IMG/VR virus record: IMGVR_UViG_3300020596_000027
Coordinates: 1 to 59,759 of that record
From: a virus
Length of the DNA stretch: 59,759 nt
Reading direction: 5' to 3' (one strand)
Position numbers and translations under genes: made by a program. Shown here piece by piece: positions 1 to 59,759 of the stretch. How positions within the stretch are numbered: the stretch's first letter is position 1; each line of letters begins with the position of its first letter. Below the pieces are notes generated by a model. That model worked only from the letters and a program-made list of their open reading frames with translations, ran no database searches and was not told the origin of the DNA.

Positions 1-108
1 GTTCCCGTGCCGCCGGGTCCGACTACGCCGTCAACCCCCGGCAACAAGTCGTTCCTCCTCATTGAGGGGGCCACGGGGATCTTCCTCGACGGTAAGAAGA
101 TTGCCTGA
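1..108 (+). CDS. C-terminal end of an unknown protein
   Basis: The frame is open from the first base to a TGA at 106-108 and gives 35 residues. The first dozen are rich in Pro, Thr and Gly like a linker, and the end reads KSFLLIEGATGIFLDGKKIA. The next gene starts 11 bases downstream, so the two are probably co-transcribed. Too little is present to name a family. Confidence 0.55.
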   Translation, partial: VPVPPGPTTPSTPGNKSFLLIEGATGIFLDGKKIA

Positions 109-119
109 CGGAGTGAGCC

Positions 120-1889
120 ATGACCCCACGGGTCGCACTGATTCCGGCCGTCCTGCTCGGCCTCCTGCTGGCAATCCTGCCGGCGGGAGGCCAGTCGGAC
201 GTATTGGAACCACCGGACGCGGGATGGGAAAAACTCCGATTGAAGCTCAACCCCGAATTGCCCGCGTGGAGTCCCGCGTATGTCGTGGAACGGGTGGCCG
301 AGCACGTATCGGTCATGCACAAGTATTTCACAGCCGACTTCCTCGCCGGTGGATCTGATCTGCGAACAGCAGAGAAGAAGGCAACGGAGGAGGTCGCCTA
401 CCTGCGATTCTTCGACCTGTCGGGCGTGCCGCGTAATCGCCTCCCTGAAGCCACTGCGTCCCTCCTCTTCACTTGCAACTCGGCCTCGGCCGGGCCAGTC
501 GTCGAGCGACCCCGCGTAGTCCCGAATACGGACAACCGCCTCTACTGGATCGACCTGCGGTGGTACTGCTGGACGCCCGAAGTGTTCGAGAAGATCTCGG
601 CCGAGGACCCTTACTTCCGCGAGCCCTTGATCCCGTCGGACAGCCGAGGTTTGGCATACACGAAAAGCATGATCGGCAACGGCGTCGTCCGGTCCGACTG
701 GTTCGTCTACTACGTGGGCGACACCACCCAATTCCTGGCGTCGGCCGCGACTCAAGCTGACAACGCCTTCTACTACCAGCTCCTGTATTCGTACAGCACG
801 GCCGAGAAGGAGGTCGAGACTGAGGTCGAGACTTCGACCGATGAGGCGTACGAAACCGGGCGGATGGTGGAGAAGATCTGGCCTGGTGGTCCCGATCTCA
901 AGGGGACCGTGTTTCCGAAGGGCCACAAGTACATGGAGAAAGAGTACGCCACCCGGAAGGTCGTTCAGAAGACCAAGAAGACCGTCAAGCAGAAGATTGC
1001 CGGGACAGTCCCGAAGACGACGGACGAGTTCTTCAAGTTCTGGGGCGTGGACGAAAAGCAGGCTCGTAAACGGTACGCGGATCGCGGTGTTGTCGTCGAC
1101 CAGGGCGAGAGCTACGTGTCGTACCAGAACCGCGTACTGCGACGCATTCAGGGGCCAGGGGGCGTGCTGTGGCAGACGTACGACGTATTCCGCACCGCCG
1201 GGGACCAGGACTTCCTGGAGACCCTACCCGTACCCCCGACGAAGTTCGATGCGGCCGAGATCATCTTCCAGGACATGAAGGGTGCCCAATACTACCTGCT
1301 CACCAACGGCGAGAACCAGCGTGTGGAGTTCGGCGACCCTCGCGTCGTACACGACACGATATCGGGCGAGAAGGGTATCGTGCTAACATGGAAGAGCTGC
1401 GTGGCGTGCCACGTCGAGGGCATCATCACCCCCAAGAACGAGGTAAGTGCGATCCTTCGCAGTGGTGTCAAGCTGAACGCCAACATTCAAACCAAGCAAC
1501 AGATCCAGTCCTTCTACCTATCGAACATCCAGCGGCTGGTGCGGAACGACCAGGAAGCCTACAAGGACTTCATCAAAGAGTGCAACGGGCTGTCGGGTGA
1601 CGAGAACGCCGAGCAGTTCAAGAAACACCGCCTGTGGTACATCGCCCCACTGAGCCTGGAGCAAGCCGCCCGTGAGTGCGGCAGCAATCCCCAAGAGTTT
1701 GCCGACGCTATATCGCTGTCGACCAAGGGCCGCATCGGTCGATTGATCCTCGACGGCAAGCCGATCCCCCGCACGACGTGGGAGAGGGGCGGATACCAGG
1801 AGGCGTTCCTCCTTTTGATGGAGTACCGCAAGGCCGTCCAGGCGGACCGCGAGCTGCGAGGGCTACCGCCCTTGTCCGTAGCCCCGTGA
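120..1889 (+). CDS. secreted mono-haem cytochrome c-like protein
   Basis: The 589-residue protein starts with a classical signal peptide (hydrophobic core LLGLLLAILPAGG, residues about 13-24) and should be exported. It has one haem c attachment motif, C427-V-A-C430-H431, followed by a long helical-looking C-terminal part with no second CxxCH. Residues about 230-300 are rich in Lys, Glu and Thr. Large secreted proteins with a single haem site are typical of planctomycete genomes and unusual in phages. The ATG at 120 has GGAG about 9 bases upstream. It sits in line with another haem protein and a secreted repeat protein, so the three may form a host-derived cassette or flanking host DNA. The redox role is inferred from the motif only. 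Confidence 0.8.
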   Translation: MTPRVALIPAVLLGLLLAILPAGGQSDVLEPPDAGWEKLRLKLNPELPAWSPAYVVERVAEHVSVMHKYFTADFLAGGSDLRTAEKKATEEVAYLRFFDLSGVPRNRLPEATASLLFTCNSASAGPVVERPRVVPNTDNRLYWIDLRWYCWTPEVFEKISAEDPYFREPLIPSDSRGLAYTKSMIGNGVVRSDWFVYYVGDTTQFLASAATQADNAFYYQLLYSYSTAEKEVETEVETSTDEAYETGRMVEKIWPGGPDLKGTVFPKGHKYMEKEYATRKVVQKTKKTVKQKIAGTVPKTTDEFFKFWGVDEKQARKRYADRGVVVDQGESYVSYQNRVLRRIQGPGGVLWQTYDVFRTAGDQDFLETLPVPPTKFDAAEIIFQDMKGAQYYLLTNGENQRVEFGDPRVVHDTISGEKGIVLTWKSCVACHVEGIITPKNEVSAILRSGVKLNANIQTKQQIQSFYLSNIQRLVRNDQEAYKDFIKECNGLSGDENAEQFKKHRLWYIAPLSLEQAARECGSNPQEFADAISLSTKGRIGRLILDGKPIPRTTWERGGYQEAFLLLMEYRKAVQADRELRGLPPLSVAP

Positions 1890-1941
1890 CCAGGGATAAT
1901 GCAACCCGCGTGTCCGCACGCACATATGGGAAGGAGTCCAC

Positions 1942-2640
1942 ATGTTCCGCACCGCAATCGCGGCCGTCGCACTGCTGCTCGTCGCGGCCGAGGCGAAGGC
2001 TCAAATCCGCTGCCAGACGTACTACCAGCCGACGTATCAGTCGAGCGGGTACAACTACTACACTGCCCCGGTCCAAAAGGTCGTCGCCCAAGAGGTGGTC
2101 GTCGCTCCCCTGGTCGTGACCGTCCCCGTTGTCAGCTACGCTGTCCCAATTCAGGCGTACGGGGCGACACACTACTACTCGGTCCACGACGCCTACCAGC
2201 AGCGGGCCGCGATCCGCGACGTGATCCGCGAAGAACTTCGCAACTATTTGGCCACCCAGGGGCAGCCCGTCGCTCCGGGGGCAACATATACGCCGCCCCC
2301 TGCCGTGGCCCCCGCTCCTATGATCCAACCGCCTGTGACCCAGTCGGGAGTCCGGACTGACCTTGGTATCGACGACAAGGGCGACCCCCAAGTGATCGCC
2401 GCGTTCGTGGGGACGTGCTACAAGTGCCACGGCGGCTCCATGGGGACCAAGGGCAACCTGCGGCTCCTGTACGAACAGAACGGCAACTACGCCCTCGCCA
2501 AACACGGCAAAGAGCGGAAGTGGATGATCTACGGGCAGGCGTCGACCGGCGTCATGCCGCCCGAGGCCGTCAATGACGGCAGCAAGGCCCTGAAACAGGA
2601 ATACCTGCCGGCCTTGCTGAAGTGGACCGTTTCGCCGTAG
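1942..2640 (+). CDS. secreted c-type cytochrome, mono-haem
   Basis: A 232-residue protein with a signal peptide (cleavage likely after AEAKA, residue about 21), then a Tyr/Val/Pro-rich low-complexity stretch to about residue 140 and a small C-terminal cytochrome c domain. The haem motif is C159-Y-K-C162-H163, and M205 in GVMPPE is a plausible axial ligand, as in many small class I cytochromes. AGGAG lies 8 bases before the ATG. It follows the larger haem protein by 52 bases in the same direction. The fold call is fairly safe; the redox partner is unknown. Confidence 0.82.
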   Translation: MFRTAIAAVALLLVAAEAKAQIRCQTYYQPTYQSSGYNYYTAPVQKVVAQEVVVAPLVVTVPVVSYAVPIQAYGATHYYSVHDAYQQRAAIRDVIREELRNYLATQGQPVAPGATYTPPPAVAPAPMIQPPVTQSGVRTDLGIDDKGDPQVIAAFVGTCYKCHGGSMGTKGNLRLLYEQNGNYALAKHGKERKWMIYGQASTGVMPPEAVNDGSKALKQEYLPALLKWTVSP

Positions 2641-2711
2641 AATACGGTCTCTGGAACCTACCGGCAGGCATGTGTGTCTGGATGGTAATCGCAGTTACAA
2701 GGAGGTTAGTT

Positions 2712-3407
2712 ATGCGGACTCTCGCTTTGGCCACTCTGGCCCTTCTCTGCCTCGCCACCGACGCCTTCGGCCAGGTCACTGTCGTCAACAACCGTGGCCT
2801 CCTCGGCCGTCGGACCAATATCGTGCAGGTCGGCGGCGGCTTCATCGCTCCACAGCGGATCGTGGTCGCCCCCCAGCGGGTGATCGTCGCTCCTCAGCGG
2901 GTGATTGTCCCCCGGCAGCGTCTGCTCGTTGCCCCGGTGCACGTGCAGCAGGTGCGGGTGCAGCACGTGCAGCAGATCCAGCAGGTGCAGGTGCAGCACG
3001 TCCAACAGGTCGTGCAGGTGCAGCACGTGCAGCAGCAGCAACTCCTGGTTGGTCAACGCCTGCAACTGAACCAGCTGAACACGTACAGCTACACGCCGTA
3101 CAACACCGTTCAGAACATTCAGTACGCTCCGCAGCAAGTGATTCAGGTGCCGGCGTACCAGTACGTGCAACCGGTGCAGGTCGTGCAGGCGGCTCCAGTT
3201 GTCCAGCCAGCCCCAATGGTAGCACCGGCTCCAATGGTCGCACCGGCTCCGGTGAAGGCCCCTGACGCCACTCCGTTGTCCGTTGTCGATCCTTGCCCGC
3301 CGCAGGTGCAGCAGGTCGTGCAGGCCCCGCAGTACGTTAGATACGTGCAGGCCCCGCAGTACATCGTGACGGCACCGCAACGGCAGTACATCGCCCAGTG
3401 CCACTGA
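2712..3407 (+). CDS. secreted Val/Gln/Pro-rich repeat protein
   Basis: A 231-residue protein with a signal peptide ending near DAFGQ (residue about 21). The rest is built from imperfect repeats such as APQRVIVAPQR (residues about 46-76), VQQVQVQHVQQ (about 80-115) and APMVAPAPMVAPAP (about 190-205), ending in QAPQY repeats. Such secreted low-complexity proteins are common in Gemmata-type planctomycetes. The start at 2712 is chosen because AGGAGG lies just upstream and it leaves a clean signal peptide; the longer in-frame start at 2622 would overlap the previous gene. No enzymatic motif is seen; a surface or stalk-like role is only a guess. Confidence 0.72.
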   Translation: MRTLALATLALLCLATDAFGQVTVVNNRGLLGRRTNIVQVGGGFIAPQRIVVAPQRVIVAPQRVIVPRQRLLVAPVHVQQVRVQHVQQIQQVQVQHVQQVVQVQHVQQQQLLVGQRLQLNQLNTYSYTPYNTVQNIQYAPQQVIQVPAYQYVQPVQVVQAAPVVQPAPMVAPAPMVAPAPVKAPDATPLSVVDPCPPQVQQVVQAPQYVRYVQAPQYIVTAPQRQYIAQCH

Positions 3408-3437
3408 TTCGGTGACCTTGCGTACCCTGCCCGCAAC

Positions 3438-3467
3438 GAGGGGTCAGCTCTGACGGGCTGACCCCTC
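3438..3467 (+). terminator. hairpin terminator after the secreted-protein genes
   Basis: GAGGGGTCAGC (3438-3448) pairs with GCTGACCCCTC (3457-3467) as a perfect 11-bp stem with an 8-base loop, followed by ATTCGTT rather than a full T tract. It separates the cytochrome group from the virion genes. Confidence 0.7.
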
Positions 3468-3472
3468 ATTCG

Positions 3473-3490
3473 TTAGAAACTGGCTTCTAA
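3473..3490. repeat. motif A copy 1
   Basis: TTAGAAACTGGCTTCTAA, a near-perfect palindrome. It lies between the terminator and the ATG at 3493, two bases from the start codon, in the place where a ribosome binding site would be expected. Read on the minus strand it matches the consensus CCAGTTTCTA core. Confidence 0.75.
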
Positions 3491-3492
3491 CC

Positions 3493-5055
3493 ATGACGCA
3501 GCCCTACACCTATCCGACGAACCAACTGGACAAGCCAGAGGCGTTGCTCGCTCTGGTCGGGACGTTCTGGGAGAACGTCTACCAGGGGTCGTTCCCCGTC
3601 CAAAGCTACCTCTACGCTCGCGGCCAGCTCGACGCCCAACTCTACCTCAACACCCTCGACCTACTGGCCTCCGTGAGTCGGTACACGGTCCCCGTATTCC
3701 GCAAGGAGAACTGGTACTTTCTAGAGCTGCTGGAGTCGCAGAGGAATCTATCGGACGCCAATCTGGCGAGGTACATCGGCACCCACGCCTACCAGCCGGG
3801 CGACCTCGAATACGGCATCCCTGTCGCCGGGTCGATGTTCAGTTGGAACGTGGACCCGCAGCTGGTCGATGTGCCGGCGATCACCAACCGCATCACCGAC
3901 CCCAGCCTGACTTTCTTAAACGGGGTTGATTTCCTGCTTGAGAAAAATGCCAACAACGGGAAAACAAGTCTCACGTTCCGCGACGACCCGTTCGCCGACC
4001 CGCTGACCCCGATCCGGACGCTGCTCAAGGACAACAAAGTCATTGACCGTCAGGCTGGGCTGTGGATCTACCGGGGCGAACTCGACCTCAATACCGTGTA
4101 CGAGCAGTTCGGTTACGCCCTCGGCGTCCACCTGTCCTCGTCCGAGGGCTACCGGGAACTGATTAACGCCGTCTTTGATGGCCTGATCGACGGCGGCTCG
4201 TCGTTGTCTCTCGACCGCCTGTTCGCGACCGTGGCGGGCGTGGATTTGGCCCACGGCACCGAGGTCGTTGAGGACATTGTTTACGAGCCGAACACAACCC
4301 TCGTCATCACCGACAAGTTCGTTTACCGATTCAACCCCCGGTCGACGATCGTTCCCGCCGTGGGCGACACCATCCGCAAGGGCGACAGCCTGTCGGACGC
4401 CTTGACGGTGTTCGAGTTCAACCGAGGCCAGCTGCCCCCCGACCTGCGGGCACTCGCGGTCGGCGAGGGACTGCTCGGGTCCGGGTACTTCCAAGACCTC
4501 GTGTTTGAGAACAAAGTAGTACCCCTGGTCGTCGAAGAGGACGTCGACGGGTACACCAAGGTATCGTTCGAGGTGGGTGGCGTGCCGGCCGACGCTGAAG
4601 CCTTCTGGGCCGACGTGCACCGAAACGGCGTGGCCTCCGGGCAGACGTTGGCGATGCTCCTGGACCAGCGGCCGGCGTCCGCTCGGACCAGTCAGCCGAC
4701 CGCGATGGCCCTGCCCGCGACCGTCAACCCGCTGGGCTTCCTGACGAGTAACCTCTTCCGCGACAACCTGTTTGTCGTTAAGCTGCGGACCGCGTCGTTC
4801 GGTCCCGGTGCGTTGGGCATGTCGGTCGCGACCTTGGCCCGCCGCCTCGTGCCCCCTGGGCAGTGCTGCGTCGTGCTGGTGGAATTGGTTTTTCAAGACG
4901 ACCCGGTTACACTGGACGCACCAGGGGATGACTTGCGACCGGGGTTCACCGAGTCCGTCAAAACATTCACCGGCACGGCGTACCAAGAGTCGCTGCCCTA
5001 CACCCTCATCCGTGAGAGCGTGCGGGTACGATACCACAGCGGGCAGTGCCTGTAA
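3493..5055 (+). CDS. putative virion structural protein
   Basis: A 520-residue protein opening the virion module. No signal peptide or transmembrane segment is visible. I cannot assign a family with certainty; the mixed composition, the size and the position ahead of tail or fibre-type proteins fit a baseplate or neck component. There is no Shine-Dalgarno sequence before the ATG: the upstream 20 bases are motif A. Translation may therefore be leaderless or the element may be regulatory. Function is inferred from context only. Confidence 0.6.
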   Translation: MTQPYTYPTNQLDKPEALLALVGTFWENVYQGSFPVQSYLYARGQLDAQLYLNTLDLLASVSRYTVPVFRKENWYFLELLESQRNLSDANLARYIGTHAYQPGDLEYGIPVAGSMFSWNVDPQLVDVPAITNRITDPSLTFLNGVDFLLEKNANNGKTSLTFRDDPFADPLTPIRTLLKDNKVIDRQAGLWIYRGELDLNTVYEQFGYALGVHLSSSEGYRELINAVFDGLIDGGSSLSLDRLFATVAGVDLAHGTEVVEDIVYEPNTTLVITDKFVYRFNPRSTIVPAVGDTIRKGDSLSDALTVFEFNRGQLPPDLRALAVGEGLLGSGYFQDLVFENKVVPLVVEEDVDGYTKVSFEVGGVPADAEAFWADVHRNGVASGQTLAMLLDQRPASARTSQPTAMALPATVNPLGFLTSNLFRDNLFVVKLRTASFGPGALGMSVATLARRLVPPGQCCVVLVELVFQDDPVTLDAPGDDLRPGFTESVKTFTGTAYQESLPYTLIRESVRVRYHSGQCL

Positions 5056-5067
5056 GGAAGGGATTCC

Positions 5068-5718
5068 ATGACCGAGACACTGCCGCTGCCTCGTGGCCGG
5101 GTGAAGGCCCACCACGTCCCCGCCATGATGGTGATCCCCTGTGGCCGGGCCATCGGCAAGAGCACCACCTTCGTCGGTGCTATCCGCAAGAACTGGGAGC
5201 CGATCACCGACTGGAAATCGAACTTGGTTCTACGGGAGTGGGCAGCGATCGGTGCTCAGCTGCTGGCATCCGGCCGTCGCGAGTACCGCATCGGCACCAT
5301 GTACATCGAGTACGCCAACGTCGCTCTGCCTGGCGACCCGGCCCCTATCCCGACGTTCGACCGCAACCCGGCCTCGGGCGTGACGTACTACAACGCCCTC
5401 ATCACCAACCCCGCCAACGACTACCTGCGGGTGCCGATCATCGCGGCCCCGGTCGACACGTCCGACCCGGTGTTGTACCCGAAGGGCAACCTGGTCACCT
5501 TCTTTGCCCAGACGCAAGGCACCGTCGGCGTCCACAGCAAGCCGTTCGGCGACGTGTACAACTCGACGGTCATCGGTGCGGCCCTGGTTGCGACCCCGAA
5601 CCCGGACGATGCGACCGAGGACCTGGTCCTTAGCCGGTTCTACTTTGACGTACCGGAGCAGAAGCCCAAACTGCCGACCGGGCAGATCGGCCTTGAATGG
5701 GAACTCACACTCCAGTGA
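5068..5718 (+). CDS. putative virion protein
   Basis: A 216-residue protein without membrane segments or signal peptide. Its beta-rich composition and place between two larger structural-type genes suggest a virion component. AAGGAAGGG lies about 8 bases before the ATG, and the gene follows its neighbour by 12 bases, so it belongs to the same operon. I do not recognise the family. Confidence 0.6.
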   Translation: MTETLPLPRGRVKAHHVPAMMVIPCGRAIGKSTTFVGAIRKNWEPITDWKSNLVLREWAAIGAQLLASGRREYRIGTMYIEYANVALPGDPAPIPTFDRNPASGVTYYNALITNPANDYLRVPIIAAPVDTSDPVLYPKGNLVTFFAQTQGTVGVHSKPFGDVYNSTVIGAALVATPNPDDATEDLVLSRFYFDVPEQKPKLPTGQIGLEWELTLQ

Positions 5719-5734
5719 AAGAGGGGGGTCAAGG

Positions 5735-7561
5735 ATGGCCTTCAAGGACCAGCTGCAACTCATCAAGCGGGGCGACCCGGTTATCGAGGGCAGTGTTAAT
5801 GACCCGCTCGTGCAGCTCAACCAGAACGTACGCTACCTGTACGACCTGATCAAAGCAGCCACGATCGGGTCGACGATCTTCGCCCGCCAGGTCACCGTCG
5901 AGCCCGGTGCCGTCCCCGGCATGCCGGTCTACTACAACCCGGCGACTCAGCGGTTCGAGCGGGCGGTCACGTCCCTGGAGACGGACCTCTCCAGCGGCGT
6001 CCTCCGGACGTCCCCGAGCACGAACGTGTGGGGCGTCATCTACGAGAAGTTCGACACCACCCTCGCCGACCTCCTGCTCTACGGCTACGCCCCCTTGGAC
6101 CTGACCCTGGCCGTCGACGGCCCGGTGGTCGCGGGCGTGTACTTCCTGTCGGGCGTCACGCCGGGCAAGATGAACGTCAACCGCCCGCCCGTCGCCGTGC
6201 CGGTACTCCGGTCCGACGGCAACGGCATGGTGTTCGTAACGCCGACGCTGGTCGACTTCTTCGACCGGCACATCCACTACCACTTCGGCCTGTACTGCCA
6301 GCCGGCTGGCGATACGATGCCACCTGCCCCCGGTGGGCGGCACATCATCACCAACCCTGATCCGAATCTGGTCGGCTGGTTGCCCGCCAATCACGCGGTC
6401 TTCAACGGACTAGCCCCTCCAGGGGCCGTGTTCGGGTACAACATCAAAGCTCACCAACAGCTCAACGCCGCATGGCCTCCCCTGCCGGCTCAGAACTCCT
6501 ACCTGGAATGGAACCGGGGCGACAACGTCATCTTGAGCGGCACCCCCCTCCCCTTCGGCGGCGGCGTACCACTCGGGGCCGGCGGCATGGCGATCATTGA
6601 CCGCAACGGCCTGTGGTGGTTGACGGACTGCAACGGCGATTGCCCGTGGCCGGCGACCCTCGACACGGCCTTCCCGAACGTGTCGTCGCAGAGCCTGGGC
6701 GAGTGCCCGTACACTCCGGACATGCGGATGGACCTTTGGTTCACCCGAATCAACTTCGCCACGGACACGACGGCGGTCACCAGCCTGCGGTCGATCGACC
6801 CCCGCATCAAGGTACTCTGTCTTCAGACGGGGTTGCCCGCCACGGCCGGCGACCTCGAACTCATGTTGGACTTCAGCTTCCTCATTCAGAACGATACGGC
6901 CGTCGGGTCGCTGGCGTTCAAGGAGCTAACGGGAAACCAGTTCCGGCGTGGTCGTGTGGTGGAGGGCCTGCTTAAAGGCTCTCCGAATGTCGTGCTATCG
7001 TCTCCGGTTACGCGACCAGTGGACCCAAATAATCCCCTGTCGGCGACGCTCTATCAGGACATCGTCACAGTCGCAGTGACGCCCCAGAACACGCTGGAAC
7101 TGGATACACAGCTGGTCAGGCTCGACAGTGTGACCGAGGAGTATTACCAGAACCTCATGTACCTGGGGTTCGGGGCCACGGAGCAGACCAGCCTCCGGGC
7201 CAAAATCCACGTGCCCTACGACCTGGTCGTCCCCAACCCGATGCTGTCCCTTCGGTTCCGGGTGCTCGGTCGTAACATCGGCACGACACCGCAGATGACC
7301 GTAACGGCCCGTCGCGTGCCGCGACCCTCGACGCCTCTGGCTACCTTGGTGCCCTTGCCGCTCTTAGCCACGGAGTTCCCGATCACGATCAACTTCCAGA
7401 CGACCTTGGTCACCGCCAACCTGTGCTACGAGGCCGAGTCACTGCCGTTTGCCATCGCCCCCGGTGACATCGTCTTCTTCAGCATCACCCGAAACGCCCC
7501 CGACGGCTACAACGGTGAGATCGGGTTGTTGCAGCTGGTTGGTGCCGTCAGCGGAGCGTAA
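5735..7561 (+). CDS. putative large virion or fibre protein
   Basis: A 608-residue protein. It starts MAFKDQLQLIKRGD with AAGG just before the ATG at 5735; an upstream in-frame extension overlapping the previous gene is rejected. The N-terminal part (about 1-250) is beta-rich with many Val, Pro, Gly and Thr residues, the middle has clustered Cys and Trp (DCNGDCPWP near residue 300), and the C-terminal part looks like beta-sandwich material. This fits a tail fibre, appendage or decoration protein. No enzymatic motif is seen. Confidence 0.6.
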   Translation: MAFKDQLQLIKRGDPVIEGSVNDPLVQLNQNVRYLYDLIKAATIGSTIFARQVTVEPGAVPGMPVYYNPATQRFERAVTSLETDLSSGVLRTSPSTNVWGVIYEKFDTTLADLLLYGYAPLDLTLAVDGPVVAGVYFLSGVTPGKMNVNRPPVAVPVLRSDGNGMVFVTPTLVDFFDRHIHYHFGLYCQPAGDTMPPAPGGRHIITNPDPNLVGWLPANHAVFNGLAPPGAVFGYNIKAHQQLNAAWPPLPAQNSYLEWNRGDNVILSGTPLPFGGGVPLGAGGMAIIDRNGLWWLTDCNGDCPWPATLDTAFPNVSSQSLGECPYTPDMRMDLWFTRINFATDTTAVTSLRSIDPRIKVLCLQTGLPATAGDLELMLDFSFLIQNDTAVGSLAFKELTGNQFRRGRVVEGLLKGSPNVVLSSPVTRPVDPNNPLSATLYQDIVTVAVTPQNTLELDTQLVRLDSVTEEYYQNLMYLGFGATEQTSLRAKIHVPYDLVVPNPMLSLRFRVLGRNIGTTPQMTVTARRVPRPSTPLATLVPLPLLATEFPITINFQTTLVTANLCYEAESLPFAIAPGDIVFFSITRNAPDGYNGEIGLLQLVGAVSGA

Positions 7562-7579
7562 TTCGACTAGGAGGCACGG

Positions 7580-8536
7580 ATGCCACTCGGTGCGTGGAAC
7601 CTGGAATGGCTGAACCTCAACAGCCAGAGAAACTACCCGATCGCGGAAGACGCCACCGGCGTCTCCACGACCGGCGACTTCGCTATTCCCGACGACTTCA
7701 TCGTCGAACTGGATCTGGCTGTCCACGCCGGCCTTGACGTCGCCCCCGGTCAGTTCTTCGTCCTCCACATCGGTGCCTATGCGACCGGGTACTCGGTCGT
7801 GATCGGCTACCAGCCAGTCGACTTGTCGGCCCCGATCCCCGTGGCAACGGCTTTGATCGCCCGTCCGCTTCACACCCGCAACAAGGTCTACGCCCTTGGC
7901 GGCGTCGCCCCATTCGACGACACGGTCGGCAAGATCGTCATCGGCCGACTCGAAGCCATCGACGACCAACCCCCCGGCTTCCATACGTTCGACCTGGACG
8001 GAGGTCGTCTCGATCCTGATGCCATTCGCCCGATCATTCGCGGCGTCAGCTCCATCGTCCTTAGCAACCGGGGCCAGTTGTCACCCCCGCTATACGGCGA
8101 CATCGAGCTAGTCGCGGGCACGAACATCCAACTGGTGCCCATCTTCGTATCCGGCCAAGACCCCAAGATCCGCATCAACGCCATCTCCGGCGAGGGCACC
8201 ATTGACGAGTGCGTCTGCACCGGGGAAGATCAGACCTCGCTGCCCATCAAGTCGATCGACGGCATCGGTCCGACGGCAGCCGGGGACTTCACGATCATCG
8301 GCAACAGCTGCCTGGAAGTGAGGCCGATCGCCAACGGCATCCAGCTCGTCGACACGTGCTCCCAGCCGTGCTGCGGATGCCCGGAGCTGGAGACCATCAC
8401 CCGAGACCTCGAACGGTTGCAGGCCGAGGCCCTGAGCGTCGGTGAATTCGTGAACCGCCTGGACACCGCAATCAGCACGTTCGATTCCATCGTCCTGGGC
8501 AGTCGCCTGGGCGACCGTTCCTGTATCACCTGTTGA
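7580..8536 (+). CDS. virion protein of a local paralogous family, member 1
   Basis: A 318-residue protein. The first 60 residues contain the W-x-N-x-x-x-x-YPI-x-ED pattern that recurs in the genes at 11558, 13204 and 14048. Near residue 225 it has SIDGIGPTAAGDFTI followed by a Cys, a block shared with the genes at 8958, 11558 and 14048, and then a CSQPCCGC cluster and a short helical tail ending in ITC. AGGAGG precedes the ATG. The shared blocks imply gene duplication in a fibre or baseplate complex; the precise role is unknown. Confidence 0.65.
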   Translation: MPLGAWNLEWLNLNSQRNYPIAEDATGVSTTGDFAIPDDFIVELDLAVHAGLDVAPGQFFVLHIGAYATGYSVVIGYQPVDLSAPIPVATALIARPLHTRNKVYALGGVAPFDDTVGKIVIGRLEAIDDQPPGFHTFDLDGGRLDPDAIRPIIRGVSSIVLSNRGQLSPPLYGDIELVAGTNIQLVPIFVSGQDPKIRINAISGEGTIDECVCTGEDQTSLPIKSIDGIGPTAAGDFTIIGNSCLEVRPIANGIQLVDTCSQPCCGCPELETITRDLERLQAEALSVGEFVNRLDTAISTFDSIVLGSRLGDRSCITC

Positions 8537-8546
8537 GGAGAAGACC

Positions 8547-8948
8547 ATGGCCAACGCTTTGTTTGAAAAGGGCAGGCAGAAATTTCTCGAAGGGAGCATT
8601 CTGTGGCTGACCGATAACATCAAGTGCATCTTGGTGAACGGTTACACCGTGAACCTGTCGTTGCATGAGTTCCTGTCCGACGTTCCCGGCGGCAACATCA
8701 CAGCGACCTCGCCGAATCTCGCCACCAAGACCTCCACGGGCGGTGTGGCCGACGCGGCGGACGTCACGTTCTCGGCCGTCGTGGGTCCGGCGTCGCAGCA
8801 GGTGATCATCTACAAGGATACCGGCAGTGCCGCGACGAGTCCGTTGATCGCCTACATCGACACGGCCCTGGGCCTGCCCGTGACGCCGGGCGGCGGTGAC
8901 ATCATCGTGCAATGGGATAACGGTGCGAACCGCATCTTCAAGCTGTAA
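8547..8948 (+). CDS. small phage tail-associated structural protein
   Basis: A 133-residue protein starting MANALFEKGRQKFLEGSI and ending with a GLPVTPGGGDIIVQWDNG-type strand region. I recall this pattern from a widespread family of short phage structural proteins that have a MANAL-FDKG-like start, the phrase DAADVTF and a GLPVTPGGG motif near the end. GAGGAG lies upstream of the ATG. It sits between two fibre-type genes. Family recognition is from memory and could not be searched. Confidence 0.65.
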   Translation: MANALFEKGRQKFLEGSILWLTDNIKCILVNGYTVNLSLHEFLSDVPGGNITATSPNLATKTSTGGVADAADVTFSAVVGPASQQVIIYKDTGSAATSPLIAYIDTALGLPVTPGGGDIIVQWDNGANRIFKL

Positions 8949-8957
8949 GGCCCACTC

Positions 8958-11558
8958 GTGGCAGACTTCATCGACCTTAGCGGAGAAGCTATTGGCTCCG
9001 GCGAGGCTCTCGGTTCGCCGGGAGCCGTGCTGAAGCTGACGGTGACCGGCATTGCCTCCGGGGAGATGTTCGGCTCCCACGAGTTGGACCGCATCATCGT
9101 CCCGGTCCAAATCGGCGGCGGCGTCGTTTTCGGCATCCCACATCTGATCGCGTCGGTTATCCAGCTCATCACCGGCATACCGTCGCAGGAGGCGTTTGGG
9201 ACGCCGACCCTCCCCGACAACATCCACCCGACCAGCATCGACTCCGGTGAAGCGATCGGCTATGCCAGTGTCGGCAAGGGCATCAACCCGGCCGGCATCG
9301 TGTCCTCAGAGGCGGTGGGGTCGCCGACGCTCACCGGCCCGCGAATTATTCCGGTCGACATCCCGTCCGAGGAAGCGTTCGGCACGCCGAACATCAACGC
9401 CCCGGTCATCGACGTCGCCGGACAAGGGATCGCATCCGCAGCAGTGTTCGGCACGCCCAGCCTGCTGTGGACGATCCAGCCGTCGCCGATCGTCAGCCGC
9501 GAGCAGTTCGGCATCATCTCGATCGCCAACAGCTTCCTCCAGCCCACCGGCATTGCGTCGGTCGAAGCATTCGGATCGCACTCAGTCGCCTTCGGCATCA
9601 AGCCGCCAGCCATCGCGTCGGCCGGGGCCATCGGCGTCCCGTCCTTGGGTCGACCGATCTACCCGACCGGCATCCCCACTGAGGAGGTGTTCGGGACGCC
9701 GAAGCTCGCGGACGGCATCCGGCCGTCGGGTATCCCAACCGAGGAGGCGTTCGGCACCCCGTCACTTGCCCGCCTCATCCGCCCGACCGGGTTCCGCTCA
9801 GACGCGGTCGGACGTCCGAACATCGCCCGTGTTGTCAACCCGGCCGGTATCACGTCGGCCGAGGCACTCGGCACGCCACGACTGGGCACCGGCGTTCGCC
9901 CTGTCGGCATCCCCACTGACGAGTCGTTCGGCGTCGGACAGATCGACCAGCGGATCTTGATGACGGGCATCCCGTCGGCTGAGAAATTCGGGCGGATCTC
10001 GATCTGTGTCACGAACTATGACTTGCGTGGTCGCCAACCGACCACGGTCAACGCCTCGCAGGGGATGGGCCACGACTACCCTTTGGTGGCCCCGTCGGAC
10101 GACATCCAGCTCCTGTTCAGCGACTTCTACCTGTCGTACCCAGACCAGGGCTGTCAGTTCACGTACCCACTCTTCCTCGACTGGCTGTACGGCTTCGGCT
10201 GCCGACTCAACGACGAAATCCCCGGCTTCCCCGAGCCGACCCATCGGCGGGATCTGATCGTCGTCGACGCTCTCGGTAACCGCGTGTTTGACAGCACCCT
10301 GGCCGAGTCCTACGTCGAACGGCCGTGGGGTGATCGCCTGCTCATCTGCGAGTGGCACCACGGCGACACCGTCTGCCGGATTGTGCAACACACGGCGTGG
10401 CCGTCGGATGGAACGTCGACCCGCGACTACGACGTGTTCATCCAACCCGTCAACAGCGAGCTGGATAGCCGGACGTATGAGCGGCTGCCGCCTCGGGTGC
10501 GGAGCCTGCAATTGGGCCTCGACCGGTTCGACCACAACGTCCAACTCACTGACGGGTACAACGTCACCCTCACCTACGCCGCGACGACCAGGGTGGACGG
10601 CGGCAGGTTCGTGACACGGGCCACCATCGACGCGACGCCCGGCAGCGGGCAAGGCCGCTCGCCCGGCTGCGAGTCCGTCGAGCCGATCCTGCGGCGAATC
10701 AACACCATCAAGCCGACAGACAGCGGCAACTTCACGATCGACGCGACCGATTGTTACCGCATCCAGATGCCCTTGAAGATCAACGCTGGCCCGCCCCGGA
10801 CGGCCTCGTTCTTCAGCGACACGCTGACACCGGAGCAGGCCGCGTCCGCCATCCGCCTCGACAACGATTGCAAGCCGTGCTGTGAGTGCGATGACTACGC
10901 CCGCGTGTACAAGGGTCTGCGGCACGTGTGGTTCACTTGGCTCGATGTCGCCCAGCACGGAGAACGGGTCAGGGACCTGTACGAGAAGGACAAGGTGCGG
11001 TGGTTGGAGCAGTACCAGTGCCGGCTCGAACACCCCGTTAAACTCATCGGCTTCACGGAGAAGCAGTGCAACGGACAGTTCGCGGGCACCTACTGCAACT
11101 TCTCGGTATGCTGTCTCCAGGAGACCGAGCTTCGGTTCACGGCCCAGCTGTTTGACGGAGTCACACCGATCCCGTCGGGCACCATTCAGGCCACCATCAG
11201 TGAGAGCTTCGTCACCGGGTCGCCGTGGGTCGGTCGCGAGCCGTACGCGATGGGCGGGGAGTTCCCGGTCTACAAGGCCACGATCCCCCAGATGGACCCG
11301 CAATCGAACGCCTCCGTACAGTTCCGTGTTTGCACGAAGGGGTGCAACCCGAACTGGTCCCTCAAGATGACTATGACGGCACACGCACCCGACCCGCTCC
11401 CCAACGACGCCGGCGTGTCGTGCCCGGTTCCGGTCGTCGCAGTTCCGGCCGACGTTTCGGCCCTGTGGACCGACTCGCCGTCGCCGGTCCGTGGGTTCAT
11501 CCAGAAAACCATACCCCTCAACCCCGTGGCACGGACTTACCCGTGCGGTGACTGCTGA
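8958..11558 (+). CDS. repeat-containing tail fibre-like protein (EAFG repeats)
   Basis: An 866-residue protein beginning with GTG. Residues about 10-350 are built of roughly 16 repeats of about 22 residues with the core GI-x-S-x-EAFG-x-P-x-I/L. Similar EAFG repeats occur in minor tail proteins of other phages, as far as I recall. Around residues 350-570 follows a beta-rich domain; residues about 575-620 contain the shared block RINTIKPTDSGNFTI; then comes a CKPCCECDDYARVY cluster and a C-terminal domain that ends in a Cys-rich tip. The stop overlaps the next start (ATGA-type). It is likely a long fibre or spike; host receptor binding is inference. Confidence 0.68.
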   Translation: MADFIDLSGEAIGSGEALGSPGAVLKLTVTGIASGEMFGSHELDRIIVPVQIGGGVVFGIPHLIASVIQLITGIPSQEAFGTPTLPDNIHPTSIDSGEAIGYASVGKGINPAGIVSSEAVGSPTLTGPRIIPVDIPSEEAFGTPNINAPVIDVAGQGIASAAVFGTPSLLWTIQPSPIVSREQFGIISIANSFLQPTGIASVEAFGSHSVAFGIKPPAIASAGAIGVPSLGRPIYPTGIPTEEVFGTPKLADGIRPSGIPTEEAFGTPSLARLIRPTGFRSDAVGRPNIARVVNPAGITSAEALGTPRLGTGVRPVGIPTDESFGVGQIDQRILMTGIPSAEKFGRISICVTNYDLRGRQPTTVNASQGMGHDYPLVAPSDDIQLLFSDFYLSYPDQGCQFTYPLFLDWLYGFGCRLNDEIPGFPEPTHRRDLIVVDALGNRVFDSTLAESYVERPWGDRLLICEWHHGDTVCRIVQHTAWPSDGTSTRDYDVFIQPVNSELDSRTYERLPPRVRSLQLGLDRFDHNVQLTDGYNVTLTYAATTRVDGGRFVTRATIDATPGSGQGRSPGCESVEPILRRINTIKPTDSGNFTIDATDCYRIQMPLKINAGPPRTASFFSDTLTPEQAASAIRLDNDCKPCCECDDYARVYKGLRHVWFTWLDVAQHGERVRDLYEKDKVRWLEQYQCRLEHPVKLIGFTEKQCNGQFAGTYCNFSVCCLQETELRFTAQLFDGVTPIPSGTIQATISESFVTGSPWVGREPYAMGGEFPVYKATIPQMDPQSNASVQFRVCTKGCNPNWSLKMTMTAHAPDPLPNDAGVSCPVPVVAVPADVSALWTDSPSPVRGFIQKTIPLNPVARTYPCGDC

Positions 11559-13204
11559 TGGGTGTCATTAACGAGAACTGGTACACGCGAAACGAGGGCA
11601 CGCCGTACCCCGTCGACGAGTCCGCGTCCAACGTCGATGACGCCGGCAAGTATCTGCCGTCCGACATCCTCGCCGACCTCTCCATTCGCTACCCTCGCGA
11701 CCTGGGTCCGTACCCGTTCCTCGCGGCCGTGTCGGTGACCGCCAACCTGGTTACACTCGTCTTCGAGGTCGCCGACAACCCCGTCATGCCCACCCGGTTC
11801 ACGCCTCTGTGTGTGGTGACCGTCCCTCAGCCTGTTCCCATCCACTCTCACGTCGCCGTGCAGGCCCAGGTCGACGGCGTCGGCGGCTGGATCGTCTTCG
11901 GTCAGGGGGCACTCGATCAGGTCGGCTACCGTGGGCGGTTCTCATCCCCCCAGCAATCTTTGCTGACCCCCCGGTCCTGCCGGGGATACGCCAAGCTACC
12001 CGTTACAGGCGTCCGCACGCTCGGCCTCGCCGCAGACCTAACGGACATCGTGCAACTGTCGGCCGACTCGCCGCTAGAGATCGTCAAAGAGGCCAGGGAG
12101 ATCGACAATGTTCTCCGAGACGTGATCGTCGTCCGGCTGGTGACTAACGACCAGGCCGCGTCCTCCAGTACCGCGACAACCGGCACCCTATCGAACACCA
12201 GCACGTTTGCCGACTTTGCCGGGCCGTGCAGCGGGCGACCGGAGTCCGCTACCTGCGGCGACCCGCAGCCGATCCAGTCCGTCAACACCGTGGGACCCGA
12301 CTGCACCGGAATGATCACCCTGGACTTCCGGGGCTGCTCGATCTTGTCGCAAATCGCCGAAGCGTGCGGCATCGCCATCGACTGCAACCTCGGCCTGTCT
12401 GCCGCGTGCCCGCCCAAGTACCTGCCGAACGAGGACGGCCTGCTTCCGTTCGAGGTGCCTCCGGCGAACGTGCCCGTGCCGCCACCCGTGCCGGTGGTGC
12501 CGGTGGTGCCGCCGCCCGCCGAATCAGTCGTCATCATCGGCTCCTTGCCATACACCGAATGCTTCGACGAGGAGTTCGGCCTGTACTTCCAGGAGCTGTC
12601 CGGGACATGGGGCTTCTCGACGACGGATACCCCGGACGAGCTACTCTACTGCCCGGCGGACCTGGACAACCCGTACTCCCTGGTCTACCCGCACGCGAGC
12701 TACCAGGCCCAGGACGCCTCACGGGAGAACGTCACCCTGTGGCGAGGGTTCGACACGACCACGATCGGTCGCCGCGTGGTCACCACACTGAAGATGCAAG
12801 ACGGCCCGAGCGGCTCCCGGTCTAACGGCGGTGTCGTTATCAACTACCGGCCGCATACGACTGTTGCCGGGTTGTTTGAATACTTTGTTGCTTCCCTTGA
12901 CGTCGACACCCAGCAGCTGAAGCTCGAACGGTTCAATGGGTCCGTGTACCTGCCCGTTGCGTCGCTCGATTTGCCCGGACTGGTTCGGGAGAAGTGGTAT
13001 CGCGTGAGCGTGAAAGTGTCCCCTGGCCTCTACGCGGGGCAAGCCGGCATCACAACGCAGGTTACCGAGATCGGCGGTGTCGTCGCCGCAACCCTTGGGC
13101 CGGTGACCACCAACAGCTACGGGACGTCGGACGGAGTGTTCGGGTTCCACGCTAACCGGTCGATCACCAGCTTTTCCTACTTCCACGTGGAGGTCGCACC
13201 GTAA
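11558..13204 (+). CDS. virion protein of the local paralogous family, member 2
   Basis: A 548-residue protein. Its first 50 residues (NENWYTRNEGTPYPVDESAS) follow the W/Y-x-YP-x-D pattern of the neighbouring family. Near residue 245 lies SVNTVGPDCTGMITL plus a Cys, the shared middle block. A Pro/Val hinge (VPVPPPVPVVPVVPPP) near residue 310 leads to a C-terminal domain of about 220 residues that looks like a concanavalin/LamG-type beta-sandwich, with a G-x-W-x-F start and a GVFGFHAN motif near its end. Such domains often bind carbohydrate. It overlaps both neighbours by one base. Receptor binding is inferred. Confidence 0.62.
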   Translation: MGVINENWYTRNEGTPYPVDESASNVDDAGKYLPSDILADLSIRYPRDLGPYPFLAAVSVTANLVTLVFEVADNPVMPTRFTPLCVVTVPQPVPIHSHVAVQAQVDGVGGWIVFGQGALDQVGYRGRFSSPQQSLLTPRSCRGYAKLPVTGVRTLGLAADLTDIVQLSADSPLEIVKEAREIDNVLRDVIVVRLVTNDQAASSSTATTGTLSNTSTFADFAGPCSGRPESATCGDPQPIQSVNTVGPDCTGMITLDFRGCSILSQIAEACGIAIDCNLGLSAACPPKYLPNEDGLLPFEVPPANVPVPPPVPVVPVVPPPAESVVIIGSLPYTECFDEEFGLYFQELSGTWGFSTTDTPDELLYCPADLDNPYSLVYPHASYQAQDASRENVTLWRGFDTTTIGRRVVTTLKMQDGPSGSRSNGGVVINYRPHTTVAGLFEYFVASLDVDTQQLKLERFNGSVYLPVASLDLPGLVREKWYRVSVKVSPGLYAGQAGITTQVTEIGGVVAATLGPVTTNSYGTSDGVFGFHANRSITSFSYFHVEVAP

Positions 13205-14025
13205 TGCCGGAACGTGTCCTCTACCCCCAGTGGCGGAAGCAGAACGAGACGACGAAGTACCCGTTCGGTGACGACTCCGCACTCATCAACGATGCCGGCT
13301 TCGCGATCATCGAAGGCACGTTCCTGGACGCCGCCCTCTACCCGATTGGCGGCGGCGTCGGCCTGTACATCTCGTCCGTCACGGTCGACCACCAGTCCGT
13401 GACCGTGATCATCGGCGACCTGGACAACCCGGCCATCGCGTCGGCGACGTTCCCTCTCATTAACCCACCAAACCTGGTGAGCCTGGTGGACGGGTTCGGT
13501 CGACCGGCCGGCGTCTTGGTGAGCGAGACCGCCCGCCTCGGCATTTTCCAATCGTGGTCGATCGGCACGCAGGAGTTCTTGGCGACCGAGACCGGGTTCG
13601 CCGCCACGGTCTGCTTCCCGACGCCCGAGACCGGTGTCCGGGGGTTTCAGCTCCCCGACGGGACAGTCATGACGGGGGACGTGTGGATCGTCGGCGAGGA
13701 CGGTGTGGTGCTCACCGAGGAGACCGTCGCCCTACCTCCGGTGTGCGGCGTCACGGGGTCGGCACGGGTCATCCGCGTGGACATCGTTGGCGACCCGCTG
13801 TTTCGCCGCCGCCTGTGCACCCCGCACTCACTGTTCAAGACGCCACGGTTCATTCAGAAGGTCCGGGTGGTGGCGAAGAATACGCAGTTCATCTGCGGAC
13901 CGGACGCCAACGGCGAACTAAAGATGACGGTCATTAACGATCTGGCCCCGGACACTGTCCTTCGCGTGCGGGCGGTCGATGGCGGTATGATCATCGAAGC
14001 TGTCGGGTCGCCCTCGTCCGGCTAA
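13204..14025 (+). CDS. virion protein of the local paralogous family, member 3
   Basis: A 273-residue protein. The N-terminal domain (LYPQWRKQNETTKYPFGDDS) is the clearest match to the W-x-N-x-x-YP-x-x-D pattern of its neighbours, followed by alternating strands such as GLYISSVTVDHQSVTVIIG. It lacks the central S-I-N-x-x-G block of the other members. The TAA stop is part of a motif A element. Role unknown beyond a presumed virion component. Confidence 0.6.
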   Translation: MPERVLYPQWRKQNETTKYPFGDDSALINDAGFAIIEGTFLDAALYPIGGGVGLYISSVTVDHQSVTVIIGDLDNPAIASATFPLINPPNLVSLVDGFGRPAGVLVSETARLGIFQSWSIGTQEFLATETGFAATVCFPTPETGVRGFQLPDGTVMTGDVWIVGEDGVVLTEETVALPPVCGVTGSARVIRVDIVGDPLFRRRLCTPHSLFKTPRFIQKVRVVAKNTQFICGPDANGELKMTVINDLAPDTVLRVRAVDGGMIIEAVGSPSSG

Positions 14026-14039
14026 AAGCCAGTTTCTAG
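14022..14039. repeat. motif A copy 2
   Basis: CTAAAAGCCAGTTTCTAG. The left arm contains the TAA stop of the preceding gene and the right arm runs into TAGGAG, the ribosome binding site of the GTG at 14048. Confidence 0.75.
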
Positions 14040-14047
14040 GAGTCATC

Positions 14048-15019
14048 GTGGCCCGCCCCGGCTTCTACAACGAGAACCGCAACCGTGCGTTCCCGTTCTT
14101 GCTCGGCACCGTCAACTCGCAGGTCCTCGGGCCGGCGACGCTGCGGCACCTGCCCAACTCTGTCGTCGTCGACGCCGGGTTCATTGTCGGCAACAATGCC
14201 GGGTTCATCACGGACGTCAACAAGATTTACCTGGCCCGCGTCCGACGGACCGGCTCCGCGTTCCGCTTCGAGTTCGGCTCGGACGCGGCCAACCTGGTCG
14301 GCACCAAGCTCGTGTTTGTCCGCTTCCTCGGCGACAACGGATACCTAGCGGAGCACGTCGACGAGTGGGAGGTGCACCTGACCAGCCAGTCGGCCGGACC
14401 GTGCGACGAACCCCTCTGGTCCGGGTACATGGTTTCGGGGAGAATCGACGATCTGGTAGCACTGCTTCCGACCGACGGCTCACTGGAGCGGCAGGCCGAT
14501 GACGCCACCGTCGAGCCGGCGTTGATCCAGAACCTGGCTCACACTTACGTACGCGGCGTGAGTCTGGCCAACGGCGACCGGACCCGAGTTGTGGCCCCCG
14601 AGGGCTGCCCGCCGGTCACCTGGCCGTTCCCGACAGGCGTAATCTATCCTGGAGCACGGTGCATCCAGGGCGACATCCTCTTTAAGCCGGGGTACAACTG
14701 TTCGATTTACCAGGACGCCGCGAACAACGGCCTGGTGTTTCGGGCCGTGCCCGGTGCGGGAGATGGGCAGCCGTGTGTCGAGACCCCGGTGTTCGCCGGG
14801 GAGCAGCCGCCGGACGACAGTAGCCTCTACGCGGGCGGGCCGACATGTAACGAGACGCTGCGGTCGATCAACGGGCAAGGTGGGCCGAATTTCACAATCA
14901 CCCCAGGACAAGGGGTGTCGATTCAGCCCGATCCGGACAACAACACGCTGGTGATTGACGTCAGCATGGTGGGGTTGCAATCGTGCAACGGAGTGTCGCA
15001 GGTGTCTGAGAGCATCTGA
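14048..15019 (+). CDS. virion protein of the local paralogous family, member 4
   Basis: A 323-residue protein starting at GTG with TAGGAG 6 bases upstream. Residues 5-20 (GFYNENRNRAFPF) are the family N-terminal pattern. Residues about 280-310 contain SINGQGGPNFTITPGQGVSI, the shared middle block, here close to the C-terminus. Like its relatives it has paired Cys near the end. Probably a fibre or baseplate protein; this is inferred from the paralogy and position. Confidence 0.6.
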   Translation: MARPGFYNENRNRAFPFLLGTVNSQVLGPATLRHLPNSVVVDAGFIVGNNAGFITDVNKIYLARVRRTGSAFRFEFGSDAANLVGTKLVFVRFLGDNGYLAEHVDEWEVHLTSQSAGPCDEPLWSGYMVSGRIDDLVALLPTDGSLERQADDATVEPALIQNLAHTYVRGVSLANGDRTRVVAPEGCPPVTWPFPTGVIYPGARCIQGDILFKPGYNCSIYQDAANNGLVFRAVPGAGDGQPCVETPVFAGEQPPDDSSLYAGGPTCNETLRSINGQGGPNFTITPGQGVSIQPDPDNNTLVIDVSMVGLQSCNGVSQVSESI

Positions 15020-15046
15020 TGGCAGGACGACAACAAAGAGTCAAGG

Positions 15047-17320
15047 ATGGCAGACCCGGTCTTCAATACGCACAAGTGCGTAATCGAGCCGATTCACCCG
15101 GTCCCGAACGAGCACATGCTCACGGACCCGAGTGTACCCGCACCTCCTCCGGACATCCCTGACTGCCCGGCCGAAATCCCGACGCCGGTGCCCGAGCCGC
15201 CGCCGTGCCCCGGCATCCCGGCCACAAACATCGTCGCAACTAAGACCGTGTCGACCTGCCAATCGACCGGCAGCTTCACGTTCCAAATCGTCCCACTGGA
15301 TTGCTGTAACTTCGACTTTAACCTCGACATCGACTTCCCGTGCCCGACCCTGCTATTGAAGGGCCAGGCACCGCCGTGCACCGGCGGCTCCATGGTCCTC
15401 GACGGTCTCGCCGAGGGACAGGCGGTCCAGCTGCCTCCGGGCCAGACGCCAAACTTCCGCTTCATCCTCACTGTTGGCCCCGATTGCTCGTTCGACTTTG
15501 ACTTTGAGATCGACTTCCCGTGTCCTCAGATCTGCATCTGCGGTCAGTGCCCCTCCAACGGCGGCTCGGTCACCTGCGGGGCCGGCAAGGCGATCCAGAA
15601 GGGGCCTGGGTCCAAGCCTGAGTTCCGCTTGACGCTGACCGTCGGAGCGGACTGTTCGTTCGACTTCGACCTGGAGATCGACTTCCCCTGCCCGCTCATC
15701 CTACTCAACGGCAGGCCCGGTCCCACGGTCCTATCGGGCCAGGGCGACGGCAAAGTCAACTACCTGGCCCCCGGCTTGCCGCCGGACTTCACATTAACCC
15801 TCACGTCGAACAGCGATTGCTCGTTTGACTTCGATTTCGAGATCGACTTCCCCTGCCCCCTGTTGCAGGTCAACTCAACGACAGTTGGTTACCTGCCACC
15901 CGGTTCGCCGCCCACACTGGCGTTCCTGATCGTCCCGACGGCGGACTGTACGTGGGGCTTCACGATCGACATCGGGTTCCCGTGTCCGCTGCTACGGACC
16001 GGCACCGTACTCACGCGATACCTCGGTCCGGGGTCGCAGCCGGTGTTCGTCCTGAACATCATCCCGCTGCCCGACTGTACGTGGGAATTCAACGTCGACA
16101 TCGCATTCCCGTGCCCGACGTTCGTCGTTCTGCCGTCCACGGTCCGAGTGCTGCCGCCGGGGGGAATCCCTCGCGTCCTGCTCACCATCGACGGCCGTGA
16201 CGACTGCACGTTCGATGTATCGGTCGATGTCGACTTCCCGTGTCCGACCCTGCAACTCGCCGGTGTGGCCGTCAGCCGTCAGGCCCCCGGCGGTCCCGGC
16301 CTGTTCCTCGTCAACATCGCCCCGGCTGCGAACTGCACCTGGAACTTCACGTACACGGTCCAGTTCCCGAGCCCCGTCGTCGTCGCTGGCATCCCCATTG
16401 TGTTCCAGCGACCACCCGGCTTCGGCCCGATCGTCATCCTGACGGTCACGAACCCGGCGGTCTGGCTGTTCCGTGTCGACTTGACGATCGGGTTCCCGTG
16501 CCCGTTCGTCGGTGGACCGCCGCCGGTCGTCAACTACCTGCCGTCCGGGTTTCCCCCGTTCGTCCAGTTCATCATCACGAACAACGCGAACTGCTCGTTC
16601 GACTTCTTCCTGCGGATCGACTTCCCGTGCCCTCGATTACGCACGCTACCGCCGCTGGTCCGGTGGCTTCCCGCCGGGCAGTTCCCGAGCGTGGTGTTCA
16701 CGATCACCAGCAGTCCGGGCTGCATCTTCGACTTCTTCCTCAACGTCAACTTTCCGTGCCCGTCGATCATCCTCAACTACCCGCTGTGGTTCCTACAACC
16801 GCCGGGCGGGTTCGGTCTGGTCAGCTGGAACGTCGAGATCACGGACTGCGAGTTCACGTTCAAGCTGCGGGTCGCCTTTCCGATCCCGGACATCATCCTC
16901 CGGAACCCGACGTGGCGGTACGAGTGCAACCTGAAGCCTCGTGTTCAGTGGGCCGTCGGGTACGTCCAGAATGAGTTTGAACTCGACTTGAACGTCGACT
17001 TCCCGTGCCCGGACATTACGCCTAAGCTCTACATCCTCGTCACCGGGCCGTGCTCCCGGCCGCAGGGCAACTTCCAAATCATCTGCAACGACGACTGCAA
17101 GTTCGATCTCGAACTGAACCTGTTCCTGCCGGGGCCGTGTAACTGGATCTTCGACTCCGTTGTGACGACCAGGACCGGTCCCGTACCGGCGGCGACGTTT
17201 AAGGTCTCCGTTGTTGAGTGCTGTCGCTGGAAGTTCGAGCTGGACATTACGTTCCCGCCGGGCTGCCCGTGCACGGGCAGCGGAGCACTCGCACTCAAGG
17301 GCACCGTGGGGACCATCTGA
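15047..17320 (+). CDS. 15-repeat Cys/Asp/Phe-rich virion protein
   Basis: A 757-residue protein made, after about 85 residues of Pro-rich lead, of 15 tandem repeats of about 43 residues. Each has C-S/T-F/W-D-F-x-F-x-I-D-FPCP, then a variable loop, a LPPG turn and a hydrophobic strand ending in a new Asp-Cys. The two conserved Cys per repeat could form disulphides or bind metal, and the alternating pattern suggests a long beta-solenoid or rod. Later repeats are more degenerate (FPSP, FPIP, LPGP). AAAGAGTCAAGG precedes the ATG. No known family is recognised. A tail fibre shaft or fibrous decoration is the best guess. Confidence 0.65.
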   Translation: MADPVFNTHKCVIEPIHPVPNEHMLTDPSVPAPPPDIPDCPAEIPTPVPEPPPCPGIPATNIVATKTVSTCQSTGSFTFQIVPLDCCNFDFNLDIDFPCPTLLLKGQAPPCTGGSMVLDGLAEGQAVQLPPGQTPNFRFILTVGPDCSFDFDFEIDFPCPQICICGQCPSNGGSVTCGAGKAIQKGPGSKPEFRLTLTVGADCSFDFDLEIDFPCPLILLNGRPGPTVLSGQGDGKVNYLAPGLPPDFTLTLTSNSDCSFDFDFEIDFPCPLLQVNSTTVGYLPPGSPPTLAFLIVPTADCTWGFTIDIGFPCPLLRTGTVLTRYLGPGSQPVFVLNIIPLPDCTWEFNVDIAFPCPTFVVLPSTVRVLPPGGIPRVLLTIDGRDDCTFDVSVDVDFPCPTLQLAGVAVSRQAPGGPGLFLVNIAPAANCTWNFTYTVQFPSPVVVAGIPIVFQRPPGFGPIVILTVTNPAVWLFRVDLTIGFPCPFVGGPPPVVNYLPSGFPPFVQFIITNNANCSFDFFLRIDFPCPRLRTLPPLVRWLPAGQFPSVVFTITSSPGCIFDFFLNVNFPCPSIILNYPLWFLQPPGGFGLVSWNVEITDCEFTFKLRVAFPIPDIILRNPTWRYECNLKPRVQWAVGYVQNEFELDLNVDFPCPDITPKLYILVTGPCSRPQGNFQIICNDDCKFDLELNLFLPGPCNWIFDSVVTTRTGPVPAATFKVSVVECCRWKFELDITFPPGCPCTGSGALALKGTVGTI

Positions 17321-18261
17321 TGTCAGCACAGAACGTACTTGCGAACCTCAACGAACTCGGCGTCCGCGTGTGGCGAAGCGGGGAGAACATCAGGTTCTAC
17401 CCCGCCGAGCTGGTCCCGGAGCCTCTGCTGGACGCCCTCAAGGTGTATAAGGCCGACCTGCTCGGACTCCTCAGTACCGAGGGTGGCGAGGGCGAGTTGC
17501 CGCCGCCGCTCTCGCTTAAAGCTGCCGACGTGCCGGTCGCGGTCGTCATCGGCAGCTACAACATGCCGTCCGCCGTCGAACTTCAGATCCGCCTGGTCCG
17601 GCACCATTGCGGGCCGGACACCCCGATACTCATTGCGGACGACAACAGCGACGGGATGATGGACCGCACGGGCGACACGGCCTACGACCGCCTGGAGTGG
17701 CTCCAGCACCGCTACCCGAACGTGGTCATGTGGCCGAGCGTCCAACGTGTCGGGCACTCCGGCGGTGACCTGTCGGCCCTGTGGAAGGGGTTGCAATGGG
17801 CCAAGGCAACCCAGGTCAAGGTCTTGGCCAAGCTGTCCCAGCGGTTCATGATCGACAGGACCAACTGGCTCCAGGACGGGGCCAGGCTGCTCGCGGAGTC
17901 GGGTCGCCCGCTCGCCAGCAACGCCTGCATGAGCACGGGCTTCCCACTGCGGACTGAGGCCATGTTGCTCGACGTCGCCGCATGGACGCAGCCGGGACTC
18001 ATCGCCGACCTGTGCCCACGGCCGATCACGATCGCGGCCGAGCAGGCCCTGATCGAGGAGGTCTGGACAAAACTGGGCGGAACCTTCATGGTGTGGGAGC
18101 TACTCGGGCTGGGCCGTGCCGTCTGGCACCCCGACACGTACTGGCACGAGGTGACGAGTCTCGGCGAGTACCACAACCTTGCCGACAAGCACCGCATGCC
18201 ACTGCGAGAGGACTTCCACGTCGAGCCGTGGCGTAGTCGACCGGGTTATATTGGGGGATGA
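17320..18261 (+). CDS. TubC-like docking domain fused to a GT-A-type glycosyltransferase-like domain
   Basis: A 313-residue protein whose ATG overlaps the stop of the virion gene. Residues 1-50 (NVLANLNELGVRVWRSGENI, then a helical LLDALKVYKADLLGLL) match the TubC N-terminal docking domain pattern known from NRPS/PKS enzymes, where it mediates protein-protein contacts. Residues about 65-313 begin VAVVIGSYNMPSAVELQIRL and IADDNSDG, which resembles a GT-A nucleotide-sugar fold. The last 4 bases overlap the next gene. A sugar transferase acting on virion or host glycan, held by a docking partner, is inferred. Confidence 0.6.
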   Translation: MSAQNVLANLNELGVRVWRSGENIRFYPAELVPEPLLDALKVYKADLLGLLSTEGGEGELPPPLSLKAADVPVAVVIGSYNMPSAVELQIRLVRHHCGPDTPILIADDNSDGMMDRTGDTAYDRLEWLQHRYPNVVMWPSVQRVGHSGGDLSALWKGLQWAKATQVKVLAKLSQRFMIDRTNWLQDGARLLAESGRPLASNACMSTGFPLRTEAMLLDVAAWTQPGLIADLCPRPITIAAEQALIEEVWTKLGGTFMVWELLGLGRAVWHPDTYWHEVTSLGEYHNLADKHRMPLREDFHVEPWRSRPGYIGG

Positions 18262-19172
18262 CCGTGTACGAGAACCTTCAGTGGTGCGTTAAAAACATTC
18301 CGAAGGCATGGCACGACCTGATCGCCCAGCAGTGGACGCCGCCGCCGGACAGCGACCTGTTCGCGTGGCGGGCCAACTTCCTGCGGGGCACCGAGGCCAC
18401 CGCCAAGATCCGAGAACTCTTCACCGGGGACGCCCCGGCGTCCGTCGTCAGCCTTGGCGACTCGGACATCATCCCCGCTTGCCCCGAGGCGTTGCTCGAC
18501 GTGCCCGACCTGAACCCCCACCTGGTCGTCCATGCCCTACGGTGTGCCGGGTCGACGGTCGAGGACTCTTACATCCTGCGGCACAACATCCGCGAGGCGA
18601 TGGCCAACTCGCCGGTCTACCTGCTCATGTACTGGTGGGTCCCGGTCGAGATGGCCCAGGCCCAGATCTTCAAGCGGATGGGGTTCAACCTGACCGACCT
18701 CGGCAAGCCGAAGATCGACGTCAACGCCTGCTACAGCATGAACACGCACGGCAACTTCTTCCCGTGCTTCGACGGCAAGCGGGTCCTGGTCGTCGGCGGG
18801 ATGTCGGAGAAGGTGTCTCGGGTGCTGGCCGACCCGGCGTTCCAGGAGCGGCACCGCCGGTGCGGCATCGAGAAGGGGTACACGGTCGTCGGCTTCGTCG
18901 ACACGCCCAAGCGGTGGGAGGTGCCCAAGTGGTCACGCCTGCCCGCCGTCTACGCCGCGATCGACAAGTTCGAGGGGCAGTACGACTTCGCCCTGGTCAG
19001 CGGCGGCACGATGGCGTTACTGTATTGCGAGCACATACGGAAACGCGGTAAGCAGGCGTTCGACTACGGGGCGATCGAGCGTCAGCTCCTCGGAGAGAAG
19101 CACAGCATCGGCGGCGTCCAGTTCGACGTGCCGGAGAACAACTTCTACTATGACGGGCCTAAAGCGAAGTGA
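18258..19172 (+). CDS. GT-D fold-like glycosyltransferase
   Basis: A 304-residue protein, starting 4 bases inside the previous gene. The order of motifs resembles GT-D fold (DUF1792-type) glycosyltransferases: SLGDSDI near residue 62 in place of the usual DGE segment, a GKRVLVVGG strand near residue 177, and ALVSGGTMALLYCEHIRKRG near residue 247, with a Gly-rich turn and an Asp-Tyr-Gly-Ala ending like the family's D-x-G motif. No membrane segment. It lies between two other transferase genes. The family call is moderate; donor and acceptor are unknown. Confidence 0.55.
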   Translation: MTVYENLQWCVKNIPKAWHDLIAQQWTPPPDSDLFAWRANFLRGTEATAKIRELFTGDAPASVVSLGDSDIIPACPEALLDVPDLNPHLVVHALRCAGSTVEDSYILRHNIREAMANSPVYLLMYWWVPVEMAQAQIFKRMGFNLTDLGKPKIDVNACYSMNTHGNFFPCFDGKRVLVVGGMSEKVSRVLADPAFQERHRRCGIEKGYTVVGFVDTPKRWEVPKWSRLPAVYAAIDKFEGQYDFALVSGGTMALLYCEHIRKRGKQAFDYGAIERQLLGEKHSIGGVQFDVPENNFYYDGPKAK

Positions 19173-19175
19173 ACC

Positions 19176-20720
19176 ATGAGCCATCGCGTCAGCGTTGTAG
19201 TTCCGTGCCACAACTACGGTCACTACCTGGGGGAATGCCTTGACAGCATCTTCCACCAAATACGCCCGCCCGACGAGATCATCGTCGTCGACGACGACTC
19301 CACGGACAAGACCGTCAAGGTCGTCACGCGGTATCCGTCCGTCCGCTACCTGAAGGTCAGGTACAACCACCCCCTGCCGACGCGGCTGGCGGGAATCAAG
19401 ACGGCTCGGGGCGACCTCGTCGTCTGCGTCGACGCCGACGACAAACTGTCCCCGGCGTACATCGACTACGCCCTGCCGTACTTCGCCGACCCCAAGGTCG
19501 GCATCGTCTACTCCGACCTCGCCCACTTCGGCGATCAGTCGGACGTGACCTCCTTCCCCGACACGGCCACGGCGGACTACCTGGCTCGGGAGAACTGCAT
19601 CCACTGCGGCCCGGTCGTTCGCAAGATCGCGTACAGCGTGGCGGATGTGTACTCCATACCCGTACTCCCCCACGCCCACGAGGATTGGCTCCTGTGGCGG
19701 CGGATCGTCGCGGCCGGGTACGACGCCGTGAAGATGGCGGCTGCGTACCGCTACCGCAAGCACGGGAGTAGCCTCGTGAACAAGCGAAACGACCACTCTT
19801 TCTTCCGCCGGGCCGCGTTGTCCCTGGAGAAGGTGACACTGTTCATCCCGATGTCCGGTCGGTTCGACTGCTGGGCCAAACTGAGCACGTACCTCGAACG
19901 GCAGACGTGGCCCCACGACCAGGTCAAGCTCGTCATCCTCGATACGACCAGCACGTGCGACAGCAGCGGGTTCTCCTACGCCGTGCAGAGCTGGCTGGCG
20001 AAGTCGGACTACGCCGACTACCGGTACATCAACCAGCGAGTCGGCGAGCCCGGCCTCGCGGACGCCGACCGGATGGATCAAGCCGTACTGCGGGCCACCA
20101 ACCGGGCGATGGCCAAGATTTACAACCTGTTCGCCCGCAACCTGACGACGGACTACGCCTGGGTGCTAGAGGACGACGTCATCCCCCCGGACGACGCCCT
20201 GCTGCGGCTCTTCTACGCCATGGACGAGAAGACCGCCAGCGTGTCCGGGGCCTACGCCCACCGCTACCGCGAGGGCTTCGTTGCCTGGGTGTCCCGCCCG
20301 GACGTAATCATCAAGACCCCCGGCACGGGCGTCGTCAAGGTGGCGGGCAATGGCTTCGGCTGCGTCCTGCTGCGGAGCAGCGTCGTCCGCAACTTCGTGT
20401 TCTCCGAGCAGGAGTGCTACGACACCCACTTCTACGGGCAACTCAAGGACGCCGCCAAGCTCGACTGGGGCGTGACGTGCGACCACCTGTCGGCGATGGC
20501 CCTGGTGCCTACCGTCTCCGGGTACGTGTCGCAGGAGGAGTTCGACGAAGACTACTATCTGACGAAGCACCTGGACGTGCTCTACAGTGTCCAGAAGGGT
20601 GAGGTGGGCAGCGGGTACGAGCACTTCCGCCGCTGGGGGCAGGCGGAAGGCCGGACGGCACGCAAACTGGAGGAGAAGCGTGCAAACGCTGATTCTAAGA
20701 CACAAGTTTGCACTGGGTGA
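19176..20720 (+). CDS. family 2 glycosyltransferase with two GT-A-like domains
   Basis: A 514-residue protein. Residues 4-210 are a clear GT2 domain: VSVVVPCHNYGHYL start, VVDDDSTD, and D86-A-D88-D as the metal-binding DxD. Residues about 218-430 form a second GT-A-like unit with LFIPMSGRFD, and VLEDDVIPP as its acidic motif. The C-terminal part (EEFDEDYYL to the phrase YEHFRRWGQAEGR) is the YL-x-x-x-PDV/HF-x-x-WG-x-x-EGR motif seen in other glycosyltransferases. It overlaps the next gene by 41 bases. It probably adds two kinds of sugar, acting in the cytoplasm on virion protein or glycan; substrates are unknown. Confidence 0.8.
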   Translation: MSHRVSVVVPCHNYGHYLGECLDSIFHQIRPPDEIIVVDDDSTDKTVKVVTRYPSVRYLKVRYNHPLPTRLAGIKTARGDLVVCVDADDKLSPAYIDYALPYFADPKVGIVYSDLAHFGDQSDVTSFPDTATADYLARENCIHCGPVVRKIAYSVADVYSIPVLPHAHEDWLLWRRIVAAGYDAVKMAAAYRYRKHGSSLVNKRNDHSFFRRAALSLEKVTLFIPMSGRFDCWAKLSTYLERQTWPHDQVKLVILDTTSTCDSSGFSYAVQSWLAKSDYADYRYINQRVGEPGLADADRMDQAVLRATNRAMAKIYNLFARNLTTDYAWVLEDDVIPPDDALLRLFYAMDEKTASVSGAYAHRYREGFVAWVSRPDVIIKTPGTGVVKVAGNGFGCVLLRSSVVRNFVFSEQECYDTHFYGQLKDAAKLDWGVTCDHLSAMALVPTVSGYVSQEEFDEDYYLTKHLDVLYSVQKGEVGSGYEHFRRWGQAEGRTARKLEEKRANADSKTQVCTG

Positions 20721-22683
20721 CACCGTCCTCGTGACGGCCCTGGTGCGGGACATCCAGCTGGCGTACCCGAACCAGTACCGGCTCATGGTCGACACACACT
20801 GGACGCCGGTGTGGTGGAACAACTCCCGCGTCGTGCCCCTGGACTTCACGGTCAAGAACCAACGGGTCATCGAGCTGTCCTACAAGGACGGCATCCAGGA
20901 AGCGAACAACCGGGAGAAGGTTCACTTCCTGGCGTGGTTCCATCGCGACTTCGAGCTGAAGACCGGCATCCGCGTACCCGTCACGGCCCCCAAAGGCGAG
21001 CTGTTCTTGGCCGAGACCGAGAAGCAGCCTCTCGTCAAAGGACGGTACTGGGTCATTTTGTCGGGTGGCAAGCTCGACATCACCACCAAACACTGGCACG
21101 TTGACCGCTACCAGCAGGTCATCGACACGCTGGCCCATCAGGGCGTCCAGTTCGTCCAGGCCGGGGCGACCCACCAACACCACGTCCACCCTCCGCTGGC
21201 CGGAGCCCTCAACGCCGTGGGCCGGACCGAGAACGTCAGGGACCTACTCTCGCTGATCGCCAACGCCGACGGGGTGGTGTGCGGGGTGACCGCCGCCATG
21301 CACATCGCGGCGTGCTTCGACAAGCCGTGCGTCGTCCTCGGTGGCGGTCGGGAGGCTCCGTGGTGGGAGGGGTACGTCAACGACTACTACCCAACAGCCT
21401 TTGGGCCGGCGTGCCCGCCCGTGAAGGTGCCCCACAAATATCTGCACACCCTGGGCATGATCTACTGCTGCAAGGACAAGGGGTGCTGGAAGCGGCTGAC
21501 CGTGCCGATCGACAAAGAAGACCTGCTACCCGGCAACGCCCAGAAGCGTCTGTGCTCTGAACCTGTGCGGCCACAGGGCAGCATGCCCGTGCCGCTGTGC
21601 CTTGATATGATCAGTGTCGACCATGTGGTTGAGGCCGTGATGTCCTACTACGAGGATGGCGTGTTACCACCAATCGGAAAGCCCAGCGGCAAGTACAGCC
21701 TGCCCGTGATCGTCCCGGCGAACTACCCATTGGTCGACGACCATGGCAACGAGGTCGGGCTGTACGTCAACGGCCAGCCCGAGTCCACCTTGGAGTTCAC
21801 CCGCCCGCCGGCCGAGGCGGCAAAGACGCAGCCGATACAGAACAAGATGTTGCCTCCTGAGATCTTCGCCAAGGCCCCCCACCGACCGAACCTTCTGTCC
21901 CACCCGATCATCAACGGTAAGTTCACCGTGTGCGTCCTCTGTTACGGCAATCATCCCGAACTGGCCAAGCGGTGCATCGACTCCATCCTTCGGTACGTGC
22001 CGCCCAACTGCATCGACCTACGGGTCGCGTGCAACGAGTGCTGCCCTGAGACCCTTCAGTACGTCCGGGACCAGCCGATCACGCGGGTCTACGTCAACCC
22101 CGTGAACAAGCTGAAGTACCCGGTGATGCGGGAAATGTTCTGGGACCAGCAGACGCCGATCGAGACTAGCCACGTCATCTGGTTTGATGACGACAGCTTC
22201 GTGGTCGACCCCCTGTGGCTGGAGAAACTGACCGAGACGATCGTGGCCAACCACCCCCACGGCTCGCGACTGTATGGGTGGAAGTTCCAGCACGACTTCA
22301 ACCACTACGCCAAGGACGGCCACCGCCCCGACCTGTGGTTCCGGGGCGGCGACTGGTACAGGCACGTCAACTTCCGCCTGAAGCACGTCGACCAACCTGC
22401 CCCCAACGGGTCGGTCGTCGACTTCGTGGCTGGCGGCTTCTGGTGCGTCGCGACCGAGGCCATCCGCCGGTGCGGCATCCCTGATGTGCGACTGCGGCAC
22501 AACGGTGGTGACATAGTTATTGGCGAGATGGTTCGGCAGGGCGGGTTCAAGATCAAGAATTTCAACGAGGGGAAGAAGTTCGTGCACAGTTCCGGGCACT
22601 CGCCTCGTGGCGTGTCCCATGGTCCCAAGAACAAGGAGTTCCCGTGGGACGGCCGCGTACGACCTTCGTCTTCGACCGTCTGA
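20680..22683 (+). CDS. GT9 (heptosyltransferase-like) plus GT-A fusion glycosyltransferase
   Basis: A 667-residue protein. GTG at 20680 is chosen because GGAGGAG lies 6 bases upstream; a longer frame start at 20587 would add an unlikely extension. Residues 1-250 resemble GT9 enzymes: ILRHKFALGDTVLVTALVRD at the start, a SGGK nucleotide-sugar loop near residue 128, and VVCGVTAAMHIAACFDKPCV near residue 200. Residues about 420-660 form a GT-A-like domain with CVLCYGNHPELAKRCIDS and the acidic FDDDSF. Four transferases in a row inside the tail operon point to glycosylation of virion proteins or of the host surface. Confidence 0.75.
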   Translation: MQTLILRHKFALGDTVLVTALVRDIQLAYPNQYRLMVDTHWTPVWWNNSRVVPLDFTVKNQRVIELSYKDGIQEANNREKVHFLAWFHRDFELKTGIRVPVTAPKGELFLAETEKQPLVKGRYWVILSGGKLDITTKHWHVDRYQQVIDTLAHQGVQFVQAGATHQHHVHPPLAGALNAVGRTENVRDLLSLIANADGVVCGVTAAMHIAACFDKPCVVLGGGREAPWWEGYVNDYYPTAFGPACPPVKVPHKYLHTLGMIYCCKDKGCWKRLTVPIDKEDLLPGNAQKRLCSEPVRPQGSMPVPLCLDMISVDHVVEAVMSYYEDGVLPPIGKPSGKYSLPVIVPANYPLVDDHGNEVGLYVNGQPESTLEFTRPPAEAAKTQPIQNKMLPPEIFAKAPHRPNLLSHPIINGKFTVCVLCYGNHPELAKRCIDSILRYVPPNCIDLRVACNECCPETLQYVRDQPITRVYVNPVNKLKYPVMREMFWDQQTPIETSHVIWFDDDSFVVDPLWLEKLTETIVANHPHGSRLYGWKFQHDFNHYAKDGHRPDLWFRGGDWYRHVNFRLKHVDQPAPNGSVVDFVAGGFWCVATEAIRRCGIPDVRLRHNGGDIVIGEMVRQGGFKIKNFNEGKKFVHSSGHSPRGVSHGPKNKEFPWDGRVRPSSSTV

Positions 22684-22994
22684 CCCTGCTCCAGGCCCTC
22701 AAGTTCCCGGACTTCTACAAGGTCCCTGGAATCGAGTCGTGGGCTGTGGAGGGAGCCGGCGTCTACGAGCGGGCTCTGGACGGCTCCCTGCGTGGCACAG
22801 GCTGCGGCAGCTGCGGCGAGGGTAAGGGCGAACTGAACGAACTCCTGTGGAAGCTCGGGGCCGTTGCGGCGGCGTCCGAGGCCACGCGGGCGGGCTTGGT
22901 GGCGTTCATCACGGCCAAACGTCGCTACCGCCCGGTTCCGATCTTGCTGTACTATAGGGATGACACAGGACGTGTGCAGACCCTGACGATGTAG
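22644..22994 (+). CDS. small protein with a CxxC-G-x-GKG zinc-ribbon-like motif
   Basis: A 116-residue protein starting at a GTG 40 bases inside the previous gene. It has C-G-S-C-G-E-GKG near residue 55, then a helix, and ends in a strand-rich part RYRPVPILLYYRDD. The gene at 23477 has the same CGxCGxGKG-x-x-x-N/L layout followed by a helix and a short strand, so the two look like diverged copies. Role unknown. Confidence 0.6.
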   Translation: MGRPRTTFVFDRLTLLQALKFPDFYKVPGIESWAVEGAGVYERALDGSLRGTGCGSCGEGKGELNELLWKLGAVAAASEATRAGLVAFITAKRRYRPVPILLYYRDDTGRVQTLTM

Positions 22995-23003
22995 GAGGCA
23001 CGG

Positions 23004-23453
23004 ATGCCCGTCGAGCGTGCGATCAAACTCAAGAAGTTGGCCGTCCTCAACGTCGACTACCTGTACCTCAGTGCCTTTCGGCTGCGGGTCGAGGTCGAGT
23101 TGACCCACGGGATCGAGCCCCAGATCTTCGTGTACCGCCGGGACCTGGCTAACCCGTACACCGGCGACGTGCTCGACACGTTCTTCACGATCGCCAGCCC
23201 GGTTGACATGGCCGAATACCCGTCCGAGGAGCCGGACCCTCAGAAGGCGTACCCGTTCTTCCGGAAGCGGTTCGTCGAACTCGATTTCCGGTCGACCGCC
23301 TTGGCTGATGAGGCATGGAGGTTGATCGTCGAGGAAGCTACCACTTTGGTGCACGCCTTGAACCGCCTCGAAGATTTGGAGCCGGTTGAGGAAGTCTGGA
23401 TCGGCCCGTACCCTGAAGATCCGCAGGGATCTCTAAGTGAACCGGCCCCGTAG
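23004..23453 (+). CDS. unknown phage protein
   Basis: A 149-residue protein with no motif I recognise. It begins with a basic helix and two strands (VDYLYLSAFRLRVEVEL), is acidic overall, and has neither signal peptide nor membrane segment. AGGAGGC precedes the ATG 9 bases after the previous stop. It may be a head or tail completion protein by position, but nothing in the sequence proves this. Confidence 0.55.
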   Translation: MPVERAIKLKKLAVLNVDYLYLSAFRLRVEVELTHGIEPQIFVYRRDLANPYTGDVLDTFFTIASPVDMAEYPSEEPDPQKAYPFFRKRFVELDFRSTALADEAWRLIVEEATTLVHALNRLEDLEPVEEVWIGPYPEDPQGSLSEPAP

Positions 23454-23476
23454 CATCAAGCTGCAAGGAGATAGCG

Positions 23477-23800
23477 ATGACGCCGACCCCACAACCACAA
23501 CGCAAGCTAGTTGTCATCGAAGACGGCACGCTTCTAAGTATGGCGGCGAACGCCAAATTCGTTGCCGCTTTTCCGTTCCTGGCAGCCCTCCAGAATCCTC
23601 AGCTGCGTGTCCCCAAGCAAGGGTGTGGCACGTGCGGCGGCAAGGGACGGGAACGGAACCAGCTACTGCTCTCGGCTAAGTCCAGTCTGGCCAACATGGA
23701 CGTGGACAGCAAGCGGCGGCTTAAGGAAATGTTGAACGCCCAGCAGGTCAGGATCGTGTACCAAGACGGCGGTGCCCGGACGATCCAGAAGACCTTCTAG
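23477..23800 (+). CDS. small CGTCGGKG zinc-ribbon-like protein, last gene of the virion/glycan operon
   Basis: A 107-residue protein with CGTCGGKG at about residues 50-57, a helix (ANMDVDSKRRLKEMLN) and a C-terminal strand pair (VRIVYQDGG). It shares the central motif with the gene at 22644. AAGGAG precedes the ATG. Its TAG stop forms part of a motif A element and is followed at once by a strong terminator, so it ends the long operon that began at 3493. Confidence 0.6.
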   Translation: MTPTPQPQRKLVVIEDGTLLSMAANAKFVAAFPFLAALQNPQLRVPKQGCGTCGGKGRERNQLLLSAKSSLANMDVDSKRRLKEMLNAQQVRIVYQDGGARTIQKTF

Positions 23801-23814
23801 AAACTGGAATCTAG
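23797..23814. repeat. motif A copy 3
   Basis: CTAGAAACTGGAATCTAG, containing the TAG stop of the preceding gene and standing 6 bases before the terminator stem. It therefore lies inside the transcript end, which argues against a simple promoter for downstream genes. Confidence 0.75.
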
Positions 23815-23820
23815 CCACAC

Positions 23821-23847
23821 GACCTCCGGTGATCCCGGAGGTCTTTT
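23821..23847 (+). terminator. rho-independent terminator of the virion/glycan operon
   Basis: GACCTCCGG (23821-23829) and CCGGAGGTC (23835-23843) form a perfect 9-bp stem with a 5-base loop, followed by TTTT. A motif B copy begins three bases after the T run. Confidence 0.88.
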
Positions 23848-23849
23848 CG

Positions 23850-23860
23850 TTAAGTTCGAT
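23850..23860 (-). repeat. motif B, isolated copy
   Basis: TTAAGTTCGAT, one mismatch from the reverse complement of ATCGAACTTAG. It lies in the 174-bp gene-free gap between 23800 and 23975, just after the terminator and upstream of the next operon, where a regulator or promoter element would be expected. Confidence 0.6.
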
Positions 23861-23931
23861 GGCCGGACACGCCGGACACGTCCCGAGCACGTCTACTAAA
23901 TTAAACACTGATCTGCGTCATATTATCTGAG

Positions 23932-23948
23932 AGGTATCTTACCTCTTC
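23932..23948. promoter_or_regulatory. candidate operator palindrome
   Basis: AGAGGTA-TCT-TACCTCT, a perfect 7-bp inverted repeat with a 3-base centre, 26 bases before the ATG at 23975. The surrounding 23875-23930 stretch is AT-rich for this genome (TAAATTAAACACTG, CATATTATCTG), so the promoter of the next operon is probably here. No exact -35/-10 pair can be assigned. Confidence 0.5.
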
Positions 23949-23974
23949 TCGTTTACCCTCTTCAGGAGTCTCAC

Positions 23975-24580
23975 ATGGCAACGGCAACAACGTCCAAGAA
24001 GAAGACCAAGACCGAAGTCAAGGACGACGAGGCGAAGCCGACCAGCCTCATCGGCTCGATCTTCGGAGGGTTGTGGTACATGGCCGTAACGACGGCGACC
24101 ATGCTCTACAACGCGGTGTCGTCAGCCTTCGGTCTGAAGATCGACCCGCTGGCCCCGCAGGTAAAGACGACGTACTGGCAGTACGTCGCCACCGCAGTGT
24201 TCGTGGTGACGTGTCTGGTGATCACCGGGTATGCGTTCCCGTGGCAGTTCGGCTTGGCAGCTGTAACTGGCATCGTGCTGGTGTTGGAGGTGCCGTACTT
24301 GGCGGCTTTGTCGGTCGAGTTCAAGAGCAAGGCCAACCGACGCCGAGTTTATAAGAGCACCGTACTCGCGTGTGTGCTGTTCTTGTTGGGCGTGGTCACC
24401 GTCGAGTACCCGGTAGCCGGGTCGCTCGGAATGGTGTTCTGGGTGACGTGGTTGAGTTTGGATAAGCTACTCGGCGACAACGTCGCGTCGCGACTCTACC
24501 ACAAGGAAGAGGAAGAGAGATGGGCGACCGAGGAAGTCGAGTATGCCCGTCATCTGGATGATGATGCCGACGACGAGTGA
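23975..24580 (+). CDS. multi-pass membrane protein
   Basis: A 201-residue protein with a Lys-rich soluble start (residues 1-25) and about four transmembrane helices, around residues 65-85, 88-108, 128-145 and 145-165, ending in an acidic tail rich in Glu and Asp. CAGGAG lies 8 bases before the ATG. It opens a new operon after the terminator and palindrome. It could be a holin, a superinfection exclusion factor or a membrane anchor; nothing decides between them. Confidence 0.65.
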   Translation: MATATTSKKKTKTEVKDDEAKPTSLIGSIFGGLWYMAVTTATMLYNAVSSAFGLKIDPLAPQVKTTYWQYVATAVFVVTCLVITGYAFPWQFGLAAVTGIVLVLEVPYLAALSVEFKSKANRRRVYKSTVLACVLFLLGVVTVEYPVAGSLGMVFWVTWLSLDKLLGDNVASRLYHKEEEERWATEEVEYARHLDDDADDE

Positions 24581-24606
24581 TCACAGTTTCCATTTCCACA
24601 TACCCG

Positions 24607-24628
24607 ACGAGGACCACTCGGTCCTCGT
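24607..24628 (+). other. intergenic RNA hairpin
   Basis: ACGAGGAC and GTCCTCGT form a perfect 8-bp stem with a 6-base loop between the membrane-protein gene and the frameshift gene. There is no T tract, so it may be an attenuator or stabilising hairpin rather than a terminator. Confidence 0.45.
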
Positions 24629-24649
24629 CCCTACTCGGAGGAGTCATGA

Positions 24650-25084
24650 ATGGCGAAGAAGAAGGAAGCGACCTCGGAGTCGTTCGAGCCCAGCTCGACC
24701 GATGCCTTGGTCCCCGTCGTGACCAGGGACGAAAGCGACGACCCGCTCCTCGTGATGACGAGGACACGGGAGGAGATGGCCGGGCGTCTGCGGAGTCTGC
24801 TGGCGACGGTACGGACGTCGATCCTGTCAGAGTTCGAGATGGTACAAGCAAGCGTGACAGAAGCAGCATTAAGCGAAGTCGCCGAAAGGTTGACCGAGCT
24901 GAACACCCAGCTCGGACAGAAGAGCCCGATGACGATCGTCCTTCTGCCGGCTCTACGGAGGAAGACGACGGCGTTGGAGGCGAGTCTGGCAACACTCTAC
25001 CGTCAGACGGGTTTGAACATGACGGAGTCGGAGTTGGCGGCGAAGGAGGCGGTGAGGGCGTTGGTCCCAAACTGCCCGGCCTGA
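24650..25084 (+). CDS. unknown helical protein, 0-frame product of a frameshift gene
   Basis: A 144-residue, mostly helical protein with no recognised family. GGAGGAG lies 6 bases before the ATG. Its last codons contain the slippery heptamer CCCAAAC (25066-25072) in the correct phase, 9 bases before the stop, so ribosomes can shift into the -1 frame and extend the protein. The layout (short form and -1 extended form, small helical protein) is like tail assembly chaperone pairs G/GT of lambda, but no tape measure gene follows, so that role is only a possibility. Confidence 0.75.
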   Translation: MAKKKEATSESFEPSSTDALVPVVTRDESDDPLLVMTRTREEMAGRLRSLLATVRTSILSEFEMVQASVTEAALSEVAERLTELNTQLGQKSPMTIVLLPALRRKTTALEASLATLYRQTGLNMTESELAAKEAVRALVPNCPA

Positions 25085-25212
25085 GCGACGACGAGGTGAC
25101 AGCCGCCGCTCAGGAACTGGAGGAACGACGTGAGGCTGCCAACTGGCGGCAGTTGCAACAACTCGCGACCGGGCGGCGTGCCTGGTTCGCTCTTCGGACG
25201 GCCATACGGTGA
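24650..25212 (+). CDS. -1 frameshift extended form of the 24650 protein
   Basis: Slippage of -1 on C-CCA-AAC (25066-25072) joins residues 1-141 to a 46-residue extension that starts LPGLSDDEVTAAAQELEERR and ends in FALRTAIR, giving about 187 residues. The extension reads as a normal helical protein, has no good start codon of its own (only a GTG at 25096 with poor spacing), and sits in exactly the -1 frame. A 7-bp stem (25080-25086 with 25108-25114) starts 7 bases after the heptamer, the usual spacing for a stimulatory structure. This product is inferred, not shown. Confidence 0.65.
25066..25114 (+). promoter_or_regulatory. programmed -1 ribosomal frameshift signal
   Basis: Slippery heptamer CCCAAAC (X-XXY-YYZ, 0-frame codons CCA AAC), 7-base spacer, then stem CCTGAGC/GCTCAGG with a 21-base loop. 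The 0-frame TGA lies inside the stem. All three canonical parts are present in the right order and spacing. Confidence 0.7.
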
Positions 25213-25224
25213 CCAGGCTGCGGC

Positions 25225-25266
25225 CTGCACATGCAGTTCTCCCGCTTAAGGGAGATTCATGTGCAG
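25225..25266 (+). other. nested RNA stem-loop in an intergenic gap
   Basis: Outer arms CTGCACATG (25225-25233) and CATGTGCAG (25258-25266) enclose inner arms TCTCCC (25238-25243) and GGGAGA (25250-25255), loop GCTTAA. It fills part of the 140-bp gap between 25212 and 25353 and could be a processing site, attenuator or regulatory leader. No T tract follows. Confidence 0.55.
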
Positions 25267-25352
25267 CCCGTTAGCCTGGCCACCGGGGTCGGCATGAGGT
25301 ACACTTCAGCCGTGTACCCATGCCTTTTCTTTACCAATCGGAAGATCGCATC

Positions 25353-25688
25353 ATGTTGAAGGTCGTCTCGGAAGAGAGTAAGTTCGAGGAAGACTTCAGT
25401 CGCGGCGTCGTCGTTGTCGAGAGTGACAACACTGCCAACTTCGGCCTGGCTATCGAGGAGCTGGGGTCGACCCAGACCCGCACGCTCGCTGCCGGGTTTG
25501 CCGCCCAGAAGGGCATGGGCAGCCCCCGCATCAACGGGAACGTCGGCCCGGCGTACCCGGTCAACGTCGAGGGCAAGCCTCTGGAGGCGGTACGCGGCGA
25601 CAAGGACGAGGTGCTGCCCCTCACGCACCCCAAGATGCGGCCGGCGGCGTACCGCATCGACGTCCCGCTGACGAGGCCTCTCCTGTGA
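25353..25688 (+). CDS. unknown phage protein
   Basis: A 111-residue protein; a start at 25320 would add 11 residues, but the ATG at 25353 has GGAAG in better position. The centre contains a Gly/Pro-rich segment (KGMGSPRINGNVGPAYPVNV) and the chain ends in a basic-hydrophobic tail. Its last 4 bases overlap the next gene. Family not recognised. Confidence 0.55.
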   Translation: MLKVVSEESKFEEDFSRGVVVVESDNTANFGLAIEELGSTQTRTLAAGFAAQKGMGSPRINGNVGPAYPVNVEGKPLEAVRGDKDEVLPLTHPKMRPAAYRIDVPLTRPLL

Positions 25689-26209
25689 TGACGCCGGTGA
25701 CCGTTGAGCAGTTGAAGCGGGTCCTGGTGATGCTCGAACCGGAGCGGTTCACCTACCTGGTACGGGGCTACCTGAAGGTGCAGCCCCACCAGGCCAAGAA
25801 CGTCCCGCTCCTCGTGCAGCTAAAGCTGATGCTGGCCGACTGGATGCACTACATCGGGTTCATCAGCGACCAGCAGCAGCAGCTCATTCTGACCCGCCGC
25901 AGTCGCGACCTGGCCGAGTACCAGGCGTTCCTCGGCATCGGCCTGGACGACGGCGACGCGAGGGAAGAACTACCGTCGTTCGTACTGACTATCTCCGACA
26001 TGCGGTATGTGTCGACGACAGCCAACGAGTTCTGGCTGGACCTGCAAATCGACGAGGAGATCCCGGAGCTTCCCGACGCCTGTATCACCCACGTCAACTG
26101 CGACGTGACCGCGTTGTACCTGAAGACGATGAACCGGATACGCCAGATCTACGGGGGCACGGATGCCGACAAGTCTCATAAGGACGTCCGCAACAGCAAC
26201 GGTGACTGA
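25685..26209 (+). CDS. unknown phage protein
   Basis: A 174-residue protein with a helical first half (VEQLKRVLVMLEPERFTYLV, then LMLADWMHYIGFISDQQQQL) and a strand-rich, acidic second half. It overlaps the previous gene by 4 bases (ATGATG junction) and the next by 47 bases. No family is recognised and no catalytic motif is seen. Confidence 0.55.
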   Translation: MMTPVTVEQLKRVLVMLEPERFTYLVRGYLKVQPHQAKNVPLLVQLKLMLADWMHYIGFISDQQQQLILTRRSRDLAEYQAFLGIGLDDGDAREELPSFVLTISDMRYVSTTANEFWLDLQIDEEIPELPDACITHVNCDVTALYLKTMNRIRQIYGGTDADKSHKDVRNSNGD

Positions 26210-26954
26210 CTTCGGGCACGGCCCGACCAAGGCCGTCCGCGACATGCTGCGTGGCGAGGGCACGTACGCTACCACCGTGCTGGTGTGGGCCATCGACCAC
26301 TTCGGGTTCGACCCTGAGACGAAGCAGCCCAACGTGTTCATCTGGGCACCCGAAACCATCATGCACGAGATCCGGCGGGACACCGGCGTCGAGCCAATCA
26401 AGCTGACCTTCGACAAACTGATGGCGGCGATCACGATCGTGACGACGGACCTGTTCTTTAAGGACTTGTCTCGCTTCTTGGTCCTCGCCACCGTCCTGTC
26501 GGGCGAGGAGTTCCAACCGGACGAGGTCTCGCACCCCGACTCGGCTGAGACCGCGTGGGCTCTGACCGAGGCCCTGTTACTGTCGCCGCCAGACGAGGAT
26601 GAACCGTTCTGCGGCGACATCCGGCACTACATCTCGCACCTTCTGAAGGAAGAGGGGTACGTTACCCCTCCGGACATTCTCCGGATCGCCATCGGGGCCG
26701 ACCTGAGCAACCAGGTCCGCTTCAACTTTAGTGACGACCCGGAAATGTTCTCAATGATCTACCAGAACCAGCAAGACAAATCGGACGACGTCGACGCCGT
26801 CATCCGCCAGGGCACGCAGGAACTGGTACAGCAACTGAAGGCACTCCCCCTGCGTGAGGGGACTACGAAGGAGCTGGAAGAACGTGTCGGCAGTATCGCC
26901 CAGAAGGCAGAGGCCGCAAGCGATGCTGCTTCTCAACTTGGAGGCCCGCAATGA
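26163..26954 (+). CDS. unknown helical phage protein
   Basis: A 263-residue, largely helical protein. The middle (KLTFDKLMAAITIVTTDLFF, residues about 80-105) and the C-terminal coiled segment (ELVQQLKALPLREGTTKELE, then repeated Ala/Glu/Lys) suggest an oligomerising protein. The long 47-base overlap with the upstream gene implies translational coupling. It ends 4 bases into the next gene. A head or neck adaptor is possible by size and place only. Confidence 0.55.
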   Translation: MPTSLIRTSATATVTDFGHGPTKAVRDMLRGEGTYATTVLVWAIDHFGFDPETKQPNVFIWAPETIMHEIRRDTGVEPIKLTFDKLMAAITIVTTDLFFKDLSRFLVLATVLSGEEFQPDEVSHPDSAETAWALTEALLLSPPDEDEPFCGDIRHYISHLLKEEGYVTPPDILRIAIGADLSNQVRFNFSDDPEMFSMIYQNQQDKSDDVDAVIRQGTQELVQQLKALPLREGTTKELEERVGSIAQKAEAASDAASQLGGPQ

Positions 26955-27376
26955 TTAACGTGGACAAACTACTGAACGCCGTGGACGCACTGGCGGCTGA
27001 AATCGACTGGGACGATGAAGAGATCCGGTTTCTTCTCGTCGAGTTTATCCGCGAGCAGAGCATGACCAGGCCGGCGATACTCGCTGACCTGGACGCCTTC
27101 CTGCGGCAGCGGATCGCGGACGATCTGTCCGCCCAGGCCGTTGAGGACGACTTCCACGACGTGGACGAAGACGACGACTTCCTTAACGACATCGCTGCCC
27201 GGCACGAATGCGTGGCCGTGGACGACACCGACGAGGAAGATGACGACTTCAGCGACGAGGACAGTGACGAGGACGATGACTACGAGGACGACGATCTCGA
27301 TTTTGATGACGACGAGGATGACTGGGACGACGATGAAGACGATGAAGACGATGAAGATGACGACGAAGAAGAGTGA
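26951..27376 (+). CDS. protein with an extreme poly-acidic C-terminal tail
   Basis: A 141-residue protein. Residues 1-70 form a normal helical domain with LLVEFIREQSMTRPAILADL. From about residue 70 to the end the chain is almost only Asp and Glu with a few Phe, Tyr and Trp, including runs such as DDEDDEDDEDDDEEE. Such tails mimic nucleic acid or buffer basic proteins. The DNA of the tail is a low-complexity GAYGAY repeat, so its length could vary between isolates. A terminator follows. It may act as a DNA-mimic inhibitor or a scaffold-like protein; unproven. Confidence 0.65.
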   Translation: MINVDKLLNAVDALAAEIDWDDEEIRFLLVEFIREQSMTRPAILADLDAFLRQRIADDLSAQAVEDDFHDVDEDDDFLNDIAARHECVAVDDTDEEDDDFSDEDSDEDDDYEDDDLDFDDDEDDWDDDEDDEDDEDDDEEE

Positions 27377-27398
27377 AGACTGAGATCGGATGAGAGGT

Positions 27399-27430
27399 AC
27401 GCCGCCACTACAATAGGGGCGGCGTCTTTC
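27399..27430 (+). terminator. hairpin terminator
   Basis: ACGCCGCC (27399-27406) pairs with GGCGGCGT (27418-27425), followed by CTTTC. It ends the 23975-27376 operon just before the Ycf35-like gene. Confidence 0.7.
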
Positions 27431-27447
27431 ATTATAGGAGGTAGGCT

Positions 27448-28101
27448 GTGTCACACGTTGTGGAGTACGCACCCGGTGCGGTCGAGCAGAAGCTGCGGAA
27501 CATCACCGCAGCGAAGATGGCGGCAGAGTGCCAGGACAACCTGGAGCTGGTGCTCCCCAAGGGGCATACGATCGGCGAGGACGGCCACGTCCGGGACGCC
27601 AACGGGCAACTGGTCACCAAGGGCGGTATGCACTACCGCACCTGGAAGGACGACCACTCGGGGCGGCTGGTCGGCGACTGGCCGATGCCGACGGGCATGA
27701 CCCTCGCGGACGTCGGCGAGAACGCGGTGGCCATCCTCCGCGTGAAGGACAAGTCGAAGGTGAAGAGCTACGGGACGGCCCCTTACGAGATCGGGCTGGT
27801 CCCACACGTCGACAAGAAGACCGGCGAGATCACGTACTCCCTGGCCCACGACTTCTATCAGGGCGGGTACGGGATCGAAGACATCGTCGGCAAGACCGAA
27901 GTGGACCGGAGCAGCAAGAAGGTCATCTCCGCACACGGAGAGTACCTGATGTTCTACCAGATGATGTCCGCCAAACTGGCGGCTCAGGAGTCAGGCTGGG
28001 ACATCAACTTCAAGAAGCTCGCCGACGGGACGTACGAGGGCGTCGCAGACACCGCGAACACGGGGCTCAACCAGGCCATCCCGGCCCCGCCCCAGTATTG
28101 A
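27448..28101 (+). CDS. DUF1257 (Ycf35-like) family protein
   Basis: A 217-residue protein with GTG start and AGGAGG 7 bases upstream. It begins MSHVVEY and later has DVGENAVAILRVKDKSKVKSYG, APYEIGLV and SLAHDFYQGGYGIED, followed by Y-x-x-FYQMM and a C-terminal strand pair. This order (SH start, G-x-DIGF-like strand, D-x-Y/W-GG, helix, then two strands) is that of DUF1257/Ycf35. The next two genes are a DUF2997-type protein and a Ycf46-like ATPase, the usual partners of this family in cyanobacteria and planctomycetes as I know it. The molecular function of the trio is not established. Confidence 0.68.
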   Translation: MSHVVEYAPGAVEQKLRNITAAKMAAECQDNLELVLPKGHTIGEDGHVRDANGQLVTKGGMHYRTWKDDHSGRLVGDWPMPTGMTLADVGENAVAILRVKDKSKVKSYGTAPYEIGLVPHVDKKTGEITYSLAHDFYQGGYGIEDIVGKTEVDRSSKKVISAHGEYLMFYQMMSAKLAAQESGWDINFKKLADGTYEGVADTANTGLNQAIPAPPQY

Positions 28102-28110
28102 GGAGAGACC

Positions 28111-28311
28111 GTGATCCGAATGAAATTCGACCGAGGCGGCAAGGTGACCATCTCCCCCGAGGGTTACCCTGGCAAGGAGTGCCAGAACGTCACCGCCCAC
28201 ATCCGCAAGCACATGGCGGGCTCCACCCACAGTGAAGTTCCTACGGACGAGAGCCAAGAGCCCGAGCGTGCCTACACGGTCGCTCAAATGAACCCCCAGG
28301 AAAAAGTATGA
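28111..28311 (+). CDS. DUF2997 family small protein
   Basis: A 66-residue protein: short strands around GGKVTISPEGYPGKECQNVT, then a helix. DUF2997 proteins have this G-x-x-x-x-E-x-x-G-x-x-G-x-x-C pattern and are encoded next to DUF1257 and Ycf46-like ATPases. GAGGAGAG lies before the GTG start. The start pattern IRMKFDRGGKV is echoed by the gene at 31475 (VRLKFSPGGKV), so that gene may be a distant copy. Confidence 0.65.
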   Translation: MIRMKFDRGGKVTISPEGYPGKECQNVTAHIRKHMAGSTHSEVPTDESQEPERAYTVAQMNPQEKV

Positions 28312-29993
28312 GCACGGACAAGAAGAAGAAGTCGACCAACCCGCTGCGGCGGGACTTCAACGAGTGCGTCTGTTCCGGGCAGGCCGGCATCCTGTTGCTG
28401 TCGGATGAGCGGGAGGACGCGGCCGTCGATATCAGCGAGAGCTGCCGGTTCCAGGGTTGGTCACTGATGACCTGGAACGCGGCGGAAGGGATGGAGGTGG
28501 ACGAGACGAAGCCCCAGCCCGGCGACGAAGAGTCGCCCGCGTCCCACCTGGCTCCGACCACGGCGTCGACGCCGAAGAGCGGGGGCGGCGGCAGTGCTAG
28601 TGCCCTGGCGGCGGTGAAGTACCTCCTGAAGAAGGTCAAGCAGGACGACGACCCGATGGCCGTCCTCCTGATGAAGAACGCCCACATGCTGTGGGAGCCG
28701 TTGTTCAGCCCCAACCCGGAAGTCAAGATGATCTTCCTCCACCTGGTGGAGGAGTTCGTCCGGGTCGGCAAGAGCCAGTGCAAGTCACTCGTCTTTCTTT
28801 GCCCGCCGGGCACCACCCTCCCCAACGAGTGGATGCCCTTGTTCAGTATTATCAAGCACGAACTCCCCAAGGCCGAGGACTTCCTGCCGATCTTGAACGA
28901 GTTGGAACTCGACGGCGAGCCCGTCGAGCTGAGCGACGAGGAGGCGTCCGTTCTGGCCAAGGCGTCCACGGGCATGACCCGGCTCCAGGCTGGGGGTGCG
29001 TACGGCCGCAGCCTCACCCGCAGCAGCAAGGTCAAGACGGAGATCGTGGAGGAGATCAAAAACCAGCTCTTGAACGCCAACGGGCTGCTTAAGCGTTGGG
29101 ACATGAAGGTGCCCGTCGATCCGCAGAAGCCTGACGGGCCGAAGCGGGACTGGCCGCTGTGGGACGACATCGGGGGCAACGACGCCTGCAAGGACTTCTT
29201 GATGAAGATCATGCAACCCGAGAGCCGCAAGAAGCGGTCGAAGATGGGGGCGGTGCTGCTCATCGGCCCTCCGGGTACGGGCAAGACGCTCCTGGCGAAA
29301 GCCCTGGGCAACGCCGTGCAGCGGAAGACGTACGGCATGAACCTCTCCAACCAGAAGAGCAAGTGGGTGGGGGAGTCCGAGGCCAATACCCGCAGGCTGT
29401 TCAGCCAGTTGACGGCGATGCACGACCTGGTCGCGTACATCGACGAGGTGAACGAGCAGGTGGGAGGCGAGGAGTCGGAGGGCCACTCGGTCGACAAGGC
29501 CCTGAAGCAGCAACTCATGGAGTACCTCGACACGCACAGGGATCATGACGACGTCCTCGTCGTCATGACCGCCAATGACATGTCGAAGATGCACATGGCC
29601 TTGACCCGTGAAGGTCGCGTCGACGCCATCTGGTACGTCGGCCTGCCGGGCAAGGAACAGAAGGCGAAGATCTGGGACATCTGCATGCAGAAGTACGGGC
29701 TAGAGGAACAGACCCTCCCGGACGACAAGGGTTGGGCCGGCGTCGAGATCGAGGGGTGCTGTCGCAAGGCCGACAACCTCAACCTCACCCTGGTCGAGGC
29801 CAGCGAGATCGTCATCCCGTCGAGCGTGCGGGTGGCGGATCAGATCGAGCGTCTCCGCGACTGGGCGGACGGTCGCGTGCTCGACGCGGAGACGGGCAAG
29901 ATCTATCGGAAGAACAAGGAGGCGGCACCGGAATCGACGGGCCACCTCCCCGTGGGCGTGCGGGCCAAGCGTAAGGTCCGCAAGTTGCTGTGA
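28308..29993 (+). CDS. Ycf46-like AAA+ ATPase
   Basis: A 561-residue protein. The N-terminal half (residues 20-230) looks like the degenerate first module of Ycf46 proteins: GILLLSDER, KSLVFLCPPGTTLP and HELPKAEDFLPIL in the family order but without a P-loop. The second half is an intact AAA+ module: Walker A G320-PPGTGKT-327, Walker B AYIDE (D379, E380), sensor 1 TAND (421-424), and R434/R437 as candidate arginine fingers. An Ala/Gly/Ser-rich linker lies near residues 85-105. It starts 4 bases inside the DUF2997 gene and a terminator follows. It should form an ATP-driven ring; substrate unknown. Confidence 0.82.
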   Translation: MSTDKKKKSTNPLRRDFNECVCSGQAGILLLSDEREDAAVDISESCRFQGWSLMTWNAAEGMEVDETKPQPGDEESPASHLAPTTASTPKSGGGGSASALAAVKYLLKKVKQDDDPMAVLLMKNAHMLWEPLFSPNPEVKMIFLHLVEEFVRVGKSQCKSLVFLCPPGTTLPNEWMPLFSIIKHELPKAEDFLPILNELELDGEPVELSDEEASVLAKASTGMTRLQAGGAYGRSLTRSSKVKTEIVEEIKNQLLNANGLLKRWDMKVPVDPQKPDGPKRDWPLWDDIGGNDACKDFLMKIMQPESRKKRSKMGAVLLIGPPGTGKTLLAKALGNAVQRKTYGMNLSNQKSKWVGESEANTRRLFSQLTAMHDLVAYIDEVNEQVGGEESEGHSVDKALKQQLMEYLDTHRDHDDVLVVMTANDMSKMHMALTREGRVDAIWYVGLPGKEQKAKIWDICMQKYGLEEQTLPDDKGWAGVEIEGCCRKADNLNLTLVEASEIVIPSSVRVADQIERLRDWADGRVLDAETGKIYRKNKEAAPESTGHLPVGVRAKRKVRKLL

Positions 29994-30027
29994 CGGTCGG
30001 CGTGTAACCGACTACTGAGCTAGGATG

Positions 30028-30074
30028 GCCAAGGGTGCTTGACGATAATGTCGGGCACCCTTGGCTCGTTTTTT
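30028..30074 (+). terminator. rho-independent terminator after the AAA+ gene
   Basis: GCCAAGGGTGC (30028-30038) and GCACCCTTGGC (30055-30065) form an 11-bp stem, followed by TCGTTTTTT. It overlaps the apparent ATG-initiated extension of the next gene, which is why that extension is rejected. Confidence 0.9.
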
Positions 30075-30089
30075 AAGGTCTACGAACCC

Positions 30090-31472
30090 ATGACGAGTAC
30101 CATGACCAAGCCGGCACCCAAGGCCCAGTCGGGCAAGAAGCAGTTGAAGGTCGTCACGCTCGAAGAGCACGTGTCGGCGGTGAAGAGTTTGAAAGAAAAA
30201 TGTTTCGAGGTTCAGTTCACGGTCCACGGCCTGCCGAAGAGCCGGAAGATCGGCGGCAAGATGGCGACGGAGATCGCGAAGAGCGTGAAGGGCAAGACGA
30301 AGGGCGTGCGGGCGTCGAAGTCGATCTTCACGTCCGAGCACCCGGCGGTGAGCGAGCTGAACGCGGTGATCCGCCAGCTCGACGAATACCGCAACGCCTT
30401 CACGATCGTGAAGAGTGCCGACGTCGTCGAGGACGACTCGGGCAAGAGCAAGATCCTGGGCGGGGTGCGGCTGATCTTCGAGGCCGATCACCAGGAGTTC
30501 TACGAGGGCGTGATCGAGAGGGCAAAGCGGATCACGGACGCCGCCGCCAAGGTCCAGCACGCTGTGGATCACGAGACCACGCACTACGACAAGAAGAACC
30601 AGCAGATCATCGTCCCGTCCATCAAGGAGATGGACAAGATGAACTGCGGCGACGCCTGGGACGCCTCGGACTACCCCGAGGACGTGACCAAGGTCGTCGG
30701 CGTAACAGGTACGGACGAGATGTTCCGGGAGTACCACGTCAGCACGAAGCTCGCCCCCGAGATCTACGCTCGGGCCGAGCAGCGGCTCATGGAGAAGCTG
30801 TCAGGTGACCTGGAGGCCGCGACCGTCCGGATGGTGGACGACCTCAACAGGGGGTTCGGCACGCTCTTGAACGAGCTGGTCAACCGGGTGCGGATCGACC
30901 CGGTCGCCGACCACCCGTGGAAGGCGTTGTACCCGGACGCCGAGGTCATCAAGACCAAGCCCGCCGAGACGGAAGATGAGATCTACGTGTACCTGTCGTA
31001 CAAGACGTACGATACCGAGCTGAGCAAGGAGGCCGGCAAGCCGGTGCAGACCCGCAAGACGCACTGGGTCGGGCCGATCTCCGAGAAGGCGTACCAAGAG
31101 AAAGTGCGGCCGACCGAGGTCGATGAACAAAAGAAGATCTTCCCGAACGTGATCGAGGGCATCTTGAAGGAGATGCAGGAGATCCGGACGAAGAAGAAGC
31201 AGATGCTCGGGGCCTACGGCGACAACATCGACGCCAGCTTCGACAACCTGGCAGCGACCCTCGACAAGCTGCGGAAGCACGGCGACGACAACGCCTCGCT
31301 CGCCCAGAAGGTCGCGACCGAGGTGAAGTCGGGTGTGTCGTACCGCAAGGACCTCGCGACGGCGATCACCGACGCGATGGAGAAGCTGGGGTCGACGGCC
31401 GAGGAGGTTCGCGTCGTCCGGCGGAAGGTGATGGGGGCGAAGAAGTTCCAGGAGATGTTCGGCAAGGAGTAA
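30090..31472 (+). CDS. large unknown partner protein of the AAA+ operon
   Basis: A 460-residue protein starting MTSTMTKPAPKAQSGKKQLK; the in-frame ATG at 30039 lies inside the terminator and is not used. It is rich in Lys and Glu and mostly helical, with long helices near residues 240-275 and 355-445 (for example KEMQEIRTKKKQMLGAYGDN). No enzymatic motif is visible. Its abundance of coiled helix and its place right after the Ycf46-like gene suggest a structural partner or client of that ATPase. Family not recognised. Confidence 0.6.
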   Translation: MTSTMTKPAPKAQSGKKQLKVVTLEEHVSAVKSLKEKCFEVQFTVHGLPKSRKIGGKMATEIAKSVKGKTKGVRASKSIFTSEHPAVSELNAVIRQLDEYRNAFTIVKSADVVEDDSGKSKILGGVRLIFEADHQEFYEGVIERAKRITDAAAKVQHAVDHETTHYDKKNQQIIVPSIKEMDKMNCGDAWDASDYPEDVTKVVGVTGTDEMFREYHVSTKLAPEIYARAEQRLMEKLSGDLEAATVRMVDDLNRGFGTLLNELVNRVRIDPVADHPWKALYPDAEVIKTKPAETEDEIYVYLSYKTYDTELSKEAGKPVQTRKTHWVGPISEKAYQEKVRPTEVDEQKKIFPNVIEGILKEMQEIRTKKKQMLGAYGDNIDASFDNLAATLDKLRKHGDDNASLAQKVATEVKSGVSYRKDLATAITDAMEKLGSTAEEVRVVRRKVMGAKKFQEMFGKE

Positions 31473-31474
31473 CC

Positions 31475-31861
31475 ATGGTCCGGCTGAAGTTCTCACCAGG
31501 CGGCAAGGTCCGGGCAATCCACGACGACAACTTCCCATGGGAGAAGGCGTTTGGACCGGACTTTGCCGCCAGCCGGCGGCGGGCGTCCATCATCAATACG
31601 GTGGAGGACGGCCCGAACGCCGGTCGGTTCTACGTGGACTTCAGCCACCTGGCTGACGCCACGGGCGACGAGAAGTACCGGGTCTGCCTGACACACACGT
31701 TCGACCGCGAGGGCGTGGCGAAGGAAGCGGAGGTCGTCTGGCTGACGGCCAACTACATCCAACGGAGAGACGATGTACAGCCACCAACTGGAGAAGATGG
31801 CCGAGCTGGTCGCAGCGAAGCTGACCGCGAAGCCGCTCAAGACCAAGAAGGCGATCAATAA
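31475..31861 (+). CDS. small protein with DUF2997-like start
   Basis: A 128-residue protein starting 2 bases after the previous stop. VRLKFSPGGKVRAIHDDNFP resembles the start of the DUF2997-type gene at 28111. The middle part (YRVCLTHTFDREGVAKEAEV) is strand-rich. The last 30 residues are read in the region that also encodes the start of the next gene in another frame and are Arg/Asp/Gln-rich, so they may be unstructured. Confidence 0.5.
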   Translation: MVRLKFSPGGKVRAIHDDNFPWEKAFGPDFAASRRRASIINTVEDGPNAGRFYVDFSHLADATGDEKYRVCLTHTFDREGVAKEAEVVWLTANYIQRRDDVQPPTGEDGRAGRSEADREAAQDQEGDQ

Positions 31862-32279
31862 GGCAGTCCTGGCACTCCTTCAGGACTACTGGAAAGATAA
31901 AATCGCCATCACGTGGGACGTCAGGGACGTGCACAGCGTTTACGCCGGTCTGACCGACGAGCAGGCCATGGAGGTGCTGCGGGAGGCGAACCGTAACCAC
32001 GACGCTGAGCAGGGCGTCAACTGGGATACGCTCCGCTACGAAGCAACGGAGCAATTCGGTGAGAACCCCGAGGAAGAAGAAGAGGAGGAGTTCGACAACA
32101 CGTTGATCCGTGTGTACAAGCTGATAACCACCCCGGAACTTCGGGAAGAACTCTCTGTTAGGGAGGCGGCTTTCCCGGACGCCGGTAGTCGCAGCGTCGA
32201 GCAAACCGACCACATAGACGCCATAAAGCGGGTGCTCGAACTCCGCGAGAAGGACGAAGACGAAACGCTGCCGGCTTAA
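31773..32279 (+). CDS. unknown acidic protein
   Basis: A 168-residue protein beginning MYSHQLEKMAELVAAKLTAK, with AGAGA before the ATG. Residues 95-110 hold a run of seven Glu. The start lies 89 bases inside the upstream gene, an unusually long overlap. The gene closes the operon: its stop is followed by motif B, motif A and motif B within 45 bases. Function unknown. Confidence 0.55.
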   Translation: MYSHQLEKMAELVAAKLTAKPLKTKKAINKAVLALLQDYWKDKIAITWDVRDVHSVYAGLTDEQAMEVLREANRNHDAEQGVNWDTLRYEATEQFGENPEEEEEEEFDNTLIRVYKLITTPELREELSVREAAFPDAGSRSVEQTDHIDAIKRVLELREKDEDETLPA

Positions 32280-32286
32280 GTTCGAC
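32276..32286 (-). repeat. motif B copy flanking motif A (left)
   Basis: TTAAGTTCGAC, reverse orientation, two mismatches from consensus; overlaps the TAA stop at 32277-32279. Confidence 0.55.
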
Positions 32287-32304
32287 ATAGAATCCGGTTT
32301 CTAA
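32287..32304. repeat. motif A copy 4
   Basis: ATAGAATCCGGTTTCTAA. One substitution in the core (CCGGT for CCAGT). It starts 7 bases after a stop codon and is flanked on both sides by motif B copies, giving a B-A-B cluster. Confidence 0.7.
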
Positions 32305-32311
32305 CTCGACC

Positions 32312-32322
32312 CTAAGTTCGAT
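32312..32322 (-). repeat. motif B copy flanking motif A (right)
   Basis: CTAAGTTCGAT, the exact reverse complement of the array consensus, followed by a T6 tract at 32322-32327. Confidence 0.7.
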
Positions 32323-32330
32323 TTTTTATG

Positions 32331-32358
32331 GGGTCATGGAATTCCAAAACCATGACCC
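32331..32358 (+). other. hairpin upstream of the 32377 gene
   Basis: GGGTCATGG and CCATGACCC form a 9-bp stem with a 10-base loop, 18 bases before the GTG at 32377. The T tract is on the 5-prime side, so it is not a standard terminator; a leader hairpin or operator are options. Confidence 0.45.
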
Positions 32359-32376
32359 TATTCCCGGAGACCAAAC

Positions 32377-32613
32377 GTGCCTATCGTATACGACCCCGAA
32401 AAGTTGACGCCCGAGCAACGCGAGGCCACCAAGCAGCAGTACGTCGACGCGACCGTGAAGATGCTCGCCGAGAAGGGCATCAAGCACGACGTGCCCGACC
32501 ACGTGTCGCTGGGCACCGAGCAGGTCTGGGTCCGCGTGTGGCTCCTGGTCGACACCAAGGAGAAGGACAGTGGCAAAGAAAAAGCGGTGGCGGGTAACCC
32601 TCCTCCGGCGTGA
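32377..32613 (+). CDS. small unknown phage protein
   Basis: A 78-residue protein with a GTG start and CGGAGA upstream. A long helix (EQREATKQQYVDATVKMLAE) is followed by two strands (VWVRVWLLVD) and a Lys/Pro-rich tail. The 3-prime 44 bases overlap the next gene. It opens a run of tightly coupled small genes after the B-A-B cluster. Confidence 0.5.
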   Translation: MPIVYDPEKLTPEQREATKQQYVDATVKMLAEKGIKHDVPDHVSLGTEQVWVRVWLLVDTKEKDSGKEKAVAGNPPPA

Positions 32614-32785
32614 GCAGGTTGACTCGACGATGGACATCACCGTCGAGGGGGCGACGCAGCAGGAGGCCGAGCACAACGCCGTGCAGGCAGCCCTGTCGGG
32701 TCGCTTCCCCGCCAAGGCGTGGATCGTCGAAGACAGCGAGACCGAGTCCGTCAAGGCGGACAAGGACCAAACCGAAAGGTTGTGA
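32570..32785 (+). CDS. small basic-to-acidic unknown protein
   Basis: A 71-residue protein, GTG start with GGAGAAGG upstream inside the previous gene. It begins MAKKKRWRVTLL, has a strand-helix-strand layout (TMDITVEGATQQEAEHNAVQ then KAWIVED) as in small ferredoxin-like phage proteins, and ends acidic. Its stop overlaps the next start. Confidence 0.55.
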   Translation: MAKKKRWRVTLLRREQVDSTMDITVEGATQQEAEHNAVQAALSGRFPAKAWIVEDSETESVKADKDQTERL

Positions 32786-33252
32786 TGACACTCAACAAGC
32801 AGGAAACAGCCGCCGTGCTGTTCGCCCTCCGACGCCTTCAAGAGAGCTTCAACCAAGACCTGATGCTCGCCATGAAGGACAGCGACCACTTCTACGATGT
32901 CGACCCTCCTTCGGCGTCCGACATCGACGTCTTGTGCGAGAAGATCAACTACGGCAACTCGGTCTCGGACGAGTTGTCCAAGACGGCCGTGGTCCGCGAG
33001 GTCATCCTCGACGACGACGAGTTGTCGATCACGCCCGGCGGCACCATCGCGGAGGTGCTCATGGCGGGCGGGCGGATGCTCGACGGCTCGGGGATGCACC
33101 CCACCGTGCTGTTCCGCGTCGAGGGCGACGATCGTTACTGGGTGGCCACGGTCGAGATGAACATCGGCCTGGCCGACCCGGAGTTCGTGAAGGACTCGCT
33201 GGCCAACCAGGAAGACGACGACTACGAGCACGACCCCACGCAGGAGACGTGA
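32785..33252 (+). CDS. unknown acidic protein
   Basis: A 155-residue protein; ATG at 32785 overlaps the upstream TGA and is preferred to an earlier in-frame start. It starts with helices (ETAAVLFALRRLQESFN), has a strand-rich middle (RVEGDDRYWVATVEM) and an acidic end. The stop overlaps the next ATG. No family recognised. Confidence 0.55.
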   Translation: MTLNKQETAAVLFALRRLQESFNQDLMLAMKDSDHFYDVDPPSASDIDVLCEKINYGNSVSDELSKTAVVREVILDDDELSITPGGTIAEVLMAGGRMLDGSGMHPTVLFRVEGDDRYWVATVEMNIGLADPEFVKDSLANQEDDDYEHDPTQET

Positions 33253-33536
33253 TGCTCCTGAACAAGGACACCAAATCTAAGCCTTTCCAGGGGCGGATTT
33301 ACGTCACCCTCTACGACGAGTCGGGTGACGACACGTATCCGCACGGCATCGCGGTAGCCCCGCCTGCCGTGCGGACGAAGGCGAGGGCCATATCCGACAT
33401 CAACCGGACGCTGGCCAAGGTGAAGAAGAGCAGCCCCAACAGCTGGGGCTACGACGACCTGATTGACGCCCTCCGGAAGATCGGGTGGGACCACATCAGC
33501 CCGGTCGTCTGGGTGGAGGAGGATCAAAAGGAATGA
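33252..33536 (+). CDS. unknown small protein
   Basis: A 94-residue protein, start overlapping the previous stop by one base. Two strands (GRIYVTLYDESGDD), a helix (TKARAISDINRTLAKVKKSS) and a C-terminal strand (HISPVVWVEED). The end overlaps the next gene by 4 bases. No function can be assigned. Confidence 0.55.
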   Translation: MLLNKDTKSKPFQGRIYVTLYDESGDDTYPHGIAVAPPAVRTKARAISDINRTLAKVKKSSPNSWGYDDLIDALRKIGWDHISPVVWVEEDQKE

Positions 33537-33910
33537 GTAACGCGACGAAACCGATCTACCTGTCCGTTGTGCCAGGCGGCAAGGTCCAAGTCAGCCCGAA
33601 GCTGGCATCTGTGGGCGACCGGTCTAGGATGAACGGCTGGTTTGCCGACGCCGTTCACTCCCTGATTAACAACACGTTCAGAGAGTGCGGCTTGGAGTGC
33701 GAGGGAGGCACATCCGAGATGACGTGGGACTACGCCCAGGACTTCGCCAACACCATCATGGACGTGATCGGCCGAGACGTCGACGCGACGTTGGAACATC
33801 TGAACCACCTGGTCATCGCCAAGGAAGCGGTGGTTAAGACCAAACAGGAGCAGCTCGCCGACGCCTTGGCGACGGTCGAGCGGCTGAAAAAGGAGTTAGT
33901 CGTTGAGTGA
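33533..33910 (+). CDS. unknown small protein with PGGKV start and C-terminal coiled coil
   Basis: A 125-residue protein beginning with a strand (PIYLSVVPGGKVQVSP) that echoes the GGKV motif of the genes at 28111 and 31475, followed by helices and a Lys/Glu coiled tail (KTKQEQLADALATVERLKKE). AAAAGG precedes the ATG. Function unknown. Confidence 0.55.
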   Translation: MSNATKPIYLSVVPGGKVQVSPKLASVGDRSRMNGWFADAVHSLINNTFRECGLECEGGTSEMTWDYAQDFANTIMDVIGRDVDATLEHLNHLVIAKEAVVKTKQEQLADALATVERLKKELVVE

Positions 33911-34064
33911 TCAGAACGAGATCCCGCCCCAGGCATGTTGCCAGGGGCGGTGCGAGGCGTGCTCGGAACAGACCCTGGCCCGAGCCGCCACGCCGTGCGA
34001 TGAAGATACAACTAACGACCAGCTCCCCGAGGAGCTTGGTCCCGATCTTGGAGGCGAAGGATGA
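33903..34064 (+). CDS. tiny Cys-rich protein
   Basis: A 53-residue frame starting at TTG 33903, with GGAG 9 bases upstream and the stop overlapping the next ATG (ATGA). Residues 11-20 contain ACCQGRCEAC, a possible zinc or disulphide knot, and the tail is acidic. The fit between both neighbours (8-base and 4-base overlaps) argues that it is real despite the TTG start. Confidence 0.45.
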   Translation: MSDQNEIPPQACCQGRCEACSEQTLARAATPCDEDTTNDQLPEELGPDLGGEG

Positions 34065-34846
34065 TTCCGATGTTTCTGCTGTCCCAGGGAATGGCTGACG
34101 CGATCGAACGGCAGGAGAAGGATTTCTTCGAGAACACCCTCGTACCCAACGCGGAAGCCTGGGACGAGGACAAGACGAAGTTCCGTGACTCTCTGTGCCT
34201 GAAGGCTAAGACCTTTAAGCCCGAGCGGCTGTTTGACACGCCGGCCGTGAAGCCCAAGGAGTACATCGTCGACCCCAAGCAAGGGGTCAACAGTCCGTGC
34301 GGCAAGTTCTTGTACTGCAACCGGATCTTGCCACGTGGCGAGGCTCTGCCCATTCGCCAGGGTCGGCGACGGGGCCGGGTGTTCTTCACGGGCGACGTGA
34401 CGATCCCCGTGCTGGCCGAGGTCAACAGTCGGTCGGACAAGCCTAAGGTGTGGATGAGCCTGACGCCGGCCGAAATCCTGACGCAGCGGCGTGGGCTCAT
34501 GCTGGCCACGGGGCGAGTGGTCATCGGCGGGCTCGGCATGGGGTGGTTCCTCAACAAGGTCTGCGAGAAGCCGTCCGTGACTGAGGTCGTCGTCGTCGAA
34601 CGCAGCACCCACCTGATGGACTGGCTGCGGCCCCGGATCGAGAAGACGTACCCGGCCACGACCAAGGTCAAGTACGTGGCGGGTGACGTACTAGAGTTCA
34701 TGGCGGTAGACACCGACCAGGACGAGACCCGCTACCTTCTGGACATCTGGCCGTCGTATGGCGACGCCGTCGACGACAAGACGTTCCAGAAACTCAAGGA
34801 CCGCCTGCCGCACGTGTGGGGGTGGGGTGACTCGGTGGTCAAGTGA
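34061..34846 (+). CDS. spermidine synthase/methyltransferase-like protein
   Basis: A 261-residue protein. Residues 150-200 are a Rossmann entry: a strand, GGLGMGWFL (156-164) as the Gly-rich nucleotide loop, then VTEVVVVER with E180 as the ribose-binding acid and a helix WLRPRIEK, later VKYVAGDVLEFM and YLLDIWPSYGD, the order seen in spermidine synthases and related class I methyltransferases. The N-terminal 110 residues are not recognised. It could act on a polyamine, nucleic acid or small molecule; the active-site details do not settle this. Confidence 0.68.
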   Translation: MIPMFLLSQGMADAIERQEKDFFENTLVPNAEAWDEDKTKFRDSLCLKAKTFKPERLFDTPAVKPKEYIVDPKQGVNSPCGKFLYCNRILPRGEALPIRQGRRRGRVFFTGDVTIPVLAEVNSRSDKPKVWMSLTPAEILTQRRGLMLATGRVVIGGLGMGWFLNKVCEKPSVTEVVVVERSTHLMDWLRPRIEKTYPATTKVKYVAGDVLEFMAVDTDQDETRYLLDIWPSYGDAVDDKTFQKLKDRLPHVWGWGDSVVK

Positions 34847-34983
34847 CGGCGGCACCGATTGACTCCGAGAAGCACCTCCCGCTGCTCTTCTGGGCCGTGA
34901 CCCGGTTCAAAAGAGCGGGGGAGTCTGCCTTAGACTTAATGGGACCGGCCGGCATCGGGTACATGCACGCGGTCAACAACTAA
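34843..34983 (+). CDS. tiny unknown protein
   Basis: A 46-residue frame, GTG start overlapping the TGA of the previous gene (GTGA junction), ending TAA. It is helical with a hydrophobic stretch LLFWAVTRF and ends GPAGIGYMHAVNN. The coupling and codon use support it. Role unknown. Confidence 0.5.
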   Translation: MTAAPIDSEKHLPLLFWAVTRFKRAGESALDLMGPAGIGYMHAVNN

Positions 34984-35025
34984 AAACCCGGTCCGGGGAA
35001 GTTCAGCACGTACTGCGTCAAGTGC

Positions 35026-35439
35026 ATGTACTTCGAGATACTGTCGTGGCGGGCCGAGCAGCATTGGTTCGCCACGATACGACGTCGCAGGGGACGGATT
35101 TACCGTCGGCCGTATGTCGCATTGTTCAGTGAGCTAGGAAACTCGTACGTACTCGGCACGGCCCCCGTTTTTGCGACCGTTGACAACGAGGGAGAGCAGC
35201 ACCTGGCGGACGAGGAACGTCGTGACCATGTCGCTACGATGCTGCGACACCTGATCGCCAAGCATCGCCACGTCATCCACGAGCGGTTTTGGAATGAACT
35301 CACTCTCGGCGAGATCGGCAATACGTTTCCGATCCCGGTCTCCAAGGAGGTAGTGCGACAGAGGATCGTGAACGCACTTCGGAAGTGCGAGCAGTACATG
35401 CACTTACACACACGCGAGCTGTGGGAGGAGTACAAGTGA
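35026..35439 (+). CDS. RNA polymerase sigma factor region 4-like protein
   Basis: A 137-residue protein. Residues 60-125 follow sigma-70 region 4 closely: a helix ERRDHVATMLRHLIAKH, then VIHERFWNELTLGEIGNTF as the first part of the helix-turn-helix, and VSKEVVRQRIVNALRKCEQY as the recognition helix with the family VRQ-x-x-x-x-AL-x-K pattern. Region 2 is missing: residues 1-55 are basic and Arg-rich (IRRRRGRIYRR). It may be a stripped phage sigma or an adaptor that redirects host polymerase, perhaps to the conserved motifs of this genome. Start at ATG 35026 follows a 42-base gap. Confidence 0.68.
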   Translation: MYFEILSWRAEQHWFATIRRRRGRIYRRPYVALFSELGNSYVLGTAPVFATVDNEGEQHLADEERRDHVATMLRHLIAKHRHVIHERFWNELTLGEIGNTFPIPVSKEVVRQRIVNALRKCEQYMHLHTRELWEEYK

Positions 35440-35882
35440 GCGACCTGAAAGAGCAGGAGGAGCAGGGCCTCTACCAGGAGGAGGTCCAGAAGCTCGTCGA
35501 CGGGGTCGTCGAGGACATCCGCAACGGACACGTCAGGAGCCATCTGAAGGCTCTTAGCCATCTGCATGCGTGCGTCGACACGTCGTGGTGCCTCAACGGC
35601 GACGACGACAACGCCCTGGTAGTCCTGCGGTGGGCCAAGTACCCGTGTGCCTTGCTGGCAAACATGTGCACACTGGGGCCGCTGCACATAGACACTCTCG
35701 ACGACGGGAGGGCACGCTTCCCGCTTCTCAAGGCGGCTCGCTATGCCGTGCAAAAGGAGTGTCGGGAAGAGCTACAAAGCCGCCCGGAGTACAAGAACCT
35801 GCACTACGCTAAACGGAAAAAACTCAATGGCCCAACCAAGGAGAAGGGGTCAGAACAAACTCCCCAAGCAGACGGACAATAA
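35436..35882 (+). CDS. unknown helical protein
   Basis: A 148-residue protein with a GTG start overlapping the previous stop (GTGA). Residues 1-45 are helical and acidic; a middle segment is rich in Cys (HACVDTSWCLNGDDDN, PCALLANMCTLG), and the end is Lys-rich (YKNLHYAKRKKLNG). Its last 56 bases overlap the next gene in a different frame. No family recognised. Confidence 0.55.
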   Translation: MSDLKEQEEQGLYQEEVQKLVDGVVEDIRNGHVRSHLKALSHLHACVDTSWCLNGDDDNALVVLRWAKYPCALLANMCTLGPLHIDTLDDGRARFPLLKAARYAVQKECREELQSRPEYKNLHYAKRKKLNGPTKEKGSEQTPQADGQ

Positions 35883-36234
35883 GCAGGACGCGGCGAAACG
35901 CAAACGAGGCGAGACGCTGACCCTGCCGTGTCCGAAGTGTCGGGGTGTGGTGCAAATGAGAGGCAAGGGCTACGCATGCTTCTCCGGGACCTGTGAGACG
36001 TGCGACATTGAGTTGGAGCACGTCTCGCAGGGGCCGAACGTCGGGCTGATCGAGATCTATCCCGTGAAGGTCAAGACGACACCGAAGAAGAAAGAACCAG
36101 AACCGGCGAAGGACGCCCCGGCTGCGGCCCTCCCCGAAGACGACAGTGACCTATGGTTCAACTCCGCCACCCCGGACGAGGGGCCACACAAACCGAAGAG
36201 GAGGCCACGTGAGCGGAAGCATCCGAATAAGTAA
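35827..36234 (+). CDS. zinc-ribbon protein with basic flanks
   Basis: A 135-residue protein. A basic N-terminus (residues 1-30) is followed by C35-P-K-C38 and C51/C56-x-x-C59, a zinc-ribbon layout, then a Pro/Lys/Asp-rich tail ending PKRRPRERKHPNK. It probably binds nucleic acid or a transcription partner. ATG 35827 is chosen because an earlier in-frame start would lengthen an already long overlap. Confidence 0.6.
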   Translation: MAQPRRRGQNKLPKQTDNKQDAAKRKRGETLTLPCPKCRGVVQMRGKGYACFSGTCETCDIELEHVSQGPNVGLIEIYPVKVKTTPKKKEPEPAKDAPAAALPEDDSDLWFNSATPDEGPHKPKRRPRERKHPNK

Positions 36235-36706
36235 ACAGCACGGCGTCAACCCGTGCATCCCGCTGTGCTACTTCTGCAACGAGCCCAAGAACGAGCTGAT
36301 CCTGATGGGCGAGTTGAAGGGCGACCGGGAGGCCCCCCGCAACACAGTCTTCGACGACTATCCGTGCGACAAGTGCGAAGGCTACATGAAGCGTGGGGTC
36401 ATCCTCATCTCAGTGTCGAACAACGCGGAGGAAGATGACAAGCGTGACCGTGTGGCGTACGAACGCGAGAAGAGTCACTACCTCAGCATGCGATACGGCA
36501 ACAAGCCGTTCCGCCCGTACTTGCAGAATCCCCACCGCACGGGCGGATGGGTGCTGGTTAGTGAGCAGTACATCACTCGCGTGATGCAGCCGCAAGAGTT
36601 GGTCGACCACCTGCTGAAGTGCCGGACGGCGTTCATCCTGGACGAAGTGTGGGACAAGTTGGGTCTGCCGCGAGGAGCGGCCAAGGAGAAGACGAATGTT
36701 TATTAA
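36209..36706 (+). CDS. Cys-pair (CxxC ... CxxC) unknown protein
   Basis: A 165-residue protein with GTG start and GAGGCC upstream. It has C-x-x-x-C-Y-F-C-N near residue 20 and C-D-K-C near residue 52, a treble-clef or rubredoxin-like knuckle arrangement, with GWVLVSEQYITRVM further on. Similar CYFCG/CDKC phage proteins of unknown role are common. It ends 11 bases into the next gene. Confidence 0.6.
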   Translation: MSGSIRISKQHGVNPCIPLCYFCNEPKNELILMGELKGDREAPRNTVFDDYPCDKCEGYMKRGVILISVSNNAEEDDKRDRVAYEREKSHYLSMRYGNKPFRPYLQNPHRTGGWVLVSEQYITRVMQPQELVDHLLKCRTAFILDEVWDKLGLPRGAAKEKTNVY

Positions 36707-37265
36707 GCCGAGCAAGACGGAGAAGAGGTCGCCGGGGGACCTGGCGTGGCTGATCAACAAGGCTCTGGAGACGAGCCGGTTCCGAGCGAAGGTGGAGACT
36801 GAGTACCACCCCCGGTGGAAGGCGATCGTCCGAATTGACACGGTGCGGCTCAAGAAGAAGAAGGACTACTGCGGTCAGCACCCCAACGCCTGCATCGCCA
36901 ACCCGTTCGTGCAGAAGAAGCACCGGTGCGGCAGCTGGCTGGAGGGTGCCGATTGGGTGGGCTTCAACGACGGCCTGAACGATGTGCTCGACAAGTACGC
37001 CGTCGCCGCCGACGTGTGGTCCTTCAACCGCGAGTGCAAGGAGGGAGGCCGGTACTTCCTGCGGAAGGGCCTCGAACGCCGGATGGACTACGACAGCGAG
37101 TACACGCAGGGTGCCTTCCAGGGCTTCTATGCGTGGGTGCTCGAAGGCGAGCACGAGAACTGGTGCGAGAAGGTGGCCCCGCGTTCCTTCTTCCCGAAGG
37201 ACACGCCAGGTTATGCTTGTTGGTCCGTCGAGCAGGAAGCTGCTCTGACCGCGTCGCTGGTGTAG
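36696..37265 (+). CDS. unknown protein with scattered Cys
   Basis: A 189-residue protein. The first 55 residues hold a helix and two strands; Cys residues near 59, 65, 78 and Trp-rich stretches (GSWLEGADWVGFNDGLNDVL) follow. A strong hairpin terminator lies 12 bases after the stop. No known fold is recognised. Confidence 0.55.
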   Translation: MFIKPSKTEKRSPGDLAWLINKALETSRFRAKVETEYHPRWKAIVRIDTVRLKKKKDYCGQHPNACIANPFVQKKHRCGSWLEGADWVGFNDGLNDVLDKYAVAADVWSFNRECKEGGRYFLRKGLERRMDYDSEYTQGAFQGFYAWVLEGEHENWCEKVAPRSFFPKDTPGYACWSVEQEAALTASLV

Positions 37266-37277
37266 GTTCCAATCCCC

Positions 37278-37305
37278 GCCCGGAGCATCCGCTCCGGGCA
37301 CTTTC
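37278..37305 (+). terminator. hairpin terminator
   Basis: GCCCGGAGC (37278-37286) pairs with GCTCCGGGC (37291-37299), loop ATCC, followed by ACTTTC. It separates the small-gene cluster from the gene at 37318. Confidence 0.72.
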
Positions 37306-37317
37306 GAGGAGATCACC

Positions 37318-38487
37318 GTGGCTACTGTCATGCCCAAGGCTCCGTTCCATGTCGACTGTGTAGTCGGTTCCTCGGGCAGCATCATTGCCCGGAACAAGTT
37401 CTACACAAATCACGGCCCGAATATGCTGACGACGTTCTTGCAGGAGGCCGGTCTCGACTACGGCAACTGGGTGTTCCGCATCCAGGAGCCGTTCCGGGTC
37501 AGTGGCAAGACGCCGCCGATCCAAGTCCGGAGACCGGTGGTCAACGGTGTATCCCTCTGGCTGAAGCCGGGCGACAACGGGTCAGGGTTGAAGGGCGTCC
37601 TGCTCGTCACCAAAGACAAGAACAAGACCCCGGAGGACGTGTATAAACTCCTCGACGAGAAGCTCAAGCAGGAACGAGCACAGACGGCCGAGTCGCGGTG
37701 CGTCGACCACATCGACCTTGATGTCGACGATCTGACCTTGGTCCTCTTGCTGGAGGCTGTCGACGAGGTCGTTACGGAGGGCAGGTTCCAGTTCATGAAC
37801 ACGTTCGTCGATAAGGTCGCTCGCCGGATGACCAAAGAAGACGTCGACGTGTCCCATTGGTTGGAGGTGCTGGAGCATGCAGTGTGCTTGGGTCTGCTCA
37901 AGGATGAGAAGACTCATTACGCGGTCACCCAGAAGGGTCTGGAGTTTGTCGCTCACGCCGACGACAGCGAACAGGACTGCCGGGTGTCCGAAGAGATGGA
38001 GGAGCCTGAAGAGACCGAAGAGCCTGACCCCGAGGAGGTAATCGTTCCAGTGACGCCCGCCCCACACGCCAACGGCAACGGGCACCGCAGCACCACCCCC
38101 GCGTACAAGCCATCCAGCCATTTCGGTGTTTCCGACCAGGCCGCTGTCGACCGGGTAGCTGCCGCCCGTGCGGCCATCCCCCGTGCCGTCGTCCAGCCGC
38201 CGCCCCCCATCCCCACGGTGCTGCCCGTGGTTCCGTCTGCGACACCCGCCGTCGCAGCAGCGACCCCGCCAGCAGCGTCCGACCCGGTCGCGATTTTGAT
38301 CGCGAACCAGAAGAAGTTCGCCGAGATGTCCAAGACGGTTGATCAGCTCATGACCAACCGCACGAACCAGGCCAAGGCCGTGAAGGCCATCGAAGACAGC
38401 AAGGCCGAGTTGATCCGGCTGCAAACGGCAGAGAAGGAGATCACGAAGGGTCTCGATATCGCCGCAATGGCGGCGTTCTTCAAGTAG
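37318..38487 (+). CDS. modular unknown protein with Pro/Ala linker and C-terminal coiled coil
   Basis: A 389-residue protein, GTG start with CGAGGAGA upstream. Residues 1-110 look like a compact domain, 120-220 are helical with a short winged-helix-like segment (LEHAVCLGLLKDEKTHYAVTQKG near 180-200), 225-245 are Glu/Pro-rich, 250-325 are a flexible Pro/Ala/Thr linker, and the last 60 residues form a coiled helix (TVDQLMTNRTNQAKAVKAIE). The mid segment could bind DNA. Family not recognised. Confidence 0.55.
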   Translation: MATVMPKAPFHVDCVVGSSGSIIARNKFYTNHGPNMLTTFLQEAGLDYGNWVFRIQEPFRVSGKTPPIQVRRPVVNGVSLWLKPGDNGSGLKGVLLVTKDKNKTPEDVYKLLDEKLKQERAQTAESRCVDHIDLDVDDLTLVLLLEAVDEVVTEGRFQFMNTFVDKVARRMTKEDVDVSHWLEVLEHAVCLGLLKDEKTHYAVTQKGLEFVAHADDSEQDCRVSEEMEEPEETEEPDPEEVIVPVTPAPHANGNGHRSTTPAYKPSSHFGVSDQAAVDRVAAARAAIPRAVVQPPPPIPTVLPVVPSATPAVAAATPPAASDPVAILIANQKKFAEMSKTVDQLMTNRTNQAKAVKAIEDSKAELIRLQTAEKEITKGLDIAAMAAFFK

Positions 38488-38496
38488 GAGTCTGAC

Positions 38497-39006
38497 ATGT
38501 TCTGTATGAACTGTGGCAAGCCGATCCAGTTCGTGGAAGTCCTCCCTGAGCTGGAGATCGCGGACTGCGTTGAGTGTAACACCCGTTTCGAGATGACCCC
38601 GCACGACGACCAAGACGGGTCGATGTCGATCATGATGCAGAGCGTCGAGTCCATCGACCTGGCGGAGATGCCGAAGGAGTCGCTCCGTTGGAGCAGTGCC
38701 AACCCGCCGACGAGTCCGACTAAGACGGATCGAGAGACGAAGCCGCTCGCGGGTGGCCATATGACGGACGAGGGGAACCCGTCGGCACCGTCCCTCCCGT
38801 TCAAGGTGACCCAGGAAACGTACGGCATCTCCGTGGTCGCGTTGGATGACATTGGGCACCAGCTCGGTGAAGTCCTCCTTGACTACCACGGCAATCGGCT
38901 AGCATGTATGTGCTATCACCCCGATATCGACGACGTGGTGTCGACGACTGTGTTTTGCGACGACGTGAAGAAGGCCCGCAAGGGTAAGAAGCCAAAGAAG
39001 GAGTGA
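38497..39006 (+). CDS. zinc-ribbon protein with unrelated C-terminal domain
   Basis: A 169-residue protein. C3-x-x-C6 and C24-x-x-C27 make a classic short zinc ribbon. Residues 30-95 are acidic and Ser/Pro-rich, and residues 100-150 look like a separate strand-rich domain ending in a Lys-rich tail. The join could reflect fusion of two small phage genes. AGGAG precedes the ATG. Confidence 0.6.
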   Translation: MFCMNCGKPIQFVEVLPELEIADCVECNTRFEMTPHDDQDGSMSIMMQSVESIDLAEMPKESLRWSSANPPTSPTKTDRETKPLAGGHMTDEGNPSAPSLPFKVTQETYGISVVALDDIGHQLGEVLLDYHGNRLACMCYHPDIDDVVSTTVFCDDVKKARKGKKPKKE

Positions 39007-39008
39007 CC

Positions 39009-39500
39009 ATGAAAGTCGTCAGTTGCCTGCGTGACCTCGAACAGCTCGGGATCTTCATCCTGACGGGCGAGGCTGACAAGACCGGTTACCGCGTCCTGTG
39101 TGACGTCAGTGCCAAAGGGAAGAAGTGCCTGGAGCGGGCGTTCGGCATCCCCGACTTCAAGCTGGCCGAGGCGTGGAACAGCTCTACCCGTGGCGAGGCC
39201 CACGTCGGCAGCATCATGCTGGCCCCGGACCTGTACATGGCGATCGGCATCTACGGCCTGCTGGAATGTGGTTGCCGTATCGTGTACGTGCCGTGCCTGA
39301 CCGAGGAGTCGAAGAAGGAGAAGCGGGGCTGGTTCATGTTCAGCCCCACGGCGGCGTACGGGTTTGAGCACGGCGACAGCATGGTGGGCGAGACGGAGTG
39401 GCTGGACGCCCTGGCGAAGGAGGGCATGTACGCCCGCAAGTTCTGCTACGGCGAGCACAAGGACCGCAACCAGCACCAGATGAGCGGTCGTGTGACGTAG
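39009..39500 (+). CDS. unknown phage protein
   Basis: A 163-residue protein. ATG 39009 has AAGGAG 6 bases upstream; the GTG at 39003 is inside that site and is rejected. It contains helices alternating with strands and a Cys-rich middle (GLLECGCRIVYVPCL). Its TAG stop is part of a motif A copy. Function unknown. Confidence 0.55.
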   Translation: MKVVSCLRDLEQLGIFILTGEADKTGYRVLCDVSAKGKKCLERAFGIPDFKLAEAWNSSTRGEAHVGSIMLAPDLYMAIGIYGLLECGCRIVYVPCLTEESKKEKRGWFMFSPTAAYGFEHGDSMVGETEWLDALAKEGMYARKFCYGEHKDRNQHQMSGRVT

Positions 39501-39514
39501 ATTCCAGTTTCTAG
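39497..39514. repeat. motif A copy 5
   Basis: GTAGATTCCAGTTTCTAG, containing the TAG stop at 39498-39500; the right arm runs into AGGGG ahead of the GTG at 39523. Confidence 0.75.
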
Positions 39515-39522
39515 GGGATGCC

Positions 39523-39780
39523 GTGAGTCTATCTAACGAGTGGACTGAGTGGCACCTGACGTCGCGAGGTTGGGAGAGCGGAAGTGAGAAGGTCGATTTC
39601 GGAGGCGTGACAACGGTGACGCCTCCGGTCGACCGTGTCCTTACCTGTCGATACGGTGAGTTCGTCGGTGCGGTCGGTGCCAGATTGAAGAAGAGTTTCG
39701 TAGAGATGTGGCGAAGTGACGATGGCCGGCAGGTTAGTGCCCTGCCGGCCGCGTTTGGCGAGTGTCCGCAGCACCTTTAG
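39523..39780 (+). CDS. small unknown protein, convergent with the minus-strand gene
   Basis: An 85-residue protein, GTG start with TAGGGG upstream. Codon use is weaker than in the neighbours. Near its 3-prime end a 10-bp hairpin (GGCCGGCAGG 39724-39733 with CCTGCCGGCC 39741-39750) lies inside the frame and could end transcription between the converging genes. Its TAG overlaps the stop of the minus-strand gene by four bases (TTAG). Confidence 0.45.
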   Translation: MSLSNEWTEWHLTSRGWESGSEKVDFGGVTTVTPPVDRVLTCRYGEFVGAVGARLKKSFVEMWRSDDGRQVSALPAAFGECPQHL

Positions 39781-40949
39781 TAGCCTGCCGCGAGTGCCGC
39801 AAGCTCCTGGGCCGAGAAGCCCTGCTTAGCACTCGCGGCCTTGTTCATCTGCGGGAACACGCCGCTGTCCGACATGAGCCGGTCGAACAGCTCGGCGTCG
39901 GGTCGCGGCAGGGTGTGGACCAGTTCGGCCATCTTCTCTGGGTCGACCTTGTCCAACCCGGCCTTGACCTCCTCAGCGAAGTCTGTCCCGAACAGGGACC
40001 GCACATCGTCGAGGGCGATCTTGGCGAAGTCGGCCTTCTTGTAGATGTTGCCCGAGGTCAGGGCACAGTGCTCGGCGATGTCGGACGCTGCCTTGCTGAA
40101 GGTCGCCTTGAAGATCACGTCTTCGGGGCGGGGCAGTTTGTCGGTGTACTTGCCGGCCAGGCCGATCGTCCGGTCGATCTGGTCGACGGTCTCAGCCAGC
40201 TTGACCATCATGTCGGGCGTGAGGGCCTGGCGTGGCTGGGTCTTGACGATGTGGGCCAGCTTGAGGATCTGGTCTTTCAAGGCCGGCAGGGTGGCCAGCT
40301 TGGCCCGGTCGGTGAGCATAGCGACGACCTCGTCGGGGTCGCACACGCCGTGCCCGGCCTGCTTCTCCAGGAACTCGATCCGGTTACCGACGGCGGCACC
40401 GAAGCTCGCGGCCTTGGTGAGAATCTTCTTGGCAATCGTGTTACGATCGCGGAAGGTGAACCGGTCGGCGTACTCGTGCAGGTAATCAGCTGCCGCCTTG
40501 ACCTCACGGGCGTTGACCATCCGCAGGTGACGGTCCTTCCGCCCGGTCTCGTTGTCGGTCCAGACGAAGGCGTATGACGAGTCGGGCAGACCTGCTTCGG
40601 CGTCCTTGTTATACTCTGCGTGCTTGACCATATATTTGTCGACCGACTCCTTGATCCGCCAGTACCCGACGTAGTGGTCGAGCCGCTGCTTGATGCGGAC
40701 CTGGTCCTTGGGGTGGAACTCGGCCTTCTTCTCGGTGAAGTAGACCGTGCTCAGCCAGGTTGAGGCGGCGTTGTGGCAGGGGAACTGCTTGCGGATGGGG
40801 TCGGCATAGACCGTGACGGCCAGGTCGTTCGGCCTGAACACCTGGTCCATGTTGGCTTTTTTTACGAAGTCGGGGAACTCGTACAGCTTACTCAGCCTGG
40901 ACAGTTCCTCACCGTTCACGTCGGAGACGTGGTCTGACAGAGGTGGCAT
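39777..40949 (-). CDS. lone minus-strand protein, possible virion component
   Basis: A 390-residue protein with no recognised family. It is rich in Lys, Ala and Asp, with helices such as KKILTKAASFGAAVGNRIEF and a C-terminal KAASAKQGFSAQELAALAAGY. Many large-phage head and core proteins have this soluble helical make-up. With the terminase gene it is one of only two genes on this strand, and both are fitted between neighbours with the same geometry: a 2-base head-to-head gap and a 4-base tail-to-tail overlap. Late expression with the terminase is a guess. Confidence 0.6.
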   Translation of the reverse strand: MPPLSDHVSDVNGEELSRLSKLYEFPDFVKKANMDQVFRPNDLAVTVYADPIRKQFPCHNAASTWLSTVYFTEKKAEFHPKDQVRIKQRLDHYVGYWRIKESVDKYMVKHAEYNKDAEAGLPDSSYAFVWTDNETGRKDRHLRMVNAREVKAAADYLHEYADRFTFRDRNTIAKKILTKAASFGAAVGNRIEFLEKQAGHGVCDPDEVVAMLTDRAKLATLPALKDQILKLAHIVKTQPRQALTPDMMVKLAETVDQIDRTIGLAGKYTDKLPRPEDVIFKATFSKAASDIAEHCALTSGNIYKKADFAKIALDDVRSLFGTDFAEEVKAGLDKVDPEKMAELVHTLPRPDAELFDRLMSDSGVFPQMNKAASAKQGFSAQELAALAAGY

Positions 40950-40951
40950 GG

Positions 40952-42616
40952 ATGGGGGCTCCTTTAAGATTATCCCTGGACGTTCACCTTCGGTGGACGG
41001 AGGTGTTTGCCGTTCTTGGCATTCCCACTAACGGTCAGGCACTTCCCCAGCGTACCGTATGTCCGCTGTGCGGAGGAGATCGGTTTCACGTTTACGACGA
41101 CCCGATCCGGAAGGCCGTCTGGTGCAACTGCTTCGGCTGCGGGTCGTCGGGCGACATGATCGACCTCGCCGCCAGCGTCTGGAAACTACCACTCCCCGAG
41201 ACGCTGCTCAAGATTACCGAGAGCCAGATCGCAGTCCCGGACGGCACGTTCACCGACGAACGCATCCGCAAGCACGTCGACGAGATCGTTGCCCGCCGCG
41301 ACACGATGCGTGGGTTATGGGCGAACGCTCAGCGTAACCTGGAGTCCCACTCGCGGACCCCCGGCCACAACTTTCTCCTTACCCGGTTCCACCTGACGAT
41401 CAACCTGAGCCCCGAGCTGTGGCGGCGTGGCCCTGGCAAGATCTTGGGGGCGTCGCTGGCGGGGCTGGCGTCCAAAGCCTTTTGTCCCCGAACGACCGTG
41501 CCGGGTGTGAACCGCATGCTCCGGCACAGCGGCACCCCGCTGTTCCGGGGGAGGGGCTGGAACGAGATCCTCGTCGTGCCGTACTACGACCTGCCCGACC
41601 GTCTCAGTGCGTTCTTCTTCGTAGGCCGACGCGGCTCGAAGGAGGACATGGTGGTCAAGTCGATCGAGTCCATGAAGGGCGGACTCCGAGGCCGTGACGA
41701 AGTCGGGCTCGCGGGCCTCGACTGCGTCATGCCGTCCGACGCCTCCAACGCTACGGTCATCGCCGTCAACAGCCCGATGCTCTTGGCCCGCATCCAGGTC
41801 CGTAACGCCAAGAACAGCATGAACCCGCTCCCCATGGTCGCCTACCACCACGGGGAGACGCAGTGGACGCACCGGGCGTGGCAGCTCCTGGCGGGCCGCA
41901 AGGTGGTGCTGTGGAGTTGGCGTATGGACGCCGCGACCGTGCTGCACGCCATGAAGGTGAACGGCCACATCTCCCTCGCCTCACCCGAGGACCTGTCCTC
42001 GCGGAGCGTCGACCACTACCTGCGGTCTTGCGACGCCGGGCAGATGTTCCAGAAGATCGTCAGGCAAGCGAGGCCGTGGCGGGTGGCGGTGTCGGCCTTC
42101 CTGACGGGGGCCGAGGACCACCAGGCTGAAGGGCTGCTGTTGGGGCTCAAACGGGAGAAGGTCGACATCAGTGACCTCCGTAAGGAGTTGACCTCGGACG
42201 CCGCTGCCATCGCCAACAGGTTGTGTGAGCCGGCGAAGGAGCGGCGGGTGACCCCGGCCCCGAGGGCCAACGCCGCGTACGTCGAGGAGGGCGGCAACCT
42301 GTACTACCACAGTCCGAACCACAAGACCCGCCTGCGGCCGATCATGAACGCCTACCTCCGGTTCGACCGTATCGTCCTGCGAGACGGCCGCACGAAGTAC
42401 CACGGGCGGCTGCTAATGGCGGGTAAGGAGATCCGCTTCGAGGCACCCTCAACCAGTGTCGAGAATGACCTGCCCGCGTACCTGGTTAAGGTCGCCCGGC
42501 AGAACGGGGCGATCCTCTACGTCCAGGCCAACTTCGGCAGCGGTCACCTCATGACCGCCGCCCTGGGCTTCCAGCAGCCGATCCACGACACGGGCGGGGC
42601 AGAAGGCGACTCGTAG
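40952..42616 (+). CDS. CHC2 zinc-finger primase-like protein
   Basis: A 554-residue protein. ATG 40952 with GAGG 8 bases upstream is chosen over GTG 40943. Residues 37-63 hold the zinc-finger pattern CPLC...CNCFGC followed by GDMIDLAASVWKLPL, as in DnaG-type primases. Later segments take the place of a TOPRIM domain (AVNSPMLLARIQ near residue 275, KVVLWSWRMDAATVLHA near 315), but the usual Glu and DxD acids are absent, so catalytic activity is doubtful. The start lies back to back with the minus-strand gene. Probable role in DNA replication initiation, consistent with the iteron block that follows. Confidence 0.68.
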   Translation: MGAPLRLSLDVHLRWTEVFAVLGIPTNGQALPQRTVCPLCGGDRFHVYDDPIRKAVWCNCFGCGSSGDMIDLAASVWKLPLPETLLKITESQIAVPDGTFTDERIRKHVDEIVARRDTMRGLWANAQRNLESHSRTPGHNFLLTRFHLTINLSPELWRRGPGKILGASLAGLASKAFCPRTTVPGVNRMLRHSGTPLFRGRGWNEILVVPYYDLPDRLSAFFFVGRRGSKEDMVVKSIESMKGGLRGRDEVGLAGLDCVMPSDASNATVIAVNSPMLLARIQVRNAKNSMNPLPMVAYHHGETQWTHRAWQLLAGRKVVLWSWRMDAATVLHAMKVNGHISLASPEDLSSRSVDHYLRSCDAGQMFQKIVRQARPWRVAVSAFLTGAEDHQAEGLLLGLKREKVDISDLRKELTSDAAAIANRLCEPAKERRVTPAPRANAAYVEEGGNLYYHSPNHKTRLRPIMNAYLRFDRIVLRDGRTKYHGRLLMAGKEIRFEAPSTSVENDLPAYLVKVARQNGAILYVQANFGSGHLMTAALGFQQPIHDTGGAEGDS

Positions 42617-43232
42617 GTGAATGCCCCGTAAACGCGATCCTGGAGCGAATGATGGGCTCCTCTAAGTTCGATCCGGCGGTCGCACCGTGCGACCGCTGGG
42701 GGATCTTCGAGGCGGAAATAATCCAGAGAAGGTTTTCAAACATTATTTCCGGCACATCGAACTTAGGCTCCGGGGAAAACCGACACCGCCCTCGAACTTG
42801 GCAGAAGTAGCGGCGGTGTAAGGAGTTAGGTAGCTGTCGAACGTGTGACAGATTTTGTCGTGGGTCTGCCATAACAGACCGGGAGTCGGAACTCAGTCGG
42901 ATCGGCCTCGAACTTAATGCTGACCCGAAGTTCATCGGAAAGTCGTACGTGTTGGTGTATACGTCTGAAATCGAACTTAGGGCGGACGTTCAAACCAAGT
43001 TTATCCGGTCAGGAAATGTGCAACGCGAGTATCAGGGACTCTCCGCACGTCGAACTTAGCCGTCGTCTTTCTTACAAAATCTCGCAAATCCCTGACACGA
43101 TACGCCGGGTGCTTAACTGGGCAAATCGAACTCAGCGGTAAGCTCACGCACGCACAGAACTTAGGACTGAAAGATTCTGACAACGCCATCAAGGTACGTC
43201 AACCTTTATCCCCATCGAACTTAGGAGACAGT
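42617..43232. repeat. iteron array, candidate replication origin or control region
   Basis: A 616-bp gene-free stretch, the longest in the window. It carries 9-10 copies of ATCGAACTTAG or close variants: 42662-42672 (reverse), 42756-42766, 42791-42801, 42836-42846 (weak), 42907-42917, 42970-42980, 43049-43059, 43125-43135, 43154-43164, 43214-43224. Spacing is irregular, from about 30 to 90 bases; all but the first point the same way. The last copy merges with AGGAGA, the ribosome binding site of the gene at 43233. An iteron-type origin or an operator array for a repressor both fit. Confidence 0.72.
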
Positions 43233-43508
43233 ATGGCCGACACGAAGAAGCTCAAACCGTACGAACCGACGAAGAAGGACATGGAGTTCTTCCGCATGCT
43301 GATCCGCAACGTAAACGAACGTGGCATCTGGTGCATCCCCCGCACGGGCCAGTCGTACGTGATCTTGCCTGGACGAGGGACGTTCACGCTGGTGAGTCCG
43401 GACTGGGACGCCAGCCCCGAAGTCATGTTTCACCACCATCACAATCACTACATCCTGAAGAAGCTCGGGTGGAAGTGCCTGCCCGAGATCAACTGGGAGG
43501 ATCTATGA
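43233..43508 (+). CDS. small unknown protein with His cluster
   Basis: A 91-residue protein with AGGAGA 5 bases before the ATG, the binding site being the end of the last motif B. It starts Lys-rich, has strand pairs (GQSYVILPGRGTFTLVSPDW) and a FHHHHNHY cluster near residue 67 that could hold a metal. It overlaps the next start by 4 bases. Being the first gene after the array, it is a candidate for autoregulation. Confidence 0.55.
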   Translation: MADTKKLKPYEPTKKDMEFFRMLIRNVNERGIWCIPRTGQSYVILPGRGTFTLVSPDWDASPEVMFHHHHNHYILKKLGWKCLPEINWEDL

Positions 43509-43741
43509 GCAAGCGAGCCAATGAACTCGGTCAAGAAGGTTTCGATGTCGCTGCGTGGGTCAAGGTCCACGTCGAGGCGTGGCGTGAACGCCACGACATA
43601 ATCAAGGACAAGGCCGACGACTACATGATGGACCTGATTGACGTCGCGTTCGGGTTCTTCCTCGGACGCGGCGAGACCCCGGAAGACGCCCTGGATCTGG
43701 CCAGAGAGTGCAAGGATCGTGGACTCACAGGTAAGGAGTAG
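43505..43741 (+). CDS. small helical protein
   Basis: A 78-residue, mostly helical protein (MSKRANELGQEGFDVAAWVK) with ATG overlapping the previous stop. The tail reads ETPEDALDLARECKDRG, typical of small phage proteins. Function unknown. Confidence 0.55.
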   Translation: MSKRANELGQEGFDVAAWVKVHVEAWRERHDIIKDKADDYMMDLIDVAFGFFLGRGETPEDALDLARECKDRGLTGKE

Positions 43742-44288
43742 GCATGACGCAGCCGACGAGAACAAGGGCAAGGAAGTGTTCGACACGACAACGAACGAGA
43801 CCGGGATCTTGCGGGAACGCCGCAAGGTGTCGGGCGGGTTCGGTCACTCCTACTGGGTGGGCGTGGTCGAGTTCCCCGGCAACGTCACTCGGGCGGTGTG
43901 GTTGAAGAAGCTGAACGTGCGGGTCGGCAAAGGGTCGGCGGCAGCATCGACGCCCGCGACGGTGTGTGCCGACTACAGCTCAATCCTCCACGGCCTGCGG
44001 AGCTGCTGCATGGCCACGTCGCACGCAGCCAACCAGCAGACCGCGACGGCGACCACGCGGGAGGAGCAGAGCTTCGCAAGCCTGTTCAAGCGGCTGTTCG
44101 GTCGCAAGCCGACAGCGGCCGAGATCGAGTACATGCTCGGCGGGCTTAGTGCTGGGCGGTGTGACAAGTGCCGGGCCAGCCAGCAGATCGTCTTCCGCCC
44201 CGACGGCACGTACGGCTACGCTTGCAACTGCACGGACGCTCTCAACGCTGTGAATGAGTTCGTTGCGGAGAAAACAAAGAAAGGATAA
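43719..44288 (+). CDS. unknown protein with C-terminal CxxC and CxC
   Basis: A protein of about 189 residues if GTG 43719 is used, or 170 from GTG 43776; neither has a strong ribosome binding site. The clear part begins ETGILRERRKVSGGFGHSYW and ends with RCDKCRASQQIVFRPDGTYG plus C-N-C, a zinc-knuckle-like end. A helix SFASLFKRLFGRKPTAAEIE lies between. No family recognised. Confidence 0.5.
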   Translation: MDSQVRSRHDAADENKGKEVFDTTTNETGILRERRKVSGGFGHSYWVGVVEFPGNVTRAVWLKKLNVRVGKGSAAASTPATVCADYSSILHGLRSCCMATSHAANQQTATATTREEQSFASLFKRLFGRKPTAAEIEYMLGGLSAGRCDKCRASQQIVFRPDGTYGYACNCTDALNAVNEFVAEKTKKG

Positions 44289-44291
44289 CAC

Positions 44292-44816
44292 GTGGATCTT
44301 GACAACCCCCTGTTCCATACTGGAGATCCGAGTTCAAGTTCCGACGCGGCACACGCTCACGTCACATCCGGTGCTCAGGCCAAACACGCCATCATGGTTC
44401 TGAGCATGGTCGCAGCTAGGCCGGGTTGCACCGCCGTCGAACTGTGGACCAAGGCAACGGCTAAGCAGCAGAAAGAGCTGCGTGAATTACAAGAGGTGCG
44501 TCGACGCCTGACCGACCTGCACCACGCTGGGTACGTGCGACAAGGAGTAATCCGATCCTGCACCGTACGTAAAGACCGAAGAATGGTGCCCTGGTTTGTG
44601 ATCACACAGCCGACGATCGCAGGCAAAATCGGAGGCAACAACGGTCCAGGACATAAGCAACAGATCGCACAACTGCTACTGGCGATCGCACATGTAGGTA
44701 AAAGTCTACCCACCGGATGCGGGCAGAAAAAAGCATTGCTGTACATCGTCCAACAATTGCAAGAAGGCAACGTCATCGACGAGATGCACGTCACGGCTTT
44801 GCTGGTTCAGCAATAA
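44292..44816 (+). CDS. winged-helix DNA-binding protein
   Basis: A 174-residue protein, GTG start with AAAGGATAA upstream. Residues about 35-105 form a winged-helix pattern: helix KHAIMVLSMVA, CTAVELWTKA, recognition helix ELQEVRRRLTDLHHAGYVRQ, then wing strands VIRSCTVRKDRRMVPWFVI. The C-terminal part repeats a helix-rich layout (LLLAIAHVGKSLPTGCGQKK). A regulator that binds one of the dispersed motifs is a reasonable guess, given its place close to the iteron block. Confidence 0.6.
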   Translation: MDLDNPLFHTGDPSSSSDAAHAHVTSGAQAKHAIMVLSMVAARPGCTAVELWTKATAKQQKELRELQEVRRRLTDLHHAGYVRQGVIRSCTVRKDRRMVPWFVITQPTIAGKIGGNNGPGHKQQIAQLLLAIAHVGKSLPTGCGQKKALLYIVQQLQEGNVIDEMHVTALLVQQ

Positions 44817-44832
44817 GGCAGAAAGGAACCTG

Positions 44833-45353
44833 ATGGTCCTTGACCAGGAGTTGTTGACGCACGGCATTGCGGCCATGACTCAGCCGCTCGAACGGACGGC
44901 GTTGTTCTCGTTCGCCGACCACTTGAAGGAGAGCGTCCACAGCGACGACCCGTGGGCCGATGCGTTGCTCTTGTACCTGAACGACAAGCCCGACCCACTG
45001 CACGCCCTACTTGACTCGACTATCCACCAGCCGACGACGCAAAGGATCGCGAACAAAATCATGCTCTACCTGCCCGCACACTCGTTCGTGGCTATACGGG
45101 TCGGTCGCCAGTACATCAGTAGCTGGCTGCCGTACTACCTGCACAGTTACAACAGCGGCGGGTGGGGGAGAAGAACCCCGACACGAGTCGCACGGCGAAC
45201 ACAGCGTGGCAAGATGGTGACGTACGTCCGGTGGAGGCCGACTGCCGCGTCCGTCGAAGAGGTTGCCCGCGAGTTGTTTGAGTTCGGGGCATCAGCAACC
45301 TGGTGCACGCCATCGTCGGCGTGCACTACTTTAGCGACCCCCTCAACCGATAA
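44833..45353 (+). pseudogene. frame-disrupted unknown gene
   Basis: Coding signal starts at the ATG 44833 (helical protein, PLERTALFSFADHLKESVHS) but switches frame near 45165, near 45212 and near 45288, judged by where G/C falls in third positions. The last part, GISNLVHAIVGVHYFSDPLN, ends at TAA 45351-45353 just before the ribosome binding site of the next gene. The two shifts into that frame lie at short G runs (45164-45168 and 45286-45289), the kind of place where a lost G in reads gives this pattern. Either a decaying gene or sequence errors; a repaired frame would give about 173 residues. Confidence 0.5.
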
Positions 45354-45367
45354 CGGAGGAACATACT

Positions 45368-45844
45368 GTGGACCAGCGAATGATAGCGAACGCCTGGCGG
45401 GAGATCGAAAACGAGGCGGGCACTCTGCGGAGGGCCGCACACAACCGCAACCAAAAGGAACTGCACAAGTCCATCCGGTCGTTGCAGATGTTCAACAGCA
45501 TCCTGCAAAACTTCGGTATGACGTGGAACCTCAAACGGCTCCTCATGGTCGTCATCCGCGACAACGAAGCTCGCTTCGACCCCGCCATGGACCAAGAGGA
45601 GTGCTGGTCGCGGTCGTCGAAGACGACGCTGGGCACGGTCATGGACGCGAGCGACTCCGACACCGAGTTGTTTCCGGGCTTCCAAGCGAACATCAAGGAG
45701 ATCGCCGAAGAGTTGGACGAGCTCATTAAGAAGAACGGCATCGGGGCGGACGTCGTGTACTTTCTGACGCTGGACGATTGGGCGTCGTTCCATCCTCCCT
45801 TCGCGGCAGCAATGGAGAGGCTGCTGGACCAGCCGAGACCTTAA
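45368..45844 (+). CDS. unknown protein, tandem paralogue 1
   Basis: A 158-residue protein, GTG start with CGGAGGA upstream. Motifs FGMTWNLKRLLMVVIRDNEA and ADVVYFLTLDDWASF reappear in the next gene as LSWDLKRVLMVVLVRTGG and AEAAYFVSVVDWFRW at matching positions, so the two arose by duplication. Its TAA is part of a motif A element. Function unknown. Confidence 0.6.
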   Translation: MDQRMIANAWREIENEAGTLRRAAHNRNQKELHKSIRSLQMFNSILQNFGMTWNLKRLLMVVIRDNEARFDPAMDQEECWSRSSKTTLGTVMDASDSDTELFPGFQANIKEIAEELDELIKKNGIGADVVYFLTLDDWASFHPPFAAAMERLLDQPRP

Positions 45845-45857
45845 AGCCAGTTTCTAC
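45841..45857. repeat. motif A copy 6
   Basis: TTAAAGCCAGTTTCTAC, one base shorter in the left arm, containing the TAA stop at 45842-45844. Confidence 0.65.
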
Positions 45858-45875
45858 ATCACAAGGGGTACAGAC

Positions 45876-46475
45876 GTGGATTCGCGAGAGCACGCATTGG
45901 CATGGAGAGTGGTCAAAGAACAGATCTGGGATGACGTTGAAGAGGCTGCGGTGAAGATCAAGAAAGCCGCCGAGCACCGCTACCCGATCCCGCTCGGGGT
46001 GGAACTCCACAAGATCTACAAACGCTACTTGATGCTGTACGCCGAGAAACTGTCGTGGGACCTGAAACGGGTGCTCATGGTCGTACTCGTCCGCACCGGG
46101 GGCATCTTCGACAAGGAGTCGGGCAACGTCTACAACCAGCAAGGTGTCGAGCTTCTGAACATCACCCTTGCCATGGTCGCAGACGCTCTCGAACCCGACT
46201 GCAACGAGTTCCAAGGCATCGACATCGTCCCCATTAAGACGGAGCTGGAGGGCATCGTAGCGGAAGTTGGATATCACGCGGAGGCCGCGTACTTCGTCTC
46301 GGTCGTCGACTGGTTCCGGTGGGGCAAGGAGATCAACGACGGCAAGGACAAACAGTTCCACCACTCGGTCATCGACGTCTACAACAAGATCCCGCCGCAC
46401 GTCGTCGAAATGTCGCTAAACGAGACGCGGGCCGAGATGCGGCAGAGGACCAAGAAGAGAAGAAGAAAGCACTGA
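45876..46475 (+). CDS. unknown protein, tandem paralogue 2
   Basis: A 199-residue protein, GTG start. It is the longer relative of the gene at 45368, with extra C-terminal residues ending in a strongly basic tail (RAEMRQRTKKRRRKH) that could contact nucleic acid. Acidic and hydrophobic helices alternate. No known fold is recognised. Confidence 0.6.
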   Translation: MDSREHALAWRVVKEQIWDDVEEAAVKIKKAAEHRYPIPLGVELHKIYKRYLMLYAEKLSWDLKRVLMVVLVRTGGIFDKESGNVYNQQGVELLNITLAMVADALEPDCNEFQGIDIVPIKTELEGIVAEVGYHAEAAYFVSVVDWFRWGKEINDGKDKQFHHSVIDVYNKIPPHVVEMSLNETRAEMRQRTKKRRRKH

Positions 46476-46489
46476 ACTCGGGAGACAAC

Positions 46490-46699
46490 ATGAAGCTGTA
46501 CAAGATCATCGCTAACAACACAACCGAGGCCAACCGTATGGCCGTTGGTCTCGTCGAGGCAAGTCAGTGGTTTGAGGTGACACCCCTGCCGTACGACGAG
46601 TACGAGTTCGTTGTGAAGGCCGAGAACTGGCGGCTGGCGGTCGAACTCAAGACCGCCACGCCCGCCGAGAAAGAGGATTCCGATGGCAACGATGGATGA
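46490..46699 (+). CDS. small unknown protein
   Basis: A 69-residue protein with CGGGAGA before the ATG. A beta-alpha-beta-like layout (LYKIIANNTTEANRMAVGLV, then YDEYEFVVKAENWRLAVELK) recalls small phage proteins of the same make-up as the gene at 32570. The last 17 bases overlap the next gene. Function unknown. Confidence 0.5.
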   Translation: MKLYKIIANNTTEANRMAVGLVEASQWFEVTPLPYDEYEFVVKAENWRLAVELKTATPAEKEDSDGNDG

Positions 46700-46985
46700 C
46701 TTCAAGGACCTGACCTGCCAGCTGGGGGTCGACGACGACTGCCCGGTGTGTGCGTACTCCTGGCCCGCCTGCCAGGGGATGTGCGTGGCCCACGAGTCGA
46801 TGAACGGTCGGCCCGGCCCGTTCCACACAGACTTCAACGACGACTGCGAGCAGTGCAAGGACGCCCAGCACGGTTCCGTCGTACTGACCAAGGACGGCCT
46901 GAGCCCTACGTGGACGTTCACGTGCGGGTGCGTCGGCATCCCGCTCTACAAGCCGTCGGACACGGTGTCAGCCAGATGTGTCTAA
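46683..46985 (+). CDS. Cys-rich small protein
   Basis: A 100-residue protein with ten Cys, several in C-x-x-C or C-x-C pairs (DDCPVCAYSWPACQGMC, CEQC, TCGC). It should bind one or two zinc ions or form a disulphide knot. Its TAA lies in a degenerate motif A. It ends the small-gene operon before a 189-bp regulatory gap. Confidence 0.55.
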   Translation: MATMDDFKDLTCQLGVDDDCPVCAYSWPACQGMCVAHESMNGRPGPFHTDFNDDCEQCKDAQHGSVVLTKDGLSPTWTFTCGCVGIPLYKPSDTVSARCV

Positions 46986-46998
46986 TTCCAGTATTTAC
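46982..46998. repeat. motif A copy 7 (degenerate)
   Basis: CTAATTCCAGTATTTAC, with the TAA stop at 46983-46985 and a mutated right arm (TATTTA for TTTCTA). Confidence 0.5.
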
Positions 46999-47062
46999 GA
47001 CGGTTTACAGTCCTGCCGCAAAAGCATCATTTTGTCACTACTGACCTTGCTGATTAGTGCAC

Positions 47063-47147
47063 AGACTGGCTAGTCTCTCTGTGCGTACATCGCTGCGAGT
47101 GCGGCATATGACAGCGTCGCGAGTGCGGTGTTATACGCCGCACTCGC
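47063..47147. promoter_or_regulatory. direct and inverted repeats upstream of the ParB/DGQHR-like gene
   Basis: GCGAGTGCGG occurs at 47095-47104 and 47119-47128 and inverted at 47138-47147; the second and third copies form a perfect 10-bp hairpin with a 9-base loop. AGACT-GGCT-AGTCT (47063-47076) is a second small palindrome. All lie in the 189-bp gap 46986-47174, so they probably control the next gene. No clear -10/-35 pair is seen. Confidence 0.6.
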
Positions 47148-47174
47148 ACCGCTCACAAACACCGGAGGTGCAAC

Positions 47175-48080
47175 ATGGCTTGGTGGGCTCTCAACAACGG
47201 CAAACCAGAAATTGTGCTCATCACACAAGAGGTCGCAACTGAGTGGTCTCAAATGTTGGCGGCAGGAGTCGACCGCGATAAGGATGCCGTTCGGCTCGAA
47301 ACTCACGAGGATAACGTCGCCACCGGAATGTTACGAGCTGTCGAGTGGGCACGTGTTCTCTGTCGCGAGACAGGGTTAATCTACCGGCTCAACGGCAAAC
47401 ACACGTCAACTGCACTGTCGAAGTGCAGTACCAAAGGTCGCAAGCGGGTCTACGCCACCGTCCAAGACTACGAATGCGATACGATGCAGGACGTCGCAGC
47501 CCTCTACGGGACGTTCGACTCAACCGTATCCGTCCGTAAGTTCAACGACATCAACCGCATGTACGCCAGCATCATCCCGGAACTGTGCAGCCTCGACGGC
47601 AAGACGGTCGATCTGCTGGTGTCCGGGTTGTACACGTACGTTTCGACGTACAAATGCGAACCGGAGGGCCTGGAGAACCTTACACTGTGTACTCGTGATG
47701 CCCCAAGACGGGCTCAACTTCTGCAACACTTTGTCCCGTTCTGCTTGTGGTGCGTGGACATCCTGAACAGCACCAAGGCTCGCTTCCTGCGGCGTGCTCC
47801 GGTGGTCGCCGCGATGTTCGGCAGTTACAAGGTAGACGCCAATAGAGCTACGAAGTTCTGGACTGAAGTTCGCGAGGAGAGCGGTGCTCCGGCAACCGTC
47901 ACCACCCGCCAACTGGCGAAGTGGCTGGGTGTCACCGTCATCAAGAGCAAGAACGGCGGGAAGAGCAAGAAGCCTCGTGAGTTCTTGTTCTGTTGCATTT
48001 CCGCTTGGAATGCCTGGCAGAAGGACCGTAACGTGTCCATTCGATACTACCCCGATAACCCGATGCCAAAACCAATCTAG
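47175..48080 (+). CDS. ParB/DGQHR-like domain protein
   Basis: A 301-residue protein with CCGGAGG before the ATG. Residues 68-110 read GLIYRLNGKHTSTAL, then VYATVQDYECDTMQDVAALY and TFDSTVSVRKFNDI. This order (a DGQHR-like NGKH loop, a helix, a strand with Asp, then FD and an Arg-helix) matches phage proteins related to ParB/Srx-fold DGQHR domains. The C-terminal half has helices and Cys pairs of no clear type. Stop TAG overlaps the terminase stop by four bases (CTAG). A DNA-bound or regulatory role is inferred. Confidence 0.55.
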   Translation: MAWWALNNGKPEIVLITQEVATEWSQMLAAGVDRDKDAVRLETHEDNVATGMLRAVEWARVLCRETGLIYRLNGKHTSTALSKCSTKGRKRVYATVQDYECDTMQDVAALYGTFDSTVSVRKFNDINRMYASIIPELCSLDGKTVDLLVSGLYTYVSTYKCEPEGLENLTLCTRDAPRRAQLLQHFVPFCLWCVDILNSTKARFLRRAPVVAAMFGSYKVDANRATKFWTEVREESGAPATVTTRQLAKWLGVTVIKSKNGGKSKKPREFLFCCISAWNAWQKDRNVSIRYYPDNPMPKPI

Positions 48081-51000
48081 CTCCCCGCGTCGTCCCAGTC
48101 CGGCTGGTGCTGCGGGTGGACATGGGACAGGACGTCGAGCGGCAGGATCAGGTGGTTCGCCGCCGCCACGTCGGGCCACTGACCGCTCAACTGGAACAAC
48201 GCACAACACCCGATGTTGACCCCCTGGGCGAAGTCGTCCGAGGCGGTCGGGTTGCGGGTAATGCAGTACACGTCGCCGCCGGATGGCCTCTCCGTCTTCT
48301 CCTCAATGAGTGCCAGGAAGTCACGGATCAGCCCGGCGTCGTCGGAGCTGCGGTAGTCGTCCTTGAAGAACCGCAGCTGGCCGGACTTGATCAACTCACA
48401 CGTGAGCTGGAGCGATCGGCTCTTGTCGACCGTCCACCAGTCACGCGGCAGGTCGTCGGTCGGCGGCTTGTGTACCATGATGTTTTTCTTGGCCGAGGCG
48501 TGGTACGCGATCGGGATGATATTGCCCATCGGGAAGCCCGCCTGACGCACCAAGGTCTCACGGATCGCCCCCGCCCCATTGAAGTCGTGCACGAAGTGAC
48601 TGCACTTGAACCGCTGGATGGCGGCGATGCACAGCTCGGCCTCGTGGACGTGGGCGTGCGTCCGCAGCGACCGGAGGCCCCAGATCACGTCGATCTTCCC
48701 GTCGGGCCGCATGCCCATGACCACCAGGACGGTGTAGCTCGTCCGCTCCCGCTGCTCGCTGCCGGGCTTGGCAGCCGAGTTCCGCAGCTTGCCGCCACCC
48801 CCACCCCAGTCGACCGCCAGGATCTTGTACAGGTACTGGTCCAGGTGCTTCTCGGCCTGCTCGATCTTGTTCTCCCACGGCAGGCAGGCTGCCGCCTGAA
48901 GCTCCGTGACCGTCACCAGCTTCGACCCCACGTCGTAGCTCTCGCCGCACACCTCGTTGAAGAAGACGTTCATGGGCGTGTTGCCCCGCCCCTGCATCTT
49001 GCCGACCAGCATGTCCCACTTCTTGGGGGTGGCGTAGTGCATCGGCATGATGATCTGCGGGATGTGGTAACCGGCGAATGACCACCGCACGTTGGGCTGG
49101 GCGTGAATCCACCGGCCGTTGCGGCGAGGGTCGATCGGCTTGCGACACTTGGCACAGACGATACCGGGGCACTGCTCGGAGATGCCCGAGTGCCATGGCC
49201 CGATCATCTTCACGAGGTCGTGGGACAGGGCGGGGACGTTCCAGTAGTTGCACCCACCGTGGTGGCACTTGATGGCGAACTCGGCCTGGCTGCTGTCGGT
49301 CCACAGCTTCTCGATCGTGTTCTCAAGCGACTTGGGCGTGCCCGCGTACTGCTTGAGGCCGAACGGGGAGCCCGACAAGGTCTCGTGGATGATCGACAAG
49401 AAGTCGTAGTTCATCTCCTGGCAGTTGTGTACCGCGACGCCGCCGGCCAGGAACGTGTTGTGGTTTTTGGTTTCGAGATCGAAAACGCGGTGCTTACCCG
49501 TCCACGTCACCCGGACGAGATCGACTTCTTGGAGGCACGCCACGCCCTCTTGTACGCCAGTCTCTTCTCCCGGTTCTTCGCGTACAGGCGTGCTGCCTTC
49601 TCCCGCTCGTACTTGCGACGGGTATCCAAGTCCGTCGCATAGCCCTCCCGCTGCTTGGCGTTCTTCTCGCCCCGCTTGCCGGGTTTCGCCATCAGCGTTT
49701 CGTTGAGTTCTTTGTGCCGCTCGGCCTTGCACGTTGACGAGCGGCAGCACGGTTTCTGCTCGCCCGTGCCGTACACCCGTTGCCCGTTCGTAGCCGGAAC
49801 GAACGCCTTCGAGCACCAGTGACAGGTCAGGGCCTCGGCCTTCGCAGGCAGGTCCAGTTTGTAAGTCATCTCCGGGAACACGTACGGTCGGATCAGTGCC
49901 GCCAGCGTACGCGTCGAGTCGACCGACAGTCGCACGATCCAGTAGCTCGCAGTCGGGTTGTGCCGCGACGTGATTCTCGCGGCTTTCGCGTCCACCCCGC
50001 GAACCGTCAACCAGTTCGCCAGGAGTTTCACTTCCGCCGACGTGAAACCCTGCGTGTTGAACACGGCCGTCCGCAGTTGGAGCGAGCCGTCGTCCATGTA
50101 CCACCACGCGACCGCTTCCCACGTCATCCTGTCGAGCCACTCCGACGTCACACGCTTCTTGCCGTCCCGGAGACACAAGGAAGCGATATCCTGCAAAGCC
50201 TCCGATTGTCGAGTCTGCCACAGACTCGACCACTCGCCGTAGCCGTAGTTCTTCACTTTCCTGGGAGGCGTGCGTACGAACTCGGATAACACCTGGAACT
50301 TTCGGCAGTTGTAGGCGTGCTGCTTCCAGCCGTGACGACTCGTGAACGCCGAATGCTTGCCGGTGTTCCGCAGATACCCGTCGCCCAACATCGAACCCAG
50401 CATCATCTGCTCTTGTGCTGAGGTCAGTGATGACAGCTTCGACCCGTTTCCATCCGGCGGTGGTGGCGAGCCAAGAATCGCTAGTAGCTTCGACCGCCGA
50501 CCCGCCGGAGAACTCGAACCTGTAGCAGTCGCGGACCCCGTGGTCGGAGCACTTGACGACTTCATCTTTTCGGACATGACCAGCCTCGTCGAACCCCAGG
50601 ACCGCGTCGCCGGGCGAGAACGTCTCGATCGGGCGTGAGCCGGTGTGGGTACTGATCATTGTACCGAGTCTTACGCTCTCGTCAATGACAACTTTGTCGG
50701 CGGGGATACCTCGGGTACGCTCGGCGTCGAGGTACGCGAAGCTGAAGTACATGGTCGAACCGTTGCGGAACGACCGCTGGAGGACGGAGTTGATCGTCTT
50801 GGAGTTCATGAACAGTCGCTTCACGGGCGACGTCTCGATGAACTGCCGGACGTAGTTGTGGCTGAACCGCCGGATCATCTCGTACAGCGGTGTGACGTAC
50901 AGCGTCGAGAAGTACGGGATGGCGTTGCTAAAGATGATGCCCTGGGACGAGAGACTCGTCGACTTCGACACCTGCCGGCCCGTCTTGAGGAGGGTCATGT

Positions 51001-51286
51001 AGGGCATGCGGGTGCGGAAGAAGGGCTCGAACGGGAAGTGATCGTTGAGGTGGTACGGCTTGCCCTTGAGCTGGAGGAGGGCGGGCAAGATGGGCCGCAG
51101 GCTGGCGACGTTACTCTTCTTCAGGTAGTGCTGGGCAATGATCAGTCGCTTGGTCCACTCGTCCTCGAAGCCCGTCAGGCCCATCTCCTTCTTGGAGAGG
51201 GACGCCGTCTGGAGGAACGCCGACTGCTGTTCCTTCTTCTTGATCTTCAGCTGTTCCGCGATCGTCAACTTTTTGGAGGTAGACAT
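48077..51286 (-). CDS. terL: phage terminase large subunit, interrupted by an intein
   Basis: A 1069-codon frame; without the 418-residue intein the terminase is 651 residues. Residues 103-110 (GRQVSKST) are the adapted Walker A of terminase ATPases, and VVIDE ending at residue 203 is the Walker B with its catalytic Glu. The extein resumes as CQEMNYDFLSIIHE, the normal continuation. The C-terminal half has nuclease acids in ILAVDWGGGG, SHFVHDFNGAG and DAGLIRDFLAL, as in RNase H-fold terminase nucleases. It cuts and packages phage DNA into the prohead. Only this gene and the one at 39777 are on this strand. No small subunit or portal was found next to it. Confidence 0.92.
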   Translation of the reverse strand: MSTSKKLTIAEQLKIKKKEQQSAFLQTASLSKKEMGLTGFEDEWTKRLIIAQHYLKKSNVASLRPILPALLQLKGKPYHLNDHFPFEPFFRTRMPYMTLLKTGRQVSKSTSLSSQGIIFSNAIPYFSTLYVTPLYEMIRRFSHNYVRQFIETSPVKRLFMNSKTINSVLQRSFRNGSTMYFSFAYLDAERTRGIPADKVVIDESVRLGTMISTHTGSRPIETFSPGDAVLGFDEAGHVRKDEVVKCSDHGVRDCYRFEFSGGSAVEATSDSWLATTAGWKRVEAVITDLSTRADDAGFDVGRRVSAEHRQAFGVHESSRLEAARLQLPKVPGVIRVRTHASQESEELRLRRVVESVADSTIGGFAGYRFLVSPGRQEACDVGVARQDDVGSGRVVVHGRRLAPTADGRVQHAGFHVGGSETPGELVDGSRGGRESRENHVAAQPDCELLDRATVGRLDAYAGGTDPTVRVPGDDLQTGPACEGRGPDLSLVLEGVRSGYERATGVRHGRAETVLPLVNVQGRAAQRTQRNADGETRQAGREERQAAGGLCDGLGYPSQVRAGEGSTPVREEPGEETGVQEGVACLQEVDLVRVTWTGKHRVFDLETKNHNTFLAGGVAVHNCQEMNYDFLSIIHETLSGSPFGLKQYAGTPKSLENTIEKLWTDSSQAEFAIKCHHGGCNYWNVPALSHDLVKMIGPWHSGISEQCPGIVCAKCRKPIDPRRNGRWIHAQPNVRWSFAGYHIPQIIMPMHYATPKKWDMLVGKMQGRGNTPMNVFFNEVCGESYDVGSKLVTVTELQAAACLPWENKIEQAEKHLDQYLYKILAVDWGGGGGKLRNSAAKPGSEQRERTSYTVLVVMGMRPDGKIDVIWGLRSLRTHAHVHEAELCIAAIQRFKCSHFVHDFNGAGAIRETLVRQAGFPMGNIIPIAYHASAKKNIMVHKPPTDDLPRDWWTVDKSRSLQLTCELIKSGQLRFFKDDYRSSDDAGLIRDFLALIEEKTERPSGGDVYCITRNPTASDDFAQGVNIGCCALFQLSGQWPDVAAANHLILPLDVLSHVHPQHQPDWDDAGS
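49424..50677 (-). other. intein inside terminase, at the Walker B motif
   Basis: The intein runs from Ser (codon 50675-50677, right after the Walker B Glu) to Asn (49424-49426), followed by Cys+1 of the extein. Splicing block A: SVRLGTMISTHTGSRPIE; block B: VEATSDSWLATTAGWKRVEA, where the usual His of T-x-x-H is Ser; blocks F and G: TWTGKHRVFDLETKNHNTF and GGVAVHNC. Between them the terminase frame stays open for about 330 codons but reads as out-of-frame material, because the endonuclease lies in another frame. Length is 418 codons, normal for a LAGLIDADG intein. Splicing is inferred. Confidence 0.88.
49507..50577 (-). CDS. LAGLIDADG homing endonuclease encoded out of frame within the intein
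   Basis: A 356-residue protein in the +1 frame relative to the terminase, with its own ATG (GAGG about 8 bases upstream) and its own TGA just before splicing block F. L60-GSMLGDG-67 and AWWYMDDG (157-164) are the two LAGLIDADG helices, with acids D66 and D162/D163. Residues 252-283 carry a zinc-ribbon-like C-x-x-C ... CC-x4-C, followed by a basic Lys/Arg tail, features more usual in free-standing endonucleases. It should cut intein-free terminase genes to spread the element. A pair of compensating indel errors is the alternative reading. Confidence 0.82.
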   Translation of the reverse strand: MSEKMKSSSAPTTGSATATGSSSPAGRRSKLLAILGSPPPPDGNGSKLSSLTSAQEQMMLGSMLGDGYLRNTGKHSAFTSRHGWKQHAYNCRKFQVLSEFVRTPPRKVKNYGYGEWSSLWQTRQSEALQDIASLCLRDGKKRVTSEWLDRMTWEAVAWWYMDDGSLQLRTAVFNTQGFTSAEVKLLANWLTVRGVDAKAARITSRHNPTASYWIVRLSVDSTRTLAALIRPYVFPEMTYKLDLPAKAEALTCHWCSKAFVPATNGQRVYGTGEQKPCCRSSTCKAERHKELNETLMAKPGKRGEKNAKQREGYATDLDTRRKYEREKAARLYAKNREKRLAYKRAWRASKKSISSG

Positions 51287-51288
51287 CC

Positions 51289-51480
51289 GTGTCTCGTCGT
51301 AAGAAGAAATTCGATCTCTACAAGGACCCCAGTACCGACTCGTCCATCGACTGGGCGGTCAACGCCATGCTCGTCCTTGTCGGGGCCACGTGGGCGTTCG
51401 TCAGCGGCATTGCTGCGATCGCCTGGAAGCTGTTAAAATACTCGACGTCGACAGAAGACGCCAAGAAGAAAAAGAACTAG
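51289..51480 (+). CDS. small single-pass membrane protein
   Basis: A 63-residue protein, GTG start 3 bases from the terminase ATG on the other strand; its GGAGG lies inside the terminase 5-prime end. Basic N-terminus, one transmembrane helix (residues about 24-48, LVLVGATWAFVSGIAAIAW) and a Lys-rich tail. Could be a holin or spanin-type accessory; not decided by sequence. Confidence 0.6.
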   Translation: MSRRKKKFDLYKDPSTDSSIDWAVNAMLVLVGATWAFVSGIAAIAWKLLKYSTSTEDAKKKKN

Positions 51481-51514
51481 TACCCAACTTTCCTTACAAG
51501 CTGGAGGACTACGG

Positions 51515-51727
51515 ATGGCCGTGTCTCGATCCCCCCGCGAGTTCCTTGAACGGGTCGGCCTCCTGCGGGCCACCATTCCGCCGAACTCGCGGTTGGCGGT
51601 AGGTGACCTCCTCATTCATAAGATCCCCTTGGCGAGCCCGCCTGGGCCTCTACAGGAGATCTTGATCAAGTACGAGGGAGAGCCACCGCCAGATCGAGGC
51701 ATCACCCACCCGTGGGCCGACCAGTGA
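51515..51727 (+). CDS. small unknown protein
   Basis: A 70-residue protein with TGGAGG about 10 bases before the ATG. SPREFLERVGLLRATIPPNS and GDLLIHKIPLASPPGPLQEI suggest a short mixed fold; no membrane segment. It sits between three small membrane proteins. Confidence 0.5.
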   Translation: MAVSRSPREFLERVGLLRATIPPNSRLAVGDLLIHKIPLASPPGPLQEILIKYEGEPPPDRGITHPWADQ

Positions 51728-51739
51728 CCTGGAGTTTTG

Positions 51740-51943
51740 ATGCCTCACGATAAAGGTCCGCTGGCCGTGGTCACCATGATCGGCGGCGGTGCGGTAGTGG
51801 TTGCGGTCGGCTGGACGCTCCTCACCGGGGCGTTCGTTCACTTCTTGCCGATCGGCCTCGCGATCGGCATGGGCATGCTGGCCGCGAAGGCAGTCTACAG
51901 CGAGCCGATGGCAAAGGACAAGCGACGTGGAAAGCGGAAGTGA
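51740..51943 (+). CDS. small two-helix membrane protein, holin-like topology
   Basis: A 67-residue protein with two hydrophobic helices (VVTMIGGGAVVVAVGWTLL and FLPIGLAIGMGMLAAKAVY) and a strongly basic C-terminal tail (KDKRRGKRK). This topology is that of class II holins, and the location next to other small membrane proteins fits, but no endolysin gene is seen beside it. TGGAG precedes the ATG. Confidence 0.55.
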   Translation: MPHDKGPLAVVTMIGGGAVVVAVGWTLLTGAFVHFLPIGLAIGMGMLAAKAVYSEPMAKDKRRGKRK

Positions 51944-52271
51944 CACACTGGCGGCAATTGTCGTCATCGGGCTCGCCGTGTGGCAGACCGTCGAGGTCTG
52001 GCACCACAGCATCCTGACGGCCGGATGGCGGGCACGCACCCAGGTGTGGTCCGGGAGGCTCGGGGGGTGGCTCGGCGACATGCTGGGCTGCCCCTGGTGC
52101 ACATCGGTGTGGGCGGGGTTCGCCCTAACCCTGTTCTATTACGCCGGGTCCGGGTTCTGGCTGTTCGTCGTCGCCCTGGCGGTTAGCCGCCTGGCTAACG
52201 CCATGAACGACGCCGGACACGACTGGTGCCGGACGCCCAAAGCGAATACCCTTCCGGACGTGGAAACTTAG
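51927..52271 (+). CDS. DUF1360-like membrane protein
   Basis: A 114-residue protein, GTG start inside the previous gene. Two to three hydrophobic segments: TLAAIVVIGLAVWQTVEVW, the LGCPWCTSVWAGFALTLFYY region with a CPWC pair, and FWLFVVALAVSRLANAM. DUF1360 proteins have the same L-x-C-P-x-C-x-x-x-W core. They are found in phages and bacteria without known function. The TAG stop is part of a motif A copy. Confidence 0.62.
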   Translation: MESGSDTLAAIVVIGLAVWQTVEVWHHSILTAGWRARTQVWSGRLGGWLGDMLGCPWCTSVWAGFALTLFYYAGSGFWLFVVALAVSRLANAMNDAGHDWCRTPKANTLPDVET

Positions 52272-52285
52272 AAACTGGAATTTAG
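52268..52285. repeat. motif A copy 8
   Basis: TTAGAAACTGGAATTTAG, minus-strand orientation of the core, containing the TAG stop at 52269-52271; AGAGGG follows, ahead of the GTG at 52296. Confidence 0.72.
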
Positions 52286-52295
52286 AGGGCAACCC

Positions 52296-52733
52296 GTGAG
52301 CGATGTTCCCGAGCAGCCGGAGACCGAGAAGGTGCAGTTCGATGAGCACCTGTGTAACGCCCAGAAGGAACTGGCCCTGGCGTTGTTCCAACAGTTCCCG
52401 ATGCTGCGGAGCATTGGCGTCACGTTTGACTACTACGGGGCGTTAAACGACGCCCAGGTGCAGAAGGGCGTCTGGATGTCGGACAAGGGTCCGGTGTCGT
52501 CCGCCGATGCCATCTTCGGCTCCATGTTCCAGACCCTGCGTCTGTTGCAGGAGCAGTTCGCACGGGCCATTGACTACGGTGCCCACCTGCGAGAGAGTGT
52601 CGAGGTCATGACCATAGAAAGCGTAAGGCTTCACAATGACATCCAAGAAAAAACTACCGAGCTTCAGCGACTCGAAGCCGCCATCCAAGGCAAAAGGGAC
52701 GACGCCCCCGACGTCCAACGAAACCCTGGATGA
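52296..52733 (+). CDS. unknown acidic protein
   Basis: A 145-residue protein with a helical middle (CNAQKELALALFQQFPMLRS) and a coiled C-terminal helix (EKTTELQRLEAAIQGKR). Its last 98 bases overlap the RNase H gene in another frame. AGAGGG upstream of GTG is a weak ribosome binding site. No family recognised. Confidence 0.55.
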   Translation: MSDVPEQPETEKVQFDEHLCNAQKELALALFQQFPMLRSIGVTFDYYGALNDAQVQKGVWMSDKGPVSSADAIFGSMFQTLRLLQEQFARAIDYGAHLRESVEVMTIESVRLHNDIQEKTTELQRLEAAIQGKRDDAPDVQRNPG

Positions 52734-53280
52734 CTTCGTCGCCCGGATGGGTATCACCGACTGGGACTGGCTGATCTTCGGCGACGGCTCGGGCTCCAAC
52801 TGGAACCGGGAGTGCGGCTGGGGATCGGTCAGCGTCGAGCGGCAGACGGGTGAGCGGCTGGTGTGGTGGGGGTTCGCCAACCGGGGATCGGTAAACGTCG
52901 CCGAGGTAATGGCTTACCTGCTCCCCCTGGAGTGGCTGGCCAACCGCGAGCAGGAGAGGGTCAAGGCGGGCAAGAACCGCCGACGTGCCCTCCAGATCCA
53001 CGTGGTGACGGACAGTCAGTACGTGCAAGGGACGGGGGAGGTGAACAACCCCCTCGTCGAGAAGAATGGGACTCTGTGGGAGAGGTTCGACAGCCTCGCA
53101 AGACGGGGGCTGATCCTGAACTGGCACTGGTTAAGAAGGGATGAAGTTGCTCTCAATTCATACGCCGATGAACTCTCGAAGCTCGCCAGGCGTGAATTTC
53201 GGAAGTATAATCTCCAAGAGCGTGTGCCCGCGAACCGATCCGAAGCGGGCACCGTCTATGATGTCAACCCCGACGGTTGA
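52636..53280 (+). CDS. RNase HI-like ribonuclease
   Basis: A 214-residue protein. The RNase H catalytic set is complete: D50 in FGDGSGSN, E90 in NVAEVMAYLLPLEWL, D126 in VVTDSQYVQ, and D178 in ALNSYADELSKLAR. Residues 1-45 are a basic, Ser/Pro-rich tail not part of the fold. It should cut RNA in RNA-DNA hybrids, for example primers during phage replication. It overlaps the previous gene by 98 bases, which suggests the start may be further in; ATG 52636 is kept. Confidence 0.85.
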   Translation: MTSKKKLPSFSDSKPPSKAKGTTPPTSNETLDDFVARMGITDWDWLIFGDGSGSNWNRECGWGSVSVERQTGERLVWWGFANRGSVNVAEVMAYLLPLEWLANREQERVKAGKNRRRALQIHVVTDSQYVQGTGEVNNPLVEKNGTLWERFDSLARRGLILNWHWLRRDEVALNSYADELSKLARREFRKYNLQERVPANRSEAGTVYDVNPDG

Positions 53281-53297
53281 CACAAAGGAGGCAGACC

Positions 53298-53813
53298 GTG
53301 CTGACTAAGAAAGGGTTCGTCGACGTGCGGTGGTATGACCGCCGTGCACTCGCCGCCCTTGAGCACGTGCACCGAATTTGCTTCCCCACGGAAGGATGGA
53401 CTAAGGCGGACTTCCGAGAGTTCGCCAACAAGTCCGGGCAGATCGTCAAAGCCGTGTTCATGGATGAAGAGATCATCGGCTCCTTCCTTTACCGGATGAG
53501 TGCCGATGAGGTCAGGATCGCCCGCATTGCTATTCTGCCGGAATTCCAACGGCAGGGCATTGGAAGCCACGTTGTACGGACTCTGGTAGGACCTCAGAGC
53601 CCGAACCGTCGTCGTGTGTACACCGCCCACGTGCGTGAACACAACCTGGCGGCTCAATTGTTCTTCACCAGGAAGATCCTGGGGTTCAGCTGCGTGGAGA
53701 CCGACCGTGGTTTCTACGAGGACGGCTCGGATGCCTACTGGTTCCGGTTTACCCGACCGGACCTTAGTCGTCGTCGTCGCGAAGCTGTTGAGGCCGCTAA
53801 GCTCGTCCCGTGA
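53298..53813 (+). CDS. GNAT family N-acetyltransferase (RimI-like)
   Basis: A 171-residue protein. GTG 53298 is used because AAAGGAGG lies 8 bases upstream; the earlier in-frame start at 53277 includes that site. The acetyl-CoA loop is Q84-R-Q-G-I-G89 after the strand VRIARIAIL, and NLAAQLFFTRKILGF is the usual fourth motif of GNAT enzymes. The acceptor may be a protein or a small molecule. A strong palindromic terminator follows. Confidence 0.8.
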   Translation: MLTKKGFVDVRWYDRRALAALEHVHRICFPTEGWTKADFREFANKSGQIVKAVFMDEEIIGSFLYRMSADEVRIARIAILPEFQRQGIGSHVVRTLVGPQSPNRRRVYTAHVREHNLAAQLFFTRKILGFSCVETDRGFYEDGSDAYWFRFTRPDLSRRRREAVEAAKLVP

Positions 53814-53840
53814 CGTGCTTGACGGACCGCCCTACTCAAT

Positions 53841-53876
53841 ACGCGAAGGCCACCCAGATCTGGGTGGCCTTCGCGT
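53841..53876. terminator. 36-bp perfect palindrome, terminator
   Basis: ACGCGAAGGCCACCCAGA and its exact complement run back to back, giving an 18-bp stem with practically no loop (cruciform capable). There is no clear T tract, so it may work in both directions or as a stable 3-prime end. It fills the gap 53814-53892. Confidence 0.7.
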
Positions 53877-53892
53877 TCACACTAGAGGAGTC

Positions 53893-54591
53893 ATGGCCAA
53901 GCGTAAGAAAGAGTACCGGAGAGAGACCAAGCGGAAGGTGCGGCGTGAGAGGAAGGGCGACAAGATGATCATCACCACGCTCGTCCAGACCACCACGGAC
54001 GCGATCATAGACTTCAACGACATCCTGGAGGCTTGCGAGATCGTAGTCGACGAGCACCGCAGCGAGCCCCCATGGGAGGACTGCGACGGGTACGAGCACA
54101 CGCTGCGTAACGTCGAGGACGAGGAGCCGCAGTACAACCAGGGGCACACGGTCTGGTTCAACAGACGCCGCCACCTGGTCGTGATCGACAAGGACAAGTG
54201 GGAGAAGACGTGCGGCAACTTCGCGTACTTCCACCACCGGGGGTACGCCACGCAGGTCGCCCGGCAGATGGAGGCCGAGAAACTTCGCCGGACGTACGAG
54301 CAACTGGTGAAGTGGTACAGGGACGGCTGGGAATACTGGGGCGTCAAGTGTGAGTACCTCGACGCCGAAGCCTCCGTGTGGGGCATCGACGACTACGCCT
54401 ACGCGAACGACGAGGAACGCATCCAGATCGCCCAGGACGTGGCCTGCCAGCTGAAGCGTCTGGGTTACGACATCGTCAACACGATCGACTACACGGCCCC
54501 TGAAGTGACGCAGGATCGCCTGCGTTGGCAGATCGCCCACAACCTAGGGTTCAAGACCCCCAAGGAGTACCGAGCATGGCTGACGAAGTAG
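53893..54591 (+). CDS. unknown protein with basic N-terminus
   Basis: A 232-residue protein. AGAGGAG precedes the ATG 53893; an upstream extension inside the previous gene is rejected. Residues 1-22 are Lys/Arg-rich; residues 30-110 are helical with acidic runs; residues 120-200 are rich in Tyr and Trp (KWYRDGWEYWGVKCEY); the end is HNLGFKTPKEYRAWLTK. No family recognised. Confidence 0.55.
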   Translation: MAKRKKEYRRETKRKVRRERKGDKMIITTLVQTTTDAIIDFNDILEACEIVVDEHRSEPPWEDCDGYEHTLRNVEDEEPQYNQGHTVWFNRRRHLVVIDKDKWEKTCGNFAYFHHRGYATQVARQMEAEKLRRTYEQLVKWYRDGWEYWGVKCEYLDAEASVWGIDDYAYANDEERIQIAQDVACQLKRLGYDIVNTIDYTAPEVTQDRLRWQIAHNLGFKTPKEYRAWLTK

Positions 54592-54776
54592 CACCGACAC
54601 CGGCACCGAAGCCGATCAAAATCCTGGTCGTCGTCGAGGGCGGCGTCGTCCAAACGGTCCTGTCGAACAAGCCGAACGTCGAGGTCGAGGTGCGGGACTG
54701 GGACGATCTCGACAAAGACAACGAGGACGAGGTCACGAAGAACGACGATAAGGACTACCCCTACGAGGCACTCTAA
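54576..54776 (+). CDS. small acidic protein
   Basis: A 66-residue protein. A Pro-rich start, two strands (KIKLVVVEGGVVQTVLS-like layout) and an Asp/Glu tail (DDLDKDNEDEVTKNDDKDY). The start overlaps the previous gene by 16 bases and its stop overlaps the next ATG. Similar small acidic phage proteins have no known role. Confidence 0.5.
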   Translation: MADEVAPTPAPKPIKILVVVEGGVVQTVLSNKPNVEVEVRDWDDLDKDNEDEVTKNDDKDYPYEAL

Positions 54777-55025
54777 TGAGCAAGCCGCACAAGCTGAGCG
54801 AGCCGTTCCGGATGCACGGCCCGTACAAGAAGGTCCGGATGAAGGACCTGTGGCACGTCCTCGGCACCGAGGACGAGGACTACGATACCATCGCCGCCGA
54901 GGTGACGGTGGAAGAGATCGCCGACATGATCTTGCAGTCCCTGCGAAACAGGGAGTCTATGCAGTGCCTGCTGCCTGGAGTGGATCGCCGTGTACCGGAT
55001 GAAGAACGTCACCATCATGGAGTAG
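54776..55025 (+). CDS. small unknown protein with apparent +1 frameshift
   Basis: The ATG at 54776 opens a helical frame (KKVRMKDLWHVLGTEDEDYD, then IADMILQSLRNRESMQCLL). From about 54980 the G/C pattern in third positions moves to the +1 frame, which reads LEWIAVYRMKNVTIME and ends at TAG 55023-55025, two bases before the next ATG. In that stretch all 16 third positions are G or C, against about 5 of 19 in the old frame. CTGCTGCCTGG is the likely place of the shift. A single extra C would explain it; a recoding event is less likely. Confidence 0.6.
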
Positions 55026-55027
55026 CT

Positions 55028-55531
55028 ATGCCCGTGTACCGCGTACACGTGTCGAGGGAGGAGAAGCGAACCAACAGCTACCTCGACACCGCTGAAGTGG
55101 ACATCCAGGCAGCCAACGGCCCGGCGGCTATAGAGTACGTCAACAAGGAGCTTCAGGAAGGCGAGATGGAGCTGTACCTCGACTGGGAGACCAAGGAGAT
55201 CTCCTCGTCTCAGATCGAACCAACTCGCTCGCCTTTGGCCGAGAACGCCGTGATCGCCCCCGCAAGGGCCGAGGCCGAGTTCATCGTGCCCGAAAAGATC
55301 GAGATCCTCGACGTCGAGGAAGAATTCAAGGAGACCACCGTGGGCTACCATAAAGATCTCGACGACGTCTCGACCGTCGCCATGAAGACCGAGATCGACC
55401 GTCGCAACGAGGACCTGCGGAAGGGCCTCTGCCCGTACTGTGGCGTCGACTTGAAGACGCACACCTGCAAGTATGTTGGGCGTGTCGCCGACTACCACAA
55501 AGCCCCATCCGAACGGAAGCGTGACCGATGA
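55028..55531 (+). CDS. unknown protein with C-terminal zinc knuckle
   Basis: A 167-residue protein starting MPVYRVHVSREEKRTNSYLD, with GGAG 6 bases before the ATG. It would otherwise be read as the second half of a 251-residue frame, but the coding evidence for a separate stop at 55025 makes an own start more likely. Residues 20-110 are acidic with a beta-alpha layout; near the end lies CPYCGVDLKTHTC, a metal-binding knuckle. Function unknown. Confidence 0.6.
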   Translation: MPVYRVHVSREEKRTNSYLDTAEVDIQAANGPAAIEYVNKELQEGEMELYLDWETKEISSSQIEPTRSPLAENAVIAPARAEAEFIVPEKIEILDVEEEFKETTVGYHKDLDDVSTVAMKTEIDRRNEDLRKGLCPYCGVDLKTHTCKYVGRVADYHKAPSERKRDR

Positions 55532-55791
55532 ACGCAGGCAACGACAAAAAGAAGGCCCTGAACCAGGCTCTGGCCAACGCACGAACCGACGGTAAACCTC
55601 GGTTCGTGTTTATCTACAATGGCGTCTACTGGATCGACAGGGACCCTCCCAAACTCAGCTCGGGGGAGGTCTTGGAAGTCTTCCCCACCGGGCTGATGAA
55701 CGTCTTGGAGGATACCTATGGGACTGCTCAGCGGGCCGGAGATCGTCAGGCAGATAGAGAAGGGCAACATCGTCATCGACCCGTTCGATGA
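55528..55791 (+). CDS. small unknown protein
   Basis: An 87-residue protein whose ATG overlaps the previous stop. Helix NDKKKALNQALANARTDGKP, then strands FVFIYNGVYWIDRD. The last 25 residues are read over the dCTP deaminase start and are Arg/Gln-rich, probably disordered. Such long overlaps are seen in several places in this genome. Confidence 0.45.
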   Translation: MNAGNDKKKALNQALANARTDGKPRFVFIYNGVYWIDRDPPKLSSGEVLEVFPTGLMNVLEDTYGTAQRAGDRQADREGQHRHRPVR

Positions 55792-56368
55792 GGCGAGGCT
55801 GAACCCGAACAGCTATAACCTCACCATGTCGCCGCAGCTGCTGGCGTACAAGGCCCCGTTGGTCACCCGCGACGATCAACTGCTGCTCTTCCAGAACGAC
55901 TGGACGCAGAGTGCGTCGACGCCGCCCGCGTTCGACAGCCGAGCAGAGGGCGTGTGGTACTGGGAGAGCGTGGCTCTCGACATGAAGAAGGACAACCCGA
56001 CCCAGCAGCTCATCATCCCCGAGCACGGGGCCATGCTGTTCCCCGGCACGCTCTACCTGGCGGCGACCAACGAGTACACCGAGACGCACGGCTTCGTGCC
56101 GTGTATCGAGGGCCGCTCGTCGGTGGGTCGCCTGGGTATGTGCATCCACATCACGGCGGGCTTCGGCGACGACGGGTTCTGCGGGACGTGGACGCTGGAG
56201 ATCACCGTTGTGCACCCGCTGCGGGTGTACGCTAACGTCCCTGTGTGTCAGATTGCTTACTCCACACTCGAAGGTGCCCGCCGCCCGTACGTTGGCAAGT
56301 ACAGCGGGCAGCGTGGCCCCAAACCTTCCGGCTTCTGGAAGGAGTTCATAAAAAAGGACGCGGCATGA
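55718..56368 (+). CDS. dcd: dCTP deaminase/dUTPase superfamily protein
   Basis: A 216-residue protein. NPNSYNLTM (29-37), E131-GRSSVGRLGMCIHITAGFG and GTWTLEITV with E161 as the catalytic Glu match the trimeric dCTP deaminase pattern; VPVCQIAY and a C-terminal GKYSGQRGP tail, which covers the active site in the family, are also present. It converts dCTP to dUTP, or if bifunctional to dUMP, feeding thymidylate synthesis during phage replication. GAGG lies before the ATG. The family is certain; mono- or bifunctionality cannot be told. Confidence 0.88.
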   Translation: MGLLSGPEIVRQIEKGNIVIDPFDEARLNPNSYNLTMSPQLLAYKAPLVTRDDQLLLFQNDWTQSASTPPAFDSRAEGVWYWESVALDMKKDNPTQQLIIPEHGAMLFPGTLYLAATNEYTETHGFVPCIEGRSSVGRLGMCIHITAGFGDDGFCGTWTLEITVVHPLRVYANVPVCQIAYSTLEGARRPYVGKYSGQRGPKPSGFWKEFIKKDAA

Positions 56369-56694
56369 CGAACGAGAAGTTGAAGTCGACATTGCGGTTC
56401 TATTACGACGCACTCACGTCGCTCGACCAACCGTTCTGCGGGCGGTTCATCAAAGAGTTCCCGGTTACCGCCAAGCAGTTGGACGAGACCGAGTACGGGT
56501 ACAACTACATCGACGTCGGGAGCTTGGCGGCACACCTCGCGTGGATGTGCCGCCGCTGCCTGGACGCCTTCATCCTGGAGGGTCCGGGGCAGGACATTGG
56601 TAAGGCCCATCGCTGGCTGGGCTACAGCCAAGGCGAACTCAGAGCGGCACAGGTCTCCACCATCTCGGAACTCCGAGACCACAGTAGGAACTAA
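56365..56694 (+). CDS. small phage protein with KAHRWLGYSQGEL motif
   Basis: A 109-residue protein whose start overlaps the dcd stop by 4 bases. Cys and Trp residues lie around RRCLDAFILEGPGQDIGKAH. The C-terminal GKAHRWLGYSQGELR pattern is one I know from many small phage proteins of unknown function that carry an N/H-RWLGF-x-QG-x-L motif. It may act in regulation of early genes; unproven. Confidence 0.6.
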   Translation: MTNEKLKSTLRFYYDALTSLDQPFCGRFIKEFPVTAKQLDETEYGYNYIDVGSLAAHLAWMCRRCLDAFILEGPGQDIGKAHRWLGYSQGELRAAQVSTISELRDHSRN

Positions 56695-56696
56695 CC

Positions 56697-57203
56697 GTGG
56701 ACGAGACAGAGTTCAACGACGGCAACGGCAACCCGTTCCCATCCAACTGCGACGCGAAGACACGGAAGTGGCTAACACGGCTCGCCAAGACGTTCCTCAA
56801 GTTCGTGACCGTGCCCGAGAACACGGTGCTCGCGTACTCGGCCGCGTTGCGGAAGGACACCGACCCGGCCGACCCGATGAGTGCGTGGGCCATCCAGTTC
56901 TGCGAGGCCGCTGGTGAGCGGGTCGGCGGGCACCGCGACGGGGAGTTGATCTACAAGGGGTTCGAGTTCTGCCTGAGCGGCTTCGTGAGCTGGCTCCAAT
57001 CGAAGAACTACTACGACATCTATGTTTCGGTGGACCTGTCATCCTATCGGGAGGAGGACGATGTCAGGATACCGCATGTCCGCATCTCCGGCTTCAGGAA
57101 GAACGGTCGGCCGTTCGCTATCGTCATCCACACGACCCCGCACCCCGACATTCCACCCCTCTACAAGGTGGGCGAGGGCGACGAACAGGCCGAGGACAAG
57201 TAA
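56697..57203 (+). CDS. unknown protein
   Basis: A 168-residue protein, GTG start. A helical N-terminal half and strands such as YDIYVSVDLSSYREEDDVRI and FAIVIHTTPHPDIP in the second half. The stop overlaps the next ATG (TAATG). Not recognised. Confidence 0.5.
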   Translation: MDETEFNDGNGNPFPSNCDAKTRKWLTRLAKTFLKFVTVPENTVLAYSAALRKDTDPADPMSAWAIQFCEAAGERVGGHRDGELIYKGFEFCLSGFVSWLQSKNYYDIYVSVDLSSYREEDDVRIPHVRISGFRKNGRPFAIVIHTTPHPDIPPLYKVGEGDEQAEDK

Positions 57204-57544
57204 TGCCCCCGCCGAACAGACGCCGCCGCACCCCAGGTCGCGAGAAGGGACCATCTGACGAGGTCATGGCGGGATGGACGCAACAGCAGCGGGACGTCTA
57301 CAGGGTCAACCAACTCTTGCGGACGCCCATCGCAGAACTCAACATCCCTGTGCGGATTGTCAACACGCTGGAGAACCACGGGGTCATCCTCGTGGGCAAC
57401 CTCGTCGAGCAGTCCGTCGAGGCCCTCATGGGGATGACCAACTTCGGCGAGAAGACCCTCGTCGAGATCAATGCGGCCTTGCGAGAACTCGGTCTGAGCC
57501 CGCCCGTCGGGTGGGTCACGGAACCCAAGAAACGGAGGAAGTGA
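57203..57544 (+). CDS. RNA polymerase alpha C-terminal domain-like protein
   Basis: A 113-residue protein. Residues about 36-98 match the alpha-CTD of bacterial RNA polymerase: TPIAELNIPVRIVNTLENHG, then VILVGNLVEQSVEALMGM and the helix-hairpin-helix NFGEKTLVEINAALRELGLS. A basic N-terminus (RRRRTPGREK) and a short basic tail flank it. The rest of RpoA is missing. A stand-alone alpha-CTD could dock on DNA UP-elements or on activators and so alter host transcription. The domain match is strong; the role is inferred. Confidence 0.78.
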   Translation: MPPPNRRRRTPGREKGPSDEVMAGWTQQQRDVYRVNQLLRTPIAELNIPVRIVNTLENHGVILVGNLVEQSVEALMGMTNFGEKTLVEINAALRELGLSPPVGWVTEPKKRRK

Positions 57545-57547
57545 ACC

Positions 57548-57775
57548 ATGGACCCGCTTCCGCCTGGAATGAAGAAGTGCAACAGCGGTAAGTGCGACCG
57601 CCTGTTCTCTGCGGACAGTGCGTTCGAGACGTGCCCGCAGTGCCGAATCCCCGTGCACGTTCCGAAGAAGAAGCCCATGCGGTACGTCGATGACTCCTGG
57701 AATCAGCCCGATAGGTTCGACCCGAGCCCCAGCGACGAGAACGGTGCGAGAGCGTTTGAAGACCGACACGACTAA
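57548..57775 (+). CDS. small zinc-ribbon protein
   Basis: A 75-residue protein with C11-x4-C16 and C29-P-Q-C32, then a Lys/Pro stretch and an acidic tail. It follows the alpha-CTD-like gene by 3 bases and may share its function. Possibly a nucleic-acid or protein adaptor. Confidence 0.55.
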   Translation: MDPLPPGMKKCNSGKCDRLFSADSAFETCPQCRIPVHVPKKKPMRYVDDSWNQPDRFDPSPSDENGARAFEDRHD

Positions 57776-57787
57776 CGGAGGTGCCCA

Positions 57788-58165
57788 TTGGGTGCCAGCA
57801 AAGAACAGTGCCTCGGTGCAGCCGCCCTGTTATTCAACCAGGGCCTCTTGAAAGACAATAAAGCCGAGACCCTCGCACGGGTCAACAAACTCCTCTACGA
57901 CTTCCTCCACGGCGACTACATCCCCAAGGCGACCTTCTACTGCGGGGGTAAGGAGGACATGACCAACGTCCGGGCAGCACCGCCCGGCATGCGTTGTGCC
58001 CGGCAGATCGGTGACGATTACCCCCAATCGGGACCCATCTACTGCGGCAACCCGGCGGTACTCATCGCGGACAGCATCGAGCGGCCGGGGGCGTACTACG
58101 TCGTGTGCAAGCGGCACTCGGGCCACATGCCGAAACCGCACCCCGAGACCACAGCAACCGTCTAA
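57788..58165 (+). CDS. unknown Cys-containing protein, TTG start
   Basis: A 125-residue protein. TTG 57788 has CGGAGG 7 bases upstream and no better start exists. Helices KEQCLGAAALLFNQGLLKDN and ETLARVNKLLYDFLHGDYIP precede four Cys (FYCGG, MRCARQ, IYCGNP, VVCKRH), which could make a zinc site. Not recognised. Confidence 0.55.
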   Translation: MGASKEQCLGAAALLFNQGLLKDNKAETLARVNKLLYDFLHGDYIPKATFYCGGKEDMTNVRAAPPGMRCARQIGDDYPQSGPIYCGNPAVLIADSIERPGAYYVVCKRHSGHMPKPHPETTATV

Positions 58166-58175
58166 CGAGGACTAC

Positions 58176-58922
58176 ATGGCCACGTCGATTAACGGGTTTA
58201 CCTTCACGGCGTCCACCAACAACGAGGGGACGTTCATCACCCTCATCGCCCACAAGGAGGACGCCACAGGGGTGAAGACCGTAGTGTTCAAACTCAGCCC
58301 CACCGAGGCTAACAACCTCCACGAGCTGATCGACAACAACTGCAAGGTCGCCAAGGATCGCCGCAAGGAGATCAAGAAGGGCGACCGAGAGGAGGAGAAG
58401 TGGCCAGAGAACGAACCGTCCCCAAGTGCGACGCCTGCGGACACGTTGACTATTTCGTCCGCCCCATCCAAGTCCGGCGACTCTTTGGCATCCACGCCAA
58501 AGAAAAAGGTCGAGTCTTCGATCAGAAGGTCCGGTACTGGTGTCACGCCTGTCGGGTCAAGAACGACGGTCTCTGGCGAATTGCCAAGAAGGACTGCGAC
58601 TGCAAGTAAGCCGTGGACATCCCCCAGCTTCGCTCCCCGTCAGATCGCGAACAGCGTAGATAACTGGGTGTGCGAGGTTCGCTGTAGCGAGGCGGACGGC
58701 GACGTCGAGGCCCTCGTGAAGCGGATCGTCGAGGTCTTGAACGAGCCCGTACCAATCTCGGAGGGTCGTTACAAGAGTTGCAGCTACACGGAACTGGAAG
58801 ACGCCACGGCGGGTATCAACTACTCGTTCCATTGGACCAGCGAGCACCCCGAGTTCCCCGGCATCTATCCCCTGGTGGGCATGCTCAACACGCTCGACGA
58901 GCAGGTCGGTGGGTGGGCGTAG
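58176..58922 (+). CDS. two-domain unknown protein with an embedded second gene
   Basis: A 248-residue frame from ATG 58176 (AACGAGG upstream). Residues 1-75 form a strand-rich domain with a basic end (GFTFTASTNNEGTFITLIAH, KVAKDRRKEIKKGDRE). Residues 76-145 are Ser/Thr/Pro-rich and are read over a zinc-ribbon gene in another frame. Residues 150-248 form a second domain (VCEVRCSEADGDVEALVKRI to YPLVGMLNTLDEQ). Either one protein with a flexible linker, or two genes whose middle frame happens to be open. Confidence 0.5.
   Translation: MATSINGFTFTASTNNEGTFITLIAHKEDATGVKTVVFKLSPTEANNLHELIDNNCKVAKDRRKEIKKGDREEEKWPENEPSPSATPADTLTISSAPSKSGDSLASTPKKKVESSIRRSGTGVTPVGSRTTVSGELPRRTATASKPWTSPSFAPRQIANSVDNWVCEVRCSEADGDVEALVKRIVEVLNEPVPISEGRYKSCSYTELEDATAGINYSFHWTSEHPEFPGIYPLVGMLNTLDEQVGGWA
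58400..58609 (+). CDS. small zinc-ribbon protein embedded in a longer frame
   Basis: A 69-residue protein with GTG start and GAGGAGAA upstream. C10-D-A-C13 and C48-H-A-C51 make a zinc ribbon, with a basic middle and a Lys/Cys tail (KKDCDCK). The third-position G/C pattern is clearer in this frame (about 70%) than in the surrounding longer frame (about 58%), so this gene is real. Its whole length lies inside the frame of 58176-58922. Confidence 0.6.
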   Translation: MARERTVPKCDACGHVDYFVRPIQVRRLFGIHAKEKGRVFDQKVRYWCHACRVKNDGLWRIAKKDCDCK

Positions 58923-58933
58923 CGGAGGGTGCA

Positions 58934-59029
58934 GTGTCTAACGTGCGTGGGTACAGACCGGTCTTGTGTCGCGGGCCACCACCGCTGTGTCGACGTGCGG
59001 AGCGGTTACTGTCGACATCAGCATGGTAG
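58934..59029 (+). CDS. possible tiny protein at the end of the operon
   Basis: GTG 58934 has GGAGG 5 bases upstream and gives 31 residues; an alternative GTG at 58929 in another frame gives 67 Cys-rich residues up to 59132. Codon use does not decide between them. One of the two may be expressed. Low confidence in either. Confidence 0.25.
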   Translation: MSNVRGYRPVLCRGPPPLCRRAERLLSTSAW

Positions 59030-59128
59030 TAAGGAAGCGTACAACCCCGTCGGTGTCGACATGTCGAAGGGTCGTTATCTTCTGCAAGTCCTCCTGGGCT
59101 CCAAACGAAGAGCAGGAGCCATGGGAGC

Positions 59129-59236
59129 TTAGTAGTATTCTACTAACTACACAAACTTTGTGTAGTTGTACCCCCTTTTTTGGGGGGGTCTCGGGACCGG
59201 AAAAAAACTTTGTTTCGTTATTAACTACACAAAGTT
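59129..59236. repeat. AT-rich palindromic block, candidate origin or operator
   Basis: TTAGTAG-TATT-CTACTAA (59129-59146) is followed without gap by AACTACACAAA-C-TTTGTGTAGTT (59145-59167), an 11-bp palindrome. Then come C5-T6-G7 (59171-59188), an A7 stretch and a further direct copy AACTACACAAAG (59223-59234) 11 bases before the next start. The region is far more AT-rich than the rest. Binding sites for a protein made by the next gene, or a replication origin, are likely. Confidence 0.65.
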
Positions 59237-59246
59237 GGAGTTGCTC

Positions 59247-59759
59247 GTGTCCACCGCATCCCCGACCGACATCAAGTGGGAGTTACACTACACGCCCAAG
59301 GCGTACCGGCAGACAGCGTGTCGTCTGTGCCTGATCCGCCGCCTCTACGACGGGATGGACGTCAAGGAGCGGACCGCCGCCAGTGATCGACTCGCGGTCA
59401 GGACTTCCGGATTGTACCGCATGCTTCTGACCAACCTCCGGAACGAGGGCTGGGACAAGCTGGCCGACGACAAGAAGTTCCAGTTCATCCGGAACTGCCC
59501 GCCCGTGGGGGTGCGGACTAAGACCGTTGCCGGGCAGACGTGTCACCAATGGCACGTCTGCCCGTTCTGTTGGGTTCGTCGCAACGTCCTGGAACCATTC
59601 AAGCGGATGGAGGCTGCATTCTTCGCCGACAAGGGGCTGAAGCCCGACCTGCCGCCCGTCAAGTTGATCTCGACGATGCGGCAGGACTTCGTGACGGCCA
59701 AGCCCTACCACGAGGCGATGACGGTCGGCGAGGTGTTTCGGGACAAGCTGCGTCTCGCG
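59247..59759 (+). CDS. N-terminal part of a Cys-rich protein, possible replication initiator
   Basis: The frame starts at GTG 59247 (TTGGAG upstream) and runs off the window after 171 residues. Residues about 100-115 read CHQWHVCPFCWVRRN, a C/H-rich segment that recalls the metal-binding part of plasmid-type Rep proteins, and the first 80 residues are helical with an Arg/Lys-rich surface. The palindromes just upstream are the usual setting of an initiator gene. The call is tentative since the catalytic part is not in view. Confidence 0.4.
   Translation, partial: MSTASPTDIKWELHYTPKAYRQTACRLCLIRRLYDGMDVKERTAASDRLAVRTSGLYRMLLTNLRNEGWDKLADDKKFQFIRNCPPVGVRTKTVAGQTCHQWHVCPFCWVRRNVLEPFKRMEAAFFADKGLKPDLPPVKLISTMRQDFVTAKPYHEAMTVGEVFRDKLRLA

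Follow-up and report, generated by a model that had tools for sequence, protein, structure and literature searches.

The specificities of lambda CI-type immunity repressors and of their sites change together between near-identical phages. A comparable association of a protein with sites beside its own gene is found among replication initiators. RepU of plasmid pUB110, a member of the Rep_1 family (PF01446, which also contains RepA of pC194), coats its origin DNA and also silences the promoter from which it is expressed (PMC5703833). Geminivirus iterons lie in front of the rep gene, correspond to the cognate Rep and have diversified among closely related viruses (PMC12548392). The locus described here bears on how a large phage that encodes its own polymerase begins and restrains its replication programme: it offers a conserved unnamed gene heading a replication module, with likely plasmid Rep ancestry, and a short list of candidate binding sites.

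The window, that is, the whole stretch of DNA analysed (59,759 bases), is an entire virus record, and the gene of interest is cut by the end of the contig. The remainder of the gene was therefore taken from G001 (IMGVR_UViG_3300020186_000013, 208,145 bases), a viral contig from a large phage, with which the window is collinear in reverse orientation (G001 positions 95507–35735) at 99.9% identity. Scans for closely related proteins in viral contigs, bacterial genomes, phages and plasmids yielded only the G001 copy.

The gene family and its relation to Rep_1 initiators

The gene starts with a GTG codon at position 59247 on the plus strand, and its reading frame runs past the end of the contig, such that the window contains the 5' part (59247–59759, 171 of 290 aa). 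Reading beyond the window in G001 (L003:6001–6870) gave the full-length protein of 290 aa. Homologues were identified in about 20 large-phage contigs. The first route to them was a terminase-based capture of related contigs, which provided 25 large-phage contigs besides G001; a homologue was detectable by sequence in nine of the 21 contigs searched and, with a profile search, in 16 of 23 records (window and G001 counted), and further scans added members. Residues C84, C99, C105, P106, C108 and R111 are invariant in every family alignment, and the four cysteines define a site encoded at 59496–59570 (+, codons 84 to 108). No entry in Pfam, PHROG or NCBIfam fits the family, and the profile search detected no homologue in two cultured phages distantly related by terminase, Salmonella phage Arash and Vibrio phage D69. 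The gene is located 5–15 kb from the terminase, in divergent orientation, at the head of a co-directional series encoding an SbcD-like phosphoesterase, an SbcC-like ATPase, two unknown proteins and a helicase, with a family A DNA polymerase further downstream in G001. The SbcD-SbcC-helicase module is headed by the gene in up to nine genomes, which counts in favour of the explanation preferred below.

The initial annotation described the gene as Rep-like, and the part of this description that stands is a remote ancestry. With eight aligned Rep_1 proteins as the comparison set, hhalign of the family profile against Rep_1 gave a score of 33.6 (P = 8.7e-4); none of 300 column shuffles exceeded 22.1, and the reversed profile scored 11.9. 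The link was weaker with alignments A3 and A8 (P = 0.006 and 0.008, respectively). The profile alignment was collinear through the four-Cys motif, the tyrosine region and the C-terminal R..GG. Rep_1 was also the top Pfam match in the family (L057, 16.8 bits, E = 0.0048, Cys part only), but no member reached the gathering cut-off of 33.2, and the window and G001 proteins had no PF01446 match. The two groups of proteins have in common the order Cys...Cys-x4/5-Cys-Pro-x-Cys-x2-Arg, followed by a strand, a helix, two strands, a helix with a Tyr residue after it (in part of the phage family) and a C-terminal R..(G)G, and in both the gene adjoins repeated sites. In the predicted model of the protein (pLDDT 75, pTM 0.79), a strand (residues 138–148), a helix (160–172), two strands (191–202 and 207–218) and a helix (242–252) precede Tyr255, and this predicted order of secondary structure matches the Rep_1 motif order, which also counts for the preferred explanation. 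A single-sequence structure prediction was unusable (pLDDT 33); Foldseek searches gave no significant match in the PDB and two nameless matches below 1e-3 in BFVD.

However, the HUH (HPHxH) metal site and the FLTLT motif, both conserved in the plasmid set A4, are absent from all the aligned phage members. The search for Rep catalytic motifs found no E-x3-Y in the family either: in the G001 protein, the residue four positions before Y255 is an Arg rather than a Glu. A tyrosine at the catalytic position is aligned in part of the family and missing in a subfamily including L091, L096, L098 and others. The families also differ in their genomic context, as the phage gene is carried by large tailed phages with their own polymerase, whereas Rep_1 genes belong to small rolling-circle replicons. 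Given the absence of the HUH histidines and FLTLT, we do not claim membership of Rep_1; the profile comparison weakly links the family to these initiators through remote ancestry, and the protein, though Rep-related, is probably not a nicking enzyme.

Half-sites and palindromes in the leader

Overlapping perfect palindromes, with a repeat used twice in direct and once in inverted orientation, had been reported immediately before a gene with a CHQWHVCPFCWVRR segment, and both observations were confirmed. The 11-mer AACTACACAAA is present at 59145–59155 (+, half-site 1), 59157–59167 (−, half-site 2) and 59223–59233 (+, half-site 4), and absent from the rest of the window. With at most one mismatch, it has three matches in the window versus 0.2 expected, and none of 100 shuffles reached three. 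A degenerate fourth copy, AACGAAACAAA (59209–59219, −, half-site 3), was missed in the initial annotation, and the resulting order, +,−,−,+, corresponds to two inverted pairs. Together, half-sites 1 and 2 make up a perfect 23-bp palindrome, AACTACACAAA-C-TTTGTGTAGTT (arm 11, centre 1), unique in the window for its class (arms of at least 9, loop of at most 6, AT of at least 55%), and complementarity extends over 14 bp between half-sites 2 and 4. The pattern AACKAMMYAAA has four matches in the window and three in the 208-kb G001, and all seven lie inside the leader, an observation that counts for recognition of the leader by its own gene product; the fourth G001 half-site fits the pattern save for its first base. 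Half-site 4 is followed by a Shine-Dalgarno-like GGAG (59237–59240, +), 6 nt 5' of the start codon. A hairpin, TTAGTAG-TATT-CTACTAA, identical in both alleles, is located upstream (59129–59146), and a C5/G5 hairpin, with a stem retained in the G001 allele, lies between the half-site pairs (59171–59186). No consensus sigma-70 promoter was found on the strand of the gene, which counts against the preferred explanation. The remaining inverted repeats of the window are richer in G+C and were not classed with the leader palindrome.

Two other phages also have AT-rich dyads, of different sequence, in front of the gene or of the operon that contains it. In G002, the dyad TACTCTCTATCT-A-AGATAGAGAGTA is located 27–51 bases 5' of the gene start, and the 200 kb of this genome contain just one other AT-rich perfect dyad. 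In G003, the dyad ATTAGGCTAAC-T-GTTAGCCTAAT, the sole AT-rich perfect dyad of its class in 235 kb, abuts the Shine-Dalgarno sequence of a two-gene operon carrying the homologue; two additional half-sites lie just 5' of this dyad. The half-sites of both phages are confined to the leader, except for one stray 8-mer in G003. The dyads of the window and G001, of G002 and of the G003 operon start are thus placed in the manner of operators, immediately upstream of their own gene or operon and confined there. The homologues of G006, G009 and G004 begin within tight operons and have no dyads. Since the dyad thresholds were set after the first case had been seen, and since other members lack dyads, this architecture is attributed to some members of the family only. 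Hairpins preceding the homologues of G013, G015 and G017 were rejected as candidates: they look like ordinary terminators or promoter hairpins, and those of G013 and G017 recur elsewhere.

The block had initially been interpreted as an origin with its initiator. The half-sites would then be iterons loading the helicase and the polymerase, either without HUH nicking or with an altered centre using the tyrosine retained. A Rep_1-related protein is indeed encoded beside repeated sites at the head of a replication module, and no other 150-bp window of the G001 contig is as poor in GC as the leader, which also ranks among the GC-poorest in G002, G003 and G005. Geminivirus Rep-iteron pairs are similar in having short repeats right before the rep gene, conserved in position and diverse in sequence. 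They occur, however, in unrelated viruses and hosts, whereas the phage sites are 11-mers in two inverted pairs, the HUH centre is absent and no nick site was identified. AT-rich intergenic DNA is, moreover, equally expected at any promoter, and the GC skew shows no consistent turn at this position in G001, G002, G003 or G005 (the minimum in G001 is at about 73 kb, versus 36 kb for the gene). The catalytic residues also argue against this interpretation: the histidines are lacking throughout, the tyrosine in the L091, L096 and L098 subfamily, and the preceding Glu in the G001 protein. Because the skew does not turn and the same sites fit an operator, we consider an origin fairly unlikely, even though the AT-rich minimum, the repeated sites and the position at the module head remain in its favour.

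A further suggestion, that an integrated element has its boundary or its attachment site at the palindromes, would be consistent with inverted repeats standing where the record ends. It is contradicted by the collinearity of G001 through the block (99.9% identity upstream and 100% after 59657); the contig simply ends here, and such a boundary is highly improbable.

A hypervariable patch between near-identical genomes

The window and G001 differ by 61 changed columns within a 510-bp patch (59148–59657), as against 45 substitutions and one 15-bp indel over the other 59.1 kb, this indel (at window position 5170) being the only one outside the patch. Divergence is thus about 12% in the patch versus 0.08% elsewhere, and there is a single such patch between the two genomes. 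It spans the leader sites and the 5' half of the gene, and the last 102 bases of the window, past 59657, are 100% identical to G001. Both alleles are open, the frame being preserved by paired small indels, and the amino-acid changes are concentrated at the N-terminus and around the four-Cys site, with all four cysteines kept. The coding part of the patch also contains an inverted repeat with perfect 12-bp arms and a loop of 10 (59531–59564), over the C99..C105 loop.

The leader sites changed in concert with one another and with the gene. Half-sites 1–4 of G001 are AACGAACCAAA, TACGAACTAAA, AACGAACCAAA and AACTACCTAAA, respectively. Position 7 of the half-site changed from A in the window to C in G001 in all four sites, and sites 1 and 2 have identical changes at positions 4 and 6. 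With the number of changes per site fixed, equal mutual similarity was obtained in 5e-6 of 200,000 random trials.

The changes in the arms are compensatory, as would be expected if the block acted as RNA, with the mRNA 5' leader folding into alternative stems and so controlling translation or attenuation, independently of the gene product. Consistent with such a role, the folds of both alleles are better than those of shuffled sequences (z about −3.6), the G002 leader behaves likewise (z = −3.9), and site 4 abuts the Shine-Dalgarno sequence. However, palindromic DNA sites always yield RNA stems, the G003 leader is weak (z = −2.1), no Rfam match was found, and the one-base centre of the dyad formed by sites 1 and 2 is too tight for a full RNA hairpin. 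Furthermore, the perfect partners differ between the alleles, being sites 2 and 4 in the window and sites 1 and 3 in G001, and this switch of the best-paired partners is more in keeping with repeated sites for a protein than with a single conserved RNA stem. A leader acting through its RNA is, in our view, unlikely.

Across the 171 codons, dS was 0.22 and dN 0.06 between the window and G001. These values imply either the import of a divergent allele or a chimeric contig end. Since synonymous divergence is high too, as it would be in an imported allele, the patch does not prove selection on specificity. The end of the window may be chimeric, the assembler having joined two coexisting strains, such that the contig, begun in one strain, would have continued into a coexisting relative's allele without any exchange of a cassette. 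The contig stops 102 bases past the last variant, about where, as we infer, a strain bubble would halt a de Bruijn assembler run with k near 103, and the flanks are identical on both sides. Nevertheless, both alleles are in frame, with the four cysteines and the dyad architecture kept, which argues that both are natural, and even a chimera would leave two real alleles in near-identical flanks. We regard an assembly chimera as possible, if on the improbable side; it concerns only the origin of the patch and is compatible with the preferred explanation.

The control comparison of two related phages without dyads, L092 and L093, gave a different picture: the gene differs by 0.2–1.2% and the flanks by 7–12%. 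The gene is more conserved here than its surroundings, so fast change is not a trait of the whole family. A near-identical gene in diverged flanks reflects, in this pair, strong constraint or a recent transfer of the gene.

A protein that may recognise its own leader

The explanation we prefer, at about even confidence and from sequence comparisons, is that a Rep-derived DNA-binding protein recognises its own leader and regulates its own expression, possibly with an additional origin function. The gene product would be descended from an initiator of the Rep_1 type (pC194/pUB110-like) that lost its HUH nuclease centre, and it would most likely bind the four half-sites, as two inverted pairs, in the form of dimers or pairs. 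As site 4 ends a few bases 5' of the ribosome-binding site, its occupancy would repress transcription of the gene and, by extension, the head of the phage recombination and replication module, which would constitute a self-limiting switch. Recognition of inverted half-sites in the leader of its own gene would explain their placement, their near-uniqueness, their diversity between phages and the concerted change. The action of RepU on its own promoter sets a precedent for such self-silencing within Rep_1, and the geminivirus Rep-iteron pairs set one for sites that diversify rapidly. We infer binding, autoregulation and dimerisation, as well as an advantage of a change in specificity. The protein and its sites would then form a matched and diversifying specificity pair, exchangeable between phages as one cassette consisting of the leader and the first half of the gene.

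Such a system would resemble lambda CI-type repressors in that a regulator gene has candidate dyad operators in its own leader. It differs from them in that the phage family heads a replication module, has a single operator region and yields no repressor-family match. More tentatively, and with a probability that we would place well below even, a nuclease-dead relative of plasmid rolling-circle initiators may serve as the specificity factor opening the replication module in this clade of large phages, with near-identical phages swapping protein and sites as one cassette, on which compatibility or cross-repression would depend in co-infection. The two natural alleles, each with its protein and its sites on the same backbone, make specificity directly testable by swaps.

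Several other features of the two genomes were observed. The terminase ORF of the window (48077–51286, −, 1069 aa) probably contains an intein of about 400 residues (about 49418–50644), as the genes of relatives, of about 600 aa, match around the insert, and a C-terminal splicing model matches residues 601–622 just over the cut-off. The strongest inverted repeat of the window is a perfect 36-base palindrome, ACGCGAAGGCCACCCAGATCTGGGTGGCCTTCGCGT, at 53841–53876. A small ORF (57203–57541, +) matches the C-terminal domain of the alpha subunit of bacterial RNA polymerase (PF03118, E = 1.6e-14), and G001 encodes an RNA polymerase beta-like protein (142659–145772). G001 also encodes a 1157-aa protein with uracil-DNA glycosylase and DNA polymerase A domains (L013:14082–17552), and a thymidylate synthase ThyX ORF with a LAGLIDADG-like insert (L013:2155–4269).
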